Positions 1-64,000 of a DNA stretch of 64,000 nucleotides are shown here, piece after piece; position 1 is the stretch's first letter, and each line of letters opens with the position of its first letter. The DNA comes from Lutibacter oricola (lineage in GTDB: Bacteria; Bacteroidota; Bacteroidia; Flavobacteriales; Flavobacteriaceae): assembly GCF_900106565.1 (NCBI RefSeq), contig NZ_FNNJ01000006.1, positions 1 to 64,000 of the forward strand, written 5' to 3'. The translations under genes and the position numbers were made by a program. The notes beneath the pieces are model-generated. The model worked only from the letters and a program-made list of their open reading frames with translations. It was not told the DNA's origin and made no database searches.

Positions 1-1848
1 TTAGACAATGATGGTGATATAGACAATACCGCTACAGCAGTAGCAACCTTACCAGATGGAACAACAGAGACAGACACATCAAGTGTTGCAGTACCGATCG
101 ATTACACAAACGGAGGAGAGCCTTCATACAGTGTAGAGAAGTTAGCTGATGTAAGTAGTGTATCAGCAGCAGGCGATGTAATTAGTTATACAATTACAGT
201 AGTAAACACATCAACATTTGCGGTAAGCGATGTTGTTGTAGATGATCCATTATTAGGAGGAGCGTTATCAAACCCAGCAGGAGATGATAATAATGATGGA
301 GTATTAGATGTAACAGAAACTTGGGTTTACAGTGGAACTTACACAGTAACACAAGAAGACATTGATACTAATGGGAATAATGATGATGGAGATATAGACA
401 ATACTGTAACGGTAACAGGAACTACACCAAATGGATCATCAACTCCAGATGTTGAAGATTCAGTAGAAGTTCCAATCGATTACACAAACGGAGGAGAACC
501 TTCATACAGTGTAGAGAAGTTAGCTGATGTAAGTAGTGTATCAGCAGCAGGCGATGTAATTACTTATACAATTACAGTAGTAAACACATCAACATTTGCG
601 GTAAGCGATGTTGTTGTAGATGATCCATTATTAGGAGGAGCGTTATCAAACCCAGCAGGAGATGATAATAATGATGGAGTATTAGATGTAACAGAAACTT
701 GGGTTTACAGTGGAACTTACACAGTAACACAAGAAGACATTGATACTAATGGGAATAATGATGATGGAGATATAGACAATACTGTAACGGTAACAGGAAC
801 TACACCAAATGGATCATCAACTCCAGATGTTGAAGATTCAGTAGAAGTTCCAATCGATTACACAAACGGAGGAGAACCTTCATACAGTGTGATTAAAGTT
901 TCTGACGTATCAGTTGTTTCTTATGAAGGTGATATTGTTACATACACTATTACAGTTGAAAATACTTCAACCTTTGGAATTAATAGCCTACAAGTTATAG
1001 ATGAGTTAGTAGACTTAGTATTAACTGATGGAGATGAAAATTCAAACAATATTTTAGATGTTGATGAAATTTGGACATTTGTTGGAAGTTATGAAGTAAC
1101 AGCTGAAACTTTATCAGGTTATGGAGTTAATGAATTAGGTGAAGCTGATAATGATGGTGATATTGATAACATAGTAACTGTTATGGGTAATAATCCTGCA
1201 GGTACAGCGTTAGATTCAATAAATGATACTGCAATAGTACTTGTTTATTTACCGCCAGTTGCCGTTGATGATTTAGCTGAAACAGACGCAAATACTCCAG
1301 TAGATATTGATATTTTAGATAATGATTATGATTTAGATGGAACAATTGATGTATTAAGTGTTGAAATTGTATCTGAGCCAACGAACGGAACCGTAGTTGT
1401 GAATGCAGATGGAACTGTAACCTATACTCCTGATTTTGATTTTATAGGTGAAGATCAATTTGATTATCAAGTTTGTGATAATGATGGTTTATGTGATACG
1501 GCAACAGTGTATATTGCAGTTATTGGTGTAAAAGCAGCGGAGTTAATTATACCTCAAGGTTTCTCTCCAAATGGAGATGGTAATCACGATGTATTCTTTA
1601 TAGATGATTTATCAAATTTATATCCGAATTTTCAATTAGTTATTTATAATAGATGGGGTAATGTAGTTTACGATTATAAACATGATGGTAATCCATTATC
1701 AGATCCAAGATGGTGGGATGGATATTCAACAGGAAGAATGACAATTAAGGATTCAGAAAAAGCACCTGTAGGAACCTATTATTACACAATATACTTTAAC
1801 AAGGATGGATTTAAGCCAAGATCAGGTTACGTATATTTAAATAGATAA
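1..1848 (+). CDS. T9SS-exported repetitive surface protein, 3' part
   Basis: The reading frame is open from the first base, so this is the C-terminal 615 residues of a larger protein whose start lies outside the window. It is a cell-surface or secreted adhesin-like protein. Two near-identical 126-residue modules (residues about 35-286) and a diverged third (about 287-412) have the look of DUF11/DUF7507-type beta-sandwich repeats (TYTITVENTS, LDVTETWVY, DNDGDIDNTVTV). A cadherin/Ig-like module follows (about 418-508, PPVAVDD...DNDYDLDG...YTPDFDFIGEDQFDYQV). The last 100 residues are a gliding-motility-associated C-terminal domain (GFSPNGDGNHD, IYNRWGNVVYD, GTYYYTIYF), the type B sorting signal of the type IX secretion system. 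The PorP/SprF-type gene directly downstream fits, because such proteins usually serve the export of a CHU_C-type partner. Domain assignments are by eye; the sorting domain is clear and the repeat family name is less certain. Confidence 0.9.
   Translation, partial: LDNDGDIDNTATAVATLPDGTTETDTSSVAVPIDYTNGGEPSYSVEKLADVSSVSAAGDVISYTITVVNTSTFAVSDVVVDDPLLGGALSNPAGDDNNDGVLDVTETWVYSGTYTVTQEDIDTNGNNDDGDIDNTVTVTGTTPNGSSTPDVEDSVEVPIDYTNGGEPSYSVEKLADVSSVSAAGDVITYTITVVNTSTFAVSDVVVDDPLLGGALSNPAGDDNNDGVLDVTETWVYSGTYTVTQEDIDTNGNNDDGDIDNTVTVTGTTPNGSSTPDVEDSVEVPIDYTNGGEPSYSVIKVSDVSVVSYEGDIVTYTITVENTSTFGINSLQVIDELVDLVLTDGDENSNNILDVDEIWTFVGSYEVTAETLSGYGVNELGEADNDGDIDNIVTVMGNNPAGTALDSINDTAIVLVYLPPVAVDDLAETDANTPVDIDILDNDYDLDGTIDVLSVEIVSEPTNGTVVVNADGTVTYTPDFDFIGEDQFDYQVCDNDGLCDTATVYIAVIGVKAAELIIPQGFSPNGDGNHDVFFIDDLSNLYPNFQLVIYNRWGNVVYDYKHDGNPLSDPRWWDGYSTGRMTIKDSEKAPVGTYYYTIYFNKDGFKPRSGYVYLNR
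103..858 (+). repeat. Two tandem 378-bp coding repeats
   Basis: The 103-480 and 481-858 units are each exactly 378 bp (126 codons). By eye they differ at only two bases: a silent GAG/GAA near 120/498 and an AGT/ACT (Ser/Thr) near 184/562. The next module starts with the same 32 bases at 859 and then diverges strongly. A partial earlier unit occupies 1-102. Such identity, including synonymous positions, points to recent duplication or gene conversion. Confidence 0.95.
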
Positions 1849-1864
1849 ATTATAAAAATTAATA

Positions 1865-1897
1865 AGTAACTAGAGACTTAAAAACTCTCTAGTTACT
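1865..1897 (+). other. Intercistronic hairpin before porP/sprF-like gene
   Basis: A perfect 12-bp stem (AGTAACTAGAGA at 1865-1876 pairing with 1886-1897) encloses a 9-nt A-rich loop between the adhesin stop codon and the next ATG at 1911. No U-tract follows, so it does not look like a standard terminator. It may be a partial terminator, a processing site or an mRNA stability element that separates the levels of the two genes. The structure is seen in the sequence; its role is inferred. Confidence 0.6.
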
Positions 1898-1910
1898 AAA
1901 ATATTATATT

Positions 1911-2837
1911 ATGAAAAGTATTAAAACCCTTATTAAAATGTTTGTTATAGTTTTTTCTGTAACAACGTTATATGGTCAGCAAGATGCTCAATACACTCAG
2001 TATGCATATAATATGCATATTTTGAATCCTGCCTATGCTGGGTCTGAAGGAACATTGAATATTGGACTTTTAGGAAGAACACAATGGGTAAATTTGGAGG
2101 GTGCCCCTCAAACATTTACAGCAACTGTAAATGCGCCAATTAGACGAAATGTTGGTATGGGATTTTCAATAATAGCTGATGAAGTTGGACCAGTAAAGGA
2201 GCAAAATATTTATGCCGATTTTTCATATAAAATACAATTAAATGAGTATGCTAATCTTGCTTTTGGTATTAAAGGAGGTTTTACCTTTATAAATGCAAAT
2301 TTACCATTGCTAGATTTAGGGGATGATGTTCCAGATGATGCGTTTCAAGAAAAATTAGATAAGAAAACAGCAAATTTTGGAGCGGGTATTTATTATTATA
2401 CAGATAGATTTTATGCAGGCTTGTCTTTACCTAATATGTTGAAGAATTTTCATTTTTCAACAACAGATGGAGGGTATAAGTATAGTGCTATAGAAAATTT
2501 ACATTATTTTTTAACTTCAGGATATATATTTGATGTTTCACATGATTTAAAATTGAAACCATCAATAATGTTAAAAGGTGTAAAAGGAGCTCCATTGTCT
2601 GTCGATTTATCTGGTAGTGCTTTAATTAAAGATAAATTAGAGTTAGGTTTATCTTGGAGGTTAGATGATTCGGTAAGTGGAATGTTTAATATTTTAGTAT
2701 CAGAAAATACAAGAATTGGATATGCATATGATTATACATTATCTAATTTAGGAGATTTTAATTCAGGAACACACGAAGTATTTTTATTATTTAATATAAG
2801 TAACTCTAGAGCTGGTTTATCACCAAGGTTCTTTTAA
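1911..2837 (+). CDS. PorP/SprF family T9SS membrane protein
   Basis: A 308-residue outer-membrane protein of the PorP/SprF family, which supports type IX secretion or surface attachment of a partner protein. It has a cleavable signal peptide (about residues 1-22, ending LYGQ), followed at once by the family signature QDAQYTQYAYNMHILNPAYAGS. The rest alternates Gly and aromatic residues as in a beta-barrel and ends in an aromatic residue (PRFF). Length is normal for the family. It lies 62 bp after a CHU_C-domain protein and 24 bp before an OmpA/PD40 protein, the common flavobacterial three-gene arrangement, so its likely client is the upstream adhesin. Which of the several PorP paralogues of such genomes it corresponds to cannot be told from the sequence. 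Confidence 0.92.
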   Translation: MKSIKTLIKMFVIVFSVTTLYGQQDAQYTQYAYNMHILNPAYAGSEGTLNIGLLGRTQWVNLEGAPQTFTATVNAPIRRNVGMGFSIIADEVGPVKEQNIYADFSYKIQLNEYANLAFGIKGGFTFINANLPLLDLGDDVPDDAFQEKLDKKTANFGAGIYYYTDRFYAGLSLPNMLKNFHFSTTDGGYKYSAIENLHYFLTSGYIFDVSHDLKLKPSIMLKGVKGAPLSVDLSGSALIKDKLELGLSWRLDDSVSGMFNILVSENTRIGYAYDYTLSNLGDFNSGTHEVFLLFNISNSRAGLSPRFF

Positions 2838-2861
2838 TCTACTTATTAATAACAAAGAATT

Positions 2862-4466
2862 ATGAAAAAAATAGTTACATTCATATTTATTGTAAGTTTT
2901 AGCATTTTAGGTTTCTCTCAAGAAACTGAAGAAAGGTATACAATTCAAAATTTATCTGTAAACAATAGGTATTCAAATTTTGGTACATCTTTATACGGTG
3001 AAAACCAGATGATTTTTGCTATGCCTGCAAAGAGGAATTATATTATTAATAATACTTGGACTACGAATAACCAACCATTTTTAGATTTATATGTGGGTGA
3101 TATAAAAGAAAGTGGTCAATTAGAAAACATTAAAAAATTCTCAAGTAAATTAAATACAAGATTTCACGAAGCTGATGTAACATTTACAAAAGATAAAAAA
3201 ACAGTTTATTTTACTAGAAGTAATTATTTTAAAGGAAAATATAAAAAGGATACGTTAGGTATTAATAGACTTAAAATGTTTAAGGCCACCGTTGGAGAAA
3301 ATGATGAATGGTTAAATATTGAATCTATGCCTTTTAATGATGATAACTATTCATGTGGTCATCCAAGTTTAAGCGAAGATCAATCTACACTTTATTTTGT
3401 GTCTGATATGCCTGGAACTTTAGGAAAAACGGATATATTTAAAGTTGCCGTTAATGGAGATGGAACTTATGGACCTCCAGTTAATTTAGGACCAACAATT
3501 AATACAGAAGAAAGAGAAATGTTTCCTTATATAGATGGGAATGATGAATTATATTATTCAACAAATGGAAGAGATGATGGGTTAGGAATGCTAGATATTT
3601 ATGTAGCGAGGTTTACTCCAGATGGAATTTTAGAGCCAGTACATTTAGGTAATAATATAAATAGTGAAAGAGATGATTTTGCTTTTATAATAAATAAAGA
3701 AAAGAGAGAAGGATATTTCTCATCGAATAGATACAGAGGAAAAGGAGATGATGATATTTATTATTTCAAAGAAGAGATTCCGCTTCCGAAACCAGTTATA
3801 GTTTGTAAACAAATTTTTAATATTATAGTTAAAAATAGAAAAACAGGAGAGTTAATTTCAAATGCAGATATTAATATATCTAAAGGAAGTGAAGCTATTA
3901 TTGAAGGTGATTTTACAGATGAAAAGGGAGCTTATAAATTAGAAGATGTTGATTGTGAAACAGAATATACAATTGAGGCTGGTAAAAGATTCTTTTTATC
4001 TGATACTAAGTTGATAAAAACATCTAATAAAAACGAGTTAGAACAAACTATAGAAATGCTGATTTCTCCAGATGAGTTTATTGTAGTTAGGGAAAAAGTA
4101 ATGATTGACATTAATCCAATTTACTTTGATTACGATAAATTTAATATTAGAAAAGATGCGGCTCGTGAGCTTGATAAAGTTGTAAAGGTAATGAATAAGT
4201 ATCCTGATTTAATTGTGGAATCAGGTTCACATACAGATTCTAGAGGTCGAGATGCTTATAATAATTATTTATCAGATAAAAGAGCTTTATCTACAGTTGA
4301 TTATATAATTTCTAAAGGTATTTCACCTGAAAGAATTACAGGAAAAGGATATGGAGAAACACAATTAACTAATAAATGTTCTAACGGTGTACGTTGTACT
4401 ACAGAAGAACATCAATTAAATAGAAGAACGGAATTTGTAATTGTTAATCCAGAAGTGATTAATTAA
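2862..4466 (+). CDS. OmpA family protein with PD40 beta-propeller repeats
   Basis: A 534-residue envelope protein that probably anchors the T9SS partner system to peptidoglycan. It has a signal peptide (about residues 1-19, ending GFSQ). A PD40/WD40-like propeller region follows (about 35-305) with repeated motifs such as CGHPSLSEDQSTLYFVSD, EREMFPYIDGNDELYYSTNG and DFAFIINKEKREGYFSSN. A carboxypeptidase-regulatory-like module covers about 315-400, and a C-terminal OmpA domain covers about 418-534 (PIYFDYDKFNIRKDA, SGSHTDSRGRDAYN, LSDKRALSTVDYI, NRRTEFVI). The Asp and Arg of the OmpA peptidoglycan site (HTDSRG...NRRTEF) are present. Many flavobacterial relatives carry an N-terminal TPR segment, which is absent here. 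It is probably co-transcribed with the two upstream genes. Confidence 0.9.
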   Translation: MKKIVTFIFIVSFSILGFSQETEERYTIQNLSVNNRYSNFGTSLYGENQMIFAMPAKRNYIINNTWTTNNQPFLDLYVGDIKESGQLENIKKFSSKLNTRFHEADVTFTKDKKTVYFTRSNYFKGKYKKDTLGINRLKMFKATVGENDEWLNIESMPFNDDNYSCGHPSLSEDQSTLYFVSDMPGTLGKTDIFKVAVNGDGTYGPPVNLGPTINTEEREMFPYIDGNDELYYSTNGRDDGLGMLDIYVARFTPDGILEPVHLGNNINSERDDFAFIINKEKREGYFSSNRYRGKGDDDIYYFKEEIPLPKPVIVCKQIFNIIVKNRKTGELISNADINISKGSEAIIEGDFTDEKGAYKLEDVDCETEYTIEAGKRFFLSDTKLIKTSNKNELEQTIEMLISPDEFIVVREKVMIDINPIYFDYDKFNIRKDAARELDKVVKVMNKYPDLIVESGSHTDSRGRDAYNNYLSDKRALSTVDYIISKGISPERITGKGYGETQLTNKCSNGVRCTTEEHQLNRRTEFVIVNPEVIN

Positions 4467-4493
4467 AATATTTAAAATCTAAAACTATAAATT

Positions 4494-4692
4494 ATGCAGT
4501 TAAAGTTATACTACAGTTGTGGGGACGACGAAAACTTTAACTATATTTGTAGACTTTAGTTTTCTGGTTAAGATATTAGAAAAGTAACATATATACTGCA
4601 GTTGTGGGGACGACAAATTTATGTGACTTTAATATAAACTAAGACTTAATAAGAAAAGAAAAGTCTCGAGAACAATGTTCTCGAGACTTTTT
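4494..4692 (+). ncRNA. Candidate structured RNA with two copies of one hairpin motif
   Basis: The tail after the OmpA stop contains two copies of one motif. Copy A has an outer stem 4498-4507/4533-4542 (10 bp). Copy B has an outer stem 4581-4591/4620-4630 (11 bp, one A-G mismatch). Both contain the same core: ATACTRCA on the 5' side, then an inner 5-bp hairpin GTTGT-GGGG-ACGAC (4516-4529 and 4601-4614), then RAA. The outer stems differ in sequence but both still pair, which argues for an RNA structure rather than a coding or DNA-binding repeat. A strong terminator closes the region. It may be a 3' UTR element or a separate small RNA. I do not recognise a described family. Confidence 0.55.
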
Positions 4693-4695
4693 AAT
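4659..4695. terminator. Strong bidirectional terminator
   Basis: A 15-bp perfect stem (4659-4673 with 4677-4691, core AGTCTCGAGAAC) has a 3-nt loop and is followed by T's on the plus strand. An A-rich tract on the other side would serve the minus strand. It ends the T9SS unit and, from the other side, gcvP. Confidence 0.9.
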
Positions 4696-4720
4696 TTTTG
4701 TATATTATTTTTTATAATTT

Positions 4721-7567
4721 TTACATATAATCTTCAATAGGATTACAAGAACAAATTAAATTTCTATCTCCATAGGCATCATCAACTCTTCTTACAGAAG
4801 GCCAAAATTTGTTTTCTTTAATATAGTCTAAAGGAAAAGCAGCCTTACTTCTAGAATATGGTAATTCCCAGTTATCGCTTGTTAACATTTCTTGCGTATG
4901 AGGAGCATTTTTTATAACAGAATTTGTGTCTCCAGCTTCCATTTCATCAATTTCAGATTTAATACTAATTAAAGCATTACAAAACGTGTCTAATTCTTCT
5001 TTGTTTTCACTTTCTGTTGGTTCTATCATAAGAGTTCCAGCAACTGGGAATGATACTGTAGGAGCGTGAAATCCGTAATCCATTAATCGTTTTGCTATGT
5101 CTACAACTTCAACACCTTTTTGTTTAAATTCTCTAAAGTCAACAATCATTTCATGAGCAGCAAAACCGTTTTCACCAGTATATAAAATACTGTAATGTTC
5201 TTCTAAGCGACATTTTAAATAATTAGCATTTAGAATAGCATTTATTGTAGAGTTTTTAAGCCCTTCTGAACCAAGCATTTTAATATAACTATATGATATT
5301 AACAATACAAGAGCAGAACCCCAAGGAGCAGATGATATAGCTGTAATTCCAGTTTCTTTTCCTCCCGTTGGAATAATTGGGTTTGAAGGTAAAAATGGTG
5401 CTAAGTGCTCAACTACACAAATTGGCCCAACACCTGGTCCACCACCACCATGCGGAATGGCAAAAGTTTTATGTAAGTTTAAGTGGCAAACATCAGCCCC
5501 AATAGTTGCAGGATTTGTAAGTCCAACTTGAGCATTCATATTTGCACCATCCATATAAACTTGGCCTCCATTAGTGTGAATAATTTCAGTAATTTCTTTA
5601 ATAGTGCTTTCAAATACTCCGTGCGTAGATGGGTAAGTAACCATTAAAGCAGCTAAGTTATCTTTATGTAACAATGCTTTTTCTCGTAAATCATCTACAT
5701 CAATATTGCCATCTTCAGTAGATTTTGTTACAACAACTTTCATACCTGCCATAACAGCAGAAGCCGGATTAGTTCCGTGAGCAGAAGCTGGAATTAAGCA
5801 AATATTTCTATGACTTTCATTATTAGATTCGTGGTAAGCTTTAATAACCATTAGTCCTGCATATTCACCTTGAGCACCAGAATTTGGTTGTAATGAAGTT
5901 GCATAAAATCCAGTTATTTCATTTAAAGCAGCTTCTAATTCTTTAAAAACCATATGGTAACCACCAGCTTGTTCAACAGGTACAAATGGGTGAATATTAC
6001 CCCAAATAGGCCAGCTTAAAGGAAGCATTTCAGTAGCCGCATTTAATTTCATAGTACAAGACCCAAGAGAAATCATAGAATGATTTAACGATAAATCTTT
6101 ACGCTCTAATTTTTTTATATAGCGCATCATTTCAGTTTCTGAGTGGTATTTTTCAAAAACTTCATTTGTCATAAATGTTGAAGTACGTTTAATACTTTCA
6201 TCTAAGCTTTTTTCTTCAATAGTGTTAAAGCTAATAACTGGTCTATTTTCAGCAGTAGCTATAACTTCTATAATATCATTAACATCGTTTAAATTTGTTG
6301 TTTCATTTAAAGAGATGTTAATTTGATTGTTTTTAGTGTAAAAGAAGTTTATTTCTTTTTCTTCAGCTAGTTCTTTAACCTTTTCCGTATTCGATACAGA
6401 AATAGATAGTGTATCAAAAAACATTTTATTGGTTTGTACAACACCTAACTTTTCAAATCCTTTGTTTAAAGTATTTGTTAAATTATGAATTTTTGAAGCA
6501 ATAAAAGTCAACCCGTTAGGACCGTGATAAACACCATACATACCAGCCATTACAGCTAATAAAACTTGGGCTGTACAAATATTTGAAGTCGCTTTTTCGC
6601 GTTTAATATGTTGTTCTCTAGTTTGTAAAGCCATACGTAAGGCCCTATTTCCATCTTTATCTTGGGTTACCCCAATAATTCTTCCTGGAATATTTCTTTT
6701 GTAGCTTTCTTTAGTAGCAAAATATGCAGCGTGTGGTCCACCATATCCCATAGGAATACCAAAACGTTGAGTAGTACCAACAACAACATCAGCTCCCCAT
6801 TCTCCTGGAGGAGTTAATAAGGTTAAACTTAATAAATCTGCAGCGGCAACAACTCTAGCTTCAACAGATTTTGCTTTTTCAACAAAGTTTGCATAATTGT
6901 TTACTTCACCATTTTTAGATGGATATTGTACTATTGCACCGTAAACATTTTCTGAGAATTCGAATTCCAAATGATTTCCAAAAATTAATTCAACCCCTAA
7001 TGGAATTGCTCTTGTTTTTAAAATATCTATAGTTTGTGGAAGTACATCTTCAGAAACAAAAAATTGTAAAGCATTTGCCTTTTTTTGAGCTCTAGATCGT
7101 GTATTTAATAACATAATCATTGCTTCTGCAGCAGCAGTTCCTTCATCTAATAATGAAGCATTTGCCAATTCCATTCCTGTAAGTTCAGTTACCATAGTTT
7201 GGTAATTTAATAACGCCTCTAAACGGCCTTGAGCAATTTCTGCTTGGTAAGGAGTATATGCTGTATACCATCCTGGGTTTTCTAAAATGTTACGTTGAAT
7301 AACACCAGGTAAAATTGTTGGGTGGTACCCTAAACCAATGTAGGTTTTAAATAATTTATTATTTGATGAAATATTTCTTATATGAAGCGTGTATTGAAAT
7401 TCACTTAAAGCTTCCGGAAGGTCTAAATCATTTTTAAGTAAAATATCATTAGGAATAGTTTTTTTAATAAGGCTTTCTACAGAGTCTACCCCAATAGTTT
7501 TAACCATTTCGTTGATCTCGTTTTTACGAGGACCAATATGTCTTAAAGCAAAAGAATTTGTATTCAT
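4721..7567 (-). CDS. gcvP: Glycine dehydrogenase (decarboxylating), P protein
   Basis: The P protein of the glycine cleavage system: it decarboxylates glycine with pyridoxal phosphate and passes the aminomethyl group to lipoyl-GcvH, feeding one-carbon units to folate. The 948 residues match the usual single-chain bacterial form (about 950), with both homologous halves present. Clear motifs are FALRHIGPR at the N terminus, YTPYQAEIAQGRLEALLNYQ, SLGSCTMKLNA and the PLP-lysine motif HLNLHKTFAIPHGGGGPG (Lys near residue 699). The gene stands alone: gcvT and gcvH are not in the window. A TAATTTTG -7 box lies about 35 bp upstream of the ATG, and the leader is too short for a glycine riboswitch. Confidence 0.98.
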   Translation of the reverse strand: MNTNSFALRHIGPRKNEINEMVKTIGVDSVESLIKKTIPNDILLKNDLDLPEALSEFQYTLHIRNISSNNKLFKTYIGLGYHPTILPGVIQRNILENPGWYTAYTPYQAEIAQGRLEALLNYQTMVTELTGMELANASLLDEGTAAAEAMIMLLNTRSRAQKKANALQFFVSEDVLPQTIDILKTRAIPLGVELIFGNHLEFEFSENVYGAIVQYPSKNGEVNNYANFVEKAKSVEARVVAAADLLSLTLLTPPGEWGADVVVGTTQRFGIPMGYGGPHAAYFATKESYKRNIPGRIIGVTQDKDGNRALRMALQTREQHIKREKATSNICTAQVLLAVMAGMYGVYHGPNGLTFIASKIHNLTNTLNKGFEKLGVVQTNKMFFDTLSISVSNTEKVKELAEEKEINFFYTKNNQINISLNETTNLNDVNDIIEVIATAENRPVISFNTIEEKSLDESIKRTSTFMTNEVFEKYHSETEMMRYIKKLERKDLSLNHSMISLGSCTMKLNAATEMLPLSWPIWGNIHPFVPVEQAGGYHMVFKELEAALNEITGFYATSLQPNSGAQGEYAGLMVIKAYHESNNESHRNICLIPASAHGTNPASAVMAGMKVVVTKSTEDGNIDVDDLREKALLHKDNLAALMVTYPSTHGVFESTIKEITEIIHTNGGQVYMDGANMNAQVGLTNPATIGADVCHLNLHKTFAIPHGGGGPGVGPICVVEHLAPFLPSNPIIPTGGKETGITAISSAPWGSALVLLISYSYIKMLGSEGLKNSTINAILNANYLKCRLEEHYSILYTGENGFAAHEMIVDFREFKQKGVEVVDIAKRLMDYGFHAPTVSFPVAGTLMIEPTESENKEELDTFCNALISIKSEIDEMEAGDTNSVIKNAPHTQEMLTSDNWELPYSRSKAAFPLDYIKENKFWPSVRRVDDAYGDRNLICSCNPIEDYM

Positions 7568-7601
7568 TAAATACTATAAATTAGTTCGTTATTTTTCAGC
7601 T

Positions 7602-7609
7602 CAAAATTA
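7602..7609 (-). promoter_or_regulatory. -7 box of gcvP
   Basis: Read on the minus strand this is TAATTTTG, matching the Bacteroidetes -7 consensus TAnnTTTG. It adjoins a 12-bp palindrome (ACTTAATTAAGT, 7609-7620). The predicted start would give a leader of roughly 30 nt. No clear -33 TTTG is visible. Confidence 0.5.
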
Positions 7610-7693
7610 CTTAATTAAGTAGAATTATATTAACCTAGATTTAATAATTTATAATATTTTGTTAACCATGAAATTAAGATATTAACAATTAAC

Positions 7694-7701
7694 TACATTT
7701 G
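7694..7701 (+). promoter_or_regulatory. -7 box of UbiA-like gene
   Basis: TACATTTG matches TAnnTTTG. Its last base is only 4 nt before the ATG at 7706, so the predicted transcript would start at or within a base or two of the start codon. Confidence 0.5.
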
Positions 7702-7705
7702 TTGA

Positions 7706-8536
7706 ATGCATTTTTTGAAGAAAATTTTTAATTTTTACATTTTAAGTAACATTCATGTAGCCATTTCGGGTTTTTGTATGACTAAAATTTCGTTGCTTAA
7801 AATTAATAATTACGAAGATGTAACTCCTTTATTTGTAGCCTTATCAATAATAATTTCATATAATTTTATTAGATTTTATGAAGCTAAAGTTGGTAAAGTA
7901 GTGTGGTTTAAAGATTGGTTTGCAGCTTATAAGTATGCTTTTTATTTAATAAATATTTTATCTATTGTTGGTTTAATTACTTTGGTGTTTTTTACTGAAT
8001 TTAATCTACAATCACTTGTTGTTTTAATTCCTTTTGGAATAATGACTTTCTTTTACGCAATACCAATTCTGAAAATTAAAAATGTTGAAGTTTCGTTTAG
8101 AAATTTTCCATTTATAAAAATATTTAGTATTGCTTTTGCTTGGGCAGGCGTTACTGTAATTTTTCCACAGACAGCGTTAGGTTTGGAATTTAAAACAACT
8201 AATTATTTAGAGTTTATACAACGTTTTTTTATTTTACTTGCAATTATTTTACCTTTTGATATTAGAGATATAAAATACGATTTAAAAAAGTTAAAAACAT
8301 TACCTCAAGTGGTTGGGGTACCAAAATCTAAAGTATTAGGAATTGTTTTTATACTATTTTTTGTAGTTTTAGAATTATTAAAAACAGAAAATTATTTTTT
8401 TAGTACTTTTATAATTGGAGTAATAACAGGGATGTTTTTGCTTTTTTCAAGTGAAAAAAAATTAAACTATTATGCTAGTTTTTGGGTAGAAGCAATACCA
8501 ATATATTGGCTTGTAATAATATTGCTAAATGTTTAG
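7706..8536 (+). CDS. UbiA-like polytopic membrane protein
   Basis: A 276-residue integral membrane protein with about eight hydrophobic segments. The overall pattern and the motif DIRDIKYD (about residues 185-192) resemble the second Asp-rich motif of UbiA-superfamily prenyltransferases. The first Asp-rich motif (N/DxxxD) expected after the second helix is not visible: the corresponding stretch reads SYNFIRFYEAK. It may therefore be a divergent or catalytically altered UbiA-fold protein rather than a working prenyltransferase. Its stop overlaps the start of the downstream methyltransferase by 8 bp, so the two are translationally coupled and may act in one pathway. A true menA with both motifs lies elsewhere in the window (58855-59751). 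Specific function unknown. Confidence 0.65.
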   Translation: MHFLKKIFNFYILSNIHVAISGFCMTKISLLKINNYEDVTPLFVALSIIISYNFIRFYEAKVGKVVWFKDWFAAYKYAFYLINILSIVGLITLVFFTEFNLQSLVVLIPFGIMTFFYAIPILKIKNVEVSFRNFPFIKIFSIAFAWAGVTVIFPQTALGLEFKTTNYLEFIQRFFILLAIILPFDIRDIKYDLKKLKTLPQVVGVPKSKVLGIVFILFFVVLELLKTENYFFSTFIIGVITGMFLLFSSEKKLNYYASFWVEAIPIYWLVIILLNV

Positions 8537-9350
8537 TATGGAAGATAATTATAATGAATATTTTGAAGTAAATAAAGAAACTTGGAATAAGAAAGTTGCT
8601 ATACATTCGGAATCTGAGTTTTATAATAATAAAGAGTTTTTAAAAGGTAAATGTTCTTTAAATGATTTAGAGCTAAAAGAAGTTGGTGATGTAAAAGGAA
8701 AAAGTCTATTGCATTTGCAATGTCACTTTGGGCAAGATACATTAAGCTGGGAGAGGTTAGGAGCAAATTGTACGGGAATTGATATTTCAATAGAAGGTGT
8801 TAAAAAGGCGCGTGAGTTAAATAAGTTGTTAAATTTAAAAGCAACATTTATAGAAAGTAATTTATATGATGTACCTCAAAATGTAGAAGGACAATTCGAT
8901 ATTGTATTTACATCTTACGGTGTGGTTGGATGGTTGCCAGAGTTAAAAACTTGGGGCGAAATTATTGCAGCTAAATTGAAACCAGGAGGTATTTTTTATA
9001 TGGCCGAATTTCATCCTATTATTTGGATGTTTGATTATTTGCAAGAACCAGCAAAAATGATATATCCTTATTTAAATGATGGTGCTGTATATGAAGAGTA
9101 TGAAGGTACGTATGCAGATGATGGAAAAAAAGGTATGGTAAGTAAAGAGTATGGTTGGAACCACGGATTAGGTGAAGTAATATCTGCTTTGTCTAATGCA
9201 GGTTTAAAAATTGAATTTTTACATGAATTTAATGAGTCGCCTTACGATTGTTTACCAAATATGGAAGTAAATAAAAATGGAATGTATGAGTTTAAAAAGG
9301 ATAAAGGAATGTTTCCTTTAGTATATTCTATAAAGGCAACTAAGAAATAA
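8529..9350 (+). CDS. Class I SAM-dependent methyltransferase
   Basis: A 273-residue soluble methyltransferase with a Rossmann-type SAM fold. Motif I is LLHLQCHFGQDTLSWERLG, and the acidic residue that binds the SAM ribose sits in GIDIS. Motif IV-like FDIVFTSYGVVGWLPEL and post-motif LKPGGIFYMAEFHPI follow. The region WNHGLGEVISALSNAGLKIEFLHEF is typical of the Methyltransf_11/25-type small-molecule enzymes. The start at 8529 overlaps the upstream UbiA-like gene; an alternative ATG lies three codons further (8538). Coupling suggests a shared substrate, perhaps an isoprenoid or quinone-like compound, but this is inference only. A strong terminator follows immediately. Confidence 0.88.
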   Translation: MFSMEDNYNEYFEVNKETWNKKVAIHSESEFYNNKEFLKGKCSLNDLELKEVGDVKGKSLLHLQCHFGQDTLSWERLGANCTGIDISIEGVKKARELNKLLNLKATFIESNLYDVPQNVEGQFDIVFTSYGVVGWLPELKTWGEIIAAKLKPGGIFYMAEFHPIIWMFDYLQEPAKMIYPYLNDGAVYEEYEGTYADDGKKGMVSKEYGWNHGLGEVISALSNAGLKIEFLHEFNESPYDCLPNMEVNKNGMYEFKKDKGMFPLVYSIKATKK

Positions 9351-9381
9351 AAAAGGCTTCCAAATTTGGAAGCCTTTTTTT
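9351..9381. terminator. Bidirectional terminator
   Basis: A perfect palindrome (GGCTTCCAAATTTGGAAGCC, 9355-9374) has A's before it and T's after it, placed between the convergent methyltransferase and coiled-coil genes. Confidence 0.92.
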
Positions 9382-9386
9382 ATGTT

Positions 9387-10163
9387 TTATTTAGATAATA
9401 ACTTGTCAATTTTTTCTTTTTCTTCTTCAGCTAAAGCTCCGTCTACTAAAATTCTACCACTGTGTTCATCAGTAATAATTTTTTTACGACCAGCAATTTC
9501 AACTTGTCTTTGTGGTGGTATAGTAAAGAAAGAACCTCCAGAAGCACCTCTTTGAATAGAAACAACTGCTAAACCATTTTTAACAGAACCTCTAATTCTA
9601 GTATAAGCTTTTAATAAGTGGTCATCAATTAATTCACCGTATTCTTTAGATTTTTCAGATAAAAGCTCTTCTTCTTTTACTGTTTCACCCATAATACCTT
9701 TTAACTCATCAGATTTATGTTTTAATAAGTCTTCTTGTTTTTTAATAACATCCTTAGTTCCAGAAATAACTTCTTTCTTTTGTTCAATTTTAGCTTTGTA
9801 CTCGTTAATTCTTTTCTCAGCTAATTGAATTTCTAATTCTTGATATTCAACTTCTTTAGTTAAAGAATTGAATTCTCTATTATTTCTAACGTTTTTTTGT
9901 TGCTCTGCATATTTCTTCATTAGAGCTTTAGACTCTTCAATTACCAATTTCTTAGCAGAAATATCATTGTCTAAATTAGTTACATCATCATTTAAATTAG
10001 ATAGTCTTTTATTTAAACCAACTATTTCATCTTCTAAATCTTCAATTTCTAAAGGTAATTCACCTCTAACACTTTTAATCTCATCTATTCTAGAGTCAAT
10101 CAATTGTAAGTCGTAAAGAGCTCTTAATTTTTCTTCTACCGTAACTTCTTTCTTTTTAGCCAT
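9387..10163 (-). CDS. Coiled-coil protein with degenerate C4 zinc-ribbon domain
   Basis: A protein of 258 residues starting at MAKKKEVTVEEKL. A longer reading frame exists upstream, but it runs into the neighbouring nif3-like gene and adds an unlikely tail, so I place the start at 10163. Residues about 15-185 form a long coiled coil rich in Lys, Glu and Leu. The last 70 residues align with the C4-type zinc-ribbon proteins often found next to Nif3 (GxxGGxFxxIPPQRQ...EHxGRILVD). In this protein the four expected metal-binding cysteines are replaced (GASGGSFF and ITDEHSGRILV), and the whole protein has no cysteine, so it should not bind zinc there. It lies 1 bp downstream of the Nif3 gene, a widely conserved pairing. 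Molecular role unknown. Confidence 0.85.
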   Translation of the reverse strand: MAKKKEVTVEEKLRALYDLQLIDSRIDEIKSVRGELPLEIEDLEDEIVGLNKRLSNLNDDVTNLDNDISAKKLVIEESKALMKKYAEQQKNVRNNREFNSLTKEVEYQELEIQLAEKRINEYKAKIEQKKEVISGTKDVIKKQEDLLKHKSDELKGIMGETVKEEELLSEKSKEYGELIDDHLLKAYTRIRGSVKNGLAVVSIQRGASGGSFFTIPPQRQVEIAGRKKIITDEHSGRILVDGALAEEEKEKIDKLLSK

Positions 10164-10164
10164 A

Positions 10165-11259
10165 TTATAAGTAATAAATTGGATTCGTGTTTTTTTGTGA
10201 CAAAATGATTGCAAAATTATGAAATTTTTTCGTAAGAATGTCAACTAAAAGATTTTTTGTGAATTGTTCGCTTTCATAATGACCAATATCAGCTACAATT
10301 ATCTTGTTTTCAGCCTTGTAAAACTCGTGGTATTTTATATCTGAAGTTATATAAATATCTGCTCCAGCTGCAATAGCATTATTTATGGCAAAGCTCCCTG
10401 AACCACCTAAAACAGCGACTTTTTTTATAGGCTTGCCTAAAAATTGAGAATGCCTTATTCCTTTTGCATTCATTTTAGTTTTTACTAATTTTAAAAAATC
10501 AATCTCATTCATTGAGTTATCAAGTTCAGCAATCATTCCCATACCAATTTCTTGGTTAATATTGTCTATTGGGTTAATTTCATAGGCAACTTCTTCGTAA
10601 GGGTGTGCATTAAAGAGAGATTTTAGTATTGTTTTTTCTTTATGCTTTTCAAAAATTACACTTATTAAAACTTCTTTTTCTGAATGATTTTCACCTTTAA
10701 CACCAATAGTTGGGCTCGAATTTTCATTGCCTCTATAAGTTCCTATTCCTTCAGTATTAAAACTACAATTGTCATAATTTCCAATACTACCAGCACCAGC
10801 ATTAAACAATGCTGTTCTTATTTTTTCTGAAGCATCAATAGGAGCGTAGGTTGTTAGTTTTTTAATGGTGTTTTTCTGCGGAATTAAAATTTGTTTGTTT
10901 TTTAAACCTAACATTTCGCAAATTTTAGCATTTACACCAGCAAAGCAATTATCTAAAGCGGTATGCATTGCATAAATTGCTATGTCATTTTTAATAGCTT
11001 TTAAAACTACACGTTCTACATAATTAGAACCATTTAATTTTTTTAATCCAGAAAAAATAATTGGATGAAAACTAACAATTAAATTACAGTTTTTCTCAAT
11101 AGCTTCATCAACAATATTTTCTAAAGTATCTAAAGTAACAAGCACACCAGTTACTTCTGTAGAATAATCTCCAACAAGTAAGCCTACGTTATCAAAACCT
11201 TCAGCATAACTAAGCGGAGCAATTTCTTCAATACAATTGGTAATATCTTTAATTTTCAT
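10165..11259 (-). CDS. Nif3-like dinuclear metal centre protein
   Basis: A 364-residue Nif3/YbgI/YqfO family protein (annotated in databases as GTP cyclohydrolase I type 2-like). It forms toroidal hexamers with a dinuclear metal site; the cellular role is not established. Metal ligands are visible: His in IVSFHPIIF, His and Asp in YAMHTALDNC, and C-terminal His and Glu in IGHYESEQF. The middle insert (about residues 140-235, ending in HPYEEVAYEI) is the PII-like domain of the longer, YqfO-type members. The downstream coiled-coil gene begins 1 bp after its stop, so the two are translationally coupled. Confidence 0.93.
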   Translation of the reverse strand: MKIKDITNCIEEIAPLSYAEGFDNVGLLVGDYSTEVTGVLVTLDTLENIVDEAIEKNCNLIVSFHPIIFSGLKKLNGSNYVERVVLKAIKNDIAIYAMHTALDNCFAGVNAKICEMLGLKNKQILIPQKNTIKKLTTYAPIDASEKIRTALFNAGAGSIGNYDNCSFNTEGIGTYRGNENSSPTIGVKGENHSEKEVLISVIFEKHKEKTILKSLFNAHPYEEVAYEINPIDNINQEIGMGMIAELDNSMNEIDFLKLVKTKMNAKGIRHSQFLGKPIKKVAVLGGSGSFAINNAIAAGADIYITSDIKYHEFYKAENKIIVADIGHYESEQFTKNLLVDILTKKFHNFAIILSQKNTNPIYYL

Positions 11260-11339
11260 ATAAAAAGTATTCTATAACAAATATAATTTTAATGCTAGAA
11301 AGTTAAAGTATTTATGGTTAAAAATATTGATTAGTTTCG

Positions 11340-11347
11340 TAATTTTG
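11340..11347 (+). promoter_or_regulatory. -7 box of lpxK
   Basis: TAATTTTG matches TAnnTTTG and ends 6 nt before the ATG at 11354. This also argues against the longer upstream TTG start at 11327, which would lie upstream of the promoter box. Confidence 0.5.
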
Positions 11348-11353
11348 CAGTTG

Positions 11354-12391
11354 ATGAAATTGTTACGCAAAATATTATATCCTTTTTCCTTAATTTATGG
11401 AAGCATAACAGCTATACGAAACTATTTGTATAACAATAACCATATGCAATCTACCAAGTTTAAAACACCTATTATAGTTGTAGGAAATTTAAGTGTTGGA
11501 GGAACTGGTAAAACACCTCAAATAGAATATTTAATACGATTGTTGAAAGATAATTTTAAAGTAGCCGTTTTAAGTAGAGGGTATAAACGAAAAAGTAAGG
11601 GCTTTGTGTTGGCTAATGAAACTGTAAATGCAGAAACTATAGGTGACGAACCTTTTCAGTATTATAAAAAATTTGAAACTATAAAAGTAGGAGTAGACGC
11701 TAATAGAGTTAACGGAATTAATCAGTTAAAACAATTGCAAAGTTCACCAGAAGTTATTTTGCTAGATGATGCATACCAGCATAGGAAAGTTGATGCTGGA
11801 TTTAATATTTTGCTAACATCATATAATAATTTATATGTAGATGATGCAATGCTACCAACTGGTAACTTACGCGAAAATATTTCGGGTGCAGAAAGAGCAA
11901 AGGTTATTATTGTAACAAAATGTCCGCAAGATTTAGATGAAGAAACACAATTTAAAATTGCTCAAAAATTAAAGCCAACCTTATACCAAACAGTATTTTT
12001 TACAACTATAGATTATGCTCAAAGTGTAAAAGGTAATAAAGAAATAAAAATTGATGATTTAAAAAATTACGAAGTATTGTTAGTAACCGGTATTGCAAAC
12101 CCGGTACCGTTAACTAATTTTTTAAACTCTAAAGGAATTATTTATTCTCATTTAGAATATCCAGATCATTACTTTTTTTCTGAAAAAGATATTGCAGATA
12201 TAAAAAATAAATTCAATAAGTTAAATTCAAAAAATAAGATAATTTTAACTACAGAAAAGGATTATATGCGTACTTTTGATAAGTTTGACTATTTGCATTA
12301 TTTGCCAATAAAAACAAAGTTTATTAATCATAAAACAGATTTTGATAATCTCATAAATACATATGTGGAACAAAGTTCAAGAAACAGTTAA
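11354..12391 (+). CDS. lpxK: Tetraacyldisaccharide 4'-kinase
   Basis: LpxK phosphorylates the 4'-position of the lipid A disaccharide precursor at the inner membrane, the sixth step of lipid A synthesis. I start it at MKLLRKILYPFSLIYG (11354; 345 residues) because the TTG at 11327 precedes the promoter box. An N-terminal membrane-associated helix is followed by PIIVVGNLSVGGTGKTP, the P-loop of this family, then VLSRGYKRKSKG and DDAYQHRKV, a family signature. The end has TTEKDYMR. Its 3' end overlaps the purine nucleoside phosphorylase gene by 29 bp, an operon arrangement with no obvious metabolic link. No other lipid A synthesis gene is adjacent. Confidence 0.96.
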   Translation: MKLLRKILYPFSLIYGSITAIRNYLYNNNHMQSTKFKTPIIVVGNLSVGGTGKTPQIEYLIRLLKDNFKVAVLSRGYKRKSKGFVLANETVNAETIGDEPFQYYKKFETIKVGVDANRVNGINQLKQLQSSPEVILLDDAYQHRKVDAGFNILLTSYNNLYVDDAMLPTGNLRENISGAERAKVIIVTKCPQDLDEETQFKIAQKLKPTLYQTVFFTTIDYAQSVKGNKEIKIDDLKNYEVLLVTGIANPVPLTNFLNSKGIIYSHLEYPDHYFFSEKDIADIKNKFNKLNSKNKIILTTEKDYMRTFDKFDYLHYLPIKTKFINHKTDFDNLINTYVEQSSRNS

Positions 12392-13172
12392 GTTTTTACA
12401 AAATAAAGGAATAGAAGCACCTGATTATGGTATAATTTTAGGTACAGGTTTAGGTAATTTAGTTGAGAAAATTGATACTGAATTAGTATTGCCTTATGAG
12501 GAAATACCAAATTTTCCGGTTTCAACAGTGCAAGGGCATTCAGGTGAATTAATTATAGGTAAAATTGGAACAAAAAAAATAATTGCTATGCGTGGTCGTT
12601 TTCATTATTATGAAGGTTGGACTATGGAGCAAACTATTTTTCCTGTTAGAGTAATGAAATATTTAGGAGTTGAAAACTTAATAGTTTCAAATGCTTCTGG
12701 AGGTGTTAATGCAGACTTTAAAGTTGGTGATGTTATGATAATTACAGATCATATAAATATGATTCCAGAACATCCATTACGTGGAAAAAACGATGAACGT
12801 TTTGGACCTAGATTTGTTGATATGCACGAGCCATATAGCAAGGCTTTAATTTCTAAAATGGAACAAGTTGCAGAGAAATTGGATGTAAAAGTTAAAAAAG
12901 GGATTTATTTAGCATTACAAGGACCAACTTTTGAAACTCCTGCGGAATATAAAATGGTGAAACTTATGGGAGCTGATGCCGTTGGTATGTCAACAGTACC
13001 AGAAGTTATTGTAGCCAAGCATATGGGAATGACTTGCTTTGGAATATCTGTAATTACCGATTTAGGTGTTGAAGGAATTGTAGAGTCTGTTTCTCATGAA
13101 GAAGTACAAAAAGTTGCAAAAATTGCTGAAAAAGTTGTGGGTAGATTAGTAGAAGAGTTTGTGAAAAGCTAA
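12363..13172 (+). CDS. punA: Purine nucleoside phosphorylase (trimeric type)
   Basis: A 269-residue purine nucleoside phosphorylase of the trimeric class specific for inosine and guanosine. It splits the nucleoside with phosphate into base and ribose-1-phosphate for salvage. Phosphate- and substrate-site motifs are visible: ILGTGLGNL, TVQGHSGELIIG, MRGRFHYYEGW, SNASGGVN, GIYLALQGPTFETPAEYKM and AVGMSTVPEV. Length is standard. It starts inside the 3' end of lpxK (ATG TGG at 12363) with no room for its own leader, so it depends on the lpxK transcript. The specificity claim rests on family membership, not on tested residues. Confidence 0.94.
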   Translation: MWNKVQETVKFLQNKGIEAPDYGIILGTGLGNLVEKIDTELVLPYEEIPNFPVSTVQGHSGELIIGKIGTKKIIAMRGRFHYYEGWTMEQTIFPVRVMKYLGVENLIVSNASGGVNADFKVGDVMIITDHINMIPEHPLRGKNDERFGPRFVDMHEPYSKALISKMEQVAEKLDVKVKKGIYLALQGPTFETPAEYKMVKLMGADAVGMSTVPEVIVAKHMGMTCFGISVITDLGVEGIVESVSHEEVQKVAKIAEKVVGRLVEEFVKS

Positions 13173-13210
13173 TTTGGCATTATTTTAGTATAGTATTATA
13201 AAACTTTAGA

Positions 13211-13675
13211 ATGAAAAAAGTATTAATAGTTGGTTTGGTAGCTTTAATATCTGTCGCTTTTGTAAATGCACAGGATAGCGTAAAAAATGCTCATAAGGTA
13301 AAATGGGAAGAAAGTTTTACAAAAGCAGAGCGTTTGTCAAAATCTAAAAATAAGCCAATGCTTATTTTTTTTACAGGCTCAGATTGGTGCGGACCTTGCA
13401 AAATGTTAATAGAAGATTTTTTTAGTACTGAAAAATTCTCTTCTTATAAAGATAAGTATGTATTGTATGAAGCAGATTATCCTAGAAATAGAGACTTAGT
13501 TTCGGCTTCACAGAAGAAAGATAATAGTAAGTTACAGAAAAAATACGGAGTGTCGTCATTTCCTACTATAGTAATAGTAGATTCTAAAGGAAAAGAATTA
13601 GATAGGAGAAAAGGATACAATTTTATGAGAGATCCAAGTTATCATTTTGCACTTATTGAAAAGCATATAAAATAA
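13211..13675 (+). CDS. Periplasmic thioredoxin-fold protein
   Basis: A 154-residue exported thioredoxin-family protein. It has a signal peptide (about residues 1-20, ending VNAQ) and the redox motif W-C-G-P-C-K at Cys60/Cys63, preceded by PMLIFFTGSDW. The cis-proline region is VSSFPTIVIVDSKGKE. It likely reduces or exchanges disulfides in periplasmic proteins. The fold is short, as in the DUF255/thioredoxin_7-like proteins common in flavobacteria. It sits 38 bp after the purine phosphorylase and just before a strong terminator. No client protein can be inferred from the context. Confidence 0.9.
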   Translation: MKKVLIVGLVALISVAFVNAQDSVKNAHKVKWEESFTKAERLSKSKNKPMLIFFTGSDWCGPCKMLIEDFFSTEKFSSYKDKYVLYEADYPRNRDLVSASQKKDNSKLQKKYGVSSFPTIVIVDSKGKELDRRKGYNFMRDPSYHFALIEKHIK

Positions 13676-13696
13676 AAGTAGTTAGCTTATATATTA

Positions 13697-13727
13697 AAAA
13701 CCTGCAATTAATTGCGGGTTTTTTTAT
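13697..13727 (+). terminator. Rho-independent terminator
   Basis: The hairpin CCTGCAATTAATTGCGGG (13701-13718, one G-U pair) is followed by a run of T's. It ends the lpxK-phosphorylase-thioredoxin unit. Confidence 0.88.
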
Positions 13728-14150
13728 GTGTAAATTCAAACAATTTTGTAGTTGTCGTAATCTTTTCTAGTCATATTTTTTGTTCTCAATAAATCCAAGA
13801 GTGAATTCATTTATTTCATTCTCTTCAATTTTATTTAAACAGTTCGAAAGTATTGTAGCTTTTTTGTTTTGTAGTAGAATAAAAAGGTTGTGTTTGCTAT
13901 ATTATTAGTATAATAAAAGAATAGATGCATAAACATAGTATTATTGCTCTAAACATTAATTGAATAGAATGAGATATTTCCATTTTCTTTTATAATTAAT
14001 TCTTTCAATATTAATTAATTGCTTGTGTTTCGGTAAATCATATTTTTTAAAATCGAATGAATAGATACTATATATAAAGGGTTTTAAAACTAAAAATGTA
14101 GTGTTAGAATTATAGATTTTAAGTATAGAATGTTATTAACTATAAGACAC
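13728..14150. other. Gene-poor AT-rich stretch
   Basis: This is the only gap in the window longer than 300 bp (13676-14197 between genes). Apart from the terminators at its two ends and a possible gene remnant on the minus strand (13767-13901), I see no convincing start-to-stop gene, RNA gene or mobile element. Confidence 0.6.
13767..13901 (-). pseudogene. Possible gene remnant, unknown protein
   Basis: On the minus strand an open stretch of 44 codons with no ATG runs to a TAG at 13767-13769. It reads in part NKKATILSNCLNKIEENEIN followed by EFTLGFIENKKYD. The composition (charged, balanced, ending FIENKKYD) looks like real soluble protein rather than random translation of AT-rich DNA. It is cut off at its 5' side by a TAA at 13902-13904. 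I read it as the tail of a decayed gene. I do not recognise the family and cannot exclude chance. Confidence 0.3.
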
Positions 14151-14151
14151 A

Positions 14152-14178
14152 AAAAAGCCCGCATAAAGCGGGCTTTTA
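14152..14178 (-). terminator. Terminator of the repeat-containing OmpA gene
   Basis: The GC-rich hairpin GCCCGCATAAAGCGGGC (14157-14173) is preceded on the plus strand by A's, which read as a U-tract after the stem on the minus strand. It lies about 20 bp downstream of the stop at 14198. Confidence 0.9.
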
Positions 14179-14197
14179 TATTTGAGTTTAGTAGTAA

Positions 14198-15433
14198 TTA
14201 TTGGTTAATTACTCTAAAAGTAGTTCTTCTGTTTGCTCTGTGTTCTCTTTCAGTACAAGAAACTCCATCAGAACATCTGTTAGTTAAACGGTTTTCACCA
14301 TAACCATTACCAGTTAATTTACTAGAGTTGATTCCTTTAGAAATTAAGTAGTTAGTTACTGCTAATGCTCTTCTTTCAGATAAGTCTTGGTTGCTAGTTT
14401 TAGAACCTCTAGAATCTGTGTGAGACTCAATTGCTACAGCTACACCAGTTTTTAATACAGGTAATAAACGAGTATCAATAATTCTTTTAGCTTCAGGAGT
14501 TAAAGTAGCGCTTCCTAAGTTCCAGTTAATTGGTAATACACTGTTTTGTGTAATAGCACAGTCAACTTCTTTCCAAGTAGTTAAACCACCTTTTTGAACT
14601 AAAACTTCTTTAGTTACAGTTTTGTATTGAGCAGGAACTGTTACTTCTTCAGCCCAAGCATCTTTTACTAAAACAACTTTTTTAATTGTAGAGTATTGTG
14701 CAGGAATCTCAACAACTTTAGTAGTTGGAGGTGTTACCATTACAGTTTTCTTAACAACTTTAGTTACTTCAGGAATAGTAATTTGTCTTGTAGTTGGTTC
14801 TTTAGCTACAACAGTTTTCTTATAAGATTTGTCAAAACCTGGTACATTAGTTTTTACTGTGTGAGCATCAACATTTAATTTTGTTAAAGCAACAGTTACA
14901 AACTGAGCAGGAATTGGCTTATAACACCAGTATCTACAATCGTTAGGATCGTCAGACTGACAGTCAGGAGCTTTATCACTCATTTGCCATACAGCTGAAG
15001 CTGGTTTAATTTCGATAGTTTGAGAATCAGGGCTAAAAGTAGCAGGTATAGCTTTTAATGCAGATGCATCTTGCTTTGCTGTATAGCTAACAGTTTCTGA
15101 TCCAAAAGATCCAGGAACAACTTCTAAAGCGTAACTAGCTTCTTTTACAACAACAACAACGTCTCTAGTTTCGTAAACTGCAGGAACAATTTTTAAAGTT
15201 TTACTAGCTTCTTGAACTAATACTCTTTCTGTTTCTGTTTTGTACTGAGCTGGACGAGTTACAATTTTTTTGTAAGCAGCTTTTGTTTCGATTGTTACGT
15301 CTTCGTTTTTCCATACATCTGGAGTTTTACAACGAACGTAGCATTTACCTGGTTCTGGGTTAGTTGGTAAGTCTTGTGCAATTGCACTAGCTCCAAACAT
15401 AAGTAATGAAATTGAAAATAATAGTTTTTTCAT
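14198..15433 (-). CDS. OmpA family protein with internal V/P/Y repeats
   Basis: A 411-residue secreted envelope protein with a signal peptide (about residues 1-19, ending AIAQ) and a C-terminal OmpA peptidoglycan-binding domain (about 295-411: ESHTDSRGSKTS, LSERRALAVTNYL, HRANRRTTFRV). Between them, residues about 45-290 carry many copies of a short unit of the type VxIPAQYxTxxKxVLVxxA (for example PAQYKTETERVLVQEA, PAQYSTIKKVVLVKDA, PAQYKTVTKEVLVQKG), with a Cys-containing insert (CQSDDPNDCRYWCYKPIP). The repeats are probably short beta-strand pairs, possibly a surface or periplasmic stalk. The C-terminal end resembles that of the OmpA protein at 2862-4466, including the paired cysteines in RCSDGVSC. 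The gene is monocistronic, with two 35-bp repeats upstream and a strong terminator downstream. Function beyond wall anchoring is unknown. Confidence 0.88.
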   Translation of the reverse strand: MKKLLFSISLLMFGASAIAQDLPTNPEPGKCYVRCKTPDVWKNEDVTIETKAAYKKIVTRPAQYKTETERVLVQEASKTLKIVPAVYETRDVVVVVKEASYALEVVPGSFGSETVSYTAKQDASALKAIPATFSPDSQTIEIKPASAVWQMSDKAPDCQSDDPNDCRYWCYKPIPAQFVTVALTKLNVDAHTVKTNVPGFDKSYKKTVVAKEPTTRQITIPEVTKVVKKTVMVTPPTTKVVEIPAQYSTIKKVVLVKDAWAEEVTVPAQYKTVTKEVLVQKGGLTTWKEVDCAITQNSVLPINWNLGSATLTPEAKRIIDTRLLPVLKTGVAVAIESHTDSRGSKTSNQDLSERRALAVTNYLISKGINSSKLTGNGYGENRLTNRCSDGVSCTEREHRANRRTTFRVINQ

Positions 15434-15492
15434 AATGTTAATTTGATTGTTAAAAATTTATAAAAGTTAATTAAAATACTTTCTTACATACG

Positions 15493-15527
15493 TTATGACA
15501 CCGCGTAGGGAGAAAGGTCACAATTTT
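15493..15527 (-). promoter_or_regulatory. 35-bp repeated element, copy 1 (gene-proximal)
   Basis: On the minus strand (the gene's direction) this reads TTGTGACC, 14 nt, then GTGTCATAA. The inner stretch contains CTCCCT, also shared with copy 2. The ends are partly complementary (TTGTGAC/GTCATAA). The layout resembles an ECF-sigma promoter (a -35-like TGTGACC, 16 nt, then GTC) and would put a start site roughly 50 nt before the ATG at 15433. A dyad operator or RNA hairpin is also possible. Confidence 0.5.
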
Positions 15528-15550
15528 ATTTAAATTATTTTGTACAATAC

Positions 15551-15585
15551 TTATGACACTAATGAGGGAGGATGGTCACAATTTT
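15551..15585 (-). promoter_or_regulatory. 35-bp repeated element, copy 2 (distal)
   Basis: It has the same TTGTGACC ... CTCCCT ... GTGTCATAA layout as copy 1, 58 bp further upstream. Both ends and the CTCCCT core are identical, while about half of the inner 14 bases differ. Conservation of exact spacing in two copies argues for function. Confidence 0.5.
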
Positions 15586-15638
15586 TTTTGGCAAATATAA
15601 TATTATTTATGATAAATGATAATATTTGTCATAAAATA

Positions 15639-16535
15639 TTAGATTTTATTGTTGTATAAACTTTTTACAATACCATCTGCAAGGCCTATTTTGGGAACAA
15701 AAATCTTTTTTCCGCCACTCCATTTCATTGCGTTTAAATAGATACTTGTCGCAGGTACAATTACATCGGCTCTATCAGGATTTAAACTTAATTCAGATAT
15801 TCGCTCTTCATAAGTCATCTGTTTTAAAAACTGATAATGTGCTTTCATGTAGATTAAAGATAGTGGTTTTCCAATTGGTTTCCCAGAAAGTTTGTAAATT
15901 TTATTAATATTTCCACCAGAACCTATTAAAGAAAGCCTTTTTAAGTTAGCTGTGTTTTCTTTTACCCAACTTTCAATATCGTTCCAAATTACCTTTGCTT
16001 CTTTTTTATTGTAGTTTAATAAACGTACTGTTCCTAGCTTAAATGATTTTGAATTTATGATTTTACCTTCTGAAAATACAGTAAATTCAGTACTACCACC
16101 ACCTACGTCTACATATAAATAAGATTTATCTTTTTCAATAATATCACTTATGTCTGTAGAAAAAATAATGGCGGCTTCTTTTTTACCGTCTATTATATTA
16201 ATTTTTATTGAAGTTTTTTCTAGTATTTCTTCCGCTACTTCTTGACCGTTCGAAGCTTCTCTCATAGCAGAAGTGGCGCATGCATAATATTTTTTTACAC
16301 CGTGTACTTCCATTAAAAGCTTAAAAGCTTCCATAGCTTTTAGCATTCGTTCTTTATTTTCTTCTGAAATTTTGCCTTTAATAAAAGAATCTGCACCTAA
16401 TCTAATAGGAACTCTAACTAAAGCAGATTTTTTAAAGCTTGGGTTTTTTCCTTTTTTATCGGTAATAACATTACATACTAGTAAACGAATTGCATTAGAT
16501 CCTATATCTATTCCAGCAAGTTTTTCAATATTCAA
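15639..16535 (-). CDS. Ppx/GppA family exopolyphosphatase-type phosphatase
   Basis: A 298-residue member of the Ppx/GppA family, which hydrolyses polyphosphate or the pppGpp gamma-phosphate. Actin-like ATPase-fold motifs are present: GIDIGSNAIRLLV (phosphate 1), YACATSAMREASNG, SYLYVDVGGGSTEF (phosphate 2) and SLIGSGGNINKI. It is the short two-domain form without the C-terminal HD-like region of E. coli Ppx. It is separated by 8 bp from sixA upstream, and the unit symporter-pdxH-sixA-ppx runs on the minus strand. SixA and Ppx/GppA side by side suggests phosphate-related signalling, but polyphosphate versus pppGpp specificity cannot be read from the sequence. Confidence 0.9.
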   Translation of the reverse strand: MNIEKLAGIDIGSNAIRLLVCNVITDKKGKNPSFKKSALVRVPIRLGADSFIKGKISEENKERMLKAMEAFKLLMEVHGVKKYYACATSAMREASNGQEVAEEILEKTSIKINIIDGKKEAAIIFSTDISDIIEKDKSYLYVDVGGGSTEFTVFSEGKIINSKSFKLGTVRLLNYNKKEAKVIWNDIESWVKENTANLKRLSLIGSGGNINKIYKLSGKPIGKPLSLIYMKAHYQFLKQMTYEERISELSLNPDRADVIVPATSIYLNAMKWSGGKKIFVPKIGLADGIVKSLYNNKI

Positions 16536-16543
16536 AATAATTC

Positions 16544-17032
16544 TTATTTATAATGTTTAGGAAATTCAGTTAAAAAAGTTTCACCAGATTTTATGTTTTT
16601 CCAATGATTTGTTTCAAACTTAATAGCAATAACACCACATGTTGGTACATGATTTACATGTTTGCTTCCAAATTTGTTTACGAATGAGCTAATACCGTGG
16701 TCATGACTAAAAATAATGGCGGAATCGAAACCATCATCTAGCGCTTTTACAGTTTTTATTAAATAACCATCGCTAAAGCTATATAGCGATTTGCTTATTT
16801 TTAAATTAGCAAGTGGATAATTGAACGTGTAACTAAAAATCATTCCTGTATGTAAAGCTCGGTTTGCACAGCTAGAAATAAATACATCTGGACACGATAC
16901 TTTTTTTTGAAGTACACTAGAAATTAAATATGCATCAGTTATTCCTCTTTTTTTAAGAGGTCTATCTATATCTTTTACGCCTTCATATTCCCAAGATGAT
17001 TTAGCGTGCCTTACTATATAAAGCGTTTTCAT
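16544..17032 (-). CDS. sixA: SixA-like phosphohistidine phosphatase
   Basis: A 162-residue histidine phosphatase (phosphoglycerate mutase superfamily) of the small SixA type, which removes phosphate from phosphohistidine in signalling proteins in E. coli. The catalytic RHG-like motif reads LYIVRHAKSSW (His near residue 9), followed by RPLKKRGITDA. The second arginine is in SCANRALHTG and the second catalytic His in IIFSHDHGIS. Length matches SixA. It is 8 bp upstream of the Ppx/GppA gene and 39 bp downstream of pdxH, so probably in one operon. The family name is solid; the natural substrate is unknown here. Confidence 0.9.
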   Translation of the reverse strand: MKTLYIVRHAKSSWEYEGVKDIDRPLKKRGITDAYLISSVLQKKVSCPDVFISSCANRALHTGMIFSYTFNYPLANLKISKSLYSFSDGYLIKTVKALDDGFDSAIIFSHDHGISSFVNKFGSKHVNHVPTCGVIAIKFETNHWKNIKSGETFLTEFPKHYK

Positions 17033-17071
17033 TTAATTCTTATAAAGTTAGTTATTTCAAATATAAAAAAA

Positions 17072-17719
17072 TTACGGAGCTAAACGATCAATTTTCCAAT
17101 CAAAATCTTCTTGAAGTGTATAAATTAATCTGTCGTGCATTCTATTTGGTCTTCCTTGCCAAAATTCTATAGATTGAGGTTTAACAATATAGCCGCCCCA
17201 ATGTGGTGGTCTTGGAATTTCTTGGCCCTTATAATTTTCTTCAAAATCTTTTAATTTTTTATCTAAAAAATTTCGTGAAGGTACTATTTCGCTTTGGTCA
17301 GATGCCCAAGCTCCAAGTTTACTTCCGTCTGGTCTACTTTCAAAATACCCATCAGATAGGTTTTTAGAAATTTTTTCTGCTTTACCTTTAATAATTACTT
17401 GACGTTCTATATTATGCCAAAAAAATGAAAGGCATACATTAGGATTCTTCTCAATTGCTTTACCTTTTTCGCTATTATAATTGGTGTAAAAAATAAAACC
17501 TTCCCAAGTATATTTTTTTAGTAAAACAACTCTGTTTTTAGGAAAACCGTCTAATCCTATTGTAGATATTGTCATTGCATTAGTTTCTATATCTCCACCA
17601 AATTCTTCAACTTCATAAAACCATTTTTGAAATAATTCTAAAGGATTGTCTGAAACTTCTTTTTTTGAAAGCTCTTTTTTTTCGTAAACCTTTCTATAGT
17701 TTCCTAAGTCTTTTTCCAT
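17072..17719 (-). CDS. pdxH: Pyridoxamine 5'-phosphate oxidase
   Basis: PdxH oxidises pyridoxine and pyridoxamine 5'-phosphates to pyridoxal phosphate with FMN and oxygen. The 215 residues are the normal length. Signature stretches are visible: NAMTISTIGLDGFPKNRVVLLK, FYTNYNSEKGKAI, FFWHNIERQVIIKGKAE, SDGYFESRPDGSKLGAWAS and the C-terminal PRPPHWGGYIVKP...WQGRPNRMHDRLIY...DFDWKIDRLAP. It lies between a sodium symporter (29 bp gap) and sixA (39 bp gap) on the same strand. It supplies the cofactor used by gcvP and hemL elsewhere in the window. Confidence 0.97.
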   Translation of the reverse strand: MEKDLGNYRKVYEKKELSKKEVSDNPLELFQKWFYEVEEFGGDIETNAMTISTIGLDGFPKNRVVLLKKYTWEGFIFYTNYNSEKGKAIEKNPNVCLSFFWHNIERQVIIKGKAEKISKNLSDGYFESRPDGSKLGAWASDQSEIVPSRNFLDKKLKDFEENYKGQEIPRPPHWGGYIVKPQSIEFWQGRPNRMHDRLIYTLQEDFDWKIDRLAP

Positions 17720-17748
17720 AATGCAAAAATAAAACCTTTATTCTTTTT

Positions 17749-19230
17749 TTAACTTAATTTGTTGTGATTATTTGCTTGTTTTTTTAATAAAAATAAGCCA
17801 GCGAATGTAATTAGGCCATTAACAATTAAAAGTTCGTATCCAAATACATAGCCCTCAAAAATTTCTTTAGAGTAGGCATTTAAAAAGTAAGTAACTACAA
17901 CCGATATTATGGCAACGAGCCAAACAAATTGATCGTTTATTTTAATTTTTGTAAAAATACCAAAGGCAAATAAACCTAATAAAGGCCCGTATGTGTAGGA
18001 TGCAACTTGTAATAAACTGCTAATAACATTGTCTTCTAAAACATATTTAAACACAATAATTACAATTACTAGTAGCGCAGATATTGCAATATGTGTTTTT
18101 TTACGAATATTTTTTTGTTCGCTTTTGTCTTTATTTTCAATATCTAAAAAATCAATACAAAATGATGTTGTTAAAGAAGTTAGTGCACTGTCTGCGCTAG
18201 AATATGCAGCAGCAATTAATCCTAAAATAAAAATAATTCCAATTGAAATTTCTAAACCACCATTTAATGCAATTTCAGGAAACAATAAATCGGTTTTTGC
18301 TTTTCCTTCAACTAAAGGTATTTGAATTCCAAATTTATCTGCATATATAAAAAGTAGTGCACCTAAAGTTAGAAATACAAAATTTACAATTATTAGCACA
18401 AAACCTAGCGAAATTACATTCCATTGCGCTTCTTTAGTGTTTTTACACGTTAAGTTTTTTTGCATCATATCTTGGTCTAGGCCGGTCATTGCAATGGCAA
18501 TAAACATGCCTCCAAAAAACGATTTTAAAAAGTACTTTTTATCTAAAAAATCTTCAGAAAAAATAATTTGACTGTAATTACTAAATTCTTCTGAAGAAAT
18601 TAAATCAGCAACCGACCAGTTTAGTTTATTTAATAGTATTGAAATTGTTGCAAAAACAGCTACTAGCATAAATAGAGTTTGCAAAGTATCTGTCCAAACA
18701 ATAGTTTTTATTCCTCCTTTAAAAGTATAAATCCAAATAAGTAAAATGGATAGTATTACGGTTAATTCAAAAGGAACATTCCAAGCATCAAAAATAAAAT
18801 ATTGTAATACTGATGCGACTAAAAATAGTCTGAATGAAGCACCCAAAACTCTAGAAACAAAAAAGAAAAATGCACCAGTTTTGTGAGATGTTTCACCAAA
18901 TCGATGTTTTAAAAACTCATAAATAGAGGTTACTTTTAGATTGTAATAAATAGGTAGTAAAACATAAGCAATTGCTAAGTAGCCAAATAAATAACCAATA
19001 ACAATTTGCATATAGCTAAATTGCGAGCTTTGTACCCAACCAGGCACAGAAATAAATGTTACACCAGATAGTGAAGCTCCTATCATACCAAAGGCAACTA
19101 CATACCAAGGAGATTTTTTATTAGCTTTAAAAAAAGACTCATTACTATCGTCTTTTCCTGTAAAATAGGCGATTAGCAACAATACACAAAAATAAATTGC
19201 AATAAGTAATAAAATGTAAATTGGTTGCAT
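17749..19230 (-). CDS. Sodium:solute symporter (SSS family)
   Basis: A 493-residue inner-membrane transporter with about 13 hydrophobic helices. It has the LeuT-fold pattern of the SSS family: [19 protein letters not shown] near residue 50, [45 protein letters not shown] and [23 protein letters not shown]. The last motif carries the Ser/Thr residues that usually bind Na+. The substrate is not evident. It heads the minus-strand unit followed by pdxH, sixA and ppx, and is divergent from recR. Confidence 0.93.
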
Positions 19231-19295
19231 TTAAAGGTTTTTTTTGTTGAAGTAACAAAGAAACTAAAATTATTGAGAATATCGTTTGCTAATTG

Positions 19296-19303
19296 TACAT
19301 TTG
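19296..19303 (+). promoter_or_regulatory. -7 box of recR
   Basis: TACATTTG ends 5 nt before the ATG at 19308, so the predicted transcript begins almost at the start codon. This supports the ATG at 19308 over the TTG at 19293. Confidence 0.5.
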
Positions 19304-19307
19304 CCAA

Positions 19308-19919
19308 ATGAATTTTTCATCCAAATTATTGGAAAATGCAGTAAATGAAGTCTCTCAATTACCTGGTATTGGTAAACGAACGGCACTTCGTTTGGTTCTA
19401 CATTTATTAAAACAACCAAAATCTCAAACACATCAATTAGCATTGGCTTTGGGCGAGTTGGTTGATGAAATAAAACTTTGCAAAAACTGTCATAATATAT
19501 CTGATGTTGAATTGTGTGATATTTGCGCTAATACTTCAAGAAACTCAGAAATTATTTGTGTTGTTGAAGATATTAGAGATGTAATGGCAATTGAAGGTAC
19601 GGCGCAATTTAAAGGTTTATACCACGTTTTAGGTGGTAAAATTTCTCCAATTGAAGGAATTGGGCCTCAAAATTTAACAATTGAAAGCTTGGTTAATAAA
19701 GTGAAATTAGGAACTGTTAAAGAAGTAATTTTTGCTTTAAGTTCTACTATTGAGGGCGATACTACCAATTTTTATATTTTTAAACAATTAGAAGCTTATA
19801 AAATAAAAACTTCTACAATTGCTAGAGGAATTTCTGTAGGTGATGAGTTAGAATATGCCGATGAGGTTACTCTTGGAAGAAGTATTGTAAATAGAATTCC
19901 TTTCGAAAATTCTCTTTAA
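19308..19919 (+). CDS. recR: Recombination protein RecR
   Basis: RecR loads RecA at single-strand gaps together with RecO (the RecFOR pathway). Starting at [12 protein letters not shown], it is 203 residues, the usual size. It has the helix-hairpin-helix [17 protein letters not shown], a four-Cys zinc finger ([16 protein letters not shown]), and a Toprim domain ([30 protein letters not shown]). The C terminus is [22 protein letters not shown] glycosyltransferase starts 3 bp after its stop, so the two form a transcription unit of unrelated functions. Confidence 0.97.
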
Positions 19920-19922
19920 TAA

Positions 19923-21074
19923 ATGGATATATCAGTTGTTATTGTAAATTATAATGTAAAATACTTTTTAGAACAATGTATTTTAAGTGTAATTGCTGCA
20001 TCAACAAAATTAGATGTTGAAATTATTGTTGTAGATAATACTTCGAGTGATGGTAGTTGCAAAATGTTGCAACAAAAATATCCTGCCATAAAACTTATAG
20101 CTAATACAGAGAATGTTGGTTTTTCAAAAGCAAACAATCAAGGTGTTGAAATTGCTAAAGGGAAATATGTTTTAATACTTAATCCGGATACTGTTGTTGC
20201 TGAAGATACCTTGGAACATATGTTTAAATTTGCTAAACTTAAAAGTAATTTTGGTATAATTGGAGCAAAATTAATTGATGGTTCAGGAAATTTTTTACCA
20301 GAAAGCAAGCGAGGAATACCAACTCCAAGAGTTTCTTTTAATAAATTGTTTGGAGTATCAAAAACTCAAACAGGAAAGTATTATGCTAACCATATTTCTG
20401 AAAATGAAACTGGTGTTGTAGATGTGTTAGTTGGAGCTTTTATGTTTATAAAAAAAACAGTTTATAAAGAGGTTGGAGGTTTTGATGAAGACTACTTTAT
20501 GTATGGAGAAGATATAGATTTAAGTTATAAAACATTAAATAAAGGATATCAAAATTACTATTACCATAATACTCAAGTAATTCATTATAAGGGTGAAAGC
20601 ACAAAAAAAGATATTAAGTATTTAAAATACTTTTTAGGAGCTATGAAGATTTTTTATCGAAAACACTTTACTTTAAATGTGTTGTATGATACTGTTATGA
20701 GTTTAGGAATACAAGTTTGGTATTTATCTAAGTTTTTTAAGTTTAGATTTAATTCGGGTCATAAAGTTTCAGATTATAGTAGATTGTTGTATTTGGGTGA
20801 AGACAAGGTTTTATTAAGTAATTTAAAGAAAAATTATAAAACTGTTTCTAATTCTAATTTTGTTGAAGTTGATGAAATTAAAGAATTAATACAGAAAAAT
20901 GATGTTGAATTGGTGGTTTTTGATAATCAATCAATATCTAATAAACAACTTATTAGTGCAATTGCTAACCTAAAAAATGAGAATGTAGCCTTTAAAATTA
21001 GACCTGCTTCAACAAACTTTTTAATAGGTAGTTTTTGCTCAGTTAATAGAGGAGAAGTTGAGGTTTTTGAATAG
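19923..21074 (+). CDS. Family 2 glycosyltransferase
   Basis: A 383-residue GT2 (GT-A fold) enzyme, probably adding a sugar to a cell-surface polysaccharide or lipid carrier at the cytoplasmic face. Motifs are SVVIVNYNVKYFLEQCI, IIVVDNTSSDGS, NVGFSKANNQGV, LILNPDTVV (the DxD-like metal site NPD) and GAFMFIKKTVYKEVGGFDEDYFMYGEDIDLSYK, which resembles the rhamnosyltransferase (WbbL/RfbF-like) subgroup. About 100 residues at the C terminus have no recognised domain. It follows recR by 3 bp and converges with the acyl-CoA synthetase gene, their stops one base apart with no terminator visible. The acceptor and sugar are unknown. Confidence 0.9.
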   Translation: MDISVVIVNYNVKYFLEQCILSVIAASTKLDVEIIVVDNTSSDGSCKMLQQKYPAIKLIANTENVGFSKANNQGVEIAKGKYVLILNPDTVVAEDTLEHMFKFAKLKSNFGIIGAKLIDGSGNFLPESKRGIPTPRVSFNKLFGVSKTQTGKYYANHISENETGVVDVLVGAFMFIKKTVYKEVGGFDEDYFMYGEDIDLSYKTLNKGYQNYYYHNTQVIHYKGESTKKDIKYLKYFLGAMKIFYRKHFTLNVLYDTVMSLGIQVWYLSKFFKFRFNSGHKVSDYSRLLYLGEDKVLLSNLKKNYKTVSNSNFVEVDEIKELIQKNDVELVVFDNQSISNKQLISAIANLKNENVAFKIRPASTNFLIGSFCSVNRGEVEVFE

Positions 21075-21075
21075 C

Positions 21076-23133
21076 TTAATTTTTTTCAATTCTTATTCGA
21101 GCATCTACAGCAAATATTTCTTTCGAATTTCCAAATAAAGGATTTAAATCTAACTCAACAATTTCAGGAGCAACTTCTATTAAATTTGAAATTTTTGTAA
21201 TTATTTCTGCAAATATTTCTTCATTAACTCCTTCTTGACCCCGAACTCCTTGAATAATTTTATACGATTTTAAATTCTGAATCATTTCTGATGCTTCATA
21301 TTTTGAAACAGGAGCTAAACAAGCTTGGGTGTCTTTTAAAACTTCTATAAATATTCCACCTAAACCAGCTAATACTAAATGCCCAAATTTGTCTTCTTTT
21401 TTTGCTCCAATAAATAATTCAGTTCCTTTTTTCATAGGTTGAATTAAAACAGCTTCGGCATTTTCAATATTCATTAAGGTTTCAAAAGATTGTAGTAGCT
21501 TTTCTTCTGAACTTATATTTAAAGCAATACCACCAACATCACTTTTATGAACAGGTCCAACAACTTTCATAACAACAGGAAAGTTGAATTTTATTGCAGT
21601 TTGAATACATTCGTTTTTTGTTGAGCAAACATTTTCATTAACCATTGGAATTGTTGCAGCCAATAATAGGTTTTTTACTTTTTCTGGGTGTAAATAACCG
21701 TTTTCTGAAGTTTCTATAATTTTTCTAATTGAACTTTTATCAATATTGAAATTGATTTTTTCTTCAATTAAAGGCTTTGAAGTAGTGTAAATTTTAGCTA
21801 AAGCTTCTCCAAATAAAACTTCGTCTGGAAAATTGATATTTCCATATTTAATAAATTCTTCTATTTCATTTTTAGCATTTATAAATGAAGGTAAAACCGG
21901 ATAAATTGGTTTTTTACATAGCTGCATTTTATTGTTCAAAACCTTGTAAACTTCGGATACGTTAAATAATCCAGGACTTCCAAAAATAACAACCATTGCA
22001 TCAATTTTATCAAATTTATTTTCACAATAATCAATAATAATTCCTAGTTGTTCGGCTGTTCCAGTTGCTAAAAAATCAATTGGATTAGAAACCGATGAGC
22101 CTGGAAAAAGTTTGGTAAGTAAATCTTCACTTTGTTTGTTATTGATTTCAGGAACATTTAATCCGTTTTTTGAAAGTGCATCAGTTAACATAACAGCAGG
22201 TCCGCCAGCGTGTGTTATTATTGCAATATTTTTTCCTTTTAATTCAGGATGCATAAAAATAGATGCAACTGTAATCAATTCGTTTTTACTGTAGCAACGA
22301 ACAATTCCTGCTTTTTTAAAGAGCGCATCTACGGCAACATCTGAATTTGCTAAAGCGCCAGTGTGTGAACTTGCAGCTCTACTTCCTTCATCTGAACTTC
22401 CCGCTTTTATGGCGGCAATTTTGCATCCTTTTTGAATTAGAGATTTTGCGTGTTTTAATAATTTTTGAGGATTGTTAACGCTTTCAATATAAAGTAGTTT
22501 TACTTTTGAACTTTTAGAATTAAAGGTTTTATCAAAATGTTGAAGCACTTCTTCAACGCCTATTTGTGCTGAATTTCCAACGGAATAAACACTAGAAAAA
22601 GTTAACCCAGTTGACATTGCGGCTTCCATTATAAAAACTGCTGTTGCTCCAGAACCAGAAATAAAATCAACTCCTTTTGAATCTAATTTTGGAATAGGAG
22701 TTGTAAAAACACCAGCATAGTTTTGATTGATTAAACCAATATTATTTGGACCTAAAAGTGTTCCGCCAACGTTATTTATTTCTTCAACAATTTGTTGTTC
22801 TAATTGTTTTCCTTCTTTACTAGTTTCACTAAAACCAGCAGAGAAAATTATAAACCCTTTTGTATTTTTTTGTTGAGCTAATATTTTAATAGTTTCCAAC
22901 GTAAACTTTGCACTAATAGCGATAATTGCAACATCTACATTCTGAATTTCTGTAACGTGTTGGTAACATTTTATACCTTGTACTTCTGTTTCCTTTGGAT
23001 TTACAGCAATTAGCTCACCTTTAAAATTATGTGATATTAAATTATTTAAAACACTACCGCCAGGAGTTTGAATATTGTTTGATGCTCCAATTACAGCAAT
23101 GTTTTTTGGATTTATAAATTTTGAATGCAGCAT
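21076..23133 (-). CDS. ADP-forming acyl-CoA synthetase (fused alpha-beta)
   Basis: A 685-residue NDP-forming acyl-CoA synthetase that converts acyl-CoA, ADP and phosphate into acid, ATP and CoA. Domains in order are CoA-binding (NPKNIAVIGASNN, GELIAVNPKE), two ligase-CoA/succinyl-CoA-synthetase-like domains with the phosphohistidine motif SSHTGALANSD, then an ATP-grasp_5 domain (about residues 470-685; NFPVVMKVVGPVHKSDVGGIALN, GLGGIFIEVLKD, ELDLNPLFG). The alpha and beta parts are fused in one chain. It is followed upstream in the operon by iorB (12 bp) and iorA, the pair that makes aryl-acetyl-CoA from aromatic 2-oxoacids. Its likely job is therefore to recover ATP from those CoA esters, as in peptide-fermenting archaea. 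Confidence 0.92.
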   Translation of the reverse strand: MLHSKFINPKNIAVIGASNNIQTPGGSVLNNLISHNFKGELIAVNPKETEVQGIKCYQHVTEIQNVDVAIIAISAKFTLETIKILAQQKNTKGFIIFSAGFSETSKEGKQLEQQIVEEINNVGGTLLGPNNIGLINQNYAGVFTTPIPKLDSKGVDFISGSGATAVFIMEAAMSTGLTFSSVYSVGNSAQIGVEEVLQHFDKTFNSKSSKVKLLYIESVNNPQKLLKHAKSLIQKGCKIAAIKAGSSDEGSRAASSHTGALANSDVAVDALFKKAGIVRCYSKNELITVASIFMHPELKGKNIAIITHAGGPAVMLTDALSKNGLNVPEINNKQSEDLLTKLFPGSSVSNPIDFLATGTAEQLGIIIDYCENKFDKIDAMVVIFGSPGLFNVSEVYKVLNNKMQLCKKPIYPVLPSFINAKNEIEEFIKYGNINFPDEVLFGEALAKIYTTSKPLIEEKINFNIDKSSIRKIIETSENGYLHPEKVKNLLLAATIPMVNENVCSTKNECIQTAIKFNFPVVMKVVGPVHKSDVGGIALNISSEEKLLQSFETLMNIENAEAVLIQPMKKGTELFIGAKKEDKFGHLVLAGLGGIFIEVLKDTQACLAPVSKYEASEMIQNLKSYKIIQGVRGQEGVNEEIFAEIITKISNLIEVAPEIVELDLNPLFGNSKEIFAVDARIRIEKN

Positions 23134-23145
23134 TTATTTAAAATT

Positions 23146-23730
23146 TTAAGAAGCTTTTATTGACGCAATTTCTTTCCCTTTTTCAAAAGCATCTAAATTT
23201 TTGTTTACTATTTTTTCGCCTTTTCTTTCAAATAAAGTTTTAATTGCATCTTTCAAACTTTCTTCACTTAATGGAATTAAAGATGAAGCCGCACCTAATA
23301 AAACTATGTTTGTTGCTCTTGCATTTCCTAAATCTTTGGCAATTTGCTTCGCATCAATTAATATTGTTTTTGGATGCGATTTAATTTCAGCATATAAATC
23401 TTCTAATTCAGGATAATTTGTAATGTTTAAAAAAGGATTAGAATCTGTAATTAAAAAACCATCTTCTTTTAAAAAAGGGAGATAGCGTAGTAATTCCATT
23501 GGTTCTACAGAAATAATTACATCTGCTTTTCCTTGAGGAATTAAATCTGAATAAATTTCTTTATCCGAAATTCGAACGTGAGATTGAACTGCTCCACCTC
23601 GCTGACTCATTCCGTGGACTTCAGATTGTTTTATGTTTAAATCACTAGTCAATGCAGCAGTGTCAATAATAGCTGCTATGGTTAGTATTCCTTGTCCGCC
23701 AACACCTGATAATATTATATTTGATTTCAT
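23146..23730 (-). CDS. iorB: Indolepyruvate oxidoreductase subunit beta
   Basis: A 194-residue gamma-domain subunit of the 2-oxoacid:ferredoxin oxidoreductase family (IorB). It opens with the typical NIILSGVGGQGILTIAAII and contains EVHGMSQRGGAVQSHVRIS, then ADVIISVEPMELLRYLPFL. With IorA it oxidises aromatic 2-oxoacids (indolepyruvate, phenylpyruvate) to acyl-CoA, passing electrons to ferredoxin. Its own sequence has no Fe-S motif. It lies between iorA (119 bp upstream, a gap filled by a REP-like half element and a heptamer repeat) and the ADP-forming acyl-CoA synthetase. Confidence 0.92.
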   Translation of the reverse strand: MKSNIILSGVGGQGILTIAAIIDTAALTSDLNIKQSEVHGMSQRGGAVQSHVRISDKEIYSDLIPQGKADVIISVEPMELLRYLPFLKEDGFLITDSNPFLNITNYPELEDLYAEIKSHPKTILIDAKQIAKDLGNARATNIVLLGAASSLIPLSEESLKDAIKTLFERKGEKIVNKNLDAFEKGKEIASIKAS

Positions 23731-23746
23731 TGTTTTAGTTTATAAA

Positions 23747-23779
23747 GTTGAGACTTCGACTTTGTTCAGTCACCACAAT
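23747..23779. repeat. REP-like palindromic repeat, partial copy
   Basis: The segment AGACTTCGACTTTGTTCAGT followed by CACC (23751-23774) matches one arm of the inverted repeat at 32272-32334 (TTCGACTCCGCTCA.T.ACC) with a few changes. It belongs to a dispersed intergenic repeat type seen in flavobacterial genomes. Only one arm is present here, in the iorA-iorB gap. Confidence 0.6.
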
Positions 23780-23790
23780 AGTTTATTTTT

Positions 23791-23850
23791 CTTCTAACTT
23801 CTAACTTCTAACTTCTAACTTCTAACTTCTAACTTCTAACTTCTAACTTC
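23791..23850. repeat. Heptanucleotide tandem repeat (CTTCTAA, about 8.5 copies)
   Basis: Eight full perfect copies of CTTCTAA plus CTTC fill this 60-bp segment. The array runs into the stop codon of iorA (TGA at 23851-23849, minus strand). On the message it reads TTAGAAG repeats between iorA and iorB. It carries a stop codon, so it does not extend either protein. Copy number is likely to vary between strains. Confidence 0.95.
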
Positions 23851-25468
23851 AGACCGTTTCTTTTTTAATTTCACGAATTCTCGCTTTCATTTCTTTTGGA
23901 ATTTGAATACAAGGACGTTGAGCTATAACTACTGATATTCCTTTGTAGTTTAATTCCTGTCTAATTGTGTCAATATTTTCTTCCATATTTTTATGTAACG
24001 GTGTAATAATTTTTAAATGCTCCTTTTCAACTCCAATTCCTTTACATATTGAAACCAACCTTCCGGAAGCAGATGAATCTTGTGCGCCAGTCATTGCTAC
24101 TGCTGAATTGTCAGAAATTATAACAGTCATAGGTGTATTTTCAATAACGGCATCTAATAAACCTGTCATTCCAGAATGTGTGAAAGTTGAATCTCCAATA
24201 ATTGCAATTGATGGGTGAATACCAGCATCTGCTGCACCTTTAGCCATTGTAATTGAAGCGCCCATATCAATTAAGGTATTTATACTTTGGAAAGGAGGAA
24301 GGACACCTAATGCGTAACAACCAATATCTCCAAAAACTTGTTGACTGCTCATTTCTTTTCCTAAAACATTAATTGCGTCGAATAAATCACGGTGCGCACA
24401 TCCTATACATAGCTCAGGTGGACGACCAGTTACTATTTCTGGAATTTCTTCAAATTGTTTTGAAGGAAAACCTAAAGCTTCAGAAATATTATCTGGATTT
24501 AATTCGCCAACTCTGTTTAAATGACCCGTTAGTCTACCAATTACTTTTCGTTTTTTAGTATCCTTTAAAAAATCGGCAATAATTTCTTCAATAAAAGGAT
24601 AACCATCTTCTAAAACTAGAATCTTATCACAATCATTAAACAATTTTTTTATTTTTTCTTTTGGCATTGGATATTGAGAAATTTTCAAAATAGGATATGG
24701 GCAACCATCATCTTCAAAGTTCTCCATTAAATAATTATAAGCTATTCCGGCAGCTATAACTCCAATTGTTGTATTTGGTCCGTTAATATATTTGTTAAAC
24801 TTACTTTGCTCTGAGCTTTCTCTGTTTTCACTTTGAATATCTATTAAGTGCTGATAACGTTTACGTGCGTGAATTGGAATTAATTGAAACTGATGAGGGT
24901 CTGTTGGTAAACTAATTTCTTTTTGAGCTTCTCTTTCAAAAGTTGTAATTCCAGCACGAGAATGAGATAGACGAGTAACCATTCTTATCATAATTGGTAA
25001 ACCCATTTTTTCTGAAAGTTCAAAAGCATATCGTGTAATATTATAAGTTTCTTGTTGCGTAGAAGGTTCCAAAATTGGAATTAATGCAAAACGACCGTAA
25101 TACCTAGAATCTTGCTCGTTTTGAGAAGAATGCATTGAAGGATCATCAGCAACAACCACAACTAAACCTCCGTTGATTCCTGAAACAGACATATTCATAA
25201 ATACATCGGCAGCTACATTTAAACCAACGTGTTTCATTACCGTTAAAGAACGTTTTCCTGCGTAAGACATACCAAGAGCAGCTTCCATTGCAGTTTTTTC
25301 ATTAACAGACCATTTTGAATGTATGTTTAACTCTTTAGCTAATTTTGATTTTTGTATGTATTCTGTTATTTCAGTTGAAGGTGTTCCTGGGTAAGCATAT
25401 ACTCCAGAAATTCCTGAATCGATAGCGGCTTGTGCTAAAGCTTCGTTACCTAAAAAAAGCTGTTTCAT
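23849..25468 (-). CDS. iorA: Indolepyruvate oxidoreductase subunit alpha
   Basis: A 539-residue alpha subunit of indolepyruvate oxidoreductase. The N-terminal pyrimidine-binding domain has FLGNEALAQAAIDSGISGVYAYPGTPSTEI and NEKTAMEAALGMSYAGKRSL. The ThDP-binding domain has ELCIGCAHRDLFDAI, GDIGCYALGVLPP, AIIGDSTFTHSGMTGLLDAV and DNSAVAMTGAQDS. It converts aromatic 2-oxoacids to aryl-acetyl-CoA with ferredoxin as acceptor. Archaeal IorA ends in a ferredoxin-like domain with two 4Fe-4S clusters; here the chain stops at RPCIQIPKEM...KKETV and that domain is missing, so electrons must leave through a separate carrier. The 3' end touches a heptamer repeat array. Operon with iorB and the acyl-CoA synthetase. 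Confidence 0.93.
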   Translation of the reverse strand: MKQLFLGNEALAQAAIDSGISGVYAYPGTPSTEITEYIQKSKLAKELNIHSKWSVNEKTAMEAALGMSYAGKRSLTVMKHVGLNVAADVFMNMSVSGINGGLVVVVADDPSMHSSQNEQDSRYYGRFALIPILEPSTQQETYNITRYAFELSEKMGLPIMIRMVTRLSHSRAGITTFEREAQKEISLPTDPHQFQLIPIHARKRYQHLIDIQSENRESSEQSKFNKYINGPNTTIGVIAAGIAYNYLMENFEDDGCPYPILKISQYPMPKEKIKKLFNDCDKILVLEDGYPFIEEIIADFLKDTKKRKVIGRLTGHLNRVGELNPDNISEALGFPSKQFEEIPEIVTGRPPELCIGCAHRDLFDAINVLGKEMSSQQVFGDIGCYALGVLPPFQSINTLIDMGASITMAKGAADAGIHPSIAIIGDSTFTHSGMTGLLDAVIENTPMTVIISDNSAVAMTGAQDSSASGRLVSICKGIGVEKEHLKIITPLHKNMEENIDTIRQELNYKGISVVIAQRPCIQIPKEMKARIREIKKETV

Positions 25469-25685
25469 AATTTAAGTTTATGCGGTTATTTTAACGTACT
25501 TAAAATTACGAAATCGATTTCGGATGTTGTGTGATTTTAATCAGTTTCTGTTTTAGAAACCTGGTTTTTTGTTGAGATATATTTAAGAATATGAGGTGTT
25601 TGTTGTTTTATATGTATTGAATTCTTTTAATTTAGTTTGAAAATGAAAAAGTTGAATAGCAGACTTGAAAAATGAATAAAAATAA

Positions 25686-26234
25686 TTATTTATCCCAGCT
25701 GTTCTTTTTTCGGATGTTTTTGTACAATTTAATTCCTAACATTAATAAAATTGAAACACCAACAATTCCTACAACACCAAAAATCCAGCCTAAAGAATTT
25801 TTTAAAACAACTAAAAATACACAAGCAAAAAGTATAATTGTGGCAACTTCGTTCCATATTCTTAAAGCAAAAGAAGAGTATTTCAAAACACCTTTTTCAA
25901 TTTGATTATACATTACCTGACAAGACCAATGATAAGCAAATAAAGCTACTACAAAACCAAGTTTAATTTGCATCCAGCCTGCTTGTAACCAAGCAGGGTT
26001 TAGAATAAGTAGCCAAATAGCGAAAATTGTAGCTAAAACTGCCGATGGCCAAGTTATAATATACCACAAACGCTTAATCATTAATTTGTACTGAGGTAAT
26101 AAAATTTTTCTCTCAACTTCCGTTTTTTCTTCAGCTTCTTTGTAGTAAATAAATAATCGAATTATATAAAATAAACCTGCAAACCAGGTTGTTATAAATA
26201 TAATATGTAATGATTTTATATATAGATATTGCAT
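25686..26234 (-). CDS. hemJ: Protoporphyrinogen IX oxidase HemJ
   Basis: A 182-residue four-helix membrane protein of the HemJ/CopD-like family, which oxidises protoporphyrinogen IX to protoporphyrin IX, the step before ferrochelatase. Family signatures are visible: YIKSLHIIFITTWFAGLFYIIRLFIY (conserved His), MIKRLWYIITWPSAV, PAWLQAGWMQIKLGFVVALFAYHWSCQVMY (conserved Lys and His) and a C-terminal helix pair. It lies 4 bp after hemH and two genes from an AraC regulator, opposite the rest of the heme pathway. No hemG or hemY is in the window, so HemJ probably fills this step. A generic CopD protein is less likely given the context. Confidence 0.9.
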   Translation of the reverse strand: MQYLYIKSLHIIFITTWFAGLFYIIRLFIYYKEAEEKTEVERKILLPQYKLMIKRLWYIITWPSAVLATIFAIWLLILNPAWLQAGWMQIKLGFVVALFAYHWSCQVMYNQIEKGVLKYSSFALRIWNEVATIILFACVFLVVLKNSLGWIFGVVGIVGVSILLMLGIKLYKNIRKKNSWDK

Positions 26235-26238
26235 TTCT

Positions 26239-27252
26239 CTATTTTGACCAATTCTTAATCCAGTTTGTTAATGTATCTGCCCAATCATCGTTGTCATTTA
26301 GACAAGGGATGGTTGTGAATTTTTCACCTCCATTTTCAATAAAATCATCTTTGGCTTCCATTCCAATTTCTTCTAAAGTTTCTAAACAATCTGAAACAAA
26401 AGCAGGTGTTACTACAGCTAAGTTTTTAACTCCATCTTTAGCAAAACCTTCAATAGTTTTATCGGTGTATGGTTGTAACCAAGGATCTCTACCTAATCTA
26501 GATTGAAAAGAAGTACTATAAGTTCCTTCTTTTAAATTTAAAAATGAAGCAACTTGTTTTGTGGTTTCATAACATTGATGTCTATAGCAAAACTCGTGAG
26601 CTGGAGATGGTGTGTTACAACAGCTTCCATCTATTTTACAATGCGATTTTGTAACGTCAGACTTTTTTATGTGTCGTTCAGGAACTCCGTGATATGAAAA
26701 TAATAAGTGTTCAGGTTTTTCTTTTTCGATAAATGTTTTTATTGAATTGCTTAAAACTGAAATATAATCTTCTTTATTATAAAAAGCAGGAAGATTAGTT
26801 AGTTGAACATTAGGAAAATGCTTTTTTACCAGTTTAGCAGCTAGAACTTCTATAGTTTCGGTGGTTGCCATTGCAAACTGTGGATATAGCGGAATAAGAA
26901 AAATTTCAGTTACTCCTTGATTTACTAGTTTTTCTATTCCACTTTTTATAGATGGATTTCCATAACGCATTGCTAATTCAACAGGAATATCACTTTTCTC
27001 TGCTACTTTTTTATGCAATCTTTCAGAAAGAACAATTAGAGGAGAGCCTTCTGGCCACCATATTTTTTTATATGCTTCAGCAGATTTTTTTGGTCTTGTA
27101 TTTAATATAATTCCTTTTACAACAAATGCTCTAACAAGATAAGGTGTATCGATTACACGTTTATCCATTAAAAATTCATCTAAATAATTTTTTACGTCTT
27201 TTACAGAAGTGCTATTTGGTGAGCCCAAATTAACTAATAATGCTCCTTTCAT
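26239..27252 (-). CDS. hemH: Ferrochelatase
   Basis: HemH inserts ferrous iron into protoporphyrin IX to make protoheme. I start it at MKGALLVNLGSPNSTSV (27252; 337 residues). A longer frame runs into the AraC gene and adds a tail that is just the overlap of that gene's 3' end. Motifs are LVNLGSPNS, DEFLMDKRVID, EGSPLIVLSERL, LIPLYPQFAM, the catalytic His in LLFSYHGVPERHIKKSD, and TSFQSRLGRDPWLQPYT with the C-terminal VVTPAFVSDCLETLEEIGME (metal-site Glu). Several cysteines (SCCNTPSPAHEFCYRHQC) follow the catalytic His. It starts 4 bp after the regulator's stop and ends 4 bp before hemJ. Confidence 0.97.
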   Translation of the reverse strand: MKGALLVNLGSPNSTSVKDVKNYLDEFLMDKRVIDTPYLVRAFVVKGIILNTRPKKSAEAYKKIWWPEGSPLIVLSERLHKKVAEKSDIPVELAMRYGNPSIKSGIEKLVNQGVTEIFLIPLYPQFAMATTETIEVLAAKLVKKHFPNVQLTNLPAFYNKEDYISVLSNSIKTFIEKEKPEHLLFSYHGVPERHIKKSDVTKSHCKIDGSCCNTPSPAHEFCYRHQCYETTKQVASFLNLKEGTYSTSFQSRLGRDPWLQPYTDKTIEGFAKDGVKNLAVVTPAFVSDCLETLEEIGMEAKDDFIENGGEKFTTIPCLNDNDDWADTLTNWIKNWSK

Positions 27253-27256
27253 TAAT

Positions 27257-28150
27257 TTATGATTTTGAAAATTGTTTTGGAGTAATTCCAAACTTTCTCT
27301 TAAAGGCTGCAATAAAATGACTTGAACTGCTGTAGCCTAAATGTGTTGATATTTCGTTTACGTTTAATTTATTTTCTTGCAATAATTTTTTTGCAAGTTC
27401 CATTTTATAATTTAATAAAAATGTAAAAACAGGTACGCCGTAAAACTCTTTAAAATCCGATTTTAATTTTTTAATGTTCAACCCAACTATTTTAGCTAAA
27501 TCAGTTAAAGATGGCGGATTGTTCATTTGTTCAATTACTATTTCTTTAGCTAGTTTAATTTTACCAACAACTTCTTCATTAGTAACATAAGGGCAATGAT
27601 CGCTATTTTCCTCAGTTACATTACTAAAGTAATAGCTTAAAAGCTCATAAATTTTACCTTTAATATAAATTGGTCTTAAAGATTCTGTAATTGTTTCAGA
27701 ATTTAATTGGTTTAAAATCAATTTTGTTGTGTTGTTTGTTTCTTTAGTTTCAATAATTGGTTGTCCAACTTTAAAATTGCTAAAATTAAAAAGGAAGTTT
27801 CCTTCTGAAGAAAATAAAGAATGAAAATGTTCTATTGAAATTAAAACAGCTGTTAATTCCGTTTTTGGCGAGATGTTAAATAGAATGTCCATTTTTTCAT
27901 CTTTAAAATAAACCATACTAGAATTGTTTTCTAGTAATTCAATAGCGCAATGTTCAAAATTAAAAGCAACTTTACATTTATTCGATTTACAAAAGTATAA
28001 TTGAATGTAATTAGATTTTAATTTGAACTTATAGTTTTCAATATCAGTTGTTAAGTTATTGAAATGAATAACCTTAAAAGTACTTTTTTCATTAAAAAGT
28101 AATTGAGAACTTTTGTCGATGTTTTTATAATTGGTAGTGTTGGATTTCAT
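27257..28150 (-). CDS. AraC-family transcriptional regulator
   Basis: A 297-residue regulator with a C-terminal AraC helix-turn-helix pair (about residues 195-297: PSLTDLAKIVGLNIKKLKSDF...GVPVFTFLLNYKMELAKKLL and VNEISTHLGYSSSSHFIAAF followed by KRKFGITPKQF). The N-terminal half (about 15-185) is of the PchR-like kind, not a canonical arabinose cupin. It is the first gene of a unit with hemH and hemJ (4-bp spacings) and is divergent from the hemA operon. It is therefore the obvious candidate regulator of heme or iron supply. PchR-type regulators sense ferric siderophores; the ligand here is unknown. Confidence 0.9.
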   Translation of the reverse strand: MKSNTTNYKNIDKSSQLLFNEKSTFKVIHFNNLTTDIENYKFKLKSNYIQLYFCKSNKCKVAFNFEHCAIELLENNSSMVYFKDEKMDILFNISPKTELTAVLISIEHFHSLFSSEGNFLFNFSNFKVGQPIIETKETNNTTKLILNQLNSETITESLRPIYIKGKIYELLSYYFSNVTEENSDHCPYVTNEEVVGKIKLAKEIVIEQMNNPPSLTDLAKIVGLNIKKLKSDFKEFYGVPVFTFLLNYKMELAKKLLQENKLNVNEISTHLGYSSSSHFIAAFKRKFGITPKQFSKS

Positions 28151-28185
28151 AAAGTATTTTTATGAATTTACATTTTTATTTGAAA

Positions 28186-28193
28186 CAAAATTA
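28186..28193 (-). promoter_or_regulatory. -7 box of regulator-hemH-hemJ unit
   Basis: TAATTTTG on the minus strand, 36 bp before the regulator's ATG; the predicted leader is about 30 nt. Confidence 0.45.
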
Positions 28194-28232
28194 CAATAAA
28201 TATTATTAGATAAGTTCTTTATTTTTATAAAA

Positions 28233-28254
28233 AAATATGATAATTATCATATTT
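28233..28254. promoter_or_regulatory. 22-bp perfect palindrome in heme control region
   Basis: Eleven-base arms (AAATATGATAA and its complement) meet with no spacer. The centre TGATAATTATCA resembles a compressed Fur-family dyad (TGATAAT-N-ATTATCA). It lies between the divergent heme units, nearer the AraC gene. A perfect 22-bp dyad is unlikely by chance even in AT-rich DNA; the bound protein is unknown. Confidence 0.55.
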
Positions 28255-28304
28255 GTAAAAGCTAGATATAGCTAGAGTTACAGCAATATAAAGGCTTGAG
28301 TTGG

Positions 28305-28329
28305 TTAATTTAGAATTATTCTAAATTAA
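28305..28329. promoter_or_regulatory. 25-bp inverted repeat upstream of hemA promoters
   Basis: Eleven-base arms (TTAATTTAGAA and complement) surround a 3-nt spacer. The core TAGAATTATTCTA has the dyad look of Fur/PerR-type boxes. It lies about 30 bp upstream of the first hemA -7 box, a position suited to an activator or repressor. Confidence 0.55.
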
Positions 28330-28352
28330 AAACAATAACTTATCTCGACAGT

Positions 28353-28400
28353 AAAAGTACTTTTGGCGTTGTTTTTTGATAGTAATATCATGTACTTTTG
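28353..28400 (+). promoter_or_regulatory. Two -7 boxes of the hemA operon
   Basis: TACTTTTG occurs twice, at 28358-28365 and 28393-28400, both matching TAnnTTTG. The first lies in the palindrome AAAAGTACTTTT (28353-28364). The flanks form a loose inverted pair (CGACAGTAAAAGTAC near 28346-28360 and GTACTTTTGTCG at 28392-28403). The second box would give a leader of about 23 nt before the ATG at 28428. Confidence 0.5.
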
Positions 28401-28427
28401 TCGACACTTATAAGAATTAACTAATTT

Positions 28428-29681
28428 ATGGGATTGGAAAGTTTACCATCTAAATTGTACAATGTAGGTTTGAGCTATAAAAAAGCTGATGTAAAAGTTA
28501 GAAGTGCATTTAGTGTATCAACAAAAAATCAAAAGCTGCTTTTAGAAGAAGCAAAAGAAAATGGAATGGATGGTGTTTTCATTCTTTCAACTTGTAATAG
28601 AACTGAAATTACAGGTTTTGCAAAACACCCTTTTGAATTAATTAGCTTACTAGTTAAATATTCAAATGGAAATGTAGAAGATTTTATTAACGTATCTAAC
28701 GTTTATAAAAATAAAGATGCTGTAAGACACTTGTTTAAAATTGGAACAGGATTAGAAAGTCAAATTTTAGGAGATTACGAAATAGTTGGTCAGTTAAAAA
28801 ACTCATACAAGAACGCAAAAGAATTGGGTACAACCAATGCATACTTAGAGCGTATGATGAATTTAATTCTACAAGCTAGTAAAGAGGTAAAGAATACAAC
28901 AAAGTTAAGTTCAGGTACAACATCAGTAGCTTATGCTGCAGTACAGTATATTATTAAAAATGTTCCTAATTATTCTGAAAAGAAAATTTTAGTATATGGT
29001 TTAGGTGAAATTGGAAAAAACACGTGTAAAAATTTACTTGAGTATACCAATAATAGAAACAGCACTTTAATAAATAGAACTACAGCAAAATCATTAGAGT
29101 TTAGAAATGAGCACCCAGAAATGGATGTTGCTGAATTTAGTGAGCTATCTAATGAAATTAATAAGGCAGATATTTTAATAGTTTCAACAGGAGCTAATAG
29201 TTTTACAGTAACAAAAGAGCACCTAGATAAAAATAAAGAGTTATTAATTTTAGATTTATCAATGCCCGAAAATGTAGATGCTGAGGTTGGAAATTTAGAA
29301 AATGTTAATTTGATTAATGTTGATGAACTTTCTAAAATTACCGATGAAACTATTGAAACTAGAAAAAATGAAATTCCTAAAGTAAATTCAATTATAGATA
29401 AATATAAAGCCGAATTTAACGATTGGATTTCGCATAGAAAATATATTCCTGCAGTTAATGCATTAAAAGAATCATTGCAAACAATTCAGAAGGACGAAAT
29501 TAATTTTCATTCAAAAAAAATTAAAGGGTTTGATGTGGAGCAGGCTGAAGTAATTACTTCGAGAATGATTCAAAAAATAACAACACAATTTGTAAAACAT
29601 TTGAAAGACGAGCAAACTTCAGCCGATCAAAGTATTAGCGTGGTGAGTAAAATTTTCAATTCAGAAAAAGTCAACAATTAA
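28428..29681 (+). CDS. hemA: Glutamyl-tRNA reductase
   Basis: HemA reduces glutamyl-tRNA(Glu) to glutamate-1-semialdehyde with NADPH, the first committed step of C5-type tetrapyrrole synthesis. It is 417 residues, a normal length. The catalytic Cys is in ILSTCNRTEI (Cys56). ILGDYEIVGQLKNSYKNAKELG matches the family stretch (L/I)LGExQILGQ. The NADP-binding part is KKILVYGLGEIGKNTCKNL, and the C-terminal dimerisation helices cover about 310-410. It is the first gene of the plus-strand heme unit, with hemCD starting 2 bp after its stop. The upstream region has two promoter boxes and two long dyads, and is shared with the AraC-hemH-hemJ unit. Confidence 0.97.
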   Translation: MGLESLPSKLYNVGLSYKKADVKVRSAFSVSTKNQKLLLEEAKENGMDGVFILSTCNRTEITGFAKHPFELISLLVKYSNGNVEDFINVSNVYKNKDAVRHLFKIGTGLESQILGDYEIVGQLKNSYKNAKELGTTNAYLERMMNLILQASKEVKNTTKLSSGTTSVAYAAVQYIIKNVPNYSEKKILVYGLGEIGKNTCKNLLEYTNNRNSTLINRTTAKSLEFRNEHPEMDVAEFSELSNEINKADILIVSTGANSFTVTKEHLDKNKELLILDLSMPENVDAEVGNLENVNLINVDELSKITDETIETRKNEIPKVNSIIDKYKAEFNDWISHRKYIPAVNALKESLQTIQKDEINFHSKKIKGFDVEQAEVITSRMIQKITTQFVKHLKDEQTSADQSISVVSKIFNSEKVNN

Positions 29682-29683
29682 TA

Positions 29684-31279
29684 ATGGATAGAGTTATAAG
29701 AATTGGTACGCGCTCTAGCGAATTAGCTATGTGGCAGGCCAATACTGTTGCTAAACAATTAGAACATTTAGAGTGTAAAACAGAAATTGTAAAAATTGAT
29801 TCTATTGGAGATCAAGTTTTAGACAAGCCTTTGTACGAGTTAGGTATTACAGGTGTTTTTACTAGAAATTTAGATGTAGCATTATTAAATGGTAAAATTG
29901 ATATTGCAGTGCATTCATTTAAAGATGTGCCTACGCAGTTACCTATGGGAATTGTGCAAGCAGCTGTTTTAAAACGAGGAGATTTTAGCGATTTATTAGT
30001 TATAAAAGACGATGTAAATTTCTTTGCAAATGATTTTGCAACTATTGCAACAGGAAGTTTACGTAGAAAAGCGCAATGGTTATACCGTTATCCAAACCAT
30101 ACAATTACTGGTTTAAGAGGTAATGTGCAAACTCGTTTGCAAAAGTTAGAAGATAACGATTGGGACGGTGCTATTTTTGCTACAGCAGGATTAAAACGAT
30201 TAGGTTTGTTACCTGAAAAACAAAAAGGCTTAAAATTAGATTGGATGATTCCTGCACCAGCGCAAGGAGCCGTTATGGTTGCTGCAATGGGTGATGATAC
30301 CGAAATGTTGGAATTATTGAAAGAAATAAACCACGAAGAAACAGAGATTTGTGTAGGTGTAGAAAGAGAGTTTTTAAGATTGTTAGAAGGTGGTTGTACT
30401 GCGCCAATTGGGGCAATGGCAATGATTATTAAAGAAGATTTTAAATTTAAAGGAGCTTTATTTAGTCCAGATGGTAAAGAGAAATTAGAATATTCTACAG
30501 ATGTTCCTGCAGATAGAAAAGATAAAATTAAATATATAGCTGAAAAAGCAGCAACTTATATTTTGGATAAAGGAGGTAAAAAGTTAATGCGTCCTGAAAT
30601 TTCAATAGAAAAAGAAGTTAAACTTTATTCAACAAAAACATTATCTCAAGATCAAGCAAAATTAATAGATGTTAATTTTCAAATTGATATGAGTGATTTT
30701 ATAACAGTTCGTGACAATAGATTGAAACGAAATGTTGTTAAAAATCCAATAGAAAATGTAGTGTTTACAAGTCAAAATGCTGTAGAATCTTTGCTAAATA
30801 ATTTTGATAAGTTAGAGTTAGATTTTAAAAATATTTATTGTGTTGGTCGTAGAACAAAACGATTAATAGAAAAAAGAATTGGAAAGGTAGCGCACGTTGA
30901 AACTTCAGCAGAAAAACTAGCTAATTATTTAGTAGAAAATGTAGAAGAAAAGAGTGTAACTTTTTTCTGTGGAAATTTAAGAAGAGATGATTTACCAACT
31001 ATATTAGAAAAAAATAATATTGTAATTAATGAGGTTGAATGTTACAAAACGGCATTAACACCTCGTAAATTAGAAAGTAATTATAAAGGAGTTTTATTCT
31101 ACAGTCCTTCAGCAATAGATAGTTATTTAAAAAGCAATACTTGTGGCGAAACTGTTGCTTTTTGTATTGGAGATACAACAGCGGCTAAAGCAAATGAATT
31201 CTTTAAAAATGTAGAAGTTGCAAAAGTAGCTACTGTAGATAGTGTATTAAAATTAGCAAACAATTATTTTCAAGAATAA
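29684..31279 (+). CDS. hemC: Hydroxymethylbilane synthase fused to uroporphyrinogen-III synthase
   Basis: A 531-residue two-domain protein. Residues 1 to about 305 are porphobilinogen deaminase (HemC): RIGTRSSELAMWQAN, AVHSFKDVPTQLP (catalytic Asp81), ATGSLRRKAQWL, GLRGNVQTRL and the dipyrromethane-cofactor Cys238 in LLEGGCTAPIGA. From about 311 the chain continues as a HemD-type uroporphyrinogen-III synthase fold: VKLYSTKTLSQDQAK, VVFTSQNAVESLL, YCVGRRTKRLIEK, GVLFYSPSAIDSYL and VAFCIGDTTAAKANE. The frame is continuous through the junction. The product joins four porphobilinogens and closes the ring in one polypeptide. hemA and hemB flank it at 2 and 10 bp. No separate hemD exists in the window. 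Confidence 0.95.
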   Translation: MDRVIRIGTRSSELAMWQANTVAKQLEHLECKTEIVKIDSIGDQVLDKPLYELGITGVFTRNLDVALLNGKIDIAVHSFKDVPTQLPMGIVQAAVLKRGDFSDLLVIKDDVNFFANDFATIATGSLRRKAQWLYRYPNHTITGLRGNVQTRLQKLEDNDWDGAIFATAGLKRLGLLPEKQKGLKLDWMIPAPAQGAVMVAAMGDDTEMLELLKEINHEETEICVGVEREFLRLLEGGCTAPIGAMAMIIKEDFKFKGALFSPDGKEKLEYSTDVPADRKDKIKYIAEKAATYILDKGGKKLMRPEISIEKEVKLYSTKTLSQDQAKLIDVNFQIDMSDFITVRDNRLKRNVVKNPIENVVFTSQNAVESLLNNFDKLELDFKNIYCVGRRTKRLIEKRIGKVAHVETSAEKLANYLVENVEEKSVTFFCGNLRRDDLPTILEKNNIVINEVECYKTALTPRKLESNYKGVLFYSPSAIDSYLKSNTCGETVAFCIGDTTAAKANEFFKNVEVAKVATVDSVLKLANNYFQE

Positions 31280-31289
31280 AAATTGAAGT

Positions 31290-32258
31290 ATGATTAATAG
31301 AACTAGAAGATTACGTAAAACAGAAGGTATTCGTCGTTTAGTTAGAGAAAACAAATTAACGGTAGACGATTTAATTTACCCTTTATTTATTGAAGAAGGT
31401 GAAAATATTGAAACTGAAATAGTTTCTATGCCTGGAATTAAGCGTTTTTCTTTAGATAAAATTTCAAAAGAATTAGATGAAGTAGTTGAATTAGATATTC
31501 CTGCAGTTTTATTGTTTGGAATTCCAACTTCAAAAGACGATACTGGTTCTGAAACTTGGAATGATAATGGAATTATGCAGCAAGCTGTTCGATTTATCAA
31601 AAAAAACTATCCAAGTTTATATGTAATTACAGATGTTTGTTTTTGTGAGTATACAAGTCACGGGCATTGTGGAATTATACATGATAATGATGTTGAAAAC
31701 GATGCTACATTAGTTAACCTAGCTAAGCAAGTTGTTTCACATGCAAAAGCAGGTGTAGATATGGTTGCACCATCTGGAATGATGGATGGAATGATACAAA
31801 CAATTAGAGAAGCGTTGGATAATACAGGTTTTCCTAATTTACCAATTATGTCATATGCTGTAAAATATTCTTCGGCATTTTACGGTCCGTTTAGAGATGC
31901 CGCAGATTCTGCACCAACATTTGGAGATAGAAGAACATATCAAATGGATCCTTCAAATAGAGATGAAGGAATGCGAGAAGCAACTTTCGATGATCAAGAA
32001 GGAGCAGATATTTTAATGGTAAAACCAGCATTATCATATTTAGATATTATTAGAGATTTAAAAAATAATTTTGACCGTCCAATTGCTTGTTATAATGTTA
32101 GTGGAGAATATGCAATGATTAAAGCTGCAGCTGAAAAAGGATGGATTGACGGAGAGCGTGTTATGATGGAAAGTTTACTATCTATGAAACGTGCGGGAGC
32201 AGATATAATTATAACTTATTTTGCTAAAGAAGTAGCTAAAGTACTGTTGAAAAAGTAG
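31290..32258 (+). CDS. hemB: Delta-aminolevulinic acid dehydratase (porphobilinogen synthase)
   Basis: HemB condenses two 5-aminolevulinates into porphobilinogen. It is 322 residues, the usual length. The zinc-type metal motif [15 protein letters not shown] has all three cysteines, so this is a Zn-dependent enzyme. Both active-site lysines are visible in [14 protein letters not shown] and [12 protein letters not shown]. The N terminus is the typical [17 protein letters not shown]. It lies 10 bp after hemCD, and a REP-like inverted repeat separates it from hemL. Confidence 0.98.
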
Positions 32259-32271
32259 AATATTTAACGAT

Positions 32272-32334
32272 GGTCACTGAGCGGAGTCGAAGTGATTATC
32301 CTTTTGAAATTGATTTCGACTCCGCTCAATCACC
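32272..32334. repeat. REP-like inverted repeat between hemB and hemL
   Basis: Two 23-bp arms (32272-32294 with TGAGCGGAGTCGAA, and 32312-32334 with TTCGACTCCGCTCA) enclose a 17-nt spacer and can form a long hairpin inside the heme message. A related single arm is at 23751-23774. It translates in one frame to the familiar VTERSRS artefact, which explains a spurious N-terminal extension of hemL. Confidence 0.8.
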
Positions 32335-32350
32335 AAATACTAAAATAAAA

Positions 32351-33643
32351 ATGAAATTAGAAAAATCATTAGAATTATACACCAAAGGAAAAAAACATTT
32401 AGTTGGGGCGGTAAATTCACCCGTAAGAGCATTTAAATCTGTTGGTGGAGTTCCAATTTTTATTGATCACGCAAAAGGAAGTAAAATTGTGGATGTAGAT
32501 GGTAATGAGTATATTGATTTTGTACTTTCATATGGTCCAATGATTTTAGGACATAGAAATAGAGTTGTTGAAAAAACAATTGAAAAATATTTAAAAAAAG
32601 GATACACTTTTGGGGCTTCAACAAAAGGTGAAATTATAATGGCTGAACTTGTTTGCGATGCGTTTCCAGGAATGGACAAAGTACGTTTTGTAAATTCTGG
32701 TACCGAGGCTGTTTTAAGTGCTATTCGTTTAGCAAGAGCATATACAGGGCATAATAAAATTATTAAATTTTCAGGTTGTTATCATGGGCATTCAGATGCT
32801 TTATTGGTTGCAGCAGGTTCGGGGTTGGCAACATTAAGTTTACCTGGTAGTAAAGGTGTGCCAGATGAAGCAGTAAAAAATACTTTAATTGCTGAGTTTA
32901 ATAATATTAAAAGTGTTGAAAACCATATTAGAAAAGGTGGTGTTGCAGCTGTAATTATTGAGCCTATTGCAGGTAATATGGGAGTAATTAAACCTGACGC
33001 TAAATTTATTAAACAGTTAAGAGAATTAACAAAAGATAACGATGTATTGTTAATTGCTGATGAGGTAATGACAGGTTTCCGCTCTCAATTTGGTGGGGCT
33101 CAAGAATTATTAGGTTTTGAAGCAGACATAACTTGTTTAGGTAAAGTTGTTGGTGGAGGTTTTCCAGTAGGAGCTTACGGAGCAAGAAATGAAATTATGG
33201 AAATGGTAGCGCCATTAGGAGGTATGTACCAGGCAGGAACTTTATCTGGTAATCCAATAGCAATGGCTTGTGGTATTGCAACCTTAAAAGAATTGAAAAA
33301 ACAAAATCCGTATAAAGATTTTGAAAAAACTGCTGCATTTTTAGAGAGAGAAATGAAATCTGCAGCTAAAGAAAATGGAATTGATTTACAGGTAAATAGA
33401 TTTGGTTCTATGATAAATCCATTTTTTACAAAAGAAAAAGTTGTAGATTTTAAATCAGCGCAAACTAGTGATACTGAAAAGTTTAAAGTATTCTTTTGGA
33501 AAATGATGGAGCATGGAGTGTTTTTACCTCCGTCTCAATTTGAATCTTGGTTTTTAGCTACAGCCATGACAAAAAGAGATATTTATAAAGTAAGATCGGC
33601 AATTAAAATAGCAATGAAAGCTGTTGCAGATAAATATAACTAA
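32351..33643 (+). CDS. hemL: Glutamate-1-semialdehyde 2,1-aminomutase
   Basis: HemL converts glutamate-1-semialdehyde to 5-aminolevulinate with PLP. I place the start at [17 protein letters not shown] (32351; 430 residues, the family norm), because the upstream in-frame extension is translation of a REP-like repeat. Motifs are [57 protein letters not shown] and the PLP lysine in [16 protein letters not shown]. It follows hemB by 92 bp, with the inverted repeat in that gap, and precedes hemE by 7 bp. Confidence 0.98.
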
Positions 33644-33650
33644 AAAACAA

Positions 33651-34676
33651 ATGATCAAAAACGATTTATTTTTAAGAGCATTAAAGGGAGAAACCGTAGA
33701 GCGACCTCCAGTTTGGATGATGCGTCAGGCAGGAAGATATTTACCTGAATTTATAGCAATTCGTGAGAAGTACGACTTTTTTACACGTTGTAGAACTCCA
33801 GAATTAGCATCGGAAATAACAGTGCAACCAATTAGAAGATATGGAATGGATGCAGCTATTTTATTTTCTGATATTTTGGTAATTCCACAAGCAATGAATA
33901 TTGAGGTTGAAATGAAGCCTGGAGTTGGTCCTTGGTTACCAAACCCAGTTCGTACTCAACAAGATGTAGATAATGTAATTGTACCTGATATTGATGAAAC
34001 TTTAGGTTACGTAATGGAAGCTATTAAAGCTACCAAAGAACTATTGAATGACGAAATTCCTTTAATTGGTTTTGCAGGTTCTCCTTGGACTATTTTATGC
34101 TATTGTGTGCAAGGTCAAGGTTCTAAAAACTTCGATAAAGCAAAAGAATTTTGTTTTACACAACCAGTTGCAGCGCACACATTATTGCAAAAAATAACTG
34201 ATACAACTATTGCTTATTTAAAGAAAAAAGTAAAAGCAGGTGTTAATGCTGTTCAAGTTTTTGATTCTTGGGGAGGAATGTTATCACCAACTGATTATCA
34301 AGAATTTTCTTGGCAATATATCAATCAAATTATTGAAGCGTTGAAAGATGATGCTCCAGTAATTGCTTTTGGCAAAGGTTGTTGGTTTGCATTGGATAAA
34401 ATGTCAAATTCAAATGCTTCGGCTTTAGGTGTAGATTGGACAGTTTCTCCAAAGGTTGCAAGAGAATTAACAGGAAATAAAATTACGTTACAAGGTAATT
34501 TTGATCCAGTTCGTTTATTATCGCCTCCAAAAGTAATTAAGAAAATGGTGCGCCAAATGATTGATGAATTTGGAAAAGATAAATACATTGTAAATTTAGG
34601 TCACGGAATTTTACCTCATATTCCATTAGATAATGCGAAAGCATTTATTGATGCAGTTAAGGAGTATAAAAGTTAG
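33651..34676 (+). CDS. hemE: Uroporphyrinogen decarboxylase
   Basis: HemE removes four carboxyl groups from uroporphyrinogen III to give coproporphyrinogen III. The start is at [14 protein letters not shown] (33651; 341 residues); the longer frame overlaps hemL and lacks support. Signatures are [58 protein letters not shown] and [13 protein letters not shown]. The key Arg and Asp residues of the two signature motifs are present. It lies 7 bp after hemL, and hemN follows after 69 bp that contain a short tandem repeat. Confidence 0.97.
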
Positions 34677-34711
34677 ATTTTTAGAATTGAGATGGCAGTA
34701 TTGAGAAGTGT

Positions 34712-34744
34712 CTCACTACTCATTTCTCACTACTCACTACTAAT
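34712..34744. repeat. Short tandem repeat (CTCACTACT type) between hemE and hemN
   Basis: CTCACTACT occurs three times between 34711 and 34741, the first two units spaced by a few bases and the last two directly overlapping. It does not code for anything convincing and disturbs only the intergenic gap. Confidence 0.7.
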
Positions 34745-34745
34745 T

Positions 34746-36104
34746 ATGAAAAATTTAATTCAAAAATATAATATTCCAGGTCCAAGATATACCAGTTATC
34801 CAACGGTGCCATTTTGGGATAAAGAAGGAATTGCTCAGCAAGATTGGGAGCGTACAGTAAAAAAATCTTTTGACGAAAGTAATGAAGCTGAAGGTATAAG
34901 TTTATACATTCACTTACCTTTTTGTGAGAGTTTATGTACGTTTTGTGCTTGTCATAAAAAAATTACAAAGCGTCACGAAGTTGAACAGCCATATATTGAA
35001 ACTTTATTAAAAGAGTGGGATTTATATTGTGATTTGTTGGTTGAACGACCAAAAATTAGAGAAATTCATTTAGGTGGTGGAACACCAACATTCTTTTCTT
35101 CTGAAAATTTAAAAAAGTTAATTAACGGAATTTTTAAAAGAGCCGATAAGTTTGAAACTTTTGATTTTAGTTACGAAGGTCATCCAAATCACACTTCAAA
35201 AGAGCAATTACAAACATTATTTGATTTAGGTTCAAGACGTAATAGTTTTGGAATTCAAGATTATGATCCAGTTGTTCAAAAAGCAATTCATAGAGTTCAA
35301 AGTTTTGAGCAAGTAAAACGTGTAAACGATTTGTCTAGAGAAATTGGTTATACATCAATTAGTCACGATTTAATTTTTGGATTACCTTTTCAAACCGAAG
35401 AAAGCATAAGAAATACTATTAAAAATACCATTGCGTTAAAACCAGATAGAATAGCGTATTACAGTTATGCACACGTGCCTTGGATTAAAGGTGTTGGACA
35501 GCGTGGTTTTGATGAAAATGATTTGCCAAAAGATAATGAAAAACGTCATTTATACGAATTAGGAAAACAATTGTTTTTTGATAATGGTTATGTAGAAGTT
35601 GGTATGGATCATTTTGCGTTACCAACCGATTCTTTACATAAAGCAATGGAATCTAAAAAGTTGCATAGAAACTTTATGGGGTATACTGCTGGTAAAACAG
35701 AACTAATGATTGGTTTAGGTATGTCTTCAATCAGTGATTCTTGGTATGCATTTGCTCAAAATGAAAAAACAGTTGAAGCATATACGGAAAAAGTGAACAA
35801 TGGAATTATTCCAATATTTAGAGGTCATTTGTTAACTGATACAGATTTAATTATTAGAAAACACATTTTAAATTTAATGTGTAATCTAGAAACTGAATGG
35901 AAAATAGGTTTAGATACTAAAGTAAAAGCTGAAATTATTGAGCGATTGCAAGAAATTATTGATGATGGTTTAATTGAAGTTTCTGAAAATAAAATTACAG
36001 TTAAAGAAGAAGGAAGAATGTTTGTGAGAAACGTTTGTATGGCCTTTGATCTAAGATTAATTGATAATAAACCAGGTACTAGAGTGTTTTCTATGACAAT
36101 TTAA
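34746..36104 (+). CDS. hemN: Oxygen-independent coproporphyrinogen III dehydrogenase
   Basis: A radical-SAM enzyme that decarboxylates coproporphyrinogen III to protoporphyrinogen IX without oxygen. The start at MKNLIQKYNIPGPRYTSYP (34746) gives 452 residues, the normal HemN size; the upstream extension is repeat-derived. The Fe-S motif is HLPFCESLCTFCACHKK (CxxxCxxC plus the fourth conserved Cys of true HemN). GGGTPTFF and FGLPFQTEESI follow, and the C-terminal domain has GLGMSSISDSW and IFRGHLLTDTDLIIR, as in genuine HemN rather than HemW. It is the last gene of the heme unit, and a terminator follows. No oxygen-dependent hemF is in the window. Confidence 0.95.
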   Translation: MKNLIQKYNIPGPRYTSYPTVPFWDKEGIAQQDWERTVKKSFDESNEAEGISLYIHLPFCESLCTFCACHKKITKRHEVEQPYIETLLKEWDLYCDLLVERPKIREIHLGGGTPTFFSSENLKKLINGIFKRADKFETFDFSYEGHPNHTSKEQLQTLFDLGSRRNSFGIQDYDPVVQKAIHRVQSFEQVKRVNDLSREIGYTSISHDLIFGLPFQTEESIRNTIKNTIALKPDRIAYYSYAHVPWIKGVGQRGFDENDLPKDNEKRHLYELGKQLFFDNGYVEVGMDHFALPTDSLHKAMESKKLHRNFMGYTAGKTELMIGLGMSSISDSWYAFAQNEKTVEAYTEKVNNGIIPIFRGHLLTDTDLIIRKHILNLMCNLETEWKIGLDTKVKAEIIERLQEIIDDGLIEVSENKITVKEEGRMFVRNVCMAFDLRLIDNKPGTRVFSMTI

Positions 36105-36131
36105 ATTTTTATAAAACTATATTATTTTAAG

Positions 36132-36156
36132 CCGAACTTTTGTTCGGTTTTTTTTT
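36132..36156 (+). terminator. Terminator of the heme operon
   Basis: The hairpin CCGAACTTTTGTTCGG (36132-36147) is followed by nine T's, 27 bp after the hemN stop. Confidence 0.92.
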
Positions 36157-36348
36157 GAATTATTGTTTAAACAGATTTTTTAGTGATATTTAGATTTGTT
36201 GTTGATTGTGTAAAAAGAGGTTTGTTTTTGGTTTAAATTTAAATTTAATTCATAAATAAACGCAAAACAGGTAGAATAATATAAAATAATATGAAGTTTG
36301 TATTTAATTATATATAGCCTGAAATTAAAAAATGGGCTATATTTTTTG

Positions 36349-36356
36349 TAAGTTTG
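36349..36356 (+). promoter_or_regulatory. -7 box of the E2 gene
   Basis: TAAGTTTG matches TAnnTTTG and lies 22 bp before the ATG at 36379. Confidence 0.5.
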
Positions 36357-36378
36357 CAGCTCTAAAATAAATAACATT

Positions 36379-37692
36379 ATGTCAAAATTTGAAGTAAAAC
36401 TTCCTAAAATGGGTGAAAGTGTTGCAGAAGCAACAATAACAGCTTGGTTAAAAAATGTTGGGGATAGTGTTGAAATGGATGAAGCAGTTGTAGAAATAGC
36501 TACAGATAAAGTAGATTCTGAGGTTCCATGTGAAGTTGAAGGGAAAGTTGTTGAAATTTTATTTGAGGTAGATGACGTTGTAAAAGTTGGCGAAACTATT
36601 GCAATAATTGAAACGGATGAAGAGGTTGAAGAAGCTACTGTGGCTGCTAATATTGTTGAGGAAGTTGAAGAAGTTGAGGTTTTAGAAAAAGAGGTACAGC
36701 AATTAATTGAAGAACCTGTAATAGAGAAAATATCAAGTACCGGTAAATTTTATTCACCTTTGGTTAGAAATATAGCTAAAGAGGAAGGAATTTCAATGGA
36801 TGAATTAGAAAGCATTGTTGGGACAGGTAAAGATGATAGAGTTACAAAGGATGATATATTAAATTATATTGAAAGTGGAAGAAAGCCTGTTGCTGAAGTG
36901 CAAAAGGTAGCTGAAGTTAAAACTCCAATTCAAAAAATACAAAAAGAAACTGTAAAAGTAGCTACGCCAGTCTCGGTAAACGGAGAAGATGAAATTATTG
37001 AAATGAGTAGAATGGGTAAATTGGTAGCTCATCATATGGTTCAATCAGTTCAAACATCTGCACATGTTCAATCGTTTATTGAGGTAGATGTAACTAATAT
37101 TGTTAAATGGAGAAATAGAGTAAAAGATGATTTTTTTGCACGTGAAGGACAAAAAATTACTTTTACACCAATTTTTATGCAAGCTATTGCGCAAGCTATA
37201 AAACAGTATCCAATGATTAATATTTCAGTTGATGGTGATAAAATTATTAAACGAAAATCAATAAATCTTGGTATGGCTGCAGCTTTACCTGATGGGAATT
37301 TAATTGTTCCGGTAATTAAAAATGCTGATATGTTGAATTTAGTTGGAATGACAAAATCTGTCAATGATTTAGCGGTTAGAGCTAAAAACAACCAATTAAA
37401 GCCAGATGAAATTCAGGGAGGAACTTATACAGTAACTAATGTTGGTAGTTTTGGAAGTGTTTTTGGAACTCCAATAATAAATCAGCCTCAAGTTGCAATT
37501 TTAGCTTTAGGAGCTGTACGTAAAGTACCAGCAGTTATTGAAACACCAGATGGAGATTTTATAGGTATTCGTCATAAAATGTTTATTTCACATTCTTATG
37601 ATCATCGTGTAGTTAATGGTGCTTTAGGTGGAATGTTTATTAAAACAGTAAAAGAAATATTAGAAAGTTGGGATGTAAAAGCTAGCCACTAA
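36379..37692 (+). CDS. 2-oxoacid dehydrogenase complex E2 (dihydrolipoyl acyltransferase)
   Basis: A 437-residue E2 core subunit. The lipoyl domain covers residues 1-78 with the lipoylated lysine in EIATDKVDSEVP (Lys44). A Glu/Val-rich linker follows, then a peripheral subunit-binding domain (about 127-167, SPLVRNIAKEEGISMDELESI), a second linker, and the catalytic acyltransferase domain (about 210-437) with the active-site motif SHSYDHRVVNGALGG. E1 and E3 are not adjacent. The EIATDKVDSEVP lipoyl motif is most often seen in branched-chain 2-oxoacid E2 (bkdB-like) of this phylum, but the substrate cannot be fixed without the partner genes. A palindromic terminator follows. Confidence 0.93.
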   Translation: MSKFEVKLPKMGESVAEATITAWLKNVGDSVEMDEAVVEIATDKVDSEVPCEVEGKVVEILFEVDDVVKVGETIAIIETDEEVEEATVAANIVEEVEEVEVLEKEVQQLIEEPVIEKISSTGKFYSPLVRNIAKEEGISMDELESIVGTGKDDRVTKDDILNYIESGRKPVAEVQKVAEVKTPIQKIQKETVKVATPVSVNGEDEIIEMSRMGKLVAHHMVQSVQTSAHVQSFIEVDVTNIVKWRNRVKDDFFAREGQKITFTPIFMQAIAQAIKQYPMINISVDGDKIIKRKSINLGMAAALPDGNLIVPVIKNADMLNLVGMTKSVNDLAVRAKNNQLKPDEIQGGTYTVTNVGSFGSVFGTPIINQPQVAILALGAVRKVPAVIETPDGDFIGIRHKMFISHSYDHRVVNGALGGMFIKTVKEILESWDVKASH

Positions 37693-37711
37693 TCAAAAAA
37701 TAATAGTATAA

Positions 37712-37741
37712 AAAAAGCTTCACAATTGTGAAGCTTTTTTA
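37712..37741 (+). terminator. Terminator after E2
   Basis: The perfect palindrome AGCTTCACAATTGTGAAGCT lies within A and T runs. Confidence 0.92.
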
Positions 37742-37822
37742 TTTTAAAAAATTTAGTAATTATAAGTTGTAACAAAACTATATTAAGTGTTACTTATAGT
37801 TATAATAATTAAAAATAATGTT

Positions 37823-38077
37823 ATGAAAAGTACATGGTTAGCTACCTATGAGAATGTTGAAATTAAAGTTATGAATTCTTGGTTTCACGGAGAAAAAATG
37901 TTGGTAAACGGAGAAGTTCAAGATGAAAGATTTGGAGCTTTTTCTTCAAATTTAACAGGGCATTTAATAGATTCAAAAGGAGAACGTAAAAATATTAAAG
38001 CAAATTTAGGAGGTAGTTTTTCTATCCACTGCAATATTTTTGTAGATGATAAAAAAATGGAAGTAAATAAAATATAA
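37823..38077 (+). CDS. Small protein of unknown function (84 aa)
   Basis: An 84-residue soluble protein starting MKSTWLATYENVEIKVMNSW. A longer frame from 37787 would add a hydrophobic run without support, so I use the ATG at 37823. No signal peptide or transmembrane helix is visible in the chosen form. It has several beta-strand-like stretches and short motifs such as HGEKMLVNGEVQDERFG, FSSNLTGHLIDSKGERKNIKANLGG and CNIFVDDKKME. I do not recognise the family. It has its own terminators on both sides, so it is a monocistronic gene between E2 and a convergent metal-binding gene. Codon use resembles the neighbours. Confidence 0.75.
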   Translation: MKSTWLATYENVEIKVMNSWFHGEKMLVNGEVQDERFGAFSSNLTGHLIDSKGERKNIKANLGGSFSIHCNIFVDDKKMEVNKI

Positions 38078-38080
38078 TAA

Positions 38081-38108
38081 AAAAGCCTCGAAATTGCGAG
38101 GCTTTTTT
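38081..38108. terminator. Bidirectional terminator
   Basis: The stem GCCTCG/CGAGGC (38085-38090 with 38097-38102) has flanking A and T runs, between the convergent small-protein and HMA genes. Confidence 0.88.
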
Positions 38109-38112
38109 ATTT

Positions 38113-38469
38113 CTAATGTCCATATTCTGGTTTCTCTCTATTATATTTACAGCAATGATGTAAGTTGTTGTATGCTTCATCAGTAGCTTTTACCTTTTTA
38201 GTATCATGGCCAACTGCAGCTATGTTTTTATGAATAGTTAATTCATCTAATTTTCGTTGATCATAAATAACAGAAAGTTGGTGTGTTTCAATACTCCAAC
38301 TGCAAAATTTTACACCTTTAGTTTTTAGGGTAGCTTTTTCAATTCTGTCTTTACACATTTCGCAAACACCATTTACTTCAAATGAAGTACGTGCATTTTT
38401 CTTTTTTTCTTGAGCTTGTGTAGAAATACTAATAAAAAGTATTCCAATAATTAATAATATTTTTTTCAT
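38113..38469 (-). CDS. Exported heavy-metal-associated (HMA) domain protein
   Basis: A 118-residue secreted protein with a signal peptide (about residues 1-20, ending TQAQ) and an HMA fold: SFEVNGVCEMCKDRIEKA, with the metal-binding CxxC pair Cys36/Cys39, then GVKFCSWSIETHQLSVIYD. The C terminus adds a further potential metal site, NLHHCCKY. It is likely to bind copper(I) or a similar soft metal in the periplasm. It lies 9 bp after a TonB receptor and near a Cys-rich membrane protein, in the same orientation, as a metal-handling group. Metal identity is inferred from the HMA family and not from a selective motif. Confidence 0.9.
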   Translation of the reverse strand: MKKILLIIGILFISISTQAQEKKKNARTSFEVNGVCEMCKDRIEKATLKTKGVKFCSWSIETHQLSVIYDQRKLDELTIHKNIAAVGHDTKKVKATDEAYNNLHHCCKYNREKPEYGH

Positions 38470-38478
38470 AATTTATGT

Positions 38479-40707
38479 TTATTCAATGTTAAATCTAATT
38501 CCTGTAAAATAATTTGCTCCTAGTATAGGCGAATATACTAAACTTGTGTCAAAATTTGTACCAAAAGGATTATCGGCTCCTAAAATTGGAATTTGTTGTT
38601 TTCTATTTGTTAAATTCTCACCACCAATATACCATTCAAATTTAGGTGAAAATACTTTGGTAATTTGAGCATTCATTATGCTGTTACTATTAGAAAACTC
38701 ACCTTGTTGGTATATGGTGTTATATATACTTGTATCTGGTATTCGTTGTTTACTTTGCCAATTGTAAGTGTAATCAAACTTCCAATTTCCACCTTTTTCA
38801 TTTTGATGGGTTTGAAACCCAAGATTGGTAAAGAACCTGTTTTTAGCCTGCAAAGGAGCTTGTTTAACACCAGAAATATAATTGTTTTCTATGTTTTGGT
38901 ATTTGTAGGCTGTTCTAATTGTAAAGTGTGTAAATGGGCTATAATTAATTTCAGCTTGAAAACTAGTAGCATTACTATTTGTGGTGTTATTATAAAATGA
39001 AATTTGTGATGGGTTTTCCCAATCTACAACTATTTGTTGGTCAAAATCTGTTTGATAATAGTCAAAAGTAATATCACCTTTTCTATTAAATAAATTAAAT
39101 TTCTGATTGAATGAAACTCCATAATTCCAAGCAATCTCAGGTTTTAAACCATAAAAATCGCCATTATTAGCTACAATATTAATAGTTCTGTTGGTGCCAA
39201 AAAGTTTCTGGTTTTCAGCAAAAATAGAAGTGCTTCGTTTTCCTCTTCCACCAGATAATCTTAGAGTTCCTGTTTCCCAAGGAGTGTATTTAATGTGTAG
39301 CCTTGGAGTTATAAAAGTTTCTAATAAATTATGATGGTCTATTCTAATTCCTGCAGATAGACTTAAGTTATCTAAATTGTCATAATTATATTCAAAAAAA
39401 ACGCCAATTGATTTTTCATTTCTAACATAAGAGTTTGTTAAAACTAATTCATCAAAATCATCATAAGTTGTACTAATACCTGTGCTAATTTTATTTTTTG
39501 TGTTTGAAATAATAGAGTTGTAAATAAAGTTAGCGTATAAACTTTGGTGTTTAATATTGTAATCTTTTAATCCGAAATAAGAGTTTTGTTTATGATTGCT
39601 ATATGACATTTGAAGGCCGAAAGTTTTATAAGGCATATCAGGAAATACATAGCCTATTTTTGCTGAAGTTTCAAAGCGTTCGGTGTCAATTTCGCTTCCC
39701 CAATAAGTAGTTGTTTTTTTATGAATATCTGGGTTAAATTCAACTTCACCACTTTGCTTACTATCTGTTAAATAACGAAAGTTAATAAAGCTTACCCAAC
39801 CTTTTTCTGTATTGGTATATTGCCACCTGTTCATAACATTAACTTGTTTCATTAGAGGAGCATCGATAAAATTATCATTATTGTTGTCTATTTTATTGTC
39901 TCTTAAATTCCCATGAATATATAAACCAGTGTTCCATTTGTCTGATACTTTTTGATTTATATGAGTATTTAATTCTAATCTACCGTTAATGGCACCATAT
40001 GCATTTACAAATAATTTACTATCTGTTAATGGTTTTACCAATTCAGCATTTATTTGTCCTGTAATACTTTCGTAGCCGTTAATTACGCTTCCTGCACCTT
40101 TAGTAATTTGAATACTTTCTACCCAAGTTCCTGGAGTAAATGTTAACCCAAAATTTTGAGCTGCTCCTCTAATATTAGGAATGTTTTCTTGTACTATTTG
40201 AATATATGGGCTTTGTAAACCTAACATTTTAATTTGTTTGGTTCCAGTTAGAGCATCTGTAAAGTTTACATCAATTGAAGGGTTTGTTTCAAAGCTTTCT
40301 GCTAGATTACAACATGCGGCTTTTAATAATTCACCTTTGTTAACATTTATTACATTTTGTAATACGTATGACGATCTATGTGAACTTTGTTTTCGGCTTT
40401 TAACAGTAACTGTGTCTAATTCGTTTTCTGCAGTTAAAACAATAGTTAAAGTATTCTGGTTTTGAATAACAGTTTCTTTTGTTTTATAACCAATGTAACT
40501 TGCTACAAGAAGATGTGTGCTTTTAATAAGGTTAATTTCAAATTTACCATTTTCATCAGTTGTAGCTCCAATAGATGTGTTTTTCCAATAAACATTTACA
40601 CCAAAAATAGGCGTGTTATTACTGTCTAGTACGGTTCCTTTAATTTTAGTTTGCGAAAATACTACTAAAGGAAATAGTATTAACATAAGAATTATGTGTT
40701 TTTTCAT
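38479..40707 (-). CDS. TonB-dependent outer-membrane receptor (metal-linked type)
   Basis: A 742-residue TonB-dependent transporter. It has a signal peptide (about 1-18, VVFSQ), a carboxypeptidase-D regulatory-like domain (about 20-105), a plug domain (about 115-220), and a beta-barrel ending in IRFNIE. The plug starts with KGELLKAACCNLAESFETNPSIDVNF, where the CC pair and following stretch mark a subgroup that occurs next to HMA proteins. It has no CxxxM/HxM copper motif like the receptor at 60249. The next gene is an HMA protein (9 bp) and the gene before it is a HYC_CC_PP-like protein. Copper or another soft metal is a reasonable guess for the substrate, but nothing in the sequence proves it. 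Confidence 0.9.
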   Translation of the reverse strand: MKKHIILMLILFPLVVFSQTKIKGTVLDSNNTPIFGVNVYWKNTSIGATTDENGKFEINLIKSTHLLVASYIGYKTKETVIQNQNTLTIVLTAENELDTVTVKSRKQSSHRSSYVLQNVINVNKGELLKAACCNLAESFETNPSIDVNFTDALTGTKQIKMLGLQSPYIQIVQENIPNIRGAAQNFGLTFTPGTWVESIQITKGAGSVINGYESITGQINAELVKPLTDSKLFVNAYGAINGRLELNTHINQKVSDKWNTGLYIHGNLRDNKIDNNNDNFIDAPLMKQVNVMNRWQYTNTEKGWVSFINFRYLTDSKQSGEVEFNPDIHKKTTTYWGSEIDTERFETSAKIGYVFPDMPYKTFGLQMSYSNHKQNSYFGLKDYNIKHQSLYANFIYNSIISNTKNKISTGISTTYDDFDELVLTNSYVRNEKSIGVFFEYNYDNLDNLSLSAGIRIDHHNLLETFITPRLHIKYTPWETGTLRLSGGRGKRSTSIFAENQKLFGTNRTINIVANNGDFYGLKPEIAWNYGVSFNQKFNLFNRKGDITFDYYQTDFDQQIVVDWENPSQISFYNNTTNSNATSFQAEINYSPFTHFTIRTAYKYQNIENNYISGVKQAPLQAKNRFFTNLGFQTHQNEKGGNWKFDYTYNWQSKQRIPDTSIYNTIYQQGEFSNSNSIMNAQITKVFSPKFEWYIGGENLTNRKQQIPILGADNPFGTNFDTSLVYSPILGANYFTGIRFNIE

Positions 40708-40780
40708 TTTTAGATTCTAAGTAATTGATAATTAGTCAGCCTTTTAGGATGACATTATTTTTAATTAAATAGAATACTAA

Positions 40781-41197
40781 TCAAATAAGAAATGATTGGA
40801 ATAAAACTTGCCTGTTTTGTGTTATTTTGGGCAGTAATAAGTTTGCGTAAAACTTATTTGAAGTGGTTAGTTTAGTTGCTTTTTTTATAAATGTAGAATA
40901 AAATGAAGCTATAAAAATAACTTGGCTTTTTTTAATTTTAACTACTTCGTTTGAGTCAAAATGTAAAGGTTCTTTTTCTGCCGACTCATTTTTACAGCAA
41001 TCTTCAGCTGAAAAATTCAAGCTATCGGTTTTGGAAGATTTTATAACCACATCACAGCAATCATCTACAGTTTCATAATTTGAAACATCAACTAAATTAC
41101 CACCACAAAAATGCTTGTATACCGAAAACGACGTTGTAGATAGCATAAGAATTGCTACCATACATACGGCTAATATTTTTCGGATATAAGTGTTCAT
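40781..41197 (-). CDS. HYC_CC_PP-like Cys-rich protein
   Basis: A 138-residue protein with an N-terminal hydrophobic signal/anchor (about 7-25). It has a cysteine pattern typical of the small HYC_CC_PP proteins found next to metal TonB receptors: KHFCGGNL, then DDCCDV and EDCCKN. The end, VLFQSFLI, is also family-like, although the usual PP pair is replaced by LLLPKI. The CC pairs could bind metal in the periplasm. It lies about 70 bp before the TonB receptor on the same strand. Function unknown; context with an HMA protein suggests copper or related metal handling. Confidence 0.8.
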   Translation of the reverse strand: MNTYIRKILAVCMVAILMLSTTSFSVYKHFCGGNLVDVSNYETVDDCCDVVIKSSKTDSLNFSAEDCCKNESAEKEPLHFDSNEVVKIKKSQVIFIASFYSTFIKKATKLTTSNKFYANLLLPKITQNRQVLFQSFLI

Positions 41198-41252
41198 TTG
41201 TTTTGCAAAGTTACAATTTAGAATTAATATAAATAGTTAAAATTAAAATAAA

Positions 41253-42287
41253 TTATTGCTCGTTTACTTTTAATCTTGCCGTTGCAACTACATTTTCTTC
41301 AGCAAAAATACCTTCTAAATATTTATAATAACCAACAATAGCTATCATAGCAGCATTATCTGTAGTAAATTGAAATTTAGGAATGTAAGTTGTCCAGCCT
41401 AAGGTGTTTTCAAAAGATTTTAAAGTGTTTCTAATTTGAGAATTTGCACTAACACCACCAGCAATTGCTACGTGTTTTATACCTGTTTCTAAGCTTGCTT
41501 TTTTAAGTTTGTCGAATAAAATTTCTGTAATTGTTTGTTGAATTGAAGCGCAAATATCGTTTAAGTTTTCTTCAATAAAATTTGGATTTTCTTTTACTTG
41601 TTTTTGAATAAAATATAAAATACCAGTTTTTAAACCGCTAAAACTATAGTTTAAATCTTTAACTCTTGGTTTGGTAAATTTATATGCTTTTGGATTTCCA
41701 AGTTTAGCATATTTATCAATTAATGGCCCACCAGGATAAGGAAGTCCAAGAATTTTTGCAGATTTATCAAAAGCTTCACCAACAGCATCGTCAATAGTTT
41801 CACCAATTACTTCCATAGAAAAATAATCGGTAATTTTTACAATTTGAGTATGGCCGCCACTAATAGTTAAACACATAAAAGGGAAAGGCGGTTTTTCTTG
41901 TCCTTCTTCATCAATAAAATGAGCCAAAACGTGTCCTTGCATATGATTTACATCAATTAAAGGAATGTTTAAAGCTAGCGATAAAGACTTAGCAAAAGAA
42001 GTACCAACTAATAAAGATCCCATTAAACCAGGTCCTCTAGTAAAAGCTATGGCATTTAAGTCTTTTTTATCGATATTTGCTTGTTCAATTGCTTGTTGTA
42101 TTACAGGAACAATATTTTGTTGATGCGCACGTGAAGCTAATTCAGGAACAACACCACCATATTTGGCGTGTATTTCTTGATTTGCTACAACATTAGAAAG
42201 TATTTTTCCGTTGCATAAAACAGCAGCGCTGGTATCATCGCAAGACGATTCTATACCTAGAATATAAATTGATCTATTTTTAACCAT
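41253..42287 (-). CDS. tsaD: tRNA N6-adenosine threonylcarbamoyltransferase
   Basis: TsaD transfers the threonylcarbamoyl group to A37 of ANN-decoding tRNAs to form t6A, acting with TsaB and TsaE. It is 344 residues, the normal length. Motifs are ILGIESSCDDTSAAVL, FTRGPGLMGSLLVG, the metal-binding HMQGHVLAHF (two His), CLTISGGHTQIV, GEAFDKSAKILGLPYPGGP and AIAGGVSANSQIR. It is divergent from tamB. A TAAATTTG -7 box on the minus strand lies about 40 bp upstream. Confidence 0.98.
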   Translation of the reverse strand: MVKNRSIYILGIESSCDDTSAAVLCNGKILSNVVANQEIHAKYGGVVPELASRAHQQNIVPVIQQAIEQANIDKKDLNAIAFTRGPGLMGSLLVGTSFAKSLSLALNIPLIDVNHMQGHVLAHFIDEEGQEKPPFPFMCLTISGGHTQIVKITDYFSMEVIGETIDDAVGEAFDKSAKILGLPYPGGPLIDKYAKLGNPKAYKFTKPRVKDLNYSFSGLKTGILYFIQKQVKENPNFIEENLNDICASIQQTITEILFDKLKKASLETGIKHVAIAGGVSANSQIRNTLKSFENTLGWTTYIPKFQFTTDNAAMIAIVGYYKYLEGIFAEENVVATARLKVNEQ

Positions 42288-42327
42288 ATTTTAAACAAAA
42301 AAGGCACGAATATTGCCATAAAAAATG

Positions 42328-42335
42328 CAAATTTA
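42328..42335 (-). promoter_or_regulatory. -7 box of tsaD
   Basis: TAAATTTG on the minus strand, matching TAnnTTTG; predicted leader about 35 nt. Confidence 0.45.
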
Positions 42336-42374
42336 CAGCTTATCAAACGATTAAAAAAAATACTTGTCAGAATT

Positions 42375-45300
42375 TTGCTTGTTCTAGCACTATTATTAGT
42401 GTTGGTAAGTATTTTGTTGTCTATACCGGCAGTGCAAACAAGTTTGGGTAAAAAGGCTACAAATTATTTGCATAATGAGTTTGATGTTGCTATAAATGTT
42501 GAAAAAGTTGATTTGGCGTTTTTGGGTCAGGTTCAGCTAAAAAATGTTTTTATAAAAGATCATCACGGAGATTCTTTAATTTATGTAAACAATCTTTCTA
42601 CGTCAATTTTGAGTTTCAAAAAAATGATGGACTCAAAACTTGAGTTTGGTTCAATTTCTTTAGATAATTTTAAGCTAAATATAAAAACTTATAAAGGTGA
42701 AGTTGATGATGGTTTAACCGTTTTTGTAGATAAGTTTGATGACGGAACAGTGTCTGACAAACCTTCTGGTTTTTTAATGACTTCTTCAAAATTAAACCTT
42801 GAAAAGGGAGAAGTTTATATAATTGATGAAAATGATGCTGAACCTTTGCCTGTGTTTTTTAAAAAAATAGAAGGTGTAGCAAAAGATTTTAGAATACAAG
42901 GCCCAAATGTTAATGTAGCGATTAAAGATATTTCGTTTGTAGAAACTCATAATGTATTTGTAAAAAGCTTAAAAAGTGATTTTACTTACACTAAAAGTTT
43001 TATGAAGTTTGAAAACACGAAACTAGAAACAGAAACCTCTAACTTAAAAGCAGATATTGAGTTTAATTATAAACGAGAAGATTTCTCAGATTTCAACAAT
43101 AAAGTAAATGTTAGTGCAAATGTTACAGAAGCTCATTTATCGTTAACCGATTTGAAGAATTTTTATGATGAAATTGGAACGGAAGATGTGCTACATTTTA
43201 AAACACAAATTTCTGGAGTTCTAAACGATTTTACGGCCAAGAATATGGATTTAAAATCTGATCAGAACGCAATAATTAAAGGAGATTTAAATTTTATAAA
43301 TTCATTTAATAGAGATAATGGATTTGAATTAAAAGGGAAGCTAGCCAATTTAACATCAGATTATAACCACTTAAAAAAATTACTGCCAAATGTTTTGGGT
43401 AATACCTTGCCATCATCTTTTAAAATGTTTGGAAGGTTTAATATTATTGGAGATACACATATTACCGAAGAAAAAATAAATGCACAGTTAACATTAAATA
43501 CCGATTTGGGTACTTCAGTTTCAGACCTAGAATTGTCAAATATTTCTGAGATTGATAAAGCTTCATACAAAGGTCATATAAGAATTGAGGATTTTAAGTT
43601 GAATGAGATATTAAAAAATTCTAAATATGGTAATGTATCATTAGAAGCAGATGTAGACGGAAAAGGTTTTACGCTAGAAGAAATGAATACTTCAGTAATA
43701 GGAACCATTTTAAGTTATGATTATAATGGGTATACATATAATAATATAGGTGTAAACGGTGTTGTAAAAAATAAACATTTTAATGGAGAGGTTGAAGTAA
43801 ATGATGACAACCTAAAACTTAATTTTGCTGGTTTGGCCGATTTATCTAACGATGTTTATACATTCGATTTTAATACAGTAGTAGATTATTGCGATTTAAA
43901 AACAATAAAAGTATTTCAGCGAGATAGTATTGCCAATGTAAAAGGTGAAATAAATATTAATGTAAAAGGAAATACTTTAGATGATTTAGTTGGTACTGTA
44001 AAGTTTAAAAACTCATTATACTCAAATCCAAAAGGAAACTACTTTTTTAAAGATTTTAATGTAACATCAAGTTTTGAGGACAGCATTAGAACAATAACCA
44101 TTAATTCTTCTGAAATTATTGAAGGAATGGTTCGTGGTAAATTTAAAGTTAATGAATTAGGTAATTTAGTTCAAAACTCAATTGGTAGTATTTATACCAA
44201 TTACAAACCGAATGAAGTAACAGCAGGACAAGAACTAGATTTTAGTTTTAAAATTTACAATAAAATAGTTGAGATTTTTTATCCGGATGTTAATTTAGGA
44301 CCAAATACAATTATTCGTGGTAATATTAATTCAGACAATAATTTGTTTAAATTAAATATGAAATCGCCAATAATTGAAGCCTATAAGAATAGTATTGAAA
44401 AGCTTAGTTTACAAATAGATAATAAAAACCCGTTATTTAATACGCAGTTGTCTATAGATAAAATAAACTCTGATTATTATGATATTTCTAAGTTTCAGTT
44501 GGTAAATGTTACGTTAAATGACACCTTGTATTTTAGAACGGAGTTTAAAAACGGAATTGAGAAAAAAGATAAATATAACTTATCGTTTTTTCACACATTA
44601 GATAGTAATAATAAATCGGTGTTTGGATTGCAAAATTCTAATTTTACCTTTAAAGATAAGCGTTGGAGAATTAACCCTAAAAATAACAAGTTAAACAAAG
44701 TTATATTTGATAATGTAACTAATACTTATAATATTAGCCCTTTTTTAATAGCTTCAGAAAATCAAAAAATTGAGTTTTCGGGTATTGTTAACGACACAGT
44801 TTCAAAAAAACTTAATTTTAAATTTACCAATGTAAAGCTCGAAAATATTACACCAAAAATTGATAGTTTAAGTTTAAAAGGATTAATTAATGGTAAACTA
44901 AATTATAGTCAGTTACACAATAAAATTAAGCCAGAAGCAAATCTATCTTTAAATAATTTTCATATAAATAATTCTAAACAGGGAGATTTAAAAATTAATA
45001 TTGAAGGTGATAATTCAGTAACAAAATATAAGTTAAGCTCTACGTTAGTAAGAGACGATTTTATAACTTTTTCTGCCAAAGGAGATTTAGATTTTACACC
45101 CAAAGAGCCTACACTCGATGTAATTGTAGATTTTGAAGAGTTTAAATTAGATGCTTTTAGTCCGTTAGGTGAAGATGTTTTTACAAACATTAGAGGTTTT
45201 GTTTATGGTAATGTTAATTTTACTGGTAAAATGAACAATCCAGATATGACAGGAGATTTATTTTTAGATAAAGTAGGTTTATCATTTCCATACATAAATG

Positions 45301-46790
45301 TAGATTATGCCATGGAAGGAACGAGTATTATTGCATTGGATAAACAAACTTTTACTTTTGAAGATGTAACTTTAAAAGATACAAAACACCAAACAAAGGG
45401 TAATTTAACAGGTACATTAAAACATTCGTTTTTTAAAACTTGGAATTTAAATTTAGATTTAAATACTCAAAATTTATTGGTGTTAGATACCGAAGAAGAA
45501 GAAAATTCAATTTATTTTGGAACAGGATATTTACAAGGAGCCGCAACGCTTTCTGGTCCAACAGATAAGCTAGTTATAGATGTAACAGGTAAAACCAATA
45601 AAGGAACTCATTTTGTAATTCCAATTAGTGATGTTAAAACGGTAGAAGACAATCAACTTATACGTTTTGTAAATAAAAATGCTGATAATATTGAAGAAAT
45701 AAGAAAGGCTTTTATTTCAGAAAAGTTGAAAGGAATGTCGTTAAATTTTAATCTAGAAGTTACTCCAGATGCTGTTGTAGAAATGGTATTAGACAAAGCC
45801 ACTGGTAGTTATTTAAAAGGTAGCGGAGACGGAAATTTACAAATAGCTTTAGACACCAAAGATAAATTCGATATGTATGGTGATTTTATTGTAGACAACG
45901 GAATATATAACTTTAAATACGGAGGTTTTATAAATAAACCATTTACGGTTAGAAAAGGAGGTAGTATTTCTTGGAGCGGCGATCCGTTTACTGCAATTTT
46001 AGACATTGAAGCCGTTTACAGAGTCTCGGCAAATCCAAGAACTTTATTAGAAAATGTAAACACAAATAGAAAAATTCCTATCGATTTAATAACTCGTTTT
46101 TCAGGAGAATTATTTAATTCTCAAAGAGCGTTTGATATTGAAATTCCTAATTCTAGTTCTACAGTAGCATCAGAGTTAGAGTTTAAATTAAATGACAATG
46201 ATGGTAATAGTAAAACATTAAATTTTGTGTCGTTACTAGCTTCAGGATCTTTTTATAATGAAAATGATTTAAGCGTAAACACAAATGGATTGGTGTATGG
46301 TACGGCAACGGATATGTTATCTAATGCTTTCGATAATATATTTAATCAAGGAGATAATAAATTTAAGTTAAAGCCTGTTTATACGGTTGGTGAAAAAAAT
46401 AGTATTGATAACTTAGATACGTATGATCAAATTAGTATTGATGTTGATTACCAGTTAAACGACAGAATATTAATTAACGGTAAAGTTGGAGTTCCAGTAG
46501 GTTCTAAAGAACAAACAAGTGTAATTGGAGAAGTAAATGTTGAATTTTTAATGAATGAAGAAGGAACGTTAAGGTCTTCTGTATTTAATAGACAAAATGA
46601 AATTCAATATAGTGGAGAAGAAGAAGGGTATACCCAAGGAGTTGGAATTAGTTATCAAATAGATTTTGATAATGGAGGAGAATTATTAGAAAAATTAGGC
46701 TTAAAAAAGAAAAAAGTTGTAGATTCAGCAGCAGTAAAAAAAGCAGATACAATTATTAAACAAAATACATTAATTAAATTTAAAAATTAA
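42375..46790 (+). CDS. tamB: Translocation and assembly module protein TamB
   Basis: A giant (about 1,470-residue) AsmA-like envelope protein of the TamB/DUF490 family, which forms a bridge-like beta-groove between the inner and outer membrane and takes part in lipid transport or outer-membrane protein assembly. An N-terminal transmembrane helix (LLVLALLLVLVSILLSIPAVQTSLG) is followed by a long repetitive beta-strand body. The last 300 residues are the DUF490 domain (GDFIVDNGIYNFKYGGFINKPF, GGSISWSGDPFTAILDIEAVY, IDVDYQLNDRILINGKVG). The frame has no in-frame ATG before the helix. The first conventional codon is TTG at 42375, but the basic residues expected before the helix (KRLKKILVRI) lie further upstream in the same open frame, so the true start may be a rarer codon there. 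Operon with the nucleotidyltransferase. Confidence 0.93.
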   Translation: MLVLALLLVLVSILLSIPAVQTSLGKKATNYLHNEFDVAINVEKVDLAFLGQVQLKNVFIKDHHGDSLIYVNNLSTSILSFKKMMDSKLEFGSISLDNFKLNIKTYKGEVDDGLTVFVDKFDDGTVSDKPSGFLMTSSKLNLEKGEVYIIDENDAEPLPVFFKKIEGVAKDFRIQGPNVNVAIKDISFVETHNVFVKSLKSDFTYTKSFMKFENTKLETETSNLKADIEFNYKREDFSDFNNKVNVSANVTEAHLSLTDLKNFYDEIGTEDVLHFKTQISGVLNDFTAKNMDLKSDQNAIIKGDLNFINSFNRDNGFELKGKLANLTSDYNHLKKLLPNVLGNTLPSSFKMFGRFNIIGDTHITEEKINAQLTLNTDLGTSVSDLELSNISEIDKASYKGHIRIEDFKLNEILKNSKYGNVSLEADVDGKGFTLEEMNTSVIGTILSYDYNGYTYNNIGVNGVVKNKHFNGEVEVNDDNLKLNFAGLADLSNDVYTFDFNTVVDYCDLKTIKVFQRDSIANVKGEININVKGNTLDDLVGTVKFKNSLYSNPKGNYFFKDFNVTSSFEDSIRTITINSSEIIEGMVRGKFKVNELGNLVQNSIGSIYTNYKPNEVTAGQELDFSFKIYNKIVEIFYPDVNLGPNTIIRGNINSDNNLFKLNMKSPIIEAYKNSIEKLSLQIDNKNPLFNTQLSIDKINSDYYDISKFQLVNVTLNDTLYFRTEFKNGIEKKDKYNLSFFHTLDSNNKSVFGLQNSNFTFKDKRWRINPKNNKLNKVIFDNVTNTYNISPFLIASENQKIEFSGIVNDTVSKKLNFKFTNVKLENITPKIDSLSLKGLINGKLNYSQLHNKIKPEANLSLNNFHINNSKQGDLKINIEGDNSVTKYKLSSTLVRDDFITFSAKGDLDFTPKEPTLDVIVDFEEFKLDAFSPLGEDVFTNIRGFVYGNVNFTGKMNNPDMTGDLFLDKVGLSFPYINVDYAMEGTSIIALDKQTFTFEDVTLKDTKHQTKGNLTGTLKHSFFKTWNLNLDLNTQNLLVLDTEEEENSIYFGTGYLQGAATLSGPTDKLVIDVTGKTNKGTHFVIPISDVKTVEDNQLIRFVNKNADNIEEIRKAFISEKLKGMSLNFNLEVTPDAVVEMVLDKATGSYLKGSGDGNLQIALDTKDKFDMYGDFIVDNGIYNFKYGGFINKPFTVRKGGSISWSGDPFTAILDIEAVYRVSANPRTLLENVNTNRKIPIDLITRFSGELFNSQRAFDIEIPNSSSTVASELEFKLNDNDGNSKTLNFVSLLASGSFYNENDLSVNTNGLVYGTATDMLSNAFDNIFNQGDNKFKLKPVYTVGEKNSIDNLDTYDQISIDVDYQLNDRILINGKVGVPVGSKEQTSVIGEVNVEFLMNEEGTLRSSVFNRQNEIQYSGEEEGYTQGVGISYQIDFDNGGELLEKLGLKKKKVVDSAAVKKADTIIKQNTLIKFKN

Positions 46791-46795
46791 TACAT

Positions 46796-47701
46796 ATGAG
46801 CAAACCTACATTAGTTATTTTAGCCGCAGGTGTTGGAAGTAGATATGGAGGATTAAAACAATTAGATACATTCTCAGAACAAGGAGATACAATTTTAGAT
46901 TTCTCTATTTACGATGCAATTCAAGCTGGGTTTGGTAAAGTAGTTTTTATAATTAGAAAAAGTATTGAAAAAGATTTTAAAGGTTTTTTTGCACCTAAAT
47001 TAGAAGGTAAAATAGACGTGGAATATGTTTTTCAAGAAGTAGATAATATTCCAGAAAAATTTAAAGGACAAGGAAGAGAAAAACCTTGGGGTACTGGTCA
47101 CGCTTTATTAATGGCAAAAGATGCAGTTAATGAAAACTTTGCAGTTATCAACGCCGATGATTTTTATGGTAGAGAAGCTTTTCAAGGATTGGCAGATGAA
47201 TTTAAGAAAACAGATAAAAATTCTACTAATTTTAATATGATGGGGTATGTGTTAAAAAACACAATTTCTGAACACGGATTTGTTTCTAGAGGAGAATGTT
47301 TTGTAGATGATGAAGCATTGTTAACAGGAATTACAGAACGCACACATATAGAAAAAATAGATGGAGCATTAAAATTTAAAAACGATCAAGAAGAATTAGT
47401 GCCAATTTCTGAAGAAACAATAGTTTCAATGAATTGTTTTGGGTTTACACCTAAATACTTCGATATTTCTTCATCAATGTTCGAAGCATTTTTAGAAGAA
47501 AATTATAAAGAGCCAAAAGCAGAATTTTTTATTCCTTCAGTAATAAACCACGTAATTACAAATAAAACAGCAAGCCTAAAAGTATTAAAATCTAATGCGC
47601 GTTGGTTTGGAGTAACTTATAAAGAGGATAAAGCTTATGTTCAAGCTGAAATTCAAAAATTAAAAGAAGAAGGTGTATACCCTAAGTTTTTGTGGAAGTA
47701 A
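46796..47701 (+). CDS. Nucleotidyltransferase of the sugar-phosphate type
   Basis: A 301-residue GT-A-fold nucleotidyltransferase. The N-terminal nucleotide-binding loop is LVILAAGVGSRYGGLKQL, followed by PWGTGHALLMAKDAV and the metal-binding NADDFYG. It resembles the NTP_transferase family (UDP-sugar pyrophosphorylase-like) but lacks the features that would name a sugar. It follows tamB by 5 bp, which suggests cotranscription but not a shared function. The C-terminal stretch KVLKSNARWFGVTYKEDKAYVQAEI is of a type seen in proteins annotated simply as nucleotidyltransferase. Substrate unknown. Confidence 0.85.
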   Translation: MSKPTLVILAAGVGSRYGGLKQLDTFSEQGDTILDFSIYDAIQAGFGKVVFIIRKSIEKDFKGFFAPKLEGKIDVEYVFQEVDNIPEKFKGQGREKPWGTGHALLMAKDAVNENFAVINADDFYGREAFQGLADEFKKTDKNSTNFNMMGYVLKNTISEHGFVSRGECFVDDEALLTGITERTHIEKIDGALKFKNDQEELVPISEETIVSMNCFGFTPKYFDISSSMFEAFLEENYKEPKAEFFIPSVINHVITNKTASLKVLKSNARWFGVTYKEDKAYVQAEIQKLKEEGVYPKFLWK

Positions 47702-47770
47702 ACTAATTTTTTTTGAATAATTGTAAATAATTCAAAATTAGAATTTTAGGGTTGATTTAAAATTAAATTT

Positions 47771-47778
47771 TAACTTTG
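47771..47778 (+). promoter_or_regulatory. -7 box of pfkA
   Basis: TAACTTTG matches TAnnTTTG, 11 bp before the ATG at 47790. A TTG lies 16 bp further upstream (47752-47754). Confidence 0.5.
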
Positions 47779-47789
47779 CATTTCGAAAA

Positions 47790-48776
47790 ATGAAAAATAA
47801 AGTAAAAAAAATAGGAGTAATGACCTCAGGTGGAGATTCACCAGGTATGAATGCTGCAATACGAGCAGTAGTTCGCGCATGTCATTATTACAATGTAGAA
47901 TGTGTTGGTATCTATCGAGGTTATGAAGGTTTAATAGAAGGTGATTTTATTAAATTAAATGCTCGCTCGGTAAGTAATACAATTAATAGAGGAGGTACCA
48001 TTTTAAAATCGGCAAGATCTCAAGAGTTTAGAACTAAAGAAGGTAGAGCTAAAGCACATCAAAACCTATTAAATGAAGGTATTGATGCTATGGTATTAAT
48101 TGGTGGAGACGGAACTTTTACTGGTGGAATGGTTTTTAATGATGAATACAGTTTTCCATGTATTGGTGTTCCAGGAACTATAGATAACGATATTTATGGA
48201 ACCAACTTTACAATAGGTTATGATACAGCATTAAATACTGTGGTAGATGTAATAGATAAAATTAGAGATACAGCAAGTTCTCATAACCGTTTATTTTTTG
48301 TTGAAGTAATGGGGCGAGATGCTGGGTTTATTGCATTAAACGCAGGTGTAGGTGCTGGAGCTGAAGAAATTTTAGTGCCTGAAGAAGATTTAGGGTTAGA
48401 TAGGTTATTGGAGTCTCTAAAGAGAAGTAAACGCTCCGGTAAATCTTCTAGTATTGTTGTAGTTGCAGAAGGAGATAAAATTGGTAAAAGTGTATTTGAA
48501 CTTGCCAATTATGTTGAAGAAAATTTACCTGAATACGAAGTAAGAGTTTCTGTATTAGGTCATATGCAACGTGGTGGAGCTCCAAGTTGTTTTGATCGAG
48601 TACTTGCAAGCAGATTAGGAGTTAAAGCGGTAGAGTTGTTGTTAGACGGTAAAACTAACTTAATGGTTGGTTTAGTAGACGGTAAGATTGAAACAACCGA
48701 TTTGGAAAAAGCTGTGAAAGGAAAACACAATATAAATAGAGAGCTATTAAGAGTAAGTGATATAATGTCCATATAA
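47790..48776 (+). CDS. pfkA: 6-phosphofructokinase
   Basis: ATP-dependent phosphofructokinase, which commits fructose-6-phosphate to glycolysis. The 328 residues match the bacterial PfkA length. Motifs are IGVMTSGGDSPGMNAAIRAVVR (ATP site), VLIGGDGTFTGG, PGTIDNDIYGTNFTIGYDTAL (catalytic Asp), EVMGRDAGFIALNAG and SVLGHMQRGGAPSCFDR. The Gly in the GGDGTF motif is typical of ATP- rather than PPi-dependent enzymes. It heads the unit pfkA-lipoprotein-gap-mgsA, with the lipoprotein ATG 1 bp after its stop. Confidence 0.98.
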   Translation: MKNKVKKIGVMTSGGDSPGMNAAIRAVVRACHYYNVECVGIYRGYEGLIEGDFIKLNARSVSNTINRGGTILKSARSQEFRTKEGRAKAHQNLLNEGIDAMVLIGGDGTFTGGMVFNDEYSFPCIGVPGTIDNDIYGTNFTIGYDTALNTVVDVIDKIRDTASSHNRLFFVEVMGRDAGFIALNAGVGAGAEEILVPEEDLGLDRLLESLKRSKRSGKSSSIVVVAEGDKIGKSVFELANYVEENLPEYEVRVSVLGHMQRGGAPSCFDRVLASRLGVKAVELLLDGKTNLMVGLVDGKIETTDLEKAVKGKHNINRELLRVSDIMSI

Positions 48777-48777
48777 T

Positions 48778-49332
48778 ATGAATAGATTTTTTTTAGTATG
48801 TTTTCTTATTATTTTAATGGTGTCTTGTAAAACAAAAGTTGTTGAGCCAGACCCAAATGAACTAATAAAAAGAGAACTCGTTAAAAAAATTGATAACTAT
48901 GTAAATGGAGTAGATAGTTTTGTTTACCATGTAAATGCTAGTTCAAAAGATTTTGATAGTATAAGTGTAGACGAATTAAAAAACTTCAAAAAGAAAAAGA
49001 GAATTACAAAAAACGTTTCTGAAAAGAATACCACCTTTTATAGACAAAAAATAGTAAAAGTTAAGCACAAAGATTATCTAGAAAATAATTTTGTGAAGCT
49101 TAAAGCCTTTTATTTTGATGAGGATGAATTGGTTTGTATTAAAATATACGAACTATTTCCTTCAGAAGAAATTAGTAGTAAAGCCAAAGTTTATAAGAGA
49201 GTTTTGTATTTTAAAAAAAACGAACTTCTTTTAGATTCTTCAAATAAAGATGAAAAGTACGAAACAAATGAATTGTTAAATTTTGGAGTTGCTCAACTCG
49301 AAGAAGAATACCAATCTAAATTAAATGATTAG
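48778..49332 (+). CDS. Lipoprotein of unknown function in glycolytic operon
   Basis: A 184-residue lipoprotein: a lipobox ends its signal peptide (LIILMVSC, Cys17), followed by polar, Lys/Asp-rich sequence. It should be anchored to a membrane, by lipidation, on the periplasmic side. I recognise no domain. It lies between pfkA and gap (1 bp after pfkA; it overlaps gap by 8 bp) and would be made together with them. There is no clear reason why glycolytic enzymes should be linked to a surface lipoprotein. Confidence 0.75.
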   Translation: MNRFFLVCFLIILMVSCKTKVVEPDPNELIKRELVKKIDNYVNGVDSFVYHVNASSKDFDSISVDELKNFKKKKRITKNVSEKNTTFYRQKIVKVKHKDYLENNFVKLKAFYFDEDELVCIKIYELFPSEEISSKAKVYKRVLYFKKNELLLDSSNKDEKYETNELLNFGVAQLEEEYQSKLND

Positions 49333-50320
49333 AGTAGGAATTAATGGATTTGGAAGAATTGGAAGAATTGCTTTTAGATCTATAATTAATAGGAATAATG
49401 TTGAAATTGTTGCTGTTAATGATTTAATGTCTGTTGAATATATTGCCTATGCGCTTAAGTATGATTCTGTGCATGGTAAGTTTAATGGAACTGTAACAAT
49501 AGAAAATAATACTTTAATTGTTAATGGTAAACGTATTAGAGTAACTTCAGAATCAAAACCAGAAAATATTGCATGGAATAAAGTTAATGTAGATTATGTT
49601 ATTGAATCTACAGGATATTTTACAGATAAAAATTTAGCATCATTGCATTTAAAAGCTGGCGCTAAAAAAGTAGTAATTTCTGCACCTTCTAAAAATGCGC
49701 CAATGTTTGTAATGGGAGTTAATAACCATAAACTTACAAAAGAAGATTTGGTGTTTTCAAATGCATCTTGCACTACTAATTGTTTAGCTCCAATATTAAA
49801 TACCTTACACAACAAATTTAATATTGAAGAAGCTATGGTTACAACAGTACATTGTGTTACATCTAGCCAAAATACTGTAGATGGTCCTAAAGATAGTTGG
49901 CGAAGAGGTAGAGCTGCATTAAGTAATATGATTCCAACAACATCCTCAGCATCTTTAGCATTAACTAAAATAATACCAGCTTTAAAAAATAAGGTGTTAA
50001 CTATGGCTGTTAGAGTTCCTGTGCCAGATGTATCTTTGGTTGATATTACGGTGAAGTTTAATAACCCAACATCATTTTTAAACTTGAAAGAAGTTATTAA
50101 AAAAGCTTCAGAAAATGAATTAAAAGGAATTTTAGGGTATACTAATGACGAGGTTGTGTCTCAAGATTTTGTTTCTGAACCAAGAATTTCTGTTTTCGAT
50201 GCTTCAGCTAGTATGGAGTTAAATAATCAGTTTTTTAAGATTATTTGTTGGTACGATAATGAGTTTGGTTATGCTACTAAACTGGTAGATTTAATTGAAT
50301 ATTCAAATACTATTAAATAG
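49325..50320 (+). CDS. gap: Glyceraldehyde-3-phosphate dehydrogenase
   Basis: GAPDH oxidises glyceraldehyde-3-phosphate to 1,3-bisphosphoglycerate with NAD+. It is 331 residues with the N-terminal GINGFGRIGRIAFRSI, the catalytic Cys149 in SNASCTTNCLAP, the His in VTTVHCVTSSQNTVDGP, then RRGRAALSNMIPTTSSA and WYDNEFGYATKLVDL. The ATG lies within the last codons of the lipoprotein gene, so translation is coupled. mgsA follows 20 bp later. Whether it is the main glycolytic paralogue or a gluconeogenic one cannot be told here. Confidence 0.97.
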   Translation: MIRVGINGFGRIGRIAFRSIINRNNVEIVAVNDLMSVEYIAYALKYDSVHGKFNGTVTIENNTLIVNGKRIRVTSESKPENIAWNKVNVDYVIESTGYFTDKNLASLHLKAGAKKVVISAPSKNAPMFVMGVNNHKLTKEDLVFSNASCTTNCLAPILNTLHNKFNIEEAMVTTVHCVTSSQNTVDGPKDSWRRGRAALSNMIPTTSSASLALTKIIPALKNKVLTMAVRVPVPDVSLVDITVKFNNPTSFLNLKEVIKKASENELKGILGYTNDEVVSQDFVSEPRISVFDASASMELNNQFFKIICWYDNEFGYATKLVDLIEYSNTIK

Positions 50321-50340
50321 ATTTTTAATATCTTTATTTT

Positions 50341-50703
50341 ATGGAAATTGCAATAATAGCACACGATGGAAAAAAGACTGAGATGGTTCAGTTTTTAATG
50401 GATTTTAAAGCTATAATCTTAGCTAAAGAAATTAAATTAATATCAACAGGAACAACAGGTAAACACGCTGAAAAAGCTGGTTTAACTGTGAAAAAATACT
50501 TGTCTGGACCATACGGAGGTGATGCTCAAATAGCGAGTAGAGTTGCTGAAGGAAAAACAGATATGGTTTTCTTTTTTAGAGATCCTTTAGGTATGCATCC
50601 GCACGAACCAGATATTGCAATGTTAATGCGTTTATGCGATGTGCACGATGTTCCTTTGGCTACAAATCCTGCAAGTGCAGAGTTGTTAATAAAAGCACTT
50701 TAG
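50341..50703 (+). CDS. mgsA: Methylglyoxal synthase
   Basis: MgsA converts dihydroxyacetone phosphate to methylglyoxal and phosphate, a bypass for phosphorylated triose overflow. It is 120 residues, shorter than E. coli MgsA (152) mainly at the ends. Key motifs are all visible: IAIIAHDGKK, ISTGTTGKHAEKAGL, LSGPYGGDAQIAS (catalytic Asp), FFFRDPLGMHPHEPDIAMLMRLC (His and second Asp) and PLATNPASAELLI. It lies after gap in the same operon, a fitting place for a triose-phosphate bypass. It converges with ridA with a 4-bp gap and no visible terminator. Confidence 0.92.
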   Translation: MEIAIIAHDGKKTEMVQFLMDFKAIILAKEIKLISTGTTGKHAEKAGLTVKKYLSGPYGGDAQIASRVAEGKTDMVFFFRDPLGMHPHEPDIAMLMRLCDVHDVPLATNPASAELLIKAL

Positions 50704-50707
50704 TTAA

Positions 50708-51088
50708 TTACTTAATAGCAATTACAGATATTTCTACATTTACAAACTTAGGAAGGTTTGCAACTTCTACAGTTTCTCTTGCTGGAGCTGTTTCTGCGTT
50801 AAAATAACTACCATAAACTTCATTTATTTCAGAAAAAGTATTCATATCTGAAATAAAAATTGATGATTTTATTACGTTTTCAAAAGTCATTTCAGCTTCT
50901 GCTAAAACAGCCTTTAAATTTTCCATAACTTGAGTTGTTTCTTCTTTTATAGAGTTTAAAACTAATTCTCCTGTGGCAGGATTTATTGCTATTTGACCAG
51001 AAGTGTAAAGCGTATTACCTGTTAAAATTGCTTGGTTGTAAGGCCCTATTGGAGCCGGAGCATTACTAGTGTTTATTATTTTTTTCAT
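50708..51088 (-). CDS. ridA: RidA family reactive enamine/imine deaminase
   Basis: A 126-residue RidA/YjgF protein that hydrolyses reactive 2-aminoacrylate-type enamines released by PLP enzymes. Motifs are TSNAPAPIGPYNQAILTGNTLYTSGQIAINP, VMENLKAVLAEAEMTFENVIKSSIFI and APARETVEVANLPKFVNVEI, with the conserved Arg of the substrate site in PARETVEV. Length is standard. It lies 12 bp downstream of lptD on the same strand. Confidence 0.95.
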   Translation of the reverse strand: MKKIINTSNAPAPIGPYNQAILTGNTLYTSGQIAINPATGELVLNSIKEETTQVMENLKAVLAEAEMTFENVIKSSIFISDMNTFSEINEVYGSYFNAETAPARETVEVANLPKFVNVEISVIAIK

Positions 51089-51100
51089 AATCTAGAAGTT

Positions 51101-53698
51101 TTAAAATAATGTTTTATCAGGAGCTTTATTTTTATCATACTTTAAATCGCTAAGCATAGAAGATTTTACACCAACAAAGAAATAGTATGTTTGTCGCGTT
51201 CCAAAAGGAACCCAGTTAAAGTTTAATTTCCAGCTATCTAAATCTCTAGAAAAACGAAGTTGAGTATAACTAAAACCTTGGTTTTTCATATCGTAACCAG
51301 ATGAAAATCCAACGGCCCATTTAGGTGTTAAATCTATATCTCCAGAAAACATTAATGAATGTGATGAAATTTCGTTTTGCCTAGCACTATTTGAATAATT
51401 TAGAGCGTATGCCAATTTTAAAGTCCAAGGCATATTTGCAAGATATAATTTGGCTTCTTTTTCTTCTCCTTCTTCTTCGTTACCTCCAAGTTGATTTGAG
51501 TTTCTTAAATTTTCACCAAAAATACCATCAGAGTTATTGGCATCTCTATTTCTATCAGCAGCACTGTTTCCTTTCTTGTTATCTTTAGATGAAAGAGAAT
51601 AGTTCATAGTTAAACCTGCGTTTGTAATTCTAAATAAACTACCGCCATTGTTTATATTAAAGGTGTTTATACGTTTACCTGTAACATCTATAGCATATGG
51701 GTCTAATGTTGCACGGGCGTTTAATGATAATTTATTGTCAAATAACTTTGTTCCGGCAGTCATATTAACAGGGCTCCATTTTAAAGAGTCAGCTGCCATA
51801 TTGTAGCTGGTTGAAAAGTTTAAATTGTTTAGTAAAATAATTTTTTTTGCTTCAGTCTCGGTTGAATCTTTTGAACGTAATTTGGCTTCAACATTGTTAT
51901 TTAAAGCAATACTTAAACTGTTTGAAAGCCCACTTCCAGGTGTTCCATAAAGTCCACCTTCAAAAGGAGAGTATGTAGCAATATCTGTTGGATCTTCACT
52001 TTGTTGAAATTCTTCATTATAATTTGAAGCAAAATCTGGGCGGTAAGAATAAGATAAACTTGGTCTAACCGTATGCCTAATAGCTTCAATTTTTCCTTTT
52101 TTAAATTTAAACATACCATATAAGGTAGTAGATAATGAAACAGAAGAGCTATACTCTCTAAAAGAATTAAAACCACTTACAGTATCTTTGACAACAGCAT
52201 TTTCAACATCATCAAATTCTTTTGTAAGTCTATCAAATTGCCAAACTTCATTATATGAAACACTTGGAGATATAGTAAAATATTTAAGCGCTTTCATATT
52301 GGTGTTTAATGATGCTGTGTGTTTTACACCGGCTCTGGCTTGATCAAACATTTCTTTTTTGAAAAAAGAATCATCATCTGTAGTTATTCTATTTTCTGCT
52401 TTCATAGAATAATTTAATCCAATTTTTTGAATTGCATTCTTTTTTGTGCCTCCTTTACCTGCCAATGGATAAAGCCTATCCATATTTAATTGAAAATTAG
52501 GCAATGTCATATTAATAGTTTCTGTATTTGTGTTTTGCGAGTGTGTAACAGCCATATTTATATTAAATGGTGTACCCACAAATTTTTTGTAATAAGAAAC
52601 AGAAGAACTTAAAGTATTGTTTAAAAACGAGTTTGTATTGTATTCGTTATTAGATTGTTTATAGTATTTACTACTACCCATATTCACAGAAGCAGAAAAT
52701 CTAGAGTTTGGGCTTGCTTTACTATCTTGACTGTGACTCCATCTAAGGTTATAGTTTGCGGTTTTACCATAATCGTCAAGACCTTTTAAACTGCTAATTA
52801 AATTTTCGTACCTAAACGTAAAGTTACCAGAATACCTATAGCGTTTTTTATAGCTAGATTCGGCTCTTAAACCCCAGCTACCATTTGTGTATATGTCACC
52901 TAAAACGGCTAAATCTAAATTATCGTTAACAACAAAATAGTAACCTCCATTTTGTAAAAAATAACCTTGCGTATTGTTTTCACCCCAAGTAGGCATTAAA
53001 AAACCTGAAGTTCTTCCTTTTGTTAAAGGTACATATGCAAAAGGTAAAATAACAGGTGTTGGAACATCAGCTAATACCAATTGACTACTACCAGCAACTA
53101 ATTTACTGTCTTTTATAAACTTTGCTTTTTTAATTTTTATATAATAATCTGGATTTTCTTTTTGAGATGAGGTTATTTTAATGTTCTCAATAAAAATAAT
53201 TGAGTCGTTATATTTTTTACTGTTTTCACCTAAAATAATTAAACCTTCTTGTTCGGTTTTTAAATTCCAAATTTTAGCTTTTTCACTTTTGAAGTTAAAC
53301 ATTAATGAATCTTGAACAGACTCTTGTGAGCCTTGTGTAAAAACAGGGTGTTGTGCATACTCACCAATACTATCTTTTATTCCTTTGGCAAGTATAATAT
53401 TAGTATTGTTATTAATTTCAATATAACCAGCCTGAAGGTTAATGTCTCCGTAATTAACCTTGGCATTTTTATACAGTATAATTTTATTGTTTTTAATGTC
53501 TTGCCTAATTAAACTATCTGCACTGTGTTCAATAATGTTTTCTAAAACTTCTTTAGGCTTTATTGTGTCAACCTTTTTAATTAGTAAAGAATCTTTATTA
53601 AAAACTAGAGAGTCTTTAAGAACAGTTGGTGTAACTGTATCTTTTACCTTTGCAGGAATTTTTTTACTGGGTATAGTTTTTAATTCTTGCGAATACAA
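51101..53698 (-). CDS. lptD: LPS-assembly protein LptD
   Basis: The outer-membrane LptD barrel that inserts lipopolysaccharide into the outer leaflet with LptE. An N-terminal OstA-like domain (about residues 55-150, NAKVNYGDINLQAGYIEINN) is followed by a long barrel with the LptD_C-type patterns (TPVILPFAYVPLTKGRTSGFLMPTW, GYYFVVNDNLDLAVLGDIYTNGSWGL). It starts here at a TTG (53698) that is actually Leu inside the signal peptide. In the same frame the upstream codons read KTNTKYSILFLIAVFISNTF, a good signal peptide, with a stop just beyond, and no ATG. The real start is probably a rare codon such as ATT near 53761, giving about 885 residues. It is divergent from the amidase gene. Confidence 0.93.
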   Translation of the reverse strand: MYSQELKTIPSKKIPAKVKDTVTPTVLKDSLVFNKDSLLIKKVDTIKPKEVLENIIEHSADSLIRQDIKNNKIILYKNAKVNYGDINLQAGYIEINNNTNIILAKGIKDSIGEYAQHPVFTQGSQESVQDSLMFNFKSEKAKIWNLKTEQEGLIILGENSKKYNDSIIFIENIKITSSQKENPDYYIKIKKAKFIKDSKLVAGSSQLVLADVPTPVILPFAYVPLTKGRTSGFLMPTWGENNTQGYFLQNGGYYFVVNDNLDLAVLGDIYTNGSWGLRAESSYKKRYRYSGNFTFRYENLISSLKGLDDYGKTANYNLRWSHSQDSKASPNSRFSASVNMGSSKYYKQSNNEYNTNSFLNNTLSSSVSYYKKFVGTPFNINMAVTHSQNTNTETINMTLPNFQLNMDRLYPLAGKGGTKKNAIQKIGLNYSMKAENRITTDDDSFFKKEMFDQARAGVKHTASLNTNMKALKYFTISPSVSYNEVWQFDRLTKEFDDVENAVVKDTVSGFNSFREYSSSVSLSTTLYGMFKFKKGKIEAIRHTVRPSLSYSYRPDFASNYNEEFQQSEDPTDIATYSPFEGGLYGTPGSGLSNSLSIALNNNVEAKLRSKDSTETEAKKIILLNNLNFSTSYNMAADSLKWSPVNMTAGTKLFDNKLSLNARATLDPYAIDVTGKRINTFNINNGGSLFRITNAGLTMNYSLSSKDNKKGNSAADRNRDANNSDGIFGENLRNSNQLGGNEEEGEEKEAKLYLANMPWTLKLAYALNYSNSARQNEISSHSLMFSGDIDLTPKWAVGFSSGYDMKNQGFSYTQLRFSRDLDSWKLNFNWVPFGTRQTYYFFVGVKSSMLSDLKYDKNKAPDKTLF

Positions 53699-53894
53699 AA
53701 ATGTATTACTGATAAAAACAGCAATTAAAAATAATATTGAATATTTAGTATTCGTTTTAATAATATAGATTTTATAAAATACGTATTAAAATTGGGTTGA
53801 AAGCATAAGTTTTTTTAATTTAGCTTATAAATATTTCAACCAAAATTTACCATAACTTAATATATGGCCTAATAATTGTTTTAGCATATATTAG

Positions 53895-55058
53895 TTGCCA
53901 AAAATAATTAAAATAATTGATGAACTCACAACTCTTTCTAAAATTAAAATAACAACGAAATTCCTTAGTGTTTTCGTATTTTTTATTGCATTTCTTTTTG
54001 GAAATGAAGGCATTTTTGCTCAAAAAAAAGAATATGTAGTTGTTTTAGATGCAGGTCACGGAGGAAAAGACCCTGGAAAAGTTGGTTATAAAAAAATGAA
54101 AGAGAAGGATATTGCTTTAAATATTGTTCTTCAAGTTGGAAAATTATTAGAAAAAGAAAAAAATATTAAAGTTGTTTATACTAGAAAAACAGACGTTTTT
54201 ATAGATTTATGGGAGCGTGGTAGAATAGCTAACAAGGCTGATGCAGATTTATTTGTATCCATACATTGTAATGCGCATACATCTAGTGCTTATGGAGCCG
54301 AAACTTGGGTTTTAGGTACACACGCAAATAAACGAAATTTTGAAGTTGCAAAAGCGGAGAACTCTGTAATTTTATTAGAAGATAATTATAAAACAAATTA
54401 TAAAGGATTCGATCCAAACTCGCCAGAATCTATTATTGGTTTAACCTTAATGCAAGAAGAGTATTTAGACCAAAGTATTCAATTAGCAAGTATTATACAG
54501 GATGATTTAACCTATTCGTTAAAAAGAAAAAACAGAGGTGTAAAACAAGCAGGTTTTGTGGTTTTACATCAAACATATATGCCAAGTATATTAATTGAAA
54601 CTGGTTTTATAACTAACAAAAGCGAAGCTTCTTTTTTAAATTCGGCAAGTGGAAAGCAAAAGTTTTCAGCGTCTATTTTTAAAGGGATTAAAAAATACAT
54701 TAATCAGTTAAATATAAATACGGTTGCAAACTCAGAAATAAAAGAAGTAAAAACTAAAACAGTTACTTCAAGTACTTCAACAAGCGTTAAAATAGATAAA
54801 TCTGTAGTTTTTAAAGTACAAATAGCCTCTGGAGGAAGAAAGTTAGCAACAAAAGCATATAATTTTAAAGGCTTAAAAAATATTGAAAGAGTTAAAGTAT
54901 CTAAACTTTATAAGTATTATTTAGGTTCAACTTCAAGCTATTCAGAAATAAAAAAACTTCACCAATTGGCAAAGTCAAAAGGCTATAACTCTTCGTTTAT
55001 TGTTGCTTTTAAAAATGGTAAAAAAGTGCCAGTAACAAGCGTGGTTAAAAAATCGTAG
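53895..55058 (+). CDS. N-acetylmuramoyl-L-alanine amidase with SPOR-like domain
   Basis: A 387-residue periplasmic amidase that cleaves the peptide from the glycan strand, for cell separation. It has a signal peptide (about residues 20-42, FLSVFVFFIAFLFGNEGIFAQ), an Amidase_3 domain (about 45-270: VVLDAGHGGKDPGKVG, FVSIHCNAHTS, SILIETGFITNKSEA with the zinc His and Glu residues), and a C-terminal SPOR-like domain (about 305-385, FKVQIASGGRK...YKYYLGSTSSYSEIKKL) for denuded septal glycan. The frame has no ATG before the signal peptide; a TAG lies right before the TTG at 53895, so the start is TTG or an even rarer codon downstream. It is divergent from lptD. Confidence 0.93.
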   Translation: MPKIIKIIDELTTLSKIKITTKFLSVFVFFIAFLFGNEGIFAQKKEYVVVLDAGHGGKDPGKVGYKKMKEKDIALNIVLQVGKLLEKEKNIKVVYTRKTDVFIDLWERGRIANKADADLFVSIHCNAHTSSAYGAETWVLGTHANKRNFEVAKAENSVILLEDNYKTNYKGFDPNSPESIIGLTLMQEEYLDQSIQLASIIQDDLTYSLKRKNRGVKQAGFVVLHQTYMPSILIETGFITNKSEASFLNSASGKQKFSASIFKGIKKYINQLNINTVANSEIKEVKTKTVTSSTSTSVKIDKSVVFKVQIASGGRKLATKAYNFKGLKNIERVKVSKLYKYYLGSTSSYSEIKKLHQLAKSKGYNSSFIVAFKNGKKVPVTSVVKKS

Positions 55059-55118
55059 TATTAAACTTTACTACTCACAAAAATAATTAGTATTATTGCT
55101 ATTCAAAAACACTTTATT

Positions 55119-56078
55119 TTGAAAATAACAAGAGAATTAAAAACAGGAATATTTGCTGTTGTAGTTATAGGCTTATTTATTTGGGGCTATAACTTTTTAA
55201 AAGGACTTAATATGTTTGACGGCCCTTTAAAAACCTATAAAACCGAATATGCGAATGTGCAAGGTTTAAATACTGCTAGTGTAGTAACTATTAACGGAGT
55301 AGAGGTAGGTAAAGTTGTAAATATAGAATTTGATAAAGCGCCAGAAAGAAGAGGGCATTTAATTGTTGAATTTAGTGTTGAAAATGATTTTGAATTCTCT
55401 AAAAAAAGTATTGCAAAAATTTATAGTGCTAGTTTGATGGGGGGTAAATCGCTTGCTATTGTGCCATCTTATGAAGGTGAAATGGCAGAACCAGGAGATT
55501 ATTTGTCGGGAGAAATAGAATCAGATATTTTTTCTTCAGTAACCGAAAAATTAAACCCTTTACAAGCTAAAGTAGAAAATGTAATTGTTAGTGCAGATTC
55601 TTTAATGGTTGGACTGAATGATATAATTGATGCAAAAAGTAGAAAAAGTATTAAAGAAAGCATTGCTCAATTAAATTCAGTAGTTTCAAACTTTAAACAA
55701 GTTTCTCAATCTGTAAATACGTTAGTTAAAAATAATGAAGAAAAGTTAGGGAAAACTTTAAATAATGCTGAGGTAATGACTAAAAACTTAGCAAAGCTTT
55801 CAGATACATTATCTAACGCCAATATTGGTTCTATGGTTAAAAATTTAGAAACTACGGTTACAAGTATTAATGCTATTTTAACTAATGTAGAGCAAGGTAA
55901 AGGCTCTTTAGGTAAATTAATGAAAGACGACGGGATGTACACAAACTTAACAAACGCTTCTAAAGAGTTAGAAGAATTGTTAAATGAAATGAAATTGCAC
56001 CCAAAACGTTTTGTACATTTTTCATTATTTGGTAAAAAGGATAAAGGTTATAAGCCTGAAGTAGAAAAAAAACAATAG
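55119..56078 (+). CDS. MlaD/MCE family protein
   Basis: A 319-residue inner-membrane-anchored MCE protein of the MlaD type, which moves phospholipids across the periplasm. One N-terminal helix (ELKTGIFAVVVIGLFIWGYNFLKG) is followed by an MCE domain (about 38-118: YKTEYANVQGLNTASVVTINGVEVGKV), then a long helical region (about 150-290). The start is TTG (55119, TTG AAA ATA ACA) with no ATG in frame upstream, while the typical family start is MKI(S/T)RELKTG. Mla permease and ATPase genes are not in the window. It lies 60 bp after the amidase and 4 bp before the Fe-S protein genes. Confidence 0.92.
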   Translation: MKITRELKTGIFAVVVIGLFIWGYNFLKGLNMFDGPLKTYKTEYANVQGLNTASVVTINGVEVGKVVNIEFDKAPERRGHLIVEFSVENDFEFSKKSIAKIYSASLMGGKSLAIVPSYEGEMAEPGDYLSGEIESDIFSSVTEKLNPLQAKVENVIVSADSLMVGLNDIIDAKSRKSIKESIAQLNSVVSNFKQVSQSVNTLVKNNEEKLGKTLNNAEVMTKNLAKLSDTLSNANIGSMVKNLETTVTSINAILTNVEQGKGSLGKLMKDDGMYTNLTNASKELEELLNEMKLHPKRFVHFSLFGKKDKGYKPEVEKKQ

Positions 56079-56082
56079 TGCT

Positions 56083-57393
56083 ATGAGTTATATTGATAAT
56101 ATATTATTTGCTGTTCTTTTATTTGTTGGAATCGGTTTTTTTGTAAAAAATGTTAGAAAACTAACAAGAAACATAAAACTAGGAAAAGATATTGATAGAT
56201 CTGATAATCCGAGTGCTCGTTGGAAAAATATGGCTATGATTGCTTTAGGACAATCTAAAATGGTTAAACGTCCAATTGCAGGAGTGTTACATATAATTGT
56301 ATACATTGGATTTATAATTATTAATATAGAAGTTATTGAAATTATAATTGATGGATTGTTTGGAACGCATAGAGTACTTTCGTTTTTAGGAGGTTTTTAT
56401 AGTGTTTTAATTGGCTCATTCGAAATATTGGCATTTTTAGTTTTAGCATCAGTAATTGTATTTTGGATACGAAGAATGATTGTTAGAATTCCACGTTTTT
56501 GGAATAAAGAAATGAAAGGTTTTCCTAAAAATGATGCACTTTACATTTTATATTTTGAAATGGTTTTAATGTCGTTATTTTTAATAATGAATGCTGCAGA
56601 TGTACCTTTTCAACAAGCAGATGCAGGTAATCCAATAAGTCAGTTTTTAGTACCAATTTTCGAAAATTTTAATGCTTCAACATTATTTTATATTGAAAGA
56701 AGCGCTTGGTGGATTCATATAGCAGGAATTTTAGTGTTCTTAAATTATTTATACTATTCAAAACACTTACACATATTATTAGCTTTTCCAAACACTTATT
56801 TTGCTAATTTAAACCCAAAGGGGCAATTAACAAATTTGGAATCTGTAACTAAAGAGGTTAAGTTAATGATGGACCCAACAGCAGATCCATTTGCAGCACA
56901 ACCAGAAGGGGCAGAAAATGAAGTTCCAGAAAAGTTTGGAGCCAGTGATGTTGCCGATTTAAACTGGGTGCAGTTAATGAATGCTTATACTTGTACAGAG
57001 TGTGGGAGATGTACATCGGCTTGTCCAGCAAACCTTACTGGAAAAGAATTATCGCCTAGAGCTATTATGATGAAAACTCGTGATAGATTAGAAGAAGTAG
57101 GTAAAAATATAGATGCTAATAAAGGAGAGTTTAAAGACGATGGTAAGCAATTACTAAACGATTATATAACTCCAGAAGAATTATGGGCTTGTACAAGTTG
57201 TAATGCTTGTGTGGAAGAATGTCCGGTAAATATTGATCCGTTATCAATTATTGTTGATATGCGTCGTTACCTTGTAATGGAACAATCTGCAGCACCACAA
57301 GAGTTGAATAGTATGATGTCTAACATAGAAAATAACGGTGCACCTTGGCAATACAGTCAAATGGACAGGTTAAATTGGAAAGACGAAGAATAA
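56083..57393 (+). CDS. Membrane-bound (Fe-S)-binding redox protein
   Basis: A 436-residue protein with about five N-terminal transmembrane helices (nitrate-reductase-gamma-like, about residues 5-235) and a C-terminal ferredoxin domain with two 4Fe-4S motifs, CTECGRCTSACP (near residue 304) and CTSCNACVEECP (near 369). This layout resembles HdrE/HdrC-like or ETF:quinone-linked proteins that pass electrons to quinone. It follows the MCE gene by 4 bp. The next gene encodes a CCG-domain protein, so the two form an Hdr-like redox pair. The electron donor is unknown. Confidence 0.9.
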   Translation: MSYIDNILFAVLLFVGIGFFVKNVRKLTRNIKLGKDIDRSDNPSARWKNMAMIALGQSKMVKRPIAGVLHIIVYIGFIIINIEVIEIIIDGLFGTHRVLSFLGGFYSVLIGSFEILAFLVLASVIVFWIRRMIVRIPRFWNKEMKGFPKNDALYILYFEMVLMSLFLIMNAADVPFQQADAGNPISQFLVPIFENFNASTLFYIERSAWWIHIAGILVFLNYLYYSKHLHILLAFPNTYFANLNPKGQLTNLESVTKEVKLMMDPTADPFAAQPEGAENEVPEKFGASDVADLNWVQLMNAYTCTECGRCTSACPANLTGKELSPRAIMMKTRDRLEEVGKNIDANKGEFKDDGKQLLNDYITPEELWACTSCNACVEECPVNIDPLSIIVDMRRYLVMEQSAAPQELNSMMSNIENNGAPWQYSQMDRLNWKDEE

Positions 57394-57446
57394 AAGAAAT
57401 CATTGAAGTTTTTAGATAAGGAAAACACGAATAAAAAATTACAATT

Positions 57447-58226
57447 ATGAATGTACCTATTATGGCCGATTTAATGGCACAAGGCAAGCAACCAGAGATA
57501 TTGTTTTGGGTTGGATCAGCGGGAAGTTTTGATGATAGAGCAAAAAAAATTACTAGAGCTTTTGTAAAAATTTTGAATCATGCAAATGTAGACTTTGCTG
57601 TTTTAGGTACAGAAGAAAGTTGTACTGGAGATGTAGCAAAGCGAGCTGGGAATGAATTCTTATTTCAAATGCAAGCTATGATGAATATAGAAGTGCTTAA
57701 TGCTTACGAAGTAAAAACAATAGTTACTTGCGATCCTCATTCATTCAATACATTCAAAAATGAATACCCACAATTAGGTGGAAATTATAAGGTATTACAC
57801 CATACACAATTTATAAATCAATTAATTTCTGAAGGGAAACTAGATATTACTTCAGATAAATATAAAAATGAAAATCTAACATTTCATGACCCTTGTTATT
57901 TAGGTAGAGCAAACTCTGAGTATGAATCGCCAAGAAGTATTATTAAAAGACTTGGCGTTAATTATACCGAGATGAAACGAAATAAAGCTACTGCTTTGTG
58001 TTGTGGTGCAGGTGGTGCACAAATGTTTAAAGAGCCAGAAAAAGGGGATAAAGATGTAAATGTGTTAAGAACTGAAGATGCTTTACAAACAAACCCTAAA
58101 ATTATTGCTACAGCCTGCCCATATTGTAATACAATGATGACTGATGGTGTAAAAGCTAAGGAAAAAGAAAATGATATTATAGTGTTAGATATAGCAGAGT
58201 TAATTGCAAATGCTAAAAGCTTATAG
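57447..58226 (+). CDS. CCG-domain (Fe-S)-binding protein (HdrB/GlcF-like)
   Basis: A 259-residue cysteine-rich-domain protein with two CCG-type motifs: first CDPHSFNTFKNEYPQLGG with VLHHTQFI, then LTFHDPCYLGRANSEYESPR, CCGAGGAQMFKE and ATACPYCNTMM. CCG proteins bind a non-cubane or 4Fe-4S cluster and act with ferredoxin-type partners in Hdr, GlcF or LutA-like complexes. It lies 53 bp after the membrane Fe-S protein and is probably its soluble partner. The substrate is unknown. The downstream gene begins 4 bp after its stop. Confidence 0.88.
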   Translation: MNVPIMADLMAQGKQPEILFWVGSAGSFDDRAKKITRAFVKILNHANVDFAVLGTEESCTGDVAKRAGNEFLFQMQAMMNIEVLNAYEVKTIVTCDPHSFNTFKNEYPQLGGNYKVLHHTQFINQLISEGKLDITSDKYKNENLTFHDPCYLGRANSEYESPRSIIKRLGVNYTEMKRNKATALCCGAGGAQMFKEPEKGDKDVNVLRTEDALQTNPKIIATACPYCNTMMTDGVKAKEKENDIIVLDIAELIANAKSL

Positions 58227-58230
58227 AGCT

Positions 58231-58845
58231 ATGAAAATTAAGTTACTTGTATTTATTTCGATTATTGCTTTTAGTTTTTCTGGCTGGTCGCAAAATAAAG
58301 TTTTAGACGAAGCAGCTGAGAAAACCTGTGAATATATGCAATCAGACGAAATTAAAAACCTTTCAGCAAAAGAAAAAACTCAAAAGCTAGGGATTTTTAT
58401 GATTAAATTTTATTCAGAAAATGAAAAGAAATTTAAAAAATCAGGTATTGTATTAGATTTGGAAAAAGGTGAAGCAGGTGGAAGAGAATTTGGTAAAAAG
58501 TTGGGTTTAAGTATGGTTAAGTTTTGCCCAGATGTTTTAATGGCTTTAGCAGGTGATAAAAAGGAAAAAACAAAAAACGAGAAAAAAAATAATACATCTG
58601 TAGTTGAAGGGCAAATTGTTAAATTGGAAGGAAAAGAGTTTGCTACGCTAGTTATTAGAGACTTTGACGATAAAATTCAAAAATTTGTTTGGTTAAAAAA
58701 CTTTAAAGGTTCAGATAAGTTAATTCAATCTGAAATTATAGAATTTATTAATGTAAGAGTAAGATACCAAAATATAGAATGTTATTCTCCTTTACTTAAA
58801 GACTACATTATTAGAAAGGAAATTGTAGAAATTGAATACATTTAA
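58231..58845 (+). CDS. Secreted protein of unknown function
   Basis: A 204-residue protein starting at MKIKLLVFISIIAFSFSGWSQ (58231), a good signal peptide cleaved after about residue 20. An earlier in-frame ATG at 58210 lies inside the upstream gene and adds only a few residues. The mature part has a helical N-terminal half with Cys (KTCEYMQS, FCPDVLMAL), a Lys-rich linker, and a beta-rich C-terminal half (VVEGQIVKLEGKEFATLVIRD). I recognise no family. It lies 4 bp after the CCG-domain protein and 9 bp before menA, so it is in the same transcription unit. Confidence 0.8.
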   Translation: MKIKLLVFISIIAFSFSGWSQNKVLDEAAEKTCEYMQSDEIKNLSAKEKTQKLGIFMIKFYSENEKKFKKSGIVLDLEKGEAGGREFGKKLGLSMVKFCPDVLMALAGDKKEKTKNEKKNNTSVVEGQIVKLEGKEFATLVIRDFDDKIQKFVWLKNFKGSDKLIQSEIIEFINVRVRYQNIECYSPLLKDYIIRKEIVEIEYI

Positions 58846-58854
58846 GTTTGTTTA

Positions 58855-59751
58855 ATGATTAAACACTACATAAGCGCAGCGCGATTAAGAACCTTACCTT
58901 TATCTGTCTCAGGTATAATTGTTGGAAGTTTTATCGCTGCATCTCAAGGTTACTTTAATTGGTTAATTTGTTTATTAGCTATATTAACTACTATTGGATT
59001 TCAAATTATTTCAAATTTTGCAAACGATTATGGAGATGGTGTAAAAGGTACAGATAACGAAAATCGTATTGGTCCAGAAAGGGCAATTCAAAGTGGAGCT
59101 ATTTCACCACAACAAATGTTAAATGCTATTAAAATTTCTGTAGCTATTACTTTTATTATTGCTATTGCTTTAATCTACGTGTCGTTTGGTAAAGATGACT
59201 TTTTTAACCTTTTTATTTTTTTTATTTTAGGAATAATGAGCATAGTAGCGGCTATTAAATATACAATGGGTTCTAAAGCTTACGGTTATTATGGCTTAGG
59301 AGATATTTTTGTGTTTTTATTTTTTGGCTTGTTAAGTGTTTGTGGTAGTTACTTTTTATATGCTAAAGAATTATCATTCTCAATTTTTTTACCAGCTGTT
59401 TCAGTTGGTTTATTAAGTGCAGGTGTTTTAAACTTGAATAATATGCGAGATAGAGAGTCGGATATTTTAGCAAATAAAAATACATTAGTTGTTAAAATAG
59501 GAGCTGAATTTGCAAAATACTATCATTATTATTTATTAGTAGCTTCATTTTTATTTGCATTTCTTTATACAATAATTAACTACACATCGATTTTTAATTT
59601 TTTATTTTTATTAGCTTACGTTCCAATAGCTAAACACTTTGTAGTGGTTTATTCTAACAAAAAAGCAAAACTGTTAGATCCAGAATTAAAGAAATTAGCT
59701 TTAAGTACTTTTTTATTCGCTTTACTATTTGGTTTGGGATTAATTTTATAA
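58855..59751 (+). CDS. menA: 1,4-dihydroxy-2-naphthoate polyprenyltransferase
   Basis: A 298-residue UbiA-superfamily membrane enzyme that attaches the polyprenyl chain to 1,4-dihydroxy-2-naphthoate in menaquinone synthesis. The start MIKHYISAARLRTLPLSVSGIIVG is typical of MenA. Both Asp-rich motifs are visible: NFANDYGDGVKGTDNENRIGPERAI and NLNNMRDRESDILANKNTLVVKIG. About eight to nine helices. Other men genes are not adjacent. Menaquinone would serve the redox proteins just upstream (56083-58226). Confidence 0.95.
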   Translation: MIKHYISAARLRTLPLSVSGIIVGSFIAASQGYFNWLICLLAILTTIGFQIISNFANDYGDGVKGTDNENRIGPERAIQSGAISPQQMLNAIKISVAITFIIAIALIYVSFGKDDFFNLFIFFILGIMSIVAAIKYTMGSKAYGYYGLGDIFVFLFFGLLSVCGSYFLYAKELSFSIFLPAVSVGLLSAGVLNLNNMRDRESDILANKNTLVVKIGAEFAKYYHYYLLVASFLFAFLYTIINYTSIFNFLFLLAYVPIAKHFVVVYSNKKAKLLDPELKKLALSTFLFALLFGLGLIL

Positions 59752-59776
59752 TATTGCCAAACGTTATAAGAGATTA

Positions 59777-60163
59777 ATGAAAAATCAATTTTTAGCAATA
59801 TTTTTTTACTTTATGTATTTGTTGGCTATGGTTAAACCTATAGTGCCAATAATGGAGTATTATGCTAATTACGATTATATAGCAAGTGTTTTATGTGAGA
59901 ATAGAGATAAGCCTTTTTTAGATTGTAACGGTAAATGTTATTTACAAAAGCAATTAGATAAAAATGATTTCAAAAACTCTCACGATCACAATTCTACAAT
60001 ACCTTCAATTAGTTTAGAGGATTACCCAGTTAGCCCTGTAGATTTCTTTAAGTATACCATATTTAATTTTGTCGAAGTTCCCACTTCAAATTATGTATAT
60101 GTTAATTATGCATCGCAAAACGTTTACAACTCTTTATTAAAGCCGCCTCAGGTTATTATTTAA
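59777..60163 (+). CDS. Small Cys-rich membrane-anchored protein next to copper receptor
   Basis: A 128-residue protein with one N-terminal hydrophobic segment (about 5-27) and a cysteine motif VLCENRDKPFLDCNGKCYLQKQL (Cys at about 39, 49 and 53; the C-x-G-x-C-x-L pattern). It also has His-rich SHDHN and a C-terminal LLKPPQVII with a PP pair. The layout is similar to HYC_CC_PP proteins, though the cysteine signature differs. It ends 85 bp before a TonB receptor with an OprC-type copper site. A periplasmic metal-binding or chaperone role is plausible but inferred. Family not named with certainty. Confidence 0.75.
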   Translation: MKNQFLAIFFYFMYLLAMVKPIVPIMEYYANYDYIASVLCENRDKPFLDCNGKCYLQKQLDKNDFKNSHDHNSTIPSISLEDYPVSPVDFFKYTIFNFVEVPTSNYVYVNYASQNVYNSLLKPPQVII

Positions 60164-60194
60164 TATACAGCACACTACATTAACTTTAAAAATT

Positions 60195-60223
60195 GCATAC
60201 AGCTTATTACTAGCTTGTTATGC
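60195..60223. promoter_or_regulatory. Imperfect inverted repeat upstream of copper-type receptor
   Basis: GCATA...AGCT pairs with AGCT...TATGC across 29 bp, with a small internal asymmetry. It lies 26 bp before the receptor ATG. It could be a regulator site or a leader hairpin; weak evidence. Confidence 0.3.
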
Positions 60224-60248
60224 ACAATAGTATATATAATAAATAATA

Positions 60249-62516
60249 ATGAGAAAAGTATTACTAACTATTTCAGTACTATTTTTTGCTGCATTTTCTT
60301 ATGCTCAAACAACTGAAATAACTGGAGAAATAATTAATAAAATTAACCAAAAACCGGTTGGTTACGCTACTATAAAAATATTAAAAAGAGGTACGTATAC
60401 GGTATCGGACGACGAAGGAAAGTTTGCTATAACGGGAAAAGGTAATGTTGAAGTTGAGGTTTCGCATATAGGTTATAAAACACAACTTGTGAAACTTCAA
60501 CAAAACATTATAATTAAAATGGAACCAGCTCAAATTGAGCTAAATGAAATTTTAGTGAAGTCAAACCCATTAGAAGACATTTCACAATCTGTTGTTATTA
60601 CAGATGCTACCAAAAGAATAAGCCAACCGCGTAGTGTTGGACATTTATTTAAAGAAGTACAAGGTTTTGGTATAGTTAAAAGAGGAGCTTATGCATCGGA
60701 GCCTGTTTTTAGATCTTTTAAATACGAACAATTAAATGTTCAATACGATGGAGGTTTTAAAATTTTAAATGCGTGTCCTAATAGAATGGATCCAATTACA
60801 ACACATGTAATTCCAGAAGAAATTGAAAAAATTGAAATTGTAAAAGGGCCTTTTACAGTTCGTTTTGGTCAAAATTTTGGAGGAATTGTTAACCTAGTGG
60901 CAAAAAATCCAGCAAAAACTAAAAAAGGTTTGCACGGAAGTGTAGAAGGAGGATACGAATCTAATGGAGGAAATTTGGTTACAGGAGCTTCTGTTCAATA
61001 TGTAGAAGATAAATACGACCTTCACTTTAATGGGTCTTATAGAGAGTTTGGAGATTATGAAGATGGAGATGGAAATGAAGTGCCATCGTCATTTAGAACT
61101 ACAGATTACTCTGTAAAATTAGGTTATAATCCAACAGTTAGTCAACGTTTACAATTAACTTGGAGGCAATCATTTGGTCGAGATATTGATCACGCAGGTT
61201 TACCAATGGATTCTCCGTTTGACGATAGTTATTTAGCAGGTTTGGATTATAAATGGGAAAATATTTCTGAAAAAATTGATAATTTTTCTGCAAAGGTTTT
61301 TTATTCATATGTAGATCATTTAATGACTAATGGTGGGCGTCCAAACTTTGGAATGTTAGATGCACAATCTCCAGTTGAAGTTGCTACTTATGGAGGTAAA
61401 GCCGAAATTGTTTTTACGCCTTCTAAAAATTCAAGAATTTTTGCTGGTGTAGATGCTAATGTTATTGAAAGAGATGGTAGCAGAACACGTATTGTTAAAA
61501 TGATGAATGGTATGATGTTACCAATGCCAATGACTAAAGTTGATAAAATTTGGCAAGATTCAGAATTAGATGATTATGGTGTTTTTGTTGAGGGTAAGTT
61601 TAAGTTAAATAAAAAGTTAACCTTAACAAGTGGTGTAAGAGCAGATATTATTTCAGCAGTAATTAACGATCCTGAAGCTGATTTTTTAGCGTTATACGGA
61701 GGAAACATAGCAAATGCTTCAGAAGTAAATATTAGCGGAAACGTAGCTTTAAAATATCAAAAAAATGGGTTGCAAGCACAAATAGCTTTAGGTAGAGGTG
61801 TAAGAACTGCAAGTATGGCTGAGCGATTTATCAATCATTTTTCGGTTGGAGTTGATCCTTACGAGTATGTTGGAAACCCAAATTTGGATCCAGAAATTAA
61901 TAACCAAATAGAACTTTCTTTTAGTAAAAGATTTAGCACTATTGAAATTGGAGCTACTGTATTTTATTCTTTGTTAGAAGATTATATTGTACCTGTTGTA
62001 AATAATTCTATACCAAGAAAATTTATGACAACAACACCTCCAACAGTTTCAAAACAATTTATAAATATCGACGAGGCTTCACAAACGGGAATTGAATTCA
62101 ATTTTAATTATCAAGCTTCAGATAAATTGTTATTCACTTCTGAAGTTTCTTATACACAAGGTGAAAATACAGATTTAAATGAACCTTTAGCACAAATTCC
62201 ACCTTTTATGGCTAATCTTGGCGCAAAATTCGAAAATAAGAATTATTGGTTAGCATTAAACGCTCGTTTAGTAGCTAGTCAAGGTAGAGTTTCAACATCG
62301 TTTATGGAGAGCGAAACACCAGGTTTTGGAATTGTAGATTTTAGAGCAGGATTTGAGCCTTTTAAAAATGTTTCTATAGGTGCGGCAGTATTAAATGTTT
62401 TGGATAAAACATATTACGAGCATTTAAATTATTCATTTAAAAATTCTAGTTTACTATCGGGTAAAATATATGAACCTGGTAGAAACTTTACAACATATAT
62501 AAAGTATAATTTTTAA
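60249..62516 (+). CDS. TonB-dependent receptor with OprC/NosA-like copper site
   Basis: A 755-residue outer-membrane transporter. It has a signal peptide (about 1-19, FSYAQ), a carboxypeptidase-regulatory-like domain (about 22-100), a plug (about 110-220) and a barrel ending in IKYNF. The plug has the CxxxM motif Cys176-x-x-x-Met180 in LNACPNRMDP, and the barrel has His357-x-Met359 in YVDHLMTNGG. In the copper transporter OprC of Pseudomonas, the metal site is made of CxxxM and HxM motifs with almost the same spacing (about 180 residues apart), so this is a good copper importer candidate. The Cys-rich small protein lies directly upstream, and a terminator follows. Confidence 0.9.
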   Translation: MRKVLLTISVLFFAAFSYAQTTEITGEIINKINQKPVGYATIKILKRGTYTVSDDEGKFAITGKGNVEVEVSHIGYKTQLVKLQQNIIIKMEPAQIELNEILVKSNPLEDISQSVVITDATKRISQPRSVGHLFKEVQGFGIVKRGAYASEPVFRSFKYEQLNVQYDGGFKILNACPNRMDPITTHVIPEEIEKIEIVKGPFTVRFGQNFGGIVNLVAKNPAKTKKGLHGSVEGGYESNGGNLVTGASVQYVEDKYDLHFNGSYREFGDYEDGDGNEVPSSFRTTDYSVKLGYNPTVSQRLQLTWRQSFGRDIDHAGLPMDSPFDDSYLAGLDYKWENISEKIDNFSAKVFYSYVDHLMTNGGRPNFGMLDAQSPVEVATYGGKAEIVFTPSKNSRIFAGVDANVIERDGSRTRIVKMMNGMMLPMPMTKVDKIWQDSELDDYGVFVEGKFKLNKKLTLTSGVRADIISAVINDPEADFLALYGGNIANASEVNISGNVALKYQKNGLQAQIALGRGVRTASMAERFINHFSVGVDPYEYVGNPNLDPEINNQIELSFSKRFSTIEIGATVFYSLLEDYIVPVVNNSIPRKFMTTTPPTVSKQFINIDEASQTGIEFNFNYQASDKLLFTSEVSYTQGENTDLNEPLAQIPPFMANLGAKFENKNYWLALNARLVASQGRVSTSFMESETPGFGIVDFRAGFEPFKNVSIGAAVLNVLDKTYYEHLNYSFKNSSLLSGKIYEPGRNFTTYIKYNF

Positions 62517-62546
62517 TTGTTAGTTATACTTTATACGTTTGTTTGT

Positions 62547-62580
62547 AACCACGGAAATTAATTTTTTCGTGGTTTTTTTA
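62547..62580 (+). terminator. Terminator after copper-type receptor
   Basis: The stem AACCACG/CGTGGTT (62547-62553 with 62568-62574) is followed by T's. Confidence 0.85.
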
Positions 62581-62631
62581 TGAAATAATTTCTGTAAATT
62601 GCAGTAAAGCAACTAATATTTTTTTTGACTT

Positions 62632-63312
62632 ATGAAAATAACTTACCTAGGACACGCAACCTTAAGTATCGAAACTAAAGATAAAACCATTCTTGTAGAT
62701 CCGTTTATTACAGGAAATGAATTGGCAAAAGACATTGATATTGATAAATTATACGCCGATTATATTTTAATAACACACGCGCATCAAGATCATATTTTAG
62801 ATGTTGAAGCAATAGCGAAAAGAACTGGAGCTAGAATTGTTTCTAATTTTGAAATTGTAAATTATTTTGGCGAAAAAGGAATAGATGGACACCCAATGAA
62901 TCACGGAGGTAAATGGAAATTTGATTTTGGAACTGTACATTATACAAACGCCATACACACAAGTTCTTTTCCTGATGGAAGTTATGGAGGACAACCAGGT
63001 GGATTTGTTATAGAAACCAGTCATCATAGAATTTATATAGCAGGAGATACAGCTTTAACTTATGATATGAAATTGATTCCAGAAATAATTGGAGAATTAG
63101 ATTTAGCCGTGTTACCAATTGGAGATAATTTTACAATGGGAGTAAATGAAGCTATAAAAGCAAGTACATTTTTAAATTGTAATAAAATATTAGGGTATCA
63201 TTTCGATACTTTTGGATATATAGAAATTGATAAAGCAGAAGCTATAAATAAATTCGCGAAGTCTAAAAAAGAATTGGTAATCTTACCAATTGGAAATAAT
63301 TTAAAAATATAA
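62632..63312 (+). CDS. Metal-dependent hydrolase (UPF0173/UlaG-like)
   Basis: A 226-residue metallo-beta-lactamase-fold hydrolase of the UPF0173 type, related to L-ascorbate-6-phosphate lactonase. Metal ligands are visible: ITHAHQDHILD (HxHxDH), MNHGG, IYIAGDTAL and LGYHFDTFGYI. The N terminus ITYLGHATLSIETKDKTILVDPFITGN is the family signature. It stands alone, 115 bp after the receptor. The substrate is unknown; proteins of this group are often annotated without a function. Confidence 0.92.
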   Translation: MKITYLGHATLSIETKDKTILVDPFITGNELAKDIDIDKLYADYILITHAHQDHILDVEAIAKRTGARIVSNFEIVNYFGEKGIDGHPMNHGGKWKFDFGTVHYTNAIHTSSFPDGSYGGQPGGFVIETSHHRIYIAGDTALTYDMKLIPEIIGELDLAVLPIGDNFTMGVNEAIKASTFLNCNKILGYHFDTFGYIEIDKAEAINKFAKSKKELVILPIGNNLKI

Positions 63313-63344
63313 ATTAAAACTACTACTAACTAAAAACTAAATTT

Positions 63345-63869
63345 ATGATTATTGCACTTTATGTATTATTAATTCTAGTATTATTAATAGTAATACTGGC
63401 TATTATTGCACCAAAAAGTTACGATGTTTCTCGTAGCATTTCAATAAACAAACCATTGCCAGAAGTATTTCAATATTTGAGACTAATAAAAAATCAAGAT
63501 AATTGGTCTCCTTGGGCAGAGAAAGATCCAAATATGAAAAAAACATTTACTGGAACCGATGGAGAAATTGGTTTTGTGTCAGCTTGGGTTGGAAATAAAG
63601 ATGTTGGAGAAGGAGAGCAAGAACTAATTGGAATAGTTGAAAATGAGGTTGTAAAATCGCAGTTAAGATTTTTTAAACCTTGGAAATCTCAGTCGGATGC
63701 GTATTTAAAAGTTGAAGAAGATGGAGACAGAACAAAAGTAATTTGGGGCTTTTCTGGAAACAATAAATTTCCAATAAGTATTATGATGCTTTTTATGAAT
63801 ATGGATAAAGCTGTTGGAAAAGATTTTGAGTTTGGGTTAAATAAATTAAAAACAATTCTAGAACTTTAG
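63345..63869 (+). CDS. SRPBCC family protein with membrane anchor
   Basis: A 174-residue protein: one N-terminal transmembrane helix (IIALYVLLILVLLIVILAII, about 1-20) and a START/SRPBCC helix-grip fold (YDVSRSISINKPLPEVFQYLRLIKNQDNWSPW, GEIGFVSAWVGNKDVGEGEQELI, VIWGFSGNNKFPISIMMLFMN), of the polyketide-cyclase/dehydrase type common in this phylum. It may bind a hydrophobic ligand. It is 32 bp after the hydrolase and 18 bp before the membrane protein that is cut by the window end. Ligand unknown. Confidence 0.85.
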   Translation: MIIALYVLLILVLLIVILAIIAPKSYDVSRSISINKPLPEVFQYLRLIKNQDNWSPWAEKDPNMKKTFTGTDGEIGFVSAWVGNKDVGEGEQELIGIVENEVVKSQLRFFKPWKSQSDAYLKVEEDGDRTKVIWGFSGNNKFPISIMMLFMNMDKAVGKDFEFGLNKLKTILEL

Positions 63870-63887
63870 GTTTTAAATTTTATAACT

Positions 63888-64000
63888 ATGAAGAGCAAAA
63901 GAGTTTATATTATGCTGTCTATAGTTATAATATTATTACTCATTCCTTTAATAGCTATGCGGTTTACAAGTGAAGTGAATTGGACATTGTCCGATTTTGT
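63888..64000 (+). CDS. Membrane protein, 5' part (cut by window end)
   Basis: The ATG at 63888 opens a frame reading MKSKRVYIMLSIVIILLLIPLIAMRFTSEVNWTLSDFV up to the window end. The one visible hydrophobic helix, then NWTLSDF, resembles small polytopic membrane proteins common in flavobacteria that have no known function. It lies 18 bp after the SRPBCC gene, probably in the same operon. Only 37 complete codons are visible. Confidence 0.65.
   Translation, partial: MKSKRVYIMLSIVIILLLIPLIAMRFTSEVNWTLSDF

Follow-up and report, generated by a model that had tools for sequence, protein, structure and literature searches.

Decoy RNAs of the CsrB/RsmZ type are stand-alone RNAs with repeated hairpins and G-rich loops that titrate a protein. 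In Bacteroides, the multicopy FopS small RNAs comprise 14 paralogues (PMC11697453). The HMP-PP (thiS) riboswitch carries a small recognition domain inside an intrinsic terminator stem (PMC6478431), and the L17 downstream element (RF01708) is a structured RNA of potential 3' UTRs, often with no gene immediately downstream, for which G-U pairs serve as the strand cue (PMC2864571). Flavo-1 (RF01705) and 6S-Flavo (RF01685) are structured RNAs of Bacteroidetes.

We compared these systems with an RNA element in a 64,000-nt stretch of the Lutibacter oricola genome (referred to as the window) and with the family to which it belongs. As with CsrB/RsmZ, this family includes stand-alone RNAs with repeated G-rich-loop hairpins, and titration is possible; however, no CsrA gene was found here and the near-invariant apical loop is accompanied by a near-invariant internal loop. 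FopS and GibS with RbpB likewise involve many paralogous RNA copies within one Bacteroidota genus, but when compared by lay-out they differ in organisation, since the present modules are terminator-embedded, occur in tandem and include 3' UTR copies; also, no RRM protein was found in this Lutibacter genome. The present module shares its position inside an intrinsic terminator stem with the HMP-PP riboswitch, which governs a downstream gene, whereas most copies here follow the final gene of an operon. The L17 downstream element is also a structured RNA in the 3' UTR with its strand told by G-U pairs, but it belongs to Lactobacillales and Listeria and to another host gene, whereas the present family also occurs as stand-alone genes and has no Rfam match. 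Wherever a defining feature of one of these systems could be tested, the present family lacks it.

Rfam 15 gave no match in the window at the gathering threshold, and a scan of eight motif loci at E values up to 0.5 returned seven weak matches, none of them over the motif and none to Flavo-1 or 6S-Flavo. We found no description of the element in the literature (including PMC2864571 and PMC9723704). This agrees with the original prediction, made from the letters of the window, which recognised no described family. CsrA (PF02599), Hfq (PF17209) and RRM_1 (PF00076) were not found in the window genome, whereas the controls were positive for each (a Bacteroides control in the case of RRM_1); these known partners are therefore unlikely.

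The hairpin pair in the window

The same prediction had placed two copies of an ATACTRCA-GTTGT-GGGG-ACGAC motif, each closed by its own outer stem, ahead of a very strong terminator. The copies and stems are read directly in the sequence, and the terminator has a 16-pair stem. The features of the locus are as follows.

889-1848, + strand: C-terminal part of a T9SS type B (CHU_C) adhesin-like protein (PF13585, 8.8e-22; PF17963; TIGR04131)
1911-2837, + strand: PorP/SprF family T9SS membrane protein (PF11751, 6.8e-81; TIGR03519, 1.8e-77)
2862-4466, + strand: OmpA-family protein (PD40, CarboxypepD_reg and OmpA; Pfam, NCBIfam), directly upstream of the element
4493-4697, + strand: complete RNA element, two hairpins plus terminator (setting B, see below); hairpins, spacer and terminator conserved when the window is aligned with 15 related loci (16 in all)
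4498-4542, + strand: copy 1 (sequence; model R1, 50.2 bits, E 1.4e-10 in the window)
4498-4507 and 4533-4542, + strand: copy 1 outer stem, AGTTAAAGTT with AACTTTAACT, 10/10 pairs
4508-4515, + strand: copy 1 loop, ATACTACA
4516-4529, + strand: copy 1 apical hairpin, GTTGT (4516-4520), GGGG (4521-4524) and ACGAC (4525-4529), then GAA
4581-4630, + strand: copy 2 (sequence; model R1, 62 bits, E 5.6e-14 in the window)
4581-4591 and 4620-4630, + strand: copy 2 outer stem, AAAGTAACATA with TATGTGACTTT, 10/11 pairs and one A.G mismatch
4593-4600, + strand: copy 2 loop, ATACTGCA
4601-4614, + strand: copy 2 apical hairpin, GTTGT (4601-4605), GGGG (4606-4609) and ACGAC (4610-4614)
4658-4692, + strand: intrinsic terminator, GAAAAGTCTCGAGAAC-AAT-GTTCTCGAGACTTTTT and T-run, 16 pairs, fold z -6.65

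The cores of the two copies are 85 bp apart. With up to three mismatches allowed, the 23-nt core has two matches in the window and none in 100 shuffles. Taken singly, the copies show a modest gain in folding over shuffles (z -1.97 and -1.45), and the 239-nt region 4467-4705, which includes the terminator, reaches z -5.07. The separate terminator at 4658-4692 is kept in related loci, with a wholly different hairpin in its place in L036.

The OmpA-family protein is PorE-like and CHU_0125-like, yet falls under the curated cut-offs of both. Downstream of the element lies a convergent 948-aa gene, which from its sequence we take to be gcvP. At the start of the window, identical 52-aa antisense ORFs occur on the minus strand at 194-352 and 572-730, 378 bp apart; because of these two ORFs, the adhesin gene must carry a near-identical tandem repeat.

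Structure and distribution of the RNA family

A pattern scan over 84,980 species returned 83 stretches, nearly all from Lutibacter or Flavobacteriaceae records. Model R1, built from 40 diverged copies, matched 35 of 38 Lutibacter genomes, including 29 of the 29 of good quality, with one to six copies in each. Over the model searches together, a genome gave one to seven matches, at conserved sites. Among 397 family genomes the strict model found Lutibacter and one other genus; models R2 and R3, which take in the outer stem, brought two more, giving three Flavobacteriaceae genera beyond Lutibacter and confident presence in 4 of 231 sampled genera. The covariance-model search for further copies that had been proposed with the original prediction thus extended the motif past its close relatives. 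From these searches the family is restricted to part of the Flavobacteriaceae, beyond close relatives yet not widespread. In a whole-genome search with R3 the window copies scored 35.4 and 33.5 bits, and the same genome holds a setting-C pair at C16:577.4 kb and a weaker copy at C45:81.8 kb.

Several weak matches were set aside. Those on viral contigs (L096 and L097) are identical in sequence, have no stems and seem to match coding DNA by chance. We judged L174-L176 (plain terminators or coding sequence) to be unrelated and L148 and L153, from another genus, to be probably unrelated. The last two, at L148:1250-1850 and in L153, carry terminators GAGAGCGTGGGGACGCTCTC with a common upstream hairpin in two to three tandem repeats.

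The general unit is composed of three nested stems. P1, generally CAGTCGTAA...TTGCGACTG ahead of a U-run, has a 5' arm CAG[TC][CT][GA]TAA and its complement; P2, the second stem, is free in sequence; an asymmetric internal loop carries UACUACC on its 5' side; and the apical hairpin GUUGU-GGGG-ACGAC displays GUGGGGAC or GUGGGGGC. The bases of the core are near-invariant, whether paired or unpaired. The window copies represent a reduced form in which P1 is short or lost, so that the full P1 terminator stem is absent, but through R1 and R3 they are recognised by the features of the family, namely nested stems, the UACUACC loop and the GUGGGGAC hairpin.

Compensatory double changes were observed in 7 of the 10 P1 pairs, with 42 double-change cells against 10.8 +- 5.3 in shuffles and a covariation score of 0.303 against 0.188 +- 0.011 (a slid control reached at most 0.152). 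The P1 pair types include CAGTCG/CGACTG, CAGTTG/CAACTG, CAGCCG/CGGCTG, CAGCCA/TGGCTG and CAGCTG/CAGCTG. For P2, a partner test on 46 diverged copies gave 10.3 for the own arm and 6.97 for swapped arms (sd 0.53, about 6 sd; maximum over 200 shuffles, 8.24), and the compensation between outer stems first noticed in the two window copies therefore holds in these 46 copies as well. The predicted 5-bp apical hairpin with a GGGG loop is supported by its middle pair (position 4 of the 5' arm with its partner), which is U.G, C-G or U-A depending on the copy. Nine setting-B copies with GACTAC break one apical pair (U.U) and could adopt another apical register. The alternative register CGUU/GUGGG/GACG, proposed by RNAalifold for setting B (A-U vs C-G), was contradicted by the alpha hairpins. 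The + strand has many G.U pairs and few non-standard ones; because these wobbles would be A.C mismatches on the other strand, we assign the RNA to the + strand. That the paired hairpins belong to a real structured-RNA family is well supported, as regards both its existence and its structure.

At least five T residues occur in the 9 nt after P1 in 96 of 101 copies, compared with 19 of 101 in a control taken 20 bases further on, and an A-run precedes P1 in 80 of 101. P1 with its U-run is therefore an intrinsic terminator that holds the module, and the general unit is a Rho-independent terminator with the module at its top, a form that the original prediction did not anticipate. Relatives also have plain terminators that share this P1 but lack the core (L175 and L176).

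Three genomic settings

Copies of the element occupy three fixed settings in these marine flavobacteria. In setting A they lie behind a PorE-like OmpA gene in three genera, Lutibacter, g113 (L147) and g34 (L151, an array), with the GTGGGG core mostly 39-73 nt, and up to 188 nt, after the OmpA stop codon. Setting B is a stand-alone gene of about 190 nt with two modules and a terminator, flanked by a divergent 330-aa gene, presumably pdhA as judged from its sequence, and by the convergent gcvP (16 loci aligned). Setting C, also a stand-alone gene, has two modules behind a conserved leader and a conserved promoter-like sequence, TTGGAATT...TTTAC (16 loci aligned). The stand-alone settings B and C are each conserved over about 13-16 genomes. 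A promoter assignment for setting B is uncertain, because CAGTTATATTTAC, considered as its -7 box, is the 5' arm of P1 in L094. The gene that follows the element is convergent in most loci, and many copies lie in the 3' UTR of a last gene.

By its alignment, the window pair is the stand-alone setting-B gene, here located behind the PorP-OmpA operon. It had been predicted as a motif duplicated in the 3' UTR that follows the operon; the 3' UTR position and the terminator stand, but this is not its primary nature, as most related loci have these two hairpins and this terminator as a gene of their own between pdhA and gcvP. In the window and in L062 the setting-B pair adjoins the PorP-OmpA operon where pdhA usually stands, and pdhA of the window genome is on another contig (G000:C11:4729-5718). 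This arrangement suggests that the operon moved next to the stand-alone RNA gene in a rearrangement at the element. On that other contig, GTGGGGAC occurs in the loop of a TTTTATC...GATAAAA hairpin at G000:C11:4400 (L142, about 1172-1180), about 330 bp upstream of pdhA, and is possibly a decayed copy of the motif.

A general link to T9SS, or a role as a general T9SS regulator, was rejected, as each genome has 2-8 PorP loci and the element at only 1 or 2 of them. The settings could also have arisen by duplication without a common function.

Possible protein recognition of the conserved module

The conserved RNA is probably regulatory. The reading we tentatively place first, short of an even chance, is that the window pair, with its two modules, represents the stand-alone type within a structured RNA family peculiar to this clade, and that the family's module serves as a protein recognition site on 3' ends and on decoy RNAs. 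Two observations suggest recognition by a protein: base-paired positions of the core vary as little as unpaired ones, and most copies are so placed that they cannot influence a gene downstream. A trans-acting protein would bind the internal loop together with the apical stem and its loop, all of which are near-invariant. Where T9SS PorP-OmpA operons end, the effect of the module would lie in the 3' UTR, on termination, on the stability of the 3' end or on the release of a short RNA from it. The stand-alone RNAs carry two modules apiece and would either titrate this protein or be the RNA that partners it. Read-through from ompA may be a further source of the stand-alone RNA in the window. A more specific version, possible but less probable, is a circuit resembling CsrA/CsrB without CsrA, in which an RNA-binding protein recognises UACUACC and GUUGUGGGGACGAC, is bound at terminator-embedded modules at the 3' ends of T9SS operons and is titrated by the two stand-alone, two-module RNAs.

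The main rival to protein recognition, doubtful but with the best prospects among the alternatives, is that the copies are paralogous base-pairing small RNAs, some derived from 3' UTRs and others stand-alone, in which UACUACC and the GGGG loop act as seeds for C-rich or GGUAGUA mRNA sites. The family is multicopy, as FopS is in Bacteroides, and its stand-alone genes have promoter-like sequence and a terminator; UACUACC and GGGG are also both single-stranded and conserved. However, the paired apical bases are as invariant as the unpaired ones, unlike in a seed, and this pattern fits protein recognition better than pairing. In addition, GTCCCC is absent from the + strand of the window and each of its occurrences on the - strand is the motif itself, and searches of the genome detected no Hfq and no RRM protein.

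It is improbable that the module is a ligand switch embedded in the terminator, with an aptamer ligand altering the stability of the P1 terminator and hence read-through. The lay-out is that of the HMP-PP riboswitch and copies occur in tandem, but at most loci a convergent downstream gene leaves nothing to switch on, many copies sit in the 3' UTR of a last gene, and in setting B, the window included, the terminator is separate from the modules. Riboswitches occupy the 5' leader of the gene they regulate, whereas the present copies mostly have a convergent gene or none downstream. We consider it no more probable that the element is a terminator only, bidirectional between convergent genes, with the conserved core as a favoured loop. 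The U- and A-runs around P1 and the frequent convergent neighbours agree with this, but a near-invariant 20-nt core is unneeded for termination, the L175 and L176 terminators do without it, and stand-alone genes exist.

A DNA element, either a REP-like repeat or a recombination site folding as single-stranded DNA, is very unlikely: tandem arrays are present in L033, L085 and L151 and the neighbours are rearranged at the window locus, but G.U pairs favour one strand only, promoter-like sequences and terminators are present, and the one to seven model matches per genome occupy conserved sites, unlike the hundreds of scattered intergenic copies of REP sequences. Finally, a conserved short peptide has next to no chance and was rejected by reading-frame count, since the ATG frame at 4494-4559, whose conservation at the protein level the original prediction had named as the contrary sign, is an ORF in only 8 of 103 non-redundant copies (38 of 103 for the best other frame, some copies being open there by chance), and the loops contain indels while the stems covary.

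An uncatalogued RNA family with strong covariation is documented, and its near-invariant, compact module at defined places (T9SS operon ends and two RNA genes) offers an unusually direct handle that could lead to the RNA-binding protein of this group, in a genome without detected Hfq, CsrA or RRM. The two small RNA genes could provide a route to any involvement in secretion and adhesion.

A gene for a CAP (SCP/PR1) lipoprotein often lies convergent to the element in settings A and C (L007, L016, L050, L090, L095, L147 and others). The CAP gene is followed by a family of 45-60 aa ORFs (YINTLxPxFxYxNxxG...) with no Pfam match, and in L033 the motif, small ORF and CAP gene form tandem units at 4695-5463 and 6678-7433. 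Downstream arrays of ACTAYCGNTGTGGGGAC, with unclear closing stems, occur in sister genera (L085:2570-2760, L034:7560-7720, L061 and L008). Behind the OmpA gene at L151:1508-1950, hairpins of two kinds alternate, CAGTCATTC...GGATGACTG with a U-run and CAGCTTAG...CTAGGCTG, together with GTTGTGGGGGCGAC.
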